Shown: piece after piece, positions 1 through 22,039 of the stretch
How positions within the stretch are numbered: the stretch's first letter is position 1
How the letters are laid out: every line of letters starts with the position of its first letter
Source: a virus
IMG/VR virus record: IMGVR_UViG_3300032242_000782
Span: 1-22,039 of that record
DNA length: 22,039 nt
Direction: 5' to 3' (one strand)
Notes under the pieces: generated by a model
Databases searched by the model: none
Told to the model about the DNA's origin: nothing
The model's input: only the letters and a program-made list of their open reading frames with translations
Made by a program: the position numbers and the translations under genes

Positions 1-112
1 GGTAACTACTGCTACCGAACTTTCCGCCGCCACCCGTCCAGAATCCATAAGGCAGATTTGTAGTGCCTGGTTGAGGGAATCCAGTAATAACGTGTATCTG
101 CCCGTATGCCAT
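1..112 (-). CDS. N-terminus of an unidentified, probably structural, protein (partial)
   Basis: A minus-strand ATG at 112-110 opens a frame that runs off the left edge of the window; about 37 residues are visible, starting MAYGQIHVITG and then rich in Gly, Pro, Tyr and Ser, including a GGGG stretch. The start lies four bases after the stop of the upstream 223-residue gene, as expected for a cotranscribed gene. The composition resembles small phage virion or fibre proteins, but that is inference and no family is recognised. The MAYG start is shared with the protein at 13941-14318, without clear similarity beyond it. Confidence 0.55.
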   Translation of the reverse strand, partial: MAYGQIHVITGFPQPGTTNLPYGFWTGGGGKFGSSSY

Positions 113-116
113 AGTA

Positions 117-788
117 TTATGGGTTTGGTGGTTCTTTGATACCCAAGAATGCCGCTGCCTTTGATTTAATAGTTTCTAGACTAGGGATCTCTGGGGATAG
201 GATTGAATCTTTAACATCACCGACCCATTTGTCAACTGTTTTATAAACTGCTGTTCCTGCAAACCAAGTGCCGAGATCTGTTAACATATTGCTGACAAAT
301 TGGTTGAATATACCAATTTCTCTAGCGATGATTCCAAATGTTAATCCATCCTTGACTGTTTGTTTTAACTGTTCTTCAATAGGAGGTAATTCTGGCTCAG
401 GCAGGCCTGCTCTTTTCAGTGCGTCTTTGGTTGCCTGCACTTGGAAGTTATTGGTCTGCACCTGATTCGCAATGGCCATAGACTGCAATGCTGTCTGTTG
501 TTGTGTTGCACTGCCTAGTCCGGCAATATCAACGCTTAGTTTACTCATCTGGCTAGATATGGCCTTGCTGTGATCAGCTATACGATTCAATGTATTATTC
601 ATATTGGTAAGCTGTGCATCAATACTGACCAATGTGCCGGGGATAGGAGTTTCCGGTATACCGCCTAGTTTAATTCCAAGGGCTAAAAGATCCGCAGTTA
701 ATGCGGCAGTTTGTAACCCTATAGCTACAGCCGCATCATCTGTGACTGTTGCTGTTCCGGGACCTGTCATCGTTACTACACTTGGCAT
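117..788 (-). CDS. Conserved-looking phage protein with coiled-coil region, function unknown
   Basis: This encodes a 223-residue protein that I do not recognise. Its N-terminus (about 1-45) is rich in Ala, Thr and Val. Residues about 50-130 are polar with many Gln, Asn, Ser and Ala in heptad-like spacing, suggesting a long helix or coiled coil. The C-terminal part (about 135-223) contains hydrophobic helices with Trp, Phe and Ile, so membrane or virion association is possible. The start is supported by a strong ribosome binding site (AGGAG, six bases before ATG). It follows the Sm-like gene by 22 bases and is probably in the same late operon. A structural role is inferred only from context. 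Confidence 0.75.
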   Translation of the reverse strand: MPSVVTMTGPGTATVTDDAAVAIGLQTAALTADLLALGIKLGGIPETPIPGTLVSIDAQLTNMNNTLNRIADHSKAISSQMSKLSVDIAGLGSATQQQTALQSMAIANQVQTNNFQVQATKDALKRAGLPEPELPPIEEQLKQTVKDGLTFGIIAREIGIFNQFVSNMLTDLGTWFAGTAVYKTVDKWVGDVKDSILSPEIPSLETIKSKAAAFLGIKEPPNP

Positions 789-810
789 ATTATTCTCCTA
801 TATGCTTTAT

Positions 811-1098
811 TTAACGAAGTGCAATACCGGTGGTTCCCTGCATATACTGATCTGCGGCATCTTTTTTACTGGGAACCACGACAAAAACGTGTTCTCTCTT
901 AAGAGTAACAGTATCTCGGTCACCTAGGAAAATCCAAGGAATCATTCCTAGTCCACCACCGCTCATTGTTAGAGCCAAGGGTCTATTGATCGTGTAACCG
1001 TTTTGGTCATCTTTTTCTAAACGTGCGATGATTTCATCACCGTTGATCAGTTTAATACTGACTACATCGCCGTCGGCGATTGGTTTGCTAATTAACAT
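811..1098 (-). CDS. Small Sm/Hfq-like fold protein (putative)
   Basis: This encodes a 95-residue protein. Residues 12-27 (VVSIKLINGDEIIARL) look like the Sm1 motif of LSm/Hfq proteins: alternating hydrophobic strands around a G-D/E turn. A second strand pair follows around residues 62-75. The central insert GGGLGMIPW is longer than in typical Hfq. Proteins of this kind are recalled from T4-like phages of aquatic bacteria; whether they bind RNA is not known to me. The ATG has an AAGGA-type ribosome binding site and overlaps the end of the DUF2452-like gene by seven bases, indicating translational coupling. The fold assignment is an inference from pattern. Confidence 0.7.
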   Translation of the reverse strand: MLISKPIADGDVVSIKLINGDEIIARLEKDDQNGYTINRPLALTMSGGGLGMIPWIFLGDRDTVTLKREHVFVVVPSKKDAADQYMQGTTGIALR

Positions 1099-1574
1099 AA
1101 ATTTCCTTTTTCATCAATTTCTAGCCAGGTATGGTCTCCCATATACTTGACCTGTGCCATATATTCGTAGTCTTCCGGAGCACTACTTGACCAATCATTT
1201 GGCCCGTGACTTGTCAGTATAGTATGCTGTTTACGCTTGTCCCATACTAACCAATAGATTTTTCCCATTACCACTTGGAACTGATAAACAGCTCCGTGTA
1301 CCGCATCGGTAACTTCTAATCTACGTTTAATCTGCTGTGCCTGTTTTTCCAACACAGCAACTAATTCCATAATACGATCATATTCTTGCTGGGCATACAT
1401 CCTGGCATGATTGATCATCAGATCCTTCTGTTTAGTAACAGGAACCAACTCAAACTTTACACTGCCTGCTTCTGTAGGATACTCAGAGACATTCCTATTA
1501 AAGAAAGGAATCATCACTCCGGTACCAGTAGAATCGTAACTGGTACGACCCTTGGCAGAATTATTTTCAATCAT
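1092..1574 (-). CDS. DUF2452-like conserved protein
   Basis: This encodes a 160-residue protein. The layout matches what I recall of DUF2452: an N-terminal segment with TEAGSVKFELVPV, a long charged helix (about residues 50-90, DLMINHARMYAQQEYDRIM and onward), then a beta-rich C-terminus with YQFQVVMGKIYWLVW, SHGPNDW and a final MGDHTWLEI. DUF2452 has no known function to my knowledge; it occurs in bacteria and in some T4-like phages. The start overlaps the preceding stop by eight bases, so it is translated as part of the nrd-proximal operon. The family call rests on remembered sequence pattern, not a search. Confidence 0.65.
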   Translation of the reverse strand: MIENNSAKGRTSYDSTGTGVMIPFFNRNVSEYPTEAGSVKFELVPVTKQKDLMINHARMYAQQEYDRIMELVAVLEKQAQQIKRRLEVTDAVHGAVYQFQVVMGKIYWLVWDKRKQHTILTSHGPNDWSSSAPEDYEYMAQVKYMGDHTWLEIDEKGNLC

Positions 1575-2082
1575 CGCCTATGAGCTTTTCTAACAGTTTG
1601 TAGTGATCGTAGGCTTTTTTAAGAGCGGCGTGTTTTTCTAATTTTTTAGGATCTGGGTCTTGTAGTATAGCAAGTCTATCTTCGATACCTTCTAGCAACT
1701 TGCCTAGACTACGACCTTTCCATTTGATATCACCTTCGAACTCTGCATCACCACTAACGTTTAAACTGGGATTTGAGGAAATTGTTACATTCCCCCAATT
1801 GTATCCACTGGCACCGTTTGAACTAAGCATAGAACCTGAAGCAACAGGCGCTGATACATAATTTGATCCAGATATTGCATAGGTCGCCCCGATACTAAAT
1901 CCAGGAAGCCCGTTCCACGTACCAGAAATATCAATCGTACTAGAATCTACTGATACGGTATCAGCACCTACTGTACCGATCTCTTCGGCAATGACTCCTG
2001 TAGTATCTTCATCTTTGAACTTAAACTCAGCAGGCTTTATCTTATCTAGTGCCTCTTTTAATTTGTCAAATTCATTAGCCAT
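1567..2082 (-). CDS. Putative virion structural protein, small beta-rich with helical C-terminus
   Basis: This encodes a 171-residue protein with three parts: a charged N-terminal helix (EFDKLKEALDKIK), a Gly/Ser/Thr-rich beta-prone middle (about 35-115), and a charged C-terminus (about 118-171) with FEGDIKWKGRSLGKLLEGIE and RLAILQDPDPKKLEKH. The pattern F-x-G-D-I-x-x-x-G-x-S-L-x-x-x-L followed by RLAIL is recalled from other aquatic T4-like phage proteins annotated as structural. The ATG overlaps the end of the glutaredoxin gene by eight bases. A virion role is inferred from those remembered similarities and from the fibre-like composition. Confidence 0.65.
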   Translation of the reverse strand: MANEFDKLKEALDKIKPAEFKFKDEDTTGVIAEEIGTVGADTVSVDSSTIDISGTWNGLPGFSIGATYAISGSNYVSAPVASGSMLSSNGASGYNWGNVTISSNPSLNVSGDAEFEGDIKWKGRSLGKLLEGIEDRLAILQDPDPKKLEKHAALKKAYDHYKLLEKLIGDD

Positions 2083-2302
2083 TTAGACGAGCCCGTAGTT
2101 CAGTGAAACCACCGACTAGCTCGCCGTCTAAGAAAATTTGTGGAACGGTACGAGCTGTTGGGACAGCTTCTAATAATTCTTCTTTGGTATATCCATCGCC
2201 GATTTTCTTTTCTTCAAACGCGATACCTTTAGATTTTAATAATGCCTTTGCTTGATCGCAATAGGGGCAGTTATACTTACTCCATACAATGGCTGTTGTC
2301 AT
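2075..2302 (-). CDS. Glutaredoxin (reductant for ribonucleotide reductase)
   Basis: This encodes a 75-residue glutaredoxin. The dithiol active site CPYC is at residues 12-15, the cis-proline TVP motif at 52-54, and the GG-containing glutathione-binding turn at 64-65. Its length is normal for a short phage or bacterial glutaredoxin. It would recycle the C-terminal cysteine pair of NrdA after each turnover, and its place directly behind nrdB (13-base gap) fits this. An AAGGA ribosome binding site precedes the ATG. T4 uses the nrdC-encoded redoxin for the same purpose; I do not assign that symbol because this sequence is the classic CPYC type. Confidence 0.93.
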   Translation of the reverse strand: MTTAIVWSKYNCPYCDQAKALLKSKGIAFEEKKIGDGYTKEELLEAVPTARTVPQIFLDGELVGGFTELRARLNG

Positions 2303-2315
2303 ATTTTTATTTTCC

Positions 2316-3416
2316 TTATAGCTCTGGAAGTTCTTCGTGCGCTACATCATCGCCCATTACGCCGATAACATAGTTTGTGGACTCGTTCTCTTGTAGTGCT
2401 GTTTGCTTCTTATTGATATTAACGTGTTTGTTAAACCAAGGGATAGGACTGTTCCTAGGATGATCTTCTAGATATTTGATTCCGATATCTTTAAGACGTG
2501 TAAATGCAGTAAAATCAACAAAGTCTTTTAGAATCTGTGCGTTCAATCCGATTACCACTCCCTTGCTGAACAAATAATCAGCCCAGGCTTTTTCTTCACG
2601 AATAACTTCCATATACATATTGTATACTTCTTCGCGGCATTCTTCAACTAAATTGGCAAAGTCTGGATCGTCCTTGACGACATTGTTGATGATCCAAGCG
2701 GTCCACTCGGCGTGTAATAATTCATCCTGCAGGATCAAGCTAATGATATTACCATTACCAATATAGATACGATTTTCAACCATTGCTAGTGAGGTGGCAA
2801 ATGAAACCATGAAGCGGAATGCTTCCAATGCATAGCTCGCGTGTAATGCCAGCCAAATCGCTTTCTTGTGATCGTGCGTAGAAATTTCTTCGCCCAGTTC
2901 TTTACGGCAATTAAGGGTATGTAGATCTTCATAGTATTTTCCAATATTAGCAGCCATATTGACGATTTCGGCTGTGTCGTGAATTTTGTTAAATTCTTCC
3001 TTGGGTACCCCATAGACATTACGGATGATATGACTATATGATTTACTATGTATGTTGGTTTCAAAGAACGACCAATTGCTCACCAATGCTTCAAGTTCGG
3101 GGATGCTGATAACAGGGCTGAACACTTGATTAGGAGCACGACCTTGTATACTATCTAACGCTGTTTGTCTTAATAGGTTGCTAGTAAAGATATGTTTAAT
3201 AGCATCATTTGACTCTTTGTGATCCATCTTGTCTTTGGTAAGACTGATTTCTTCAGGCACCCAAAAGAATCCACGAGCAAGTTCTTCAAACTTGGCAATC
3301 TTAGGATATTTGACTTCTTCAAAACGTTGTACTGTTACCGGACCTTCCGGATCTAAGAACATCTTACGCTTTAGATAGTTTGTTTGTTTACTTAAATTGT
3401 ATTGTGCTTTACTCAT
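2316..3416 (-). CDS. nrdB: Class Ia ribonucleotide reductase, beta subunit (R2)
   Basis: This encodes a 366-residue R2 subunit, which houses the diiron-tyrosyl radical needed by NrdA to reduce ribonucleotides. Counterparts of the E. coli residues are visible: D88 in LDSIQGR, E119 and H123, radical Tyr Y127 in SKSYSHIIRN, E198 in ALEAFRF, and E232/H235 in DELLH. One oddity is that E119 and H123 are separated by three residues (ETNIH) where E. coli and T4 have two (ETIH). I chose the ATG at 3416-3414, one base after the aldolase stop and behind an AGGA site; a TTG seven codons upstream is open but would overlap the aldolase gene. The gene is cotranscribed with nrdA, the aldolase and glutaredoxin. 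Confidence 0.96.
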   Translation of the reverse strand: MSKAQYNLSKQTNYLKRKMFLDPEGPVTVQRFEEVKYPKIAKFEELARGFFWVPEEISLTKDKMDHKESNDAIKHIFTSNLLRQTALDSIQGRAPNQVFSPVISIPELEALVSNWSFFETNIHSKSYSHIIRNVYGVPKEEFNKIHDTAEIVNMAANIGKYYEDLHTLNCRKELGEEISTHDHKKAIWLALHASYALEAFRFMVSFATSLAMVENRIYIGNGNIISLILQDELLHAEWTAWIINNVVKDDPDFANLVEECREEVYNMYMEVIREEKAWADYLFSKGVVIGLNAQILKDFVDFTAFTRLKDIGIKYLEDHPRNSPIPWFNKHVNINKKQTALQENESTNYVIGVMGDDVAHEELPEL

Positions 3417-3417
3417 T

Positions 3418-4068
3418 TTAATATTTTCCTGACGCAAGTACTATCTTGCAAATATGTTCTAATCGTTCTATATGTTCGTATGCCCGCCAAGGACTTGTAT
3501 CAATGGCTACTACTCCGTGTCCTTTGATTCCTACGATGTCATAGGCAATGTTGCCTTGGTTGTCTAGTTTAAGTTTTTCAAAACATTGATCAGCAAGTTC
3601 TTGACTAATAGGCGGAACATCTCCTACATTAGGTGCAACCTTAGTATAACGATTTAGTTCAGGGAATGCATCACTGATAGTACTCAAATCAATACCGGCG
3701 TGCATTGCCGCAATGCAGTAAGTAGGATGAACGTGTACTACTACCCGAACTTCGTCTGAGTGTTGACCCATTTCTTTTTGTAGACCAAAGTGTAATGGAA
3801 TCTCTCCGCTAGGTTCTAAGTTAGAACTTATATTGGTATAAAATTCTTCTTCCCACGATTTTGTTAAAAATGGTGGTGCAGGATTCATTTGATTAACTAG
3901 CTTAATTTTCTTAAACTGGTCAGGCTGTAGTGTTTGCTTACGTACACCGCTAGGGGTAATATAAAAATGATCACGGTCGTGGTGACGAATGCTTACATTG
4001 CCATCACGGCTGGTAATCCAATTACGCTTATATGCGTCTACTAATATATCACAGATTGTTTCTAACAT
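3418..4068 (-). CDS. Class II aldolase/adducin family protein
   Basis: This encodes a 216-residue zinc-dependent aldolase-family protein. Motifs follow the L-fuculose-phosphate aldolase / MtnB pattern: SRDGNVSIR near residues 20-28, ITPSGV at 37-42, SGEIPLH with the likely catalytic E89, the zinc ligands H112 and H114 in VHVHP, and a third ligand H184 in KGHGVVA. All expected metal ligands are present, so it is probably active, on an unknown sugar phosphate or related substrate. Its ATG overlaps the nrdA stop (TAATG), and nrdB starts one base after its own stop, so it is firmly embedded in the reductase operon. Members of this family include aldolases, epimerases and dehydratases; the exact reaction cannot be read from the sequence. 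Confidence 0.9.
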   Translation of the reverse strand: MLETICDILVDAYKRNWITSRDGNVSIRHHDRDHFYITPSGVRKQTLQPDQFKKIKLVNQMNPAPPFLTKSWEEEFYTNISSNLEPSGEIPLHFGLQKEMGQHSDEVRVVVHVHPTYCIAAMHAGIDLSTISDAFPELNRYTKVAPNVGDVPPISQELADQCFEKLKLDNQGNIAYDIVGIKGHGVVAIDTSPWRAYEHIERLEHICKIVLASGKY

Positions 4069-6395
4069 TATAGCTTACAGGCCTCGCAGTCGTCATCTAA
4101 TTCTTCATATACTGTAACAGGTTCGGGAATGGTTATTCCTTTGTTTGTTCCTGTAACATTAACCTTTGCACCAACCTTGTTGATTAAACTGTAGTATACA
4201 GTCTTTAGTCCCCACTTGTAGGCCAACATTAGATTTTTAGCAATCAGTGTTCCTGGGACTTTGCCGTTGGCAAAATATGCCGGATTGTAGAAAGTATTAG
4301 TGCTTAGACTTTGATCAATGTAAGCGGCTATCACTGCACTGGTCTTTAAGTATTCTACACAATCTTTTTGGTCCCACATCAATTGATAACGGTTCTTTAA
4401 TCTACGATATTCAGGAACTACTTGGACAAACGAACCCGCCTTTGATTCCTTAACGCTGATCAACTCCATAGGCATCTCAATACCATTTGTGCTGTTTAGA
4501 ACAACACTACTACTTTCTACTGGTGCTACGGCCATCAGGGTAGCATTTCGAATACCGTATTGTTTCATACGTTCTCTCAATGTTTCCCAATCAAGTCCTG
4601 GAGTAAAATCTGTTAGTTCGTTTACTCCTGCGCTTCTGCGCTCCCAGGGGAATACTCCCTGACCGTAATATGTGTACTGACTACGTCTGCATGGGCCTCT
4701 CTCTTGGGCCAGCTCGACACTCATTTCAGTTAGGAAGTAAGCCTGGTGTTCCATCCAGCGTTTGACTTCTGCTAGTGCATCCGGTTCACCGTATTTGTAG
4801 CTACGTCGAGCGTGCCAGTAGGCCAAGTTAGTGATGCCAACACCCAATGGTTCAAAATCTTCATTGGCCAGTTTGCTCTGTATGCTCAAGAAATCTTGAT
4901 ACTGTAGCAGATTGCTTAGACTACGCACCAATACTCGACAGGCTTTACGCATCTGTTGGGGATCTTTAAATGCACCCCAGTTTATACTGCCAAGAGTGCA
5001 AAGAGCAATTCGTCCCTCAGGATCTTCAATTCTCTGGAAAGGTTTCGTGGGTAAAAGTATCTCTTGGCATAGATTTGACTGGTATATCGGGTCAAGCTTC
5101 GTATCAAAAGGACCCTGGTTGATGACGTTGTCAATGTTGACAAGGTAGATGCGGCCAGTATCAGTACGTTCTTTAAGTATACCGTTTTTGAATATTTCAT
5201 CTGCCGATATACTTTTCTTTTTCTTTGTCTTGTCCTGCTCATATTTTAAATATAATGTTTCAAATTCTGCACTATCTCGATAGTAGGCTTCATATAGGTC
5301 AGGAACTTCGTGCGGATCAAACAATGTGATCATTCCACCGTTGCGATAACGGTTCCAAAACATCTTATTGACTACTACACTATAATCCATTTGGCGTACA
5401 CGAGTTTCTTCTGTACCTTGATTGTTTTTCAGTACGATAAGATCTTCGAATTGATAATGCCATACTGGGAATGTCACTGTACAGCTGGCATTGCGGATAC
5501 CACCTTGTGAGCACGAACGTAGATCGGCAAACCATTTCTTTAGGAATGGTATCATACCCGTATGTTTGATCTCTCCATTGCGGATCGGTGCTCCTAAAGG
5601 TCGGATTCGGCCTATTTCTAGACCAATACCTGCTCTCTTTGAAGCATATTTGGCCATCATTTCGCCGGCGGCGAAAATACTGTCCAAAGTATCATCCGAG
5701 CTAATAAGTACGCAACTACTAAATTGTTTCGTAGTTGTACCAAGGCCTGCCAGGACTGGCGTAGCCAACGTGAAATGACCATCACTAGCGCATTCATAAT
5801 AATCCTTTACTAATTTTAAACGAGTCTCTTTTGGCTCGTTGTGGAAAGCGGTAGCCGCAGCCACAGCATAGCGAATTTGCGGAGTTTCGTAGATAGTATT
5901 AGTAGCACGATTTTGCACAAGATATTTTTCTGTTAGCTGTGCAATAGCCGCATATGTGTATTCTTCATCTTTACTATGATCTAAGAATAGATCGATAATA
6001 TTCCACTCATCTTCAGTATACCAATCCAGTAGCTCGGTAGTATACATTCCTAATTCTATGTTCTTTTTAACAATAGAGAAAAGACTAGGTGGATCATATG
6101 TGCCATATACTTCTTTGCGTAGCATACTCACACGTTGACGTCCTGCTACATATTGGTAGTTGACGTTGTTTATTTCTGGGTTTTCGGTTTCGTCGATCAA
6201 GTCGACCATAGCCTTAAGCAATAGCTCATCGATAGTTTCGGTACTCATACCATCGTGAATTTCGATCTGTGCTTTGATTTCGATCATACTTGGGCTTACG
6301 CCATCTATACCCCTACAAGCATTTGCTACTTGTCTTTGAATCTTAGAGATATCGAGAGGAACTCGCTCCCCACTGCGTTTGACCACTGTGATCAT
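4068..6395 (-). CDS. nrdA: Class Ia ribonucleotide reductase, alpha subunit (R1)
   Basis: This encodes a 775-residue catalytic subunit, close to the 761 residues of E. coli NrdA. An N-terminal ATP-cone covers about residues 1-95 (VVKRSGERVPLD at the start), so dATP activity control is probably retained. Active-site elements are visible: C228 and C466 as the redox pair, N441-C443-E445 in NLCQEI as the radical and proton-transfer residues, and Y734-Y735 in the radical pathway. The tail ends CEACKL, with C770/C773 as the shuttle cysteines served by glutaredoxin; their spacing is tighter than the CESGAC of E. coli. The ATG has an AAGGA site nine bases upstream. It is the first gene of the nrdA-aldolase-nrdB-glutaredoxin unit. 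Confidence 0.97.
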   Translation of the reverse strand: MITVVKRSGERVPLDISKIQRQVANACRGIDGVSPSMIEIKAQIEIHDGMSTETIDELLLKAMVDLIDETENPEINNVNYQYVAGRQRVSMLRKEVYGTYDPPSLFSIVKKNIELGMYTTELLDWYTEDEWNIIDLFLDHSKDEEYTYAAIAQLTEKYLVQNRATNTIYETPQIRYAVAAATAFHNEPKETRLKLVKDYYECASDGHFTLATPVLAGLGTTTKQFSSCVLISSDDTLDSIFAAGEMMAKYASKRAGIGLEIGRIRPLGAPIRNGEIKHTGMIPFLKKWFADLRSCSQGGIRNASCTVTFPVWHYQFEDLIVLKNNQGTEETRVRQMDYSVVVNKMFWNRYRNGGMITLFDPHEVPDLYEAYYRDSAEFETLYLKYEQDKTKKKKSISADEIFKNGILKERTDTGRIYLVNIDNVINQGPFDTKLDPIYQSNLCQEILLPTKPFQRIEDPEGRIALCTLGSINWGAFKDPQQMRKACRVLVRSLSNLLQYQDFLSIQSKLANEDFEPLGVGITNLAYWHARRSYKYGEPDALAEVKRWMEHQAYFLTEMSVELAQERGPCRRSQYTYYGQGVFPWERRSAGVNELTDFTPGLDWETLRERMKQYGIRNATLMAVAPVESSSVVLNSTNGIEMPMELISVKESKAGSFVQVVPEYRRLKNRYQLMWDQKDCVEYLKTSAVIAAYIDQSLSTNTFYNPAYFANGKVPGTLIAKNLMLAYKWGLKTVYYSLINKVGAKVNVTGTNKGITIPEPVTVYEELDDDCEACKL

Positions 6396-6429
6396 ATTTG
6401 GAATCCTTAAATTTTACTTAGACAGATAT

Positions 6430-6864
6430 TTACCTGGGACCATTTAGTTCCACAAAGTTTTCAAGGAAAAATGAATCTGGAATATCTTTAACAAAAACTG
6501 GGCCATTATCACTATAGTTAATAGCCATTATTTCATCTATATAAACTATATTATACAGTGCAGATTTTGATTTGTCAACTAATGTTCTAATCTGTACGCT
6601 AGAATTTGCAAATCGTTTGGTCAGCTTTAACGTCCAGGCAATCATAATGGCCTTGGTAAAATCATCGTATCGATTCTCAACAATAATTTCCCAAGGGCTG
6701 GGCCAGCTATTTTGGTGGTATGGGTCTATCTGGTTGTTATAGGGGATGAATGGAGTTTTCTTCCAAAATTCCCAAACATCATCGAAAGGAGTTTCCGATG
6801 TTTCGATGAGACGGCGTTGTTCTGCCCATAGTGATAGGCGGTCATCTACATTTTTATCAAACAT
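6430..6864 (-). CDS. Conserved hypothetical phage protein
   Basis: This encodes a 144-residue protein of unknown function. The most distinctive stretch is DPYHQNSWPSPWEII followed by YDDFTKAIMIAWTLKLTKRF; the W-P-S-P-W and TKAIMI elements are recalled from other T4-like phages of aquatic bacteria. I chose the ATG at 6864-6862 because it overlaps the stop of the tail-spike gene as TAATG, the same junction type seen at nrdA/aldolase. The frame is open upstream to another ATG at 6927, which would add 21 residues and overlap the spike gene by 64 bases. Its constant place behind the spike suggests a tail or spike accessory role, but nothing in the sequence proves it. Confidence 0.8.
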   Translation of the reverse strand: MFDKNVDDRLSLWAEQRRLIETSETPFDDVWEFWKKTPFIPYNNQIDPYHQNSWPSPWEIIVENRYDDFTKAIMIAWTLKLTKRFANSSVQIRTLVDKSKSALYNIVYIDEIMAINYSDNGPVFVKDIPDSFFLENFVELNGPR

Positions 6865-8840
6865 TATGTCTGTATATCGAACTGGTATTCCATCGTGTAA
6901 TTTGTCGGAGAAGTATTCAACTGGCATCGAAGCTGTAGATATCCCTGTGTCGGATCAGTGATATAGAAATAGGGGTGAGGACTATCAACAGCACTAGCAT
7001 CCGGAGTGGCCTGGTCAGCTGATGCGCCTACCCACAAATCTGTATAAGAATAATCATAATAATCACTAACGCTACCAAATGCCGGATAACTTCGTACAAA
7101 GTTAATATTAGTACTAGTACCTATAGCCGATATAGTATTTCTAGACAGTGTTATAGCAATAGTAGCACCTTGGTTAACAACATTAACCACTGAAGTACCT
7201 GTGACTATACCAATCGTAGAAACAACAATGTCACCTGTAGTAATTGACTGTGTACCTGAGTTGTAAGGAATTACAAGCCCGGCATCATTTATGTTTGCAA
7301 CACTGGCTAGATTTGTACCAGTAATCAATGAATCATTAGGTTTAGCGATATTCAATGTTAAAAATCCCGAACGAGAATAGTTGTATCCGTTATCGTATAA
7401 TTTATATCTGACGTTTAGCAATTGATCGCCGTTGATGATTGCAAATTTTGTTATGTTAGTGCTGATTGCCGGCACAGACTTAGTGTATACGGCACCATTA
7501 GAAATTGTAGTTCTACCATTGACCAAAGGGTTATAATAGAATAATGCATCTGTTACTGTATTAGCAAATTGATGTCGTTGGAAATAGTCATTAATACTTA
7601 CACAGCCCTCTCCGTAGAAAGCAATTACAGCTCCGGTAACGTCTGTAGTATAGTCTGTAAGTCCTATTCCATTTGCTCCACTACCAACACCTGAAAAAAT
7701 ATTACTATCACTAATATGGCCAACACGGTTAGTAGATGTTCCTACAAAAATTGCTTCAGATGCAATATCTCTAAATCTATTTTGACTGATTAAAAAATTG
7801 CTAGGAGCATCAATTGTAGAAGTAGTTGTATAAGATAAAATTCCCTTTTGTAAATTAGTAAAAAAACTGTCTTTAACAATAGCGTGGGTAACACTGCCAG
7901 TTGATACAATGCCAACGCCAATATTTTCAAATCTGCAATTATCGATGATAACATTCTTACATTGTTCTACGCCCGATCCTCTAGAACCGCTCATAGATAT
8001 AGCTGTGCCATAATTAGGATTGATAAAATCCGGAGTCCTGTTATGGAATCTGACATCAGACAATGTTGCTTTATCGACATTATCCAGATACAACAACGAT
8101 GCTTTTGAGGATGAAGTATTATCATACCATCCAATAGTCATACCTTCCACCGTTACATTTCTTGCGTTATTTCCGGAAGTTACAGTATACGGTGCAGAAT
8201 TGTAATTAACACCAGCCGCTTGATTCGGACCCGTTACTACCACAGTGGCAAATAATCCTGTGCTAGTTGATTGAGAATATAGAAAAGTCATTCCCGATCC
8301 CTCCCCAATCAGCGTGATGTTGGGAGCAAGTGCAAATGGTGTTCTGCCGGGCAGTTCGGTATTAGCATAATACTTTCCTGCAGGGATTAAAATTTTTCTA
8401 TGCGAAGTAGCAGTGGTGCCGTCTTTAAGATATAAGTCACGTATGGCGGCTGTTAAAGGATTATATATGTCTACAAATGTACTGGTATTTGCCTGCAACC
8501 CAAAATCAACAAGACTTACATAATCATCTAGCTTACTTGCTATGGTAGTCGTAGTCGACGCCATAATTGTATAAGGCAGATCGTTTCTATAACGATACGT
8601 ACTGGTACTAGCTACTGATGTTCCGCGGCCGCTGGCTATGGCAAATAGATTTTCATAGTCATTTTCAGTAAGGATACGAGAATTTTCGTCGGAACTGGCA
8701 CCTTCTGCGATGCGCTTACCAATATATAGATGCTCTGTATCTTCTGCCCAGCCAAACTCGCCTGGGTCTAGCTGTGGAATACCGGTGGTATTTTCTTGTC
8801 CTCTTCGGACTTGAATTTTTGCGATTTCTATAACGGCCAT
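6864..8840 (-). CDS. Tail spike / tail fibre with pectate-lyase-like beta-helix
   Basis: This encodes a 658-residue receptor-binding or spike protein. Residues about 5-45 (KIQVRRG, then PGEFGWAEDTEHLYIG) match the N-terminal domain of the phage Mtd / hyaluronidase-like fibre family, which attaches to the tail. A pectate-lyase-3-type beta-helix starts near residue 107 with YVSLVDFG, continues with KILIPAGKYY and ITLIGEGSGMTFL, and repeats as short Asn/Ser/Thr-rich coils to about residue 420. The C-terminal third is Thr/Ser/Ile-rich and may form the trimer tip. Such spikes often bind or degrade surface polysaccharide; catalytic residues cannot be named here. The ATG follows an AGAGGA site and a GATAAATA late promoter. 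Confidence 0.88.
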   Translation of the reverse strand: MAVIEIAKIQVRRGQENTTGIPQLDPGEFGWAEDTEHLYIGKRIAEGASSDENSRILTENDYENLFAIASGRGTSVASTSTYRYRNDLPYTIMASTTTTIASKLDDYVSLVDFGLQANTSTFVDIYNPLTAAIRDLYLKDGTTATSHRKILIPAGKYYANTELPGRTPFALAPNITLIGEGSGMTFLYSQSTSTGLFATVVVTGPNQAAGVNYNSAPYTVTSGNNARNVTVEGMTIGWYDNTSSSKASLLYLDNVDKATLSDVRFHNRTPDFINPNYGTAISMSGSRGSGVEQCKNVIIDNCRFENIGVGIVSTGSVTHAIVKDSFFTNLQKGILSYTTTSTIDAPSNFLISQNRFRDIASEAIFVGTSTNRVGHISDSNIFSGVGSGANGIGLTDYTTDVTGAVIAFYGEGCVSINDYFQRHQFANTVTDALFYYNPLVNGRTTISNGAVYTKSVPAISTNITKFAIINGDQLLNVRYKLYDNGYNYSRSGFLTLNIAKPNDSLITGTNLASVANINDAGLVIPYNSGTQSITTGDIVVSTIGIVTGTSVVNVVNQGATIAITLSRNTISAIGTSTNINFVRSYPAFGSVSDYYDYSYTDLWVGASADQATPDASAVDSPHPYFYITDPTQGYLQLRCQLNTSPTNYTMEYQFDIQT

Positions 8841-8842
8841 GG

Positions 8843-8869
8843 AAATATCCTCTTTATAGGATATTTATC
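8843..8869 (-). promoter_or_regulatory. Late promoter and overlapping hairpin upstream of the tail spike
   Basis: On the minus strand GATAAATA (8869-8862) matches the T4-type late promoter TATAAATA at seven of eight positions, about 21 bases before the ATG. An eight-base inverted repeat, AAATATCC (8866-8859) and GGATATTT (8850-8843) with an eight-base loop, spans the promoter and covers part of the AGAGGA ribosome binding site. A transcript starting at the late promoter would lack the 5' arm, while read-through RNA could fold and mask the site. Confidence 0.5.
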
Positions 8870-8870
8870 T

Positions 8871-9596
8871 TTACTGCGTGAGCAACTGCTTCAGGCCTTT
8901 CAATCCTGTAGTGTGGTATTCTTCAACCTTGGTTAACCAGGCGTCTTGCCACTTGTTGAAATCTTTCGGCCATAGGTCAAATTGCTGATACTGGAAATCT
9001 CTACTACACATAAAGATATGTCCTTCTCGAATATCTGTGCTGTAGACTTCGTTATGGGCCATAATGTAGGCAACGAGTTGAATATAGTAATCATCGACCC
9101 ACTCTTCTTTTTTAGGCTTATTGGTCTGTTTATAGTCACAAACCGAAGGATTTCCTTTATAAACTGCGATTAAATCAGTCGTTCCTGAATATAATCCTGG
9201 GAAATATAAGCTCTGCTCCATAGCCCACACTTCATCGACATCTTTAAGTGCGTTTTCAATAATGACATCGGCCATTTTGTTAGCCTGTACGTGTACTGGA
9301 TTGTTTCCAGGCTGTCGCTGTTCATTTACTAGGAATCGTTCTAAGTTGGCGTGCATCGCAGTACCAACACCTGCGGCTTCTCGAGTGATCTGTGCGGCAT
9401 TGGCTTCGCCAACACGTTTCTTCCATTCATTGAGTGCAGTCATATCTTTGGTAGCGCCAAGGATAGTAGTCACGCTAGGAAGAGTTTCTCCATCTGGAGT
9501 TTGATAAACACGTTTACGAGTAACGGGGTCGTTTACCTGTACACAGTTTTTATATTGGAATCGTTCTACGAATGGCGGGGGAGTATAATTTAACAT
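8871..9596 (-). CDS. PD-(D/E)XK nuclease (RecB/Cas4-like exonuclease)
   Basis: This encodes a 241-residue nuclease of the PD-(D/E)XK superfamily. Visible elements in order are LPSVTTILG at 39-47, the helix GVGTAMHANLERFL with H82, E127 in MEQSLYFPG, D141 in YSGTTDLI, the core D154-Y-K156 in CDYKQ, and Q173 in YIQLVAY. This is the RecB-family order (H, D, D-x-K, Q-x-x-x-Y), so it is probably an active Mg-dependent nuclease in recombination or DNA processing. The ATG lies seven bases after a consensus -10 box, leaving almost no leader and no ribosome binding site. It sits between a small hypothetical gene and the tail spike. Confidence 0.88.
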   Translation of the reverse strand: MLNYTPPPFVERFQYKNCVQVNDPVTRKRVYQTPDGETLPSVTTILGATKDMTALNEWKKRVGEANAAQITREAAGVGTAMHANLERFLVNEQRQPGNNPVHVQANKMADVIIENALKDVDEVWAMEQSLYFPGLYSGTTDLIAVYKGNPSVCDYKQTNKPKKEEWVDDYYIQLVAYIMAHNEVYSTDIREGHIFMCSRDFQYQQFDLWPKDFNKWQDAWLTKVEEYHTTGLKGLKQLLTQ

Positions 9597-9603
9597 AACA
9601 TTA

Positions 9604-9631
9604 ATTATACTGTCTAAAAACTAAATGTCAA
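9604..9631 (-). promoter_or_regulatory. Consensus sigma70 promoter for the PD-(D/E)XK nuclease
   Basis: On the minus strand TTGACA (9631-9626) and TATAAT (9609-9604) are separated by 16 bases; both hexamers are perfect consensus. The -35 box overlaps the stop codon of the upstream gene. The -10 box ends seven bases before the ATG at 9596, so transcription would start at or next to the start codon and give a leaderless message. Confidence 0.72.
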
Positions 9632-9975
9632 ATATTAGGTTTAAGATTTTTGGAATTTGCCGATGCCATTTTCTCTACACTAGGGCCTGTAGATTTCTTA
9701 ACGGCAGTGCCCTGGTTGGGCTTTTTGTTTTTGGTATTAAGGATGACTGTTCCTTTACCATCATCGCTAATGTCAAAGGTATCACCATTAGGATCTATTT
9801 CGTTCTTTAATGCGATCAAACCGTCCGGAGTTGATATACCTAGGCCGAACGGTTTTAGTATGTTCATAACAGTAGGAAATGGTAGTTCGCTAGGTTGTTG
9901 ATCTTTGTCAGCAAGGCCCTGCAAAACAGCCAGGACATCTCTTACACTGCCCTGGTCTACTTCGTATAGTTTCAT
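9628..9975 (-). CDS. Hypothetical protein
   Basis: This encodes a 115-residue protein that I do not recognise. Residues 1-75 look folded (YEVDQGSVRDVLAVLQGL, then FPTVMNILKPFGLGI and TPDGLIALKNEID), compatible with a small helical domain. Residues about 75-115 are Lys/Asn/Pro/Ser-rich and probably disordered. The ATG overlaps the stop of the upstream 513-residue gene as ATGA, so the two are translationally coupled and the product may work with that head-like protein. Confidence 0.72.
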   Translation of the reverse strand: MKLYEVDQGSVRDVLAVLQGLADKDQQPSELPFPTVMNILKPFGLGISTPDGLIALKNEIDPNGDTFDISDDGKGTVILNTKNKKPNQGTAVKKSTGPSVEKMASANSKNLKPNI

Positions 9976-11513
9976 TTTGCTAGTTTGGCTAAAATGCTGT
10001 GTGATTCTGCGATCTTACGAGCACGGCGTTGTTCACGTGACTCACGCATTTCGCGTCCTGGAGTACCCGCACCGCTAGCGGCATCGGCTGCTGAGAACTC
10101 GTCACCTAGGTCTGCACCTGCTTCTGGGTTCATAGCATCTGGACCAGCAACATCCATACCAGCATCTAGTTCACCGCCCATATCTGGTTCAGCACCCATC
10201 GGAGCTTCTGGAGCGGCTTCACCTGCTAGTACTGCAACTGCACCGGATACAGCTTCACGCTGTTGTGTTAGAACTTCTAGTGTAGCTGATAGAGCTGGTC
10301 CAACTGCGTTCTTGAATTGTTCAGCTTCTGCGGCACCAAAGTCGGCTTTGATAGCATCTGCTAGTTCGATCATAGTCTTGGTCTGATATTGTCCAACACG
10401 TTGCATCCAGCTGGTGTAGTCGTTGACAATGTCACCTGCGGCTGTGATAGCCTTGGCCTTGCCTTCTTCATCTTCACGTAGCAAGAACTCGATGCTTTCG
10501 TTAACAAAACGAACATTGTGCTTGAATTGGCTTTCTAATTGTCCAGCTTTTTTCATTTTCTGGAATTGTGCGCCAGCAATTTTTTGACCTTTTTCACCAC
10601 CACCGGCTTTCTTAGCTAGTGCTTTGAAACCTGTAGTCTTGTTGTTGTGTTTGCCCACATCGCCTTCGTACATACCACTGCATTCGTTGCAATTGCAATC
10701 TTTGGCATGCATAGAACCTTCTTTAACTTTCTTTTGTTTTGGTTTGTCTTCTGTACCATTATCATAGGTGCTAGACTTGCGTGTGTATACGGTACCTGTG
10801 GTTGTTTTCTTCTTATCAAACTTACCTGTACCTTCTGAATCTCTACGGTCTTTAGCGGCCTTCATCATGTCGTCCCAGCTTTCTTTCATACCGTGTACAG
10901 GGCACTGTTCTTCACCTTTAGTAGAACAGCAACATTTTTTCTTCATTGCTTCTTTAACTGGATATTCTTTACCGCCTACCTTAACTTTCTCGCCAGGTTG
11001 GACGCCATCTTTCTTAGCATTGCGAACTGCTTGACCGAATGCATTGCCTTCTAATTCTTTTCTATCTTTCTTGATAGTTTCTTTGACTTTCTTTTCTTTG
11101 GCAGCACTTTTCATTGGCTCTGTTTTGTTGCCGTCTTTGTCTAGATCAAGAAAGTCTGGCTTAGATCCTTTAGCATGGATCTTCTTTAGTGGAGCGCGAA
11201 CACCTTTTTTGGCTTCGCTCAATTCGATCATCTTGTCTTTTAGTGCTTTAATGTTTTCGCCTAGCATTTCTTTAATCCTCGTGTTAAGCAATTCCATCAT
11301 TGCTTTATTTTTTTGGTAAGCCTCATTGGTTAACAAATCGTTGAAGCCCGCAGTATTCTCTTGTTGGAAGATCATTGTGCGTAGTTTATTACGGTAATCT
11401 TCTAACTGTTCTCTGTTATATTTAGCAAGATTTAATTTAGAGCCGAATTGTTTTTCAAAGCTCTCTCCTAAGGTTTGACTGCTAAGTTTTTTAACAAAAT
11501 CTGTGGTTTTCAT
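9972..11513 (-). CDS. Large Lys/Ala-rich protein with Cys clusters, probable head/core component
   Basis: This encodes a 513-residue protein. The N-terminal ~110 residues are helical (SFEKQFGSKLNLAKYNREQL and onward). The middle is very basic and probably disordered, with KKKCCCSTKGEEQCPVHG and KDCNCNECSG as two Cys clusters that could bind metal. The C-terminal part is a helical domain (about 330-440) followed by an Ala/Gly/Met/Pro-rich acidic segment and a basic tail with KIAES. Similar proteins are recalled near head genes of aquatic T4-like phages; a prohead core or internal head role is inferred. LGE|S and IAE|S resemble T4 prohead-protease sites. I chose the ATG at 11513; a TTG four codons upstream is also in frame. 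Confidence 0.75.
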   Translation of the reverse strand: MKTTDFVKKLSSQTLGESFEKQFGSKLNLAKYNREQLEDYRNKLRTMIFQQENTAGFNDLLTNEAYQKNKAMMELLNTRIKEMLGENIKALKDKMIELSEAKKGVRAPLKKIHAKGSKPDFLDLDKDGNKTEPMKSAAKEKKVKETIKKDRKELEGNAFGQAVRNAKKDGVQPGEKVKVGGKEYPVKEAMKKKCCCSTKGEEQCPVHGMKESWDDMMKAAKDRRDSEGTGKFDKKKTTTGTVYTRKSSTYDNGTEDKPKQKKVKEGSMHAKDCNCNECSGMYEGDVGKHNNKTTGFKALAKKAGGGEKGQKIAGAQFQKMKKAGQLESQFKHNVRFVNESIEFLLREDEEGKAKAITAAGDIVNDYTSWMQRVGQYQTKTMIELADAIKADFGAAEAEQFKNAVGPALSATLEVLTQQREAVSGAVAVLAGEAAPEAPMGAEPDMGGELDAGMDVAGPDAMNPEAGADLGDEFSAADAASGAGTPGREMRESREQRRARKIAESHSILAKLAK

Positions 11514-11538
11514 AATGGGTTCCAAAAAATGATAAAGT

Positions 11539-11546
11539 TATTTATG
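11539..11546 (-). promoter_or_regulatory. T4-type late promoter
   Basis: CATAAATA on the minus strand matches TATAAATA at seven of eight positions. It lies 25 bases upstream of the ATG at 11513 and overlaps the stop region of the gene before it, the usual layout of late promoters in compact phage genomes. Confidence 0.48.
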
Positions 11547-12009
11547 CAATTTTTCTTAGTTTCTCAAAACTACGCATGATGGCGTGCTTGTGCTGGTCTT
11601 TCTTAGCCCGACACAATGCTTGTTTTGTCAACATTATACTATATTGCTCAATACTTTTTTTAGAGCTTTGCTGTATTAGCTGTGTTTGTACTTCTTCTTC
11701 AAATAGAGCATAACCGTATTTGCTATCTTCTGATAAAATGTTTCTATCTATAAATTTGCCCAATGCTAACCCGTTGGCTACTAAAGCGGCAGTATGTGGA
11801 AGATTAATCTTGCTCACTACAGCCTCTCCCCTAAAATCATTGACAGAGTAGAAGTTGTCAGAATTCTTCCTAATTGAAAAATGTCCGATCTTGATCGAAC
11901 CATCTCTAAGTGATTTAGGTGCAACAATCCCTTTCTTCCATAGATCATCTTTGACCTTTTCAGAAAGTTTTTGTATTTTTTTATAGATATCTTCGTTGAG
12001 CTCTTTCAT
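11542..12009 (-). CDS. Conserved hypothetical phage protein
   Basis: This encodes a 155-residue protein. The N-terminus is basic and helical (IYKKIQKLSEKVKDDLWKKG). A middle section contains FSIRKNSDNFYSVNDFRG, then LPHTAALVANGLALGK, and the C-terminus is a long helix ending KLRKIA. The TAALVANGLALGKFID and KYGYALFEEEVQ segments are recalled from other aquatic T4-like phages, where the function is unknown. It lies three bases downstream of the putative oxygenase gene and directly upstream of the large head-like gene. Confidence 0.78.
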   Translation of the reverse strand: MKELNEDIYKKIQKLSEKVKDDLWKKGIVAPKSLRDGSIKIGHFSIRKNSDNFYSVNDFRGEAVVSKINLPHTAALVANGLALGKFIDRNILSEDSKYGYALFEEEVQTQLIQQSSKKSIEQYSIMLTKQALCRAKKDQHKHAIMRSFEKLRKIA

Positions 12010-12012
12010 AAA

Positions 12013-12558
12013 TTACCTAAACAGTGTATTATTAATTATCATTTGTTTAACCAGTGAAATATCTTCTTTGAAACAAAACTGTAAATTAGCTCTTAAACCG
12101 TTATAGGTATTTACAACGTTATGTATGGTTTTAACATTGAACAAGCAGGGATTGTTATCAACAAACAGGGCCTGATCTATAGGATCTTGACTATAGGGGG
12201 TATCCCAAAAATTTGTAGGAGGATAATCTATAATGGGCAACAATGGTATGGATAACACAGTATGTCTGTTTGACCCGTCACTATCGATATGTTTATCTCC
12301 AACGGAATGCGGTAGTTGCATAGTTATGCCAGAAAATGTTTTCAGATTACAACGATCGACAAAATCTGCATTTATAAAATGTTCAGGATCTGTTATTTTA
12401 TAAAACGCTTGACCGGCACCTCTAAATCCTTTTTCTCTTATGAAATTATAAAAAAACTCTTCTTGGCTTAGGATAAAATGTCTTAGCTGATCAAGCTGAT
12501 CATTGTTTAAAAAATTATGATCTAGTTGATAGGTGTAATCATTTATTGTTGGCGACAT
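12013..12558 (-). CDS. Putative 2OG-Fe(II) oxygenase-like protein
   Basis: This encodes a 181-residue protein with the residue pattern of the 2-oxoglutarate/Fe(II) oxygenase superfamily: H90-x-D92 in DKHIDSD, a distal H146 in KTIHNVVN, and R156 in GLRANLQF, which would bind the 2OG carboxylate. The intervening TVLSIPLLPI and PCLFNVKTIH strands fit a double-stranded beta-helix. Such proteins are common in phages of aquatic bacteria, with substrates mostly unknown. The ATG overlaps the upstream gene by 20 bases and lacks a clear ribosome binding site, so it probably depends on coupled translation. Assignment is by motif only. Confidence 0.72.
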   Translation of the reverse strand: MSPTINDYTYQLDHNFLNNDQLDQLRHFILSQEEFFYNFIREKGFRGAGQAFYKITDPEHFINADFVDRCNLKTFSGITMQLPHSVGDKHIDSDGSNRHTVLSIPLLPIIDYPPTNFWDTPYSQDPIDQALFVDNNPCLFNVKTIHNVVNTYNGLRANLQFCFKEDISLVKQMIINNTLFR

Positions 12559-12745
12559 TTTTTATCAGTGTACGATTATCATTACTTATGGAGTAAATTC
12601 CTTTTCGTACAAGAGTTTGGGCTAGCCATTGCCCGTGGTCGTCTAGTGATGTAAGACTGACCTTGCCATCGTGTTTCTCAATGAAGCTCTGCTCTTCATT
12701 TGTGATAGCAGTATCTAAACCGGAGATTAATTGGACTATTTTCAT
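12539..12745 (-). CDS. Small conserved hypothetical protein
   Basis: This encodes a 68-residue protein that starts with a hydrophobic strand and a helix, followed by HDGKVSLTSLDDHGQWLAQ and LVRKGIYSISNDNRTLI. The helix-turn-helix-like succession ending in a short beta wing suggests a mini winged-helix fold, but this is weak. ATG and the preceding TGA overlap as ATGA, and the gene overlaps the next one by 20 bases, so it is part of a tightly coupled late cluster. Confidence 0.75.
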   Translation of the reverse strand: MKIVQLISGLDTAITNEEQSFIEKHDGKVSLTSLDDHGQWLAQTLVRKGIYSISNDNRTLIKNVANNK

Positions 12746-13152
12746 TTTGGGGTTTCCGGTTGTTGTGTTTGTTGCTGTGCATCTGCCTGGGCCTGCATAC
12801 CAGTTTTCAACCCTTGTTTGATCATATTTGCACTCTGTTGATTCTGCATAGCGTCTGCTAGTCCAGGCAATATACCTTGTAGTGCTTTGACCATCGTGGG
12901 ATTCATTGGCTTAGAAGGATCTCGTTGTTGTGACATTATCTGAGTCAACTTGTTAACATCGATATTCCCACCACCTGCTTGTCCCAGTATATCTTTAAGA
13001 TTGTTTAAAGAAGTTTTTACCTGTGCAGATTGTTGTGGATTTAATTGTGCATTTTGAGAGGGCGTAGTCGCAGTCCCTGAAGCAGTGGGATTGGTAGTTG
13101 TCGACGGATCCTGTGCAGGGTCGACCGCTTCAGAAAACTCTCTGAATCTCAT
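12742..13152 (-). CDS. Gln/Pro-rich protein with possible capsid-targeting N-terminus
   Basis: This encodes a 136-residue protein of low complexity. It begins MRFREFSEAVDP, which resembles the short basic-aromatic capsid-targeting peptides of T4 internal proteins, with FSE|A as a possible prohead-protease site. Residues about 10-45 are Thr/Ser/Gln-rich; residues 45-115 hold two predicted helices (VKTSLNNLKDILGQ and MVKALQGILPGLADAMQ); the C-terminus is poly-Gln-like. No enzyme motif is present. The ATG overlaps the stop of the upstream gene as TAATG. A head-internal role is an inference. Confidence 0.72.
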   Translation of the reverse strand: MRFREFSEAVDPAQDPSTTTNPTASGTATTPSQNAQLNPQQSAQVKTSLNNLKDILGQAGGGNIDVNKLTQIMSQQRDPSKPMNPTMVKALQGILPGLADAMQNQQSANMIKQGLKTGMQAQADAQQQTQQPETPK

Positions 13153-13391
13153 TAGTGTGCTTTGCTTAGTAGAACAAACAATACGCTGAGAACACCAGTA
13201 ACCACTGTGCCAGCAGTACCGATGATAACTTTGGTCATACTAGAATGACTTTCTTCGATTAGTTTCTTTAGATCGCCGACTTTGCCTTCAATAGCTGTAA
13301 GTCTATTATCTAAATTTTCGTATCGTTGGGCACACAGATCAACGTGCGCTTCTAAGTTTGTTTTTTCAATTTCAATTGGTCCGCCGGACAT
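13152..13391 (-). CDS. Small coiled-coil protein with C-terminal membrane segment
   Basis: This encodes a 79-residue protein: a charged coiled coil at about residues 8-50 (ENLDNRLTAIEGKVGDLKKL) and a single hydrophobic helix at about 54-75 (VIIGTAGTVVTGVLSVLFVL). The layout, coiled coil then one transmembrane helix, is known from several small phage membrane proteins, and a holin or spanin accessory role is conceivable but unproven. GGAG precedes the ATG by nine bases. It is followed by the Gln/Pro-rich gene through a TAATG junction. Confidence 0.78.
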   Translation of the reverse strand: MSGGPIEIEKTNLEAHVDLCAQRYENLDNRLTAIEGKVGDLKKLIEESHSSMTKVIIGTAGTVVTGVLSVLFVLLSKAH

Positions 13392-13442
13392 TATTTTTCT
13401 CCAGTAAAATACTTGCGGGTAGCTTTAGCCTGAATGCCTAAA

Positions 13443-13865
13443 TTATGCCTGAGTGAGCCTGATTATTGTGTTTGTTGCCTTGCTATCTTTGAGATCAAAA
13501 ATAGTTCTACCAATATTTATCGTTTCGGCTAGGTTTTTAATAATCGGCACAGCGTGGACATCTTCAATGAGAAACCCTAGTTCATTGCCAGCATTGTCTC
13601 TGTAAACACCTTCTCTATCAGGCGAGAATACGAATGTCCATACGTTGTGTCGACCTTTGAAGTCACTACCAAACCCCATACCCTTGACATCTCTATTTTC
13701 TCTAGCAGGTCCTTGGTCATAGCTGACCACTGATCTTAATTCTATGCATTGCATTAAGGTGATGAAATTCCTATGCTGATCTAACTCCAGCTGAGTACCT
13801 TGTGTTAACCTAGCCACGCGAGTCTGTGTTATATCGATTAGTGTTTGAATTTCAATCAGATCCAT
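13443..13865 (-). CDS. Conserved hypothetical phage protein
   Basis: This encodes a 140-residue protein. Recognisable stretches are IQTLIDITQTRVARL, the segment GMGFGSDFKGRHNVWTFVF, and VPIIKNLAETINIGRTIFDL. I recall this arrangement from T4-like cyanophages and relatives, where it is a conserved gene of unknown function. A perfect late promoter (TATAAATA) 17 bases upstream of the ATG indicates late expression, so a structural or assembly role is likely. It is the first gene of the cluster extending to about 9972. Confidence 0.8.
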   Translation of the reverse strand: MDLIEIQTLIDITQTRVARLTQGTQLELDQHRNFITLMQCIELRSVVSYDQGPARENRDVKGMGFGSDFKGRHNVWTFVFSPDREGVYRDNAGNELGFLIEDVHAVPIIKNLAETINIGRTIFDLKDSKATNTIIRLTQA

Positions 13866-13881
13866 AATATACCTATATTAT

Positions 13882-13889
13882 TATTTATA
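13882..13889 (-). promoter_or_regulatory. Perfect T4-type late promoter
   Basis: TATAAATA on the minus strand is an exact match to the T4 late promoter element. It lies in the short gap behind a terminator and 17 bases before the ATG at 13865, so it opens a new late transcription unit. Confidence 0.65.
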
Positions 13890-13921
13890 GTCAAAAGAAA
13901 AGGGAGTTAAAAAACTCCCTT
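13890..13921 (-). terminator. Rho-independent terminator after the 125-residue protein
   Basis: On the minus strand a nine-base perfect stem, AAGGGAGTT and AACTCCCTT (13921-13913 and 13908-13900) with a TTTT loop, is followed by TTTCTTTT. It begins 19 bases after the stop of the 13941-14318 gene and ends just before the next late promoter. Confidence 0.8.
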
Positions 13922-13940
13922 GACTATACTTAATTAAGTA

Positions 13941-14318
13941 TTAAGCTAGGTTACCAGCAACTAGACCGCTGATGTCTGTAACTGTTGTAGAAACGCTAGT
14001 AGCGGATTGTACGCGAGCTGCGATTGCGGCTGCTACGTCTGTGTCGCTGTTAGCACTAACATAAGCACTTGCACTTGGGCCGTCGATGATAACAACGAAT
14101 TGGTTGTTAGCACGAGTACCAATGTAAACAACGCTAGCTGCCAATTCGATAGCACGAATAGCCTTGCTGAAGTTACCTAGAGTGATTGTACCGTCGCCTG
14201 CTACTGTGTCAGCAGATCCAACGCCTGTACCTGCAACTTTTAGGATAACTGGTGTGTAACCATAAAATCCTGCTGGTGTTGTGATTGTACCATTCTTTCT
14301 TCCGATTCCGTATGCCAT
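13941..14318 (-). CDS. Probable abundant late structural protein
   Basis: This encodes a 125-residue protein rich in Ala, Val, Thr, Gly and Ser, with almost no Cys, Met, Trp or Lys beyond the N-terminus. It begins MAYGIGRKNG and shows alternating beta-strand segments (TPVILKVAGTG, SVVYIGTRANNQFVVIIDG). The composition is typical of decoration or fibre-like virion proteins. The gene is a self-contained unit: late promoter CATAAATA, a hairpin at the predicted mRNA 5' end, a strong AAAGGAG site seven bases before ATG, and its own terminator. This is what one expects for a heavily expressed virion protein. The exact role is not recognisable. Confidence 0.82.
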   Translation of the reverse strand: MAYGIGRKNGTITTPAGFYGYTPVILKVAGTGVGSADTVAGDGTITLGNFSKAIRAIELAASVVYIGTRANNQFVVIIDGPSASAYVSANSDTDVAAAIAARVQSATSVSTTVTDISGLVAGNLA

Positions 14319-14345
14319 AATATATCTCCTTTATCTGTTATGGAC

Positions 14346-14368
14346 CACTCCGCTCAGGAGTGTTTTTT
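14346..14368. other. Stem-loop in the 5' leader of the 125-residue protein gene
   Basis: CACTCC and GGAGTG (14346-14351, 14357-14362) form a six-base stem with a five-base loop. On the plus strand six Ts follow, so it has the form of a weak terminator in that direction, but no plus-strand gene lies behind it. On the minus strand it sits just downstream of the late promoter at 14377-14384, close to the predicted mRNA 5' end, where it could protect the message. Confidence 0.5.
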
Positions 14369-14376
14369 GGTATTAA

Positions 14377-14384
14377 TATTTATG
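14377..14384 (-). promoter_or_regulatory. T4-type late promoter
   Basis: CATAAATA on the minus strand matches TATAAATA at seven of eight positions. It lies between the 99-residue gene and the 125-residue gene, and would start a message of about 450 bases ending at the terminator near 13890. Confidence 0.52.
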
Positions 14385-14414
14385 CCATATGGAAAAAAAC
14401 TGTTCAAATGGCTA

Positions 14415-14714
14415 TTAATCGTCGTCTTTTAGATCGCCGTCGATTACTTTTAAATTACGGGCTGTTTCTTTACTATCTCGTAGTCTGCGGATGCTACGGG
14501 TAAATTTGGCAGGATCACCACCTTTGATACTGTTGATTAGTCTGCGTTCTAATTCGTATGCTTGCTCTGGGGTGAAATTTTCTCTGATTAATGATAAAAG
14601 ATTTATAGCTGAGTCGATAACGTGTGTAGCACGGCTTTCAATCACTGCTTCACTGTTTTTCTTTATGGATATAGAATTTAATTCTTCTAATAGACTACGG
14701 GTGGCTCGTTTCAA
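14415..14714 (-). CDS. Conserved hypothetical phage protein, TTG start
   Basis: This encodes a 99-residue, highly charged helical protein. The stretch FTPEQAYELERRLINSIKGG followed by DPAKF and RSIRRLRDSK is recalled from T4-like phages of aquatic bacteria; function unknown. The start codon is TTG at 14714-14712: it is preceded by AAAGGGG with seven bases of spacing, and no in-frame ATG lies nearby. An extended -10 promoter sits about 40 bases upstream, facing away from the plus-strand island, so it may be expressed early or throughout infection, unlike its late neighbours. Confidence 0.78.
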   Translation of the reverse strand: MKRATRSLLEELNSISIKKNSEAVIESRATHVIDSAINLLSLIRENFTPEQAYELERRLINSIKGGDPAKFTRSIRRLRDSKETARNLKVIDGDLKDDD

Positions 14715-14754
14715 AATGTATCCCCTTTGCGATATTTAGCGTAAATTGAATACG

Positions 14755-14763
14755 ATTATAACA
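14755..14763 (-). promoter_or_regulatory. Extended -10 sigma70-type promoter
   Basis: TGTTATAAT on the minus strand matches the extended -10 consensus TGnTATAAT exactly. The -35 region at 17 bases is only AT-rich and weak, which is usual for extended -10 promoters. It reads toward the TTG-start gene at 14714 and is back-to-back with the plus-strand promoter at 14786-14814. Confidence 0.52.
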
Positions 14764-14785
14764 TATTCAATGGCAAAATAAAACG

Positions 14786-14823
14786 TTGCAAAATGTGCGG
14801 CCGCAATATATAATGTATAAATA
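14786..14823 (+). promoter_or_regulatory. Sigma70 promoter with an overlapping late-promoter match
   Basis: TTGCAA (14786-14791) and TATAAT (14809-14814) are 17 bases apart. The spacer contains the ten-base palindrome TGCGGCCGCA (14796-14805), a possible operator. Two bases after the -10 box is a perfect late element TATAAATA (14816-14823), so the same site may fire early and late. A further small palindrome, CACTA-A-TAGTG (14835-14845), lies in the leader of about 70 bases. Confidence 0.6.
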
Positions 14824-14893
14824 CTCAGTAGAAACACTAATAGTGAAAACACTAAGTATCTACAATATTTTACACACAAAGGGAAAAATTAAA

Positions 14894-15085
14894 ATGTTTA
14901 TACAACCGTTAACAGGTTGGGTCAAAAGCCTAGCCGAAAACTTCCAAAAGCCAGCATCATATGGCTCAGCACTAGAAGCTTACATTGTTTCTAAAAATCC
15001 ACAAGACGCAGGCGATGTAGATCGCCTAATGAAAGAGTTTGATCACAAGATGTCAAATCGTGCTAGCGCGGGGTGGCCAGTATGA
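14894..15085 (+). CDS. Small protein, DUF3563-like
   Basis: This encodes a 63-residue protein. Residues 24-50, starting GSALEAYIVSKNPQDAGDVD and then RLMKEFDHK, resemble the short DUF3563-type motif (L-E-x-Y-I/L, D-x-x-D-V/L-E/D-x-L-x-x-x-D) found in small bacterial and phage proteins of unknown function. I chose the ATG at 14894 because GGGA lies nine bases upstream; the frame is open further upstream, but that region holds the promoter. The stop overlaps the next ATG as ATGA. It is the first gene of the plus-strand operon. Confidence 0.75.
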   Translation: MFIQPLTGWVKSLAENFQKPASYGSALEAYIVSKNPQDAGDVDRLMKEFDHKMSNRASAGWPV

Positions 15086-15183
15086 TTAAGCGTACAGTTA
15101 AATTCATCTACGATGTAATGGTCGAGATCGGCGAAGCTCGCCACGAACGTTTAAAGCGTAACGGATATTCAATGTGGTATTGA
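15082..15183 (+). CDS. Tiny basic protein (33 residues)
   Basis: This encodes a 33-residue peptide starting MIKRTVKFIYDVMVEIGEAR and ending with MWY. It is basic and amphipathic, probably one helix. Its ATG overlaps the stop of the preceding gene as ATGA, and the acetyltransferase ATG begins one base after its own TGA. That exact packing between two real genes is the main support, since the peptide itself has no recognisable domain. Confidence 0.62.
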   Translation: MIKRTVKFIYDVMVEIGEARHERLKRNGYSMWY

Positions 15184-15184
15184 A

Positions 15185-15742
15185 ATGCCGTTCCAAGCTG
15201 TTAGAAGGGTACTACCGCATGAGTACTCTAAATATCGTGCGCACCTTAAAGCCCTGGACACACAATCTAGGACACTTAGGTTTGCTAATCCAGTCTCTGA
15301 TCTTGTGATAGATCAACTTTGCGATAGATTTGAAAAAGATGCAGATAAACATATTTTATTTGCTGTTGAAAATAATCAATTAGAATTTATTGCAGTTGGA
15401 CACATCGCACTATATGAAGAAATGGAATTAGCGTTCAGTGTTCTTAAAGAATACCAAGGATCCGGATTAGGTTCTGCCTTGATGAAACGTTGCATACAAT
15501 GGTGCAGGGCCAACAACATCCTAAAAGGATGCATGGTTTGTTTGACCAGTAATGCAGTGATTAAATATCTGTGTGCTAAACACAGAATCAAGACAACGAC
15601 AGAAGACGGGGAATCTCTAGCTGAGATTGAGCTAGATCATCCTAGCATTGTTACCTATGTAGCAGAGGCCGCAGATACAAACTTAGGCACACTAGACTAC
15701 GTGGGAAAAAGAATTATACGTCCCTGGACATTTGCAGTCTAA
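15185..15742 (+). CDS. GNAT-family N-acetyltransferase
   Basis: This encodes a 185-residue acetyltransferase. Motif A, the acetyl-CoA pyrophosphate loop, is visible at residues 86-96 (VLKEYQGSGLG), preceded by the strands ILFAVENN and FIAVGHIALY and followed by the helix SALMKRCIQWCRANNI. The N-terminal RTLRFANPVSDLVID is usual for bacterial GNATs of the same subgroup. The substrate is unknown; phage GNATs can modify host proteins or small molecules. It is third in a plus-strand operon transcribed from an early-type promoter, which hints at action on the host early in infection. Residues after about 150 have no assigned role. Confidence 0.87.
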   Translation: MPFQAVRRVLPHEYSKYRAHLKALDTQSRTLRFANPVSDLVIDQLCDRFEKDADKHILFAVENNQLEFIAVGHIALYEEMELAFSVLKEYQGSGLGSALMKRCIQWCRANNILKGCMVCLTSNAVIKYLCAKHRIKTTTEDGESLAEIELDHPSIVTYVAEAADTNLGTLDYVGKRIIRPWTFAV

Positions 15743-15748
15743 AAAGAC

Positions 15749-15777
15749 TTGCTATTTGTTTCTAAGAGATATATAAT
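15749..15777 (+). promoter_or_regulatory. Sigma70 promoter
   Basis: TTGCTA (15749-15754) and a perfect TATAAT (15772-15777) are separated by 17 bases. It lies just after the acetyltransferase stop, 60 bases upstream of the next ATG, so the 90-residue protein can be expressed independently of the operon before it. Confidence 0.68.
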
Positions 15778-15836
15778 AGTGTATGCGAAATAGAAGTAGC
15801 ATACTAAACGACATACATACACACAAGGAGAATAAT

Positions 15837-16109
15837 ATGTCACAATTCGATACACCTAAACTACCAGAAGTTAAATTTAACAAGAATGGTTATGAAATCC
15901 GTACAGATATCCTAGCAATGGCTAAAGATCTTGTTTCCGACGACTTCCACGTCAAATTCCAAGGTTGGGAAATGACTGCCAAGCGAGACGAAAAGACCGG
16001 CCAGATTGTCACTACAGTTGATATGCCTAGTCATCCAGGACTTGAAAAAGTGTTGGAAACAGCTGAAAAGATGTACGCATTTGTCAACGCCGGCGCTAAG
16101 ACAAAATAA
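15837..16109 (+). CDS. Conserved hypothetical phage protein (90 residues)
   Basis: This encodes a 90-residue protein. The segment NGYEIRTDILAMAKDLV followed by KFQGWEM, KRDEKTGQIVTTVDMP and a C-terminal helix VLETAEKMYAFVN is recalled from many T4-like aquatic phages, with unknown function. The start at 15837 is fixed by AAGGAG six bases upstream, the strongest ribosome binding site in the window. With a consensus promoter and terminator it forms its own high-expression unit. The short basic-aromatic alpha/beta layout could suit a nucleic-acid or protein-binding role, but this is speculation. Confidence 0.85.
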   Translation: MSQFDTPKLPEVKFNKNGYEIRTDILAMAKDLVSDDFHVKFQGWEMTAKRDEKTGQIVTTVDMPSHPGLEKVLETAEKMYAFVNAGAKTK

Positions 16110-16167
16110 ATACTAAACATTATAAAGAATATATGCGGCGTAGCCTAAAATAATTATATAGTAGACG

Positions 16168-16200
16168 AAAAAGCCCCAGAGGAAACTTTGGGGCTTTTTT
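16168..16200. terminator. Bidirectional rho-independent terminator
   Basis: AAAAAGCCCCA (16168-16178) pairs with TGGGGCTTTTT (16189-16199) around a ten-base loop. Runs of A before and T after the GC core make it work on both strands. It separates the plus-strand island from the convergent HNH-like gene, whose stop codon touches its right edge. Confidence 0.92.
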
Positions 16201-16597
16201 ATTTTGAGTATCCGGCTACCTGCTTACACATATGCACGAACTCAGCATCAGTCATATTCTTTTTAGCTAGATTGATCACTAGTGTAACAAATTGCACATT
16301 ACCGGGTTCATATCCGCGAGTGCTGTCAATGCGATCCATACTGAATTGAGTTCGGCTTCGGCCGCCGCCTTGTGTAAATGGTACTCCAGACAGAGCACAT
16401 TTCCATCCCTGCTTGTTTATTATAGCCCAAGCATCGGCAACTGATATAGTAAAGGTCAATCCCCTACGTACAGCATCATATCGTTGGCGACTAAAAATCC
16501 TTGACCAAGTGGTATGCATCGGATTATTACTATCGTATCCCGGTAGCTTGTTTACTCTAACAGGTTTATCGGGATTTTCTAAATCATCTGCTCGCAT
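16199..16597 (-). CDS. HNH-like endonuclease family protein
   Basis: This encodes a 132-residue protein. Its C-terminal half has the pattern of a phage HNH-type family: GWKCALSGVPF (C67), FSMDRIDSTRGYEPGNVQFV with D88-R-I-D91 and N100, and VINLAKKNMTDAEF with N109. In this family the usual catalytic His position carries another residue, so activity is uncertain. The N-terminal half (WSRIFSRQRYDAVRRG) is basic and may contact DNA. It lies two bases after the HAD-zincin gene, so it is cotranscribed. It could be a mobile homing-type nuclease or a packaged DNA-binding protein. Confidence 0.72.
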   Translation of the reverse strand: MRADDLENPDKPVRVNKLPGYDSNNPMHTTWSRIFSRQRYDAVRRGLTFTISVADAWAIINKQGWKCALSGVPFTQGGGRSRTQFSMDRIDSTRGYEPGNVQFVTLVINLAKKNMTDAEFVHMCKQVAGYSK

Positions 16598-16599
16598 AA

Positions 16600-17856
16600 T
16601 TAATCCGGATCAAGCTCAAAATCTGGAGTATCGTCTACAAAACTCAATCTTAGGATTGCATCCTTGACTCGATCTCCGGGATTTATAATCACGCTGTTAA
16701 ATGTACCTTTGTGATCTTTTATTTCCACACGAACAGGTTTATTGGTATCTCGTAGATAATCAAAAGTCAACTTCATTGCGGAGTTAGGAAATTTAGTTGG
16801 GTTACCTATGATTTTAAATCTACCATCTTCATCTGTAGGATGTACAGTATAGAACCCGTGACGTTGGCTTTCAGTGATAGGCTTGCTACTCAAATACTCT
16901 GGGTATTGTTTGTTAAAATGGCGCATAATAATACCGGCCATTTGATTAGCCTGATTCTCTTCGGGACTACCTGTTATACCGCTGTTGGCATTTAGCTCGT
17001 GCTCTGTATCTTGTTTATAATGACAAAGCTCGTGCGCCACAGTACGCAGGATATCATTAGGATGTCTGTTCATCAAGGCCACATATAGATGATGGGTGTC
17101 ATTTTCATACTTGCCAAACGTAGGTTGTACATCGTCGTGTATATGCGCTTCAAACTTCATCTTTGGCAGAGAAGTTAGCTCTAGATGTTTCATAGCTAGC
17201 GGCAAGAACTTGGAAAACATATCTGTAAATTTAGTCTTATGGGCCAGTATGTTTTTTACAGATTCATTTATAGCCGCAGTATCGCCCTCGGGGCCAACAT
17301 AGTAGGCACGGAAATCAATATTTGGATATTCTTTTTTAAGCGAGTTAAACACAGCAAGATTGCTACGGCTATCATCATACAGGCGTATGTGATCGTATAG
17401 GCCTGTATCTGCATAGCGACGAACCCATACTGCTTTTTTCTCTGCAGGTATTTCATCTCCAGGTAAATTGCCAGCACGGTGTACGTGTACACGGCTCATA
17501 TCAATACCTAGATCGTGAAATGTTTTTAAGAATAGGTTCTTGTCATCAAAATCTGCTCGGGCTGTGAGAAAAATAACTTTAGAAGTAGGACTATGATCTA
17601 ATATAGTTTTTAGCTTGTTGATCATTGGCCCAATTGGTTCGCTTTCCTGATTGAATTTTTCAGCGTTACGGAATTCACCGAAATCAAATTCTTCGCCGGG
17701 CTGTAGTTGGTAATTGTTAAATTCTTGATTGGTCAAAGTACGGACCACACGCCCATTGTTGACAACTTTAATTTTAGCTGTCGTGTGAAGCAGTGTGTCA
17801 TCGATATCAAAAATGACTAGACTCTGCTTGGGCTTGTTGAATTCTTTAGCTCTCAT
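16600..17856 (-). CDS. HAD phosphatase - HExxH zinc peptidase fusion
   Basis: This encodes a 418-residue fusion. Residues about 10-200 form a HAD-type phosphatase resembling the phosphatase half of polynucleotide kinase: FDIDDT (D17, D19), FLTAR (T98), and LYDDSRSN (D161, D162). Residues about 205-325 hold a zincin domain with AHELCH (H275, E276, H279) and a candidate third ligand at E299 or E300. Residues 331-418 are a small beta-rich domain with no known motif. INE|S (196-199) and ITE|S (327-330) lie at the two domain borders and match the (L/I)xE|(A/G/S) consensus of T4 prohead protease. The N-terminus MRAKEF is similar to other capsid-targeting-like starts here. Confidence 0.85.
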   Translation of the reverse strand: MRAKEFNKPKQSLVIFDIDDTLLHTTAKIKVVNNGRVVRTLTNQEFNNYQLQPGEEFDFGEFRNAEKFNQESEPIGPMINKLKTILDHSPTSKVIFLTARADFDDKNLFLKTFHDLGIDMSRVHVHRAGNLPGDEIPAEKKAVWVRRYADTGLYDHIRLYDDSRSNLAVFNSLKKEYPNIDFRAYYVGPEGDTAAINESVKNILAHKTKFTDMFSKFLPLAMKHLELTSLPKMKFEAHIHDDVQPTFGKYENDTHHLYVALMNRHPNDILRTVAHELCHYKQDTEHELNANSGITGSPEENQANQMAGIIMRHFNKQYPEYLSSKPITESQRHGFYTVHPTDEDGRFKIIGNPTKFPNSAMKLTFDYLRDTNKPVRVEIKDHKGTFNSVIINPGDRVKDAILRLSFVDDTPDFELDPD

Positions 17857-17962
17857 AGTGTTATTTAGTGCTGGTTACTTTATCCAGCGCACACTACGCG
17901 GTGCAGTCCAATTGTGCGGACGCCTATAACCGTGACGACTAACGTGCCCTAAGGTGGGTTCT
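17857..17962 (-). other. GC-rich intergenic stretch with inverted repeat and a short open frame
   Basis: This 106-base gap is more GC-rich than its surroundings. It holds an inverted repeat CGCACA / TGTGCG (17888-17893, 17913-17918). A 29-codon open frame on the minus strand (17964-17875) encodes a peptide with GHVSRHGYRRPHNW and RSVRWIK but lacks a normal start codon. ACTAAATA near 17862-17869 is a weak late-promoter match. No tRNA fold is visible. Confidence 0.35.
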
Positions 17963-19129
17963 TTACGCTTCCTTGGTAAACTGATAATCAGTTAAAGGAT
18001 ATTGCGGATATTTTCTTGTTAGTTTAGCACGTAGGTCTTCTAGACTTTCTGCCGGAACGTGTGCTGTTCTATTGCTTGGAATGTGTAGCACAGTCCAAGT
18101 GCCTGGGGTGTTATCAGCTTCACTACCTTCTTCGTCGCCATCTGCTGTCGGAGCATCGCTAGCATAGCTTAAAGGATATTTGGATTGAATCGCTTCAACT
18201 TCTTTAGGAATATCATATCCACCACGAACTAGACTAGCACTTTTTTCTTTAATCTCATCTGCGTGGGTATTGATTCCTTGGACGATTTCTTTCATCAGTC
18301 CAGGAAATAAGTTGCTGAACTTTTCATCATTCCAGCGAATGTCGTGTCTACGATCTTGATCACCATTTACCAATTGATTAGTAGCCGCGTGGAACTGCCA
18401 CTTGCCATCTGCTACATCCTGGTTTTGTTTATCAGTGATACTGACGATCATTCCGTTAGGAGCGTAGCGTTGGAACCAATCAGCACCGCTTGATGAGCTA
18501 GTACAGAAGTTTGGTTTGTAGCCGGCCGCATTACCAAATGTATAGCAGGCTCCGTAGTTAAAAGGAACAACTACATAGAATCGATCATTATCGACAATCA
18601 CAGTATCGGACTTTTCACGCTTCATCTTCTCGATGCGCTCTGCATCCTTGATACGAGAAAGTTCATTCCTGTATTGTGGGTCGTTGCGTAGGCGTTGTAG
18701 TTGTTTGATTGATGAAAATTTATTGAAGTCTTGGTCTTGTGGTTTTAACAGACCGCGTTTGCTCAATGCTTTCCATACACCTAGAGCATCGCCGCCTTCA
18801 CCATTGATATCTTCGTAGTCAGCACTGCCGTTGATATATAGTCGTGTTAACCAATCGTCAAACTTACCGTCGGCGCTTAAATCACCATAGTTGTTTGATC
18901 GTAGTGTAGTGTCCATTAGATCACTCCAGGCCTGGACGATTTCTTGATCAGTAGGTTTTGGGCCTAGCTTGGCAACTATATGACGTGGAACAGTATGATC
19001 GTGCCTAAAAGCGATAGACAACATTTTAGTCTGCTTGGGATCTTTTAAAATCTTGGCAGCAACGTTGGCTTCTGTTACAACACGTTTAGTTTTAATTTTA
19101 GTACCTTCAAGTAATGATACTACTTTCAT
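17963..19129 (-). CDS. Putative internal head protein with an unassigned conserved domain
   Basis: This encodes a 388-residue protein. The start MKVVSLLEGTK offers LLE|G at residues 6-9, matching the T4 prohead-protease consensus, as expected for a removable capsid-targeting peptide; VTE|A at 18-21 is a second candidate. The central domain (about 180-290) has the distinctive order RFYVVVPFNYGACYTFGN, YKPNFCTSSSSGADWF, YAPNGMIVSITDK, KWQFHAATNQLVN. I recall similar C-T...F-x-x-Y...G...I-x-D modules in aquatic phages but no function. The C-terminal part is acidic, then basic. The stop of the upstream gene and this ATG overlap as ATGA, so the two are translated together. Confidence 0.78.
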   Translation of the reverse strand: MKVVSLLEGTKIKTKRVVTEANVAAKILKDPKQTKMLSIAFRHDHTVPRHIVAKLGPKPTDQEIVQAWSDLMDTTLRSNNYGDLSADGKFDDWLTRLYINGSADYEDINGEGGDALGVWKALSKRGLLKPQDQDFNKFSSIKQLQRLRNDPQYRNELSRIKDAERIEKMKREKSDTVIVDNDRFYVVVPFNYGACYTFGNAAGYKPNFCTSSSSGADWFQRYAPNGMIVSITDKQNQDVADGKWQFHAATNQLVNGDQDRRHDIRWNDEKFSNLFPGLMKEIVQGINTHADEIKEKSASLVRGGYDIPKEVEAIQSKYPLSYASDAPTADGDEEGSEADNTPGTWTVLHIPSNRTAHVPAESLEDLRAKLTRKYPQYPLTDYQFTKEA

Positions 19130-19998
19130 GATATCAAGCTCCTCTTGAAGAACGATAAAATAGTTCCCAGTTTTTTCTGTTCACCATTTTTAATATCTGC
19201 TAATAATTTCTGTACGCCTTCGCTGTACTGAGGGTTATATGAACTATTTCGGTATCCTCTAGAAAGTGTTCCAGTTTCTTCTGGATAGTAGTAGTGAGCG
19301 GCCATAGCCACTGCTGTTTCTAAAGCATTCCTAAATACATCGGGGACATTTTCTGAACCACTTTCTAAATTGTCTAATGCATTATTAAGAGTTCTTAACA
19401 TTCCTAGTTTACGTTCAGCCTTTTCAAAAGAATCATTCTTGATCATCATGCTGACCATACCTTTAATGTCAGCTATGGCAGCGGTTGCTCCTTTGACCCA
19501 TAGTGGTTTGAATTTCATTAATAGGGATTCTTTTGACACATCGTTAGCGGATGGCTGTCTTTTGATGTTTACACGATCTTTTTGTACTCTTGCCACTGCC
19601 CCAGTATCATTACCGATGTACATAGCTTTAGGGTTGCCACCTAGTTCTCCCTTAAGGAAATCTAATATGTTACCACCACGATCATTAGTGAATACTCTAG
19701 GCTCTGCACCTGAGCTGGCCACGGCGGTGTAACTGCCCTGCTGTTGTTTAATAGCACCTACACCTTTTGGATATTTTAAAATCACCCAAGCACCTCTACT
19801 GGCGTCTTTGAGTTCGGTCCAAGAAATCTTAGAAGCTGGGTGGTAAGCCTGATCGTGCGACAGTCCCTTTTTTGTATGTAGGAATTGTATTACCTGCTGG
19901 CCGCCGGGATGTGTTTTAACTAAATCTAAGGAAGTACTGGTTTCGAATATTAGACTTTCGCAAAGATTAGCAAATGAATGATATAGTAAGGTAGTCAT
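19126..19998 (-). CDS. Hypothetical protein, possible internal head protein
   Basis: This encodes a 290-residue protein that I do not recognise. The N-terminus MTTLLYHSFANLCESLIFET contains LCE|S and IFE|T, near-matches to the prohead-protease consensus. Residues 30-160 look folded, with KISWTELKDASRGAWVILKY, YTAVASSGAEPRVF and RGGNILDFLKGELGG; residues 180-290 are helical. Its position between two other proteins with targeting-like N-termini, and coupling to the next gene through ATGA, suggest they form a set. It could be an enzyme acting on the host, but no catalytic motif is evident. Confidence 0.75.
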   Translation of the reverse strand: MTTLLYHSFANLCESLIFETSTSLDLVKTHPGGQQVIQFLHTKKGLSHDQAYHPASKISWTELKDASRGAWVILKYPKGVGAIKQQQGSYTAVASSGAEPRVFTNDRGGNILDFLKGELGGNPKAMYIGNDTGAVARVQKDRVNIKRQPSANDVSKESLLMKFKPLWVKGATAAIADIKGMVSMMIKNDSFEKAERKLGMLRTLNNALDNLESGSENVPDVFRNALETAVAMAAHYYYPEETGTLSRGYRNSSYNPQYSEGVQKLLADIKNGEQKKLGTILSFFKRSLIS

Positions 19999-20006
19999 AC
20001 GGATAT

Positions 20007-20837
20007 TTATCTTCCTATTCTAAGTTGATCGGGCCTAGAATGACCTAGTTCTGCACGATTCCCGGCATCGATGCTGTCGTTTTCGGGCCAAGAATAGATA
20101 TAATTACCAAATTCATCACGCACTAATAACCAGCGTATTCCTCCAGCACTGTATTGCTTGATGTCAGCTGTGTATCCGGGAATACTAGTATCAAAATCTA
20201 TATTACCGGAACTTACATCTTCACCGTGCCTACGGATCCAATTGGCTACAGAATTAACTTCCTGGCTAGTGTTAGGCCCTTGTCCACCTAGATTAGCCAC
20301 CATCCATATATCATTGGTAGGAGTGCGTGTCATAGAGGAAAATAACTGCTTGCCTAACGCACGGATAGCACGTTGCATATTGCCTGGTAGATTGGCAACC
20401 TTGTGCCAATCTGGATTTGCTATACCTGCGGCTTGTAGATTTCCGCCTGCTACTGATGGTAAGTTGTCTGTGTTGACATTTGTAGTCAACTCTGTATTGG
20501 TGTCCGGCTCTGGGAATCCCCAGTCGTCATCATCGGGCTCGATATCACGCATACGACTTAACAGGTCTCCCATCCTAGGATTGCTTATACCGCTGGTTTT
20601 TCTTAGAGTATCTGCTTGGCTGGATTTCTTTTGCTGTGGAGCAGAAGGAGTTTCTGGAGGTGGAGTTTGAGGTTCTTCTGGGCGGTTAGGATTAGTCAGT
20701 GGCTGATCTTGCGGAGCATTTAAGTCAGGACCAAGATTGATGTTGGGGCGATCTTTGGTCTTGGTCTTCTTTTTAGGTTCCTCGTCTGGTGCCTTTTTGC
20801 GTTCCGTCTCGTAGAGATAATCTTTAAAACTCTTCAT
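20007..20837 (-). CDS. Putative capsid-targeted protein with disordered linker and C-terminal domain
   Basis: This encodes a 276-residue protein. It begins MKSFKDYLYE|T, which aligns residue for residue with the T4 internal protein targeting peptide MKTYQEFIAE|A: same length, and basic, aromatic, acidic and aliphatic residues in the same places. Residues 12-80 are Pro/Lys/Asp-rich and disordered. A folded domain follows (about 140-255) with PDWHKVANLPGNMQRAIRAL, IWMVANLGGQGPNTSQEV and IRWLLVRDEFGNYIYSW. No catalytic residues are recognised. The gene starts inside the end of a possible 44-residue gene. The targeting-peptide match is seen directly; packaging in the head is inferred. Confidence 0.8.
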   Translation of the reverse strand: MKSFKDYLYETERKKAPDEEPKKKTKTKDRPNINLGPDLNAPQDQPLTNPNRPEEPQTPPPETPSAPQQKKSSQADTLRKTSGISNPRMGDLLSRMRDIEPDDDDWGFPEPDTNTELTTNVNTDNLPSVAGGNLQAAGIANPDWHKVANLPGNMQRAIRALGKQLFSSMTRTPTNDIWMVANLGGQGPNTSQEVNSVANWIRRHGEDVSSGNIDFDTSIPGYTADIKQYSAGGIRWLLVRDEFGNYIYSWPENDSIDAGNRAELGHSRPDQLRIGR

Positions 20838-20958
20838 AATCTTTGTCCTTTGTTTCCCAATAGGGTAGCCCTGCCATGCCTAGTCCAAATCGAACCAGAC
20901 CTTCGTAAAGATTCTCACACAGGGCTGTAAGGATTTCTCGGACGGTCTGTTCCATCAT
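20824..20958 (-). CDS. Possible small gene (44 residues)
   Basis: A minus-strand frame from ATG at 20958 encodes MMEQTVREILTALCENLYEG, then LVRFGLGMAGLPYWE and a charged tail. It overlaps the start of the 276-residue gene by 14 bases. It reads like a real short helical protein and fills most of the gap behind the nuclease gene. No good ribosome binding site is present, and a GATAAATA late element lies 17 bases upstream. Confidence 0.45.
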   Translation of the reverse strand: MMEQTVREILTALCENLYEGLVRFGLGMAGLPYWETKDKDYEEF

Positions 20959-21007
20959 CTTCTGGATATACGGGATATTTATCAGGATTGTTATCCGGAT
21001 CAGTCAT
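20915..21007 (-). CDS. Possible tiny Asp/Pro-rich peptide (30 residues)
   Basis: An ATG at 21007-21005 overlaps the end of the nuclease gene and opens a 30-codon frame (MTDPDNNPDKYPVYPEDDGT and on). It overlaps the 44-residue frame in another register, so at most one may be real. Support is only the coupled position. Confidence 0.28.
   Translation of the reverse strand: MTDPDNNPDKYPVYPEDDGTDRPRNPYSPV
20976..20983 (-). promoter_or_regulatory. T4-type late promoter match
   Basis: GATAAATA on the minus strand matches TATAAATA at seven of eight positions. It lies in the gap after the nuclease gene and would serve the 44-residue frame and the capsid-targeted protein gene. A similar GATAAATA at 20004-20011 overlaps a stop codon and is less convincing. 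Confidence 0.4.
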
Positions 21008-21821
21008 CGCTTGCATTGGCACCACACTTAGCACGTTTAGCATTGGTTAAGGCTCCAAAGTCAACTGGCCATTCTTGTCCAGGTTGTAGTTCTTTAGCAT
21101 TAGCTGGATAGGCAAACTTAACACCAGCAGTAGATTCGATCTGTGTAATTGGCAAACGGAATTTAGTCAAATCGTTGCCTAGATTAGGATATGGAGCTGT
21201 GTGCGGGAACGCCCAACCAGCAACTTCATTAGTTTGATTATTGATAACAATCTTATAGAAACCGTGAGGAACAACTACACCTTTGCCGATAGTTTTATCA
21301 CCTGGTCCGTATACACCACCTACATATACAGTATATGATTGATTGCGCTGTACTGTCCATCCTCGAACACTAGTTTCTAATAGTTTCCAAATACCACGAT
21401 TTAGGCTACCTGCTTGCGGACTCATATTGGTCATCAGGAAGGATTCAAACTCCACTTGAGTGTCCCACGATAGGTCTCCATCTGGAGACATATGTCCTTT
21501 GTCGTAGCCTGTACCAGCGTAATCTTGGGGAGTGGCTCCACCTTGAACTGATTGGTCAGTAGCAAAAGCATTAGTGCGAGCGACACAGCCGAGAGCGTTT
21601 TGAGGTAGTAGTTCATAGGTCACATACTTTGGTAGTTTAGCAGCCGCATCATAGCCTACTAGGTATGCTTGTCGGCAAATAGGTTGTACACCTACTGTTT
21701 GAGGGAAACCATAAGGTGCGTGTACCTTACAAGTTTGTGGATCTTGTGGTGCTCGTTGTGTCCAAGCAAAACTTGAAACACTTACAAGGGCAAGAGTTAG
21801 TGCTAATAGAATTTTTTTCAT
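21000..21821 (-). CDS. Secreted DNA/RNA non-specific endonuclease (NUC1/EndoG family)
   Basis: This encodes a 273-residue nuclease with a signal peptide. Residues 1-19 (MKKILLALTLALVSVSSFA) have the basic start, hydrophobic core and small-residue end of a Sec signal, probably cleaved after SFA; C31, C49, C79 and C266 could form disulfides outside the cytoplasm. The betabeta-alpha-metal catalytic motif is D107-K-G-H110 in YDKGHMSPDGD; the metal ligand N141 lies in SLNRGIWKLLE, with E149 after it, as in Serratia nuclease. All key residues are present. A ribosome binding site (AAAGG) and an AATAAATA late promoter precede it. Its length is normal for the family. Confidence 0.93.
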   Translation of the reverse strand: MKKILLALTLALVSVSSFAWTQRAPQDPQTCKVHAPYGFPQTVGVQPICRQAYLVGYDAAAKLPKYVTYELLPQNALGCVARTNAFATDQSVQGGATPQDYAGTGYDKGHMSPDGDLSWDTQVEFESFLMTNMSPQAGSLNRGIWKLLETSVRGWTVQRNQSYTVYVGGVYGPGDKTIGKGVVVPHGFYKIVINNQTNEVAGWAFPHTAPYPNLGNDLTKFRLPITQIESTAGVKFAYPANAKELQPGQEWPVDFGALTNAKRAKCGANASDD

Positions 21822-21847
21822 TTTAAACCTTTATAAAGTTGGTACTT

Positions 21848-21855
21848 TATTTATT
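21848..21855 (-). promoter_or_regulatory. T4-type late promoter
   Basis: AATAAATA on the minus strand matches TATAAATA at seven of eight positions, 26 bases before the nuclease ATG, and overlaps the stop codon of the upstream gene. It implies that the nuclease is made late in infection. Confidence 0.5.
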
Positions 21856-22039
21856 GACTTCCGAAGCCAAATATCCAAACACCGCCTATGGCATTTGTGG
21901 TACAGAATATCTCAATCATCATACTGATCTGTGCTACACCGCCGCCACCTAGCACAAAGGTGTTGACACCGTTGCTACACTGACTGGCTGTAACACCTGT
22001 AAATGTGAATATATCCTGGGCTCGGTGTGGAGTGATGAA
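21851..22039 (-). CDS. C-terminus of an unidentified structural-looking protein (partial)
   Basis: A minus-strand frame enters from the right edge and ends at TAA 21853-21851, giving 62 residues. The visible part is Gly, Ile, Phe and Thr-rich with beta character (IFTFTGVTASQCSNGVNTFV, then GGGGVAQISMMIEIF and a final WIFGFGSQ). It lacks charged residues almost entirely, as in phage fibre or decoration domains. The stop overlaps the nuclease's late promoter. No family is recognised, and the N-terminal part is outside the window. Confidence 0.6.
   Translation of the reverse strand, partial: FITPHRAQDIFTFTGVTASQCSNGVNTFVLGGGGVAQISMMIEIFCTTNAIGGVWIFGFGSQ

Follow-up and report, generated by a model that had tools for sequence, protein, structure and literature searches.

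Prohead-protease-like sites separate the enzyme domains of a probable cargo polyprotein in a T4-like jumbo phage

Within a 22,039-base fragment of viral DNA (the whole stretch analysed, here called the window), one gene encodes a 418-aa protein that joins an N-terminal tag, a HAD phosphatase, a zinc peptidase and a C-terminal module, with a site of prohead-protease type at either end of the peptidase (Table 1). This protein is quite probably a polyprotein that a T4-like jumbo phage targets to its capsid as cargo and cuts with its prohead protease. The prohead protease of T4, gp21, cuts (L/I)xE|(A/G/S) in head proteins, the bar marking the cut, and an earlier note made from the letters of this DNA had proposed that the product could be a polyprotein cleaved in that manner; at the level of sequence and structure evidence, the interpretation is supported. 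The note had recognized the fusion and had both sites right, but it overlooked the membership of the protein in a large modular class as well as its tag-like N-terminus (MRAKEF...).

Table 1. Features of the window, with positions counted from its first base
Feature	Position	Strand	Remarks
Fusion protein, 418 aa	16600..17856	(-)	Tag + HAD phosphatase + zinc peptidase + C-terminal module
MRAKEFN, residues 1-7	17836..17856	(-)	Similar to the targeting half of tags on standalone relatives (MRAKQFINE|D, MRAxEF..)
HAD phosphatase domain, residues 8-195	17272..17835	(-)	PHROG match, alignment and T4 Pnkp fold match
Site 1, I196-N-E|S199	17260..17271	(-)	Prohead-protease-like; HAD/peptidase linker
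Zinc peptidase domain, residues 199-329	16870..17262	(-)	HELCH 275-279, conserved GSPxEN
Site 2, I327-T-E|S330	16867..16878	(-)	Prohead-protease-like; peptidase end
C-terminal module, residues 330-418	16603..16869	(-)	Missing in the version of syntenic record G016
Neighbour, 388 aa	17963..19129	(-)	N-terminus MKVVSLLE|GTKIKTKRVVTE|ANVAAK
Neighbour, 290 aa	19126..19998	(-)	N-terminus MTTLLYHSFANLCE|SLIFE|T; candidate tagged cargo
Neighbour, 276 aa	20007..20837	(-)	MKSFKDYLYE|T; relatives MKxFxxYLxE|A
Head protein, 517 aa	9972..11525	(-)	12 loose sites; PHROG 14154 head and packaging, 9.6e-12
DNA/RNA non-specific endonuclease	21000..21821	(-)	PF01223, 1.2e-41; signal-peptide-like N-terminus; 69% identity in G016

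The motifs named in the earlier note lie where it had placed them (FDIDDT at residues 16-21, LTAR at 97-100, LYDDS at 159-163, AHELCH at 274-279, INES at 196-199 and ITES at 327-330), and the proximity of the two sites to domain borders holds when these borders are set independently by relatives with one domain only. Among relatives on viral contigs, many span only residues 1 to ~199 and others only ~198 to 328, and standalone HADs end in ...DGSVKTIK, exactly where the site begins in the fusions. The HAD domain matches the PHROG 415 polynucleotide kinase (1.5e-6) and carries DxDxT, the motif II Thr, the Lys, an acidic motif IV and the HAD fold, with D17, D19, T98, K141, D161 and D162 invariant across the aligned HAD relatives. 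Its model lies closest to the T4 Pnkp 3'-phosphatase (5uj0; Z 13.9, rmsd 2.7, 135 residues), and by profile and model the domain resembles that enzyme. The peptidase matches the phrog_87 metallo-protease (5.6e-4), has an invariant H275-E276-x-x-H279 in its alignment and, modelled alone with AlphaFold2, adopts a zincin fold (pLDDT 85.8). As judged from profile and model it is a Wss1/IrrE-like zincin; Wss1 (5xbn) gives the best match, tied with other gluzincins, and assignment to a single zincin subfamily was dropped, the best Z being 8.2 with many ties. Pfam matches to M78/DUF6782 are weak and below the cut-off, with no PolyVal model among the hits, and neither the HAD nor the peptidase profile matched an entry in a PDB sequence search. 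For the C-terminal module, the IMG/VR search returned no relatives and AlphaFold2 gave a poor, low-confidence model. In the AlphaFold2 model of the full 418-aa protein (mean pLDDT 72), values fall below 50 at residues 1-7, 197-205 and 328-342 and in parts of the C-terminal module; both INE|S and ITE|S therefore lie in linkers and not in folded helices.

The 22-kb window holds no protease gene. A syntenic record of 322,512 bases (G016, which holds L031; identity 85% in NrdA and 74% in the fusion) encodes an S77 prohead protease, as do six other related records, and its version of the fusion is without the C-terminal module. The gp23-type major capsid protein of this record reads SLAE|SATAG at the T4-equivalent propeptide end, and those of related records read YLAE|S, YLAE|A and YLME|S. 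Since these ends follow LxE|(S/A), both sites in the window protein share the form of the group's predicted propeptide end. The gp22-like scaffold of the group contains 15 strict sites as against 3.4 expected.

The window protein is one of a wider class, in that dozens of related lake phages encode interchangeable multi-enzyme chains with the same type of linker. Longer relatives reach 1424 aa and about ten segments, with sites between many of the modules, which include HAD, zincin, GH19, LysM, dCMP deaminase, cytidylyltransferase, SpoT-like HD, DUF6934, DUF5661 and DUF6321 as well as short basic modules (NFADGKNPGRKGLAKRSG..., SWTKKYKKSIDCSNPKGFSQKAHCAGR...). The longest chain (L087:4932-9203; 1424 aa) has 10 strict sites and a start matched by the zincin profile, and gave no Pfam match at E 0.01. 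In a 1145-aa chain (L052:4914-8348), a SpoT/RelA-like HD module (TIGR00691, 2.2e-9) sits between LxE| sites and is, by its profile match, a possible head-delivered ppGpp hydrolase. A basic C-terminal module, NFADGKNPGRKGLAKRSGVNTKASVSSLRKTAKHS..HWLANMKAGR, recurs in L021, L025, L035, L105 and others, mostly directly after xE|, and may, given its composition, bind packaged DNA. Synechococcus phage Bellamy gp122 (L190:3974-4129) is a standalone protein of 51 aa made of a tag and a basic module, MKSFKQFQE|SWSNKYKKSIDCSNPKGFSQKAHCAGRKKR, and that basic module also occurs inside lake polyproteins. No NFADG module was found in the phage records searched.

The presence of a peptidase between the two sites raises the question of whether that module cuts the chain itself, as has been proposed for the metallopeptidase domains of polyvalent proteins (Iyer et al. 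2017). Those proteins, found in phages and conjugative elements, are akin to the window protein in that they combine several enzyme domains, are believed to be delivered to the host along with the DNA and frequently include a metallopeptidase (PMC5512222); likewise, a single phage polypeptide here unites at least two effector-like domains of unrelated kinds, the HAD and the zincin. Their processing is ascribed to the metallopeptidase (MPTase) domain, with self-processing proposed for P1 DdrB and N4-type proteins, whereas here prohead-protease-like sites occupy the linkers even where no peptidase is present: chains without any peptidase (L003, L103, L105 and L098) are divided into modules by the same sites, which makes self-cutting by the zincin less likely. 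The motif is, moreover, that of the capsid protein propeptide in the same phage group, and the vRNAP of N4, with a domain of this kind, goes into the virion uncut (PMC5512222). Self-cutting is accordingly judged unlikely.

Standalone relatives of the peptidase link its internal site to an N-terminal tag. They begin MRAKQFINE|DIKDLKTHKENF, MRFREFTE|DIEGL, MRAAQFLTE|N or MHITELLE|G, a tag with its site being present in 23 of 34, and these tags look like the T4 capsid targeting sequence. When the sequences are aligned, E198 of the window protein shares its column with the E|D or E|G of the tags, so that internal site 1 corresponds in position to where an N-terminal tag ends. At its own N-terminus, the window protein reads MRAKEFNKPKQ, which has the tag form M-K/R..F/L.. 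common to the standalone relatives and lacks a hydrophobic-x-E|small end, both of its sites being internal; MRAKEF thus appears to resemble the targeting half of a tag without the x-E| cutting half. This fits the T4 capsid targeting sequence, in which targeting depends mainly on the N-terminal part (residues 4 and 7) and processing on residues 8 and 10 (PMC9026906). Genome-wide in G016, a simple N-terminal tag motif was not above chance (18 vs 13.4 expected).

From such alignments the fusion probably arose by the joining of tagged genes, and the alignment of the internal INE|S with the standalone tag end would also suit an uncut multidomain enzyme whose motifs are mere relics of those tags. 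That reading is improbable, for P3, P1 and P1' alone are kept at site 1, and in every adjacent HAD-peptidase fusion examined (INE|S in the window; IRE|S, ISE|G, IHE|S, LHE|G, LHE|S, IRE|G and IAE|N elsewhere), with the rest of the tag gone. Conservation of the sites in homologues, which the earlier note had set as a check, is thus borne out for site 1. Furthermore, sites are nearly absent inside the domains: in the family statistics, based on 100 dereplicated relatives and the strict motif [LIVF]-x-E|[AGSND], domain interiors hold 4 strict sites in 14,733 residues against composition expectations of 47.7 and 28.1 for the two domains, although the relatives form one family and are non-independent, so that these and the other family statistics and P values overstate the case to some degree. 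No site occurs in fused HADs, for which 28.9 are expected, and standalone HADs have 3 where 19.5 are expected. The whole proteome of G016 has 285 against 280 expected, and avoidance within the domains is hence not a general property.

As a count within a single protein, the sites are not significant. INES and ITES are the sole matches in the 418 residues, whether to [LI]xE[AGS] or to the looser [LIVMF]xE[AGSNDT], and at least two strict sites arise in 9.6% of composition shuffles of the protein; the count is therefore weak alone, and it is the positions of the sites that carry weight. Across the 100 relatives, the strict motif stands at 16 of 18 fused peptidase starts, 18 of 20 peptidase ends and 19 of 34 HAD ends that continue, where the interior rate predicts 0.1-0.2 per junction class. 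The HAD end has a site in 18/31 proteins that continue and in 0/22 that end there, and the peptidase end has one in 17/19 with a further module as against 9/32 where the protein ends. Site 2 is correspondingly retained where a module follows (PITE|S, PITE|T, PITE|G, VISE|S); at protein ends it has mostly decayed (PITT, PIV, PITD). Among the 34 HAD junctions, 13-15 are without the motif, some having near-variants (IREE, VVEV) and others joining the next module without any.

It is very unlikely that flexible linkers with much Glu and many small residues produced the motif by chance. Shuffling of the junction windows yields 1.8 sites at peptidase starts, 2.7 at peptidase ends and 5.3 at HAD ends, far from the numbers observed. 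When BLAST homology breakpoints in multidomain chains were picked blind to the motif and the domain definitions, 71 sites fell in the 2353 residues within 5 aa of a breakpoint (3.0%), as against no more than 0.25% past 12 aa; LxD and LxK controls gave no peak. A reversed motif is partly enriched at the breakpoints, as chance linkers would have it, but this excess appears to owe in part to a recurrent GENFADG border. Modules are clearly exchanged at these points, yet a DNA-level recombination junction that aids such exchange without cleavage is scarcely credible as the meaning of the motif, since the 47 junction sites are 47 different DNA 12-mers with no shared nucleotide motif among them, which places the conservation in the protein and not the DNA, and since the motif also ends capsid protein propeptides, where no exchange is involved.

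Among known systems, the internal proteins IPI-III and Alt of T4, which have a capsid targeting sequence and are cut by gp21, are similar to the cargo polyprotein proposed here in their short M-K/R-x-x-x-F/L tag, in the hydrophobic-x-E|small end found on the tags of the relatives and in the S77-type protease of the phage group. In T4, however, there is one protein per chain and the N-terminal propeptide alone is removed, whereas the sites of the window protein separate several domains and its own tag has none; no claim is made that the protein belongs with the T4 internal proteins, since it lacks the N-terminal cleavage site that defines them. The giant phages phiKZ and SPN3US (gp175/gp245) likewise have a gp21-like protease that cuts ejection proteins after Glu, but in the available portions of these accounts the identified gp245 cuts, self-cleavage apart, remove N-terminal propeptides, and no cutting between enzyme domains is described there (PMC5694885, PMC10052503). 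The scaffold and core proteins gp22 and gp67 of T4 share the presence of many sites per chain for one protease, but their fragments are debris or small peptides and not folded enzymes.

Published virion proteomes of cultured cyanophages bear indirectly on the presence of such tagged proteins in virions. The cytidylyltransferase of S-SM1 (T4-GC190), detected in purified virions (PMC3037559), begins MKKFSAFLNE|A. In the virion proteome of S-CREM2, gp6, gp12, gp13, gp14, gp15, gp136 and gp154 were detected (PMC10665884), and virion proteins of this phage have tags including those of a SAM hydrolase (MKDFDSFLEE), a Cas9-like protein (RFASFMAE|A), gp13 (MKDLHSFLTE|Q), an APH-like kinase (KRFDAFLTEE), gp15 (MNFSEFNE|S), gp136 (MQTFSMFFSE|D) and a cytidylyltransferase (MKNFSSFLTE|A). 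A general tag pattern has 9 of its 16 S-CREM2 hits in the virion (p=0.0037) and a narrower pattern, chosen after the proteins had been seen, 8 of 10 (p=1.9e-4), for a preparation in which the authors consider co-purified contaminants possible (PMC10665884). In the virion-detected, Cas9-like gp12 (L271:7704-10313), RFASFMAE|A lies at residues 18-26, and the true start may differ from the annotation.

Beside the fusion gene lie three further genes with tags. Most examined relatives of the 388-aa neighbour keep xE|A directly before AN(V/I)AAK of the conserved domain, behind a variable tag. In a blastp comparison of window ORFs with the syntenic G016, none of the three had a match, and the segment they occupy is possibly an inserted cargo island. 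The 517-aa head protein looks, from its sequence, like a second polyprotein: 10 of its 12 loose sites share columns with a 604-aa relative in G016, and the stretches between them differ. Basic, Cys-rich and other stretches are exchanged between the sites of the two proteins.

Under the reading of the 418-aa protein as capsid-targeted cargo, its tag, MRAKEF, would direct the chain to the core of the prohead, just as the capsid targeting sequence does in T4. The S77 prohead protease, which is predicted to remove the gp23-type propeptide at LxE|(S/A) and to cut the site-rich scaffold during head maturation, would also cut INE|S and ITE|S, leaving three pieces in the head, namely a phosphatase like Pnkp, a zinc peptidase of Wss1/IrrE type and the small module from the C-terminus. 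These freed pieces would then be ejected with the DNA and be active during the first minutes in the new host, the HAD perhaps in nucleic-acid end repair or nucleotide dephosphorylation and the peptidase perhaps in the removal of host or DNA-bound proteins.

Capsid targeting tags, S77 cleavage after Glu and multidomain injected proteins of the polyvalent kind (PMC5512222) are each already known singly. What appears to be new is their combination, i.e. multi-enzyme chains with prohead-protease-like sites between folded modules, for which a search of the open literature found no description of multi-enzyme phage chains cut by a prohead protease. It is reasonably likely that freshwater T4-like jumbo phages have a general cargo system, in which polyproteins of interchangeable enzymes and basic peptides, with about ten segments at most, are packed into the head under one tag, cut there by the protease of capsid maturation and injected together as early effectors; as part of that same reading, these would comprise a phosphatase, a zinc peptidase, GH19/LysM proteins, a deaminase, a nucleotidyltransferase and a SpoT-like HD hydrolase. 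If this is true, tailed phages gain a true polyprotein strategy, and the capsid-maturation protease doubles as the processor of injected enzymes. The sites would amount to a sequence rule (a tag plus LxE| at module borders) that predicts which phage proteins travel in the head. With this rule, the early effectors of huge uncultured phages could be read from their sequences and tested directly against existing virion proteomes.
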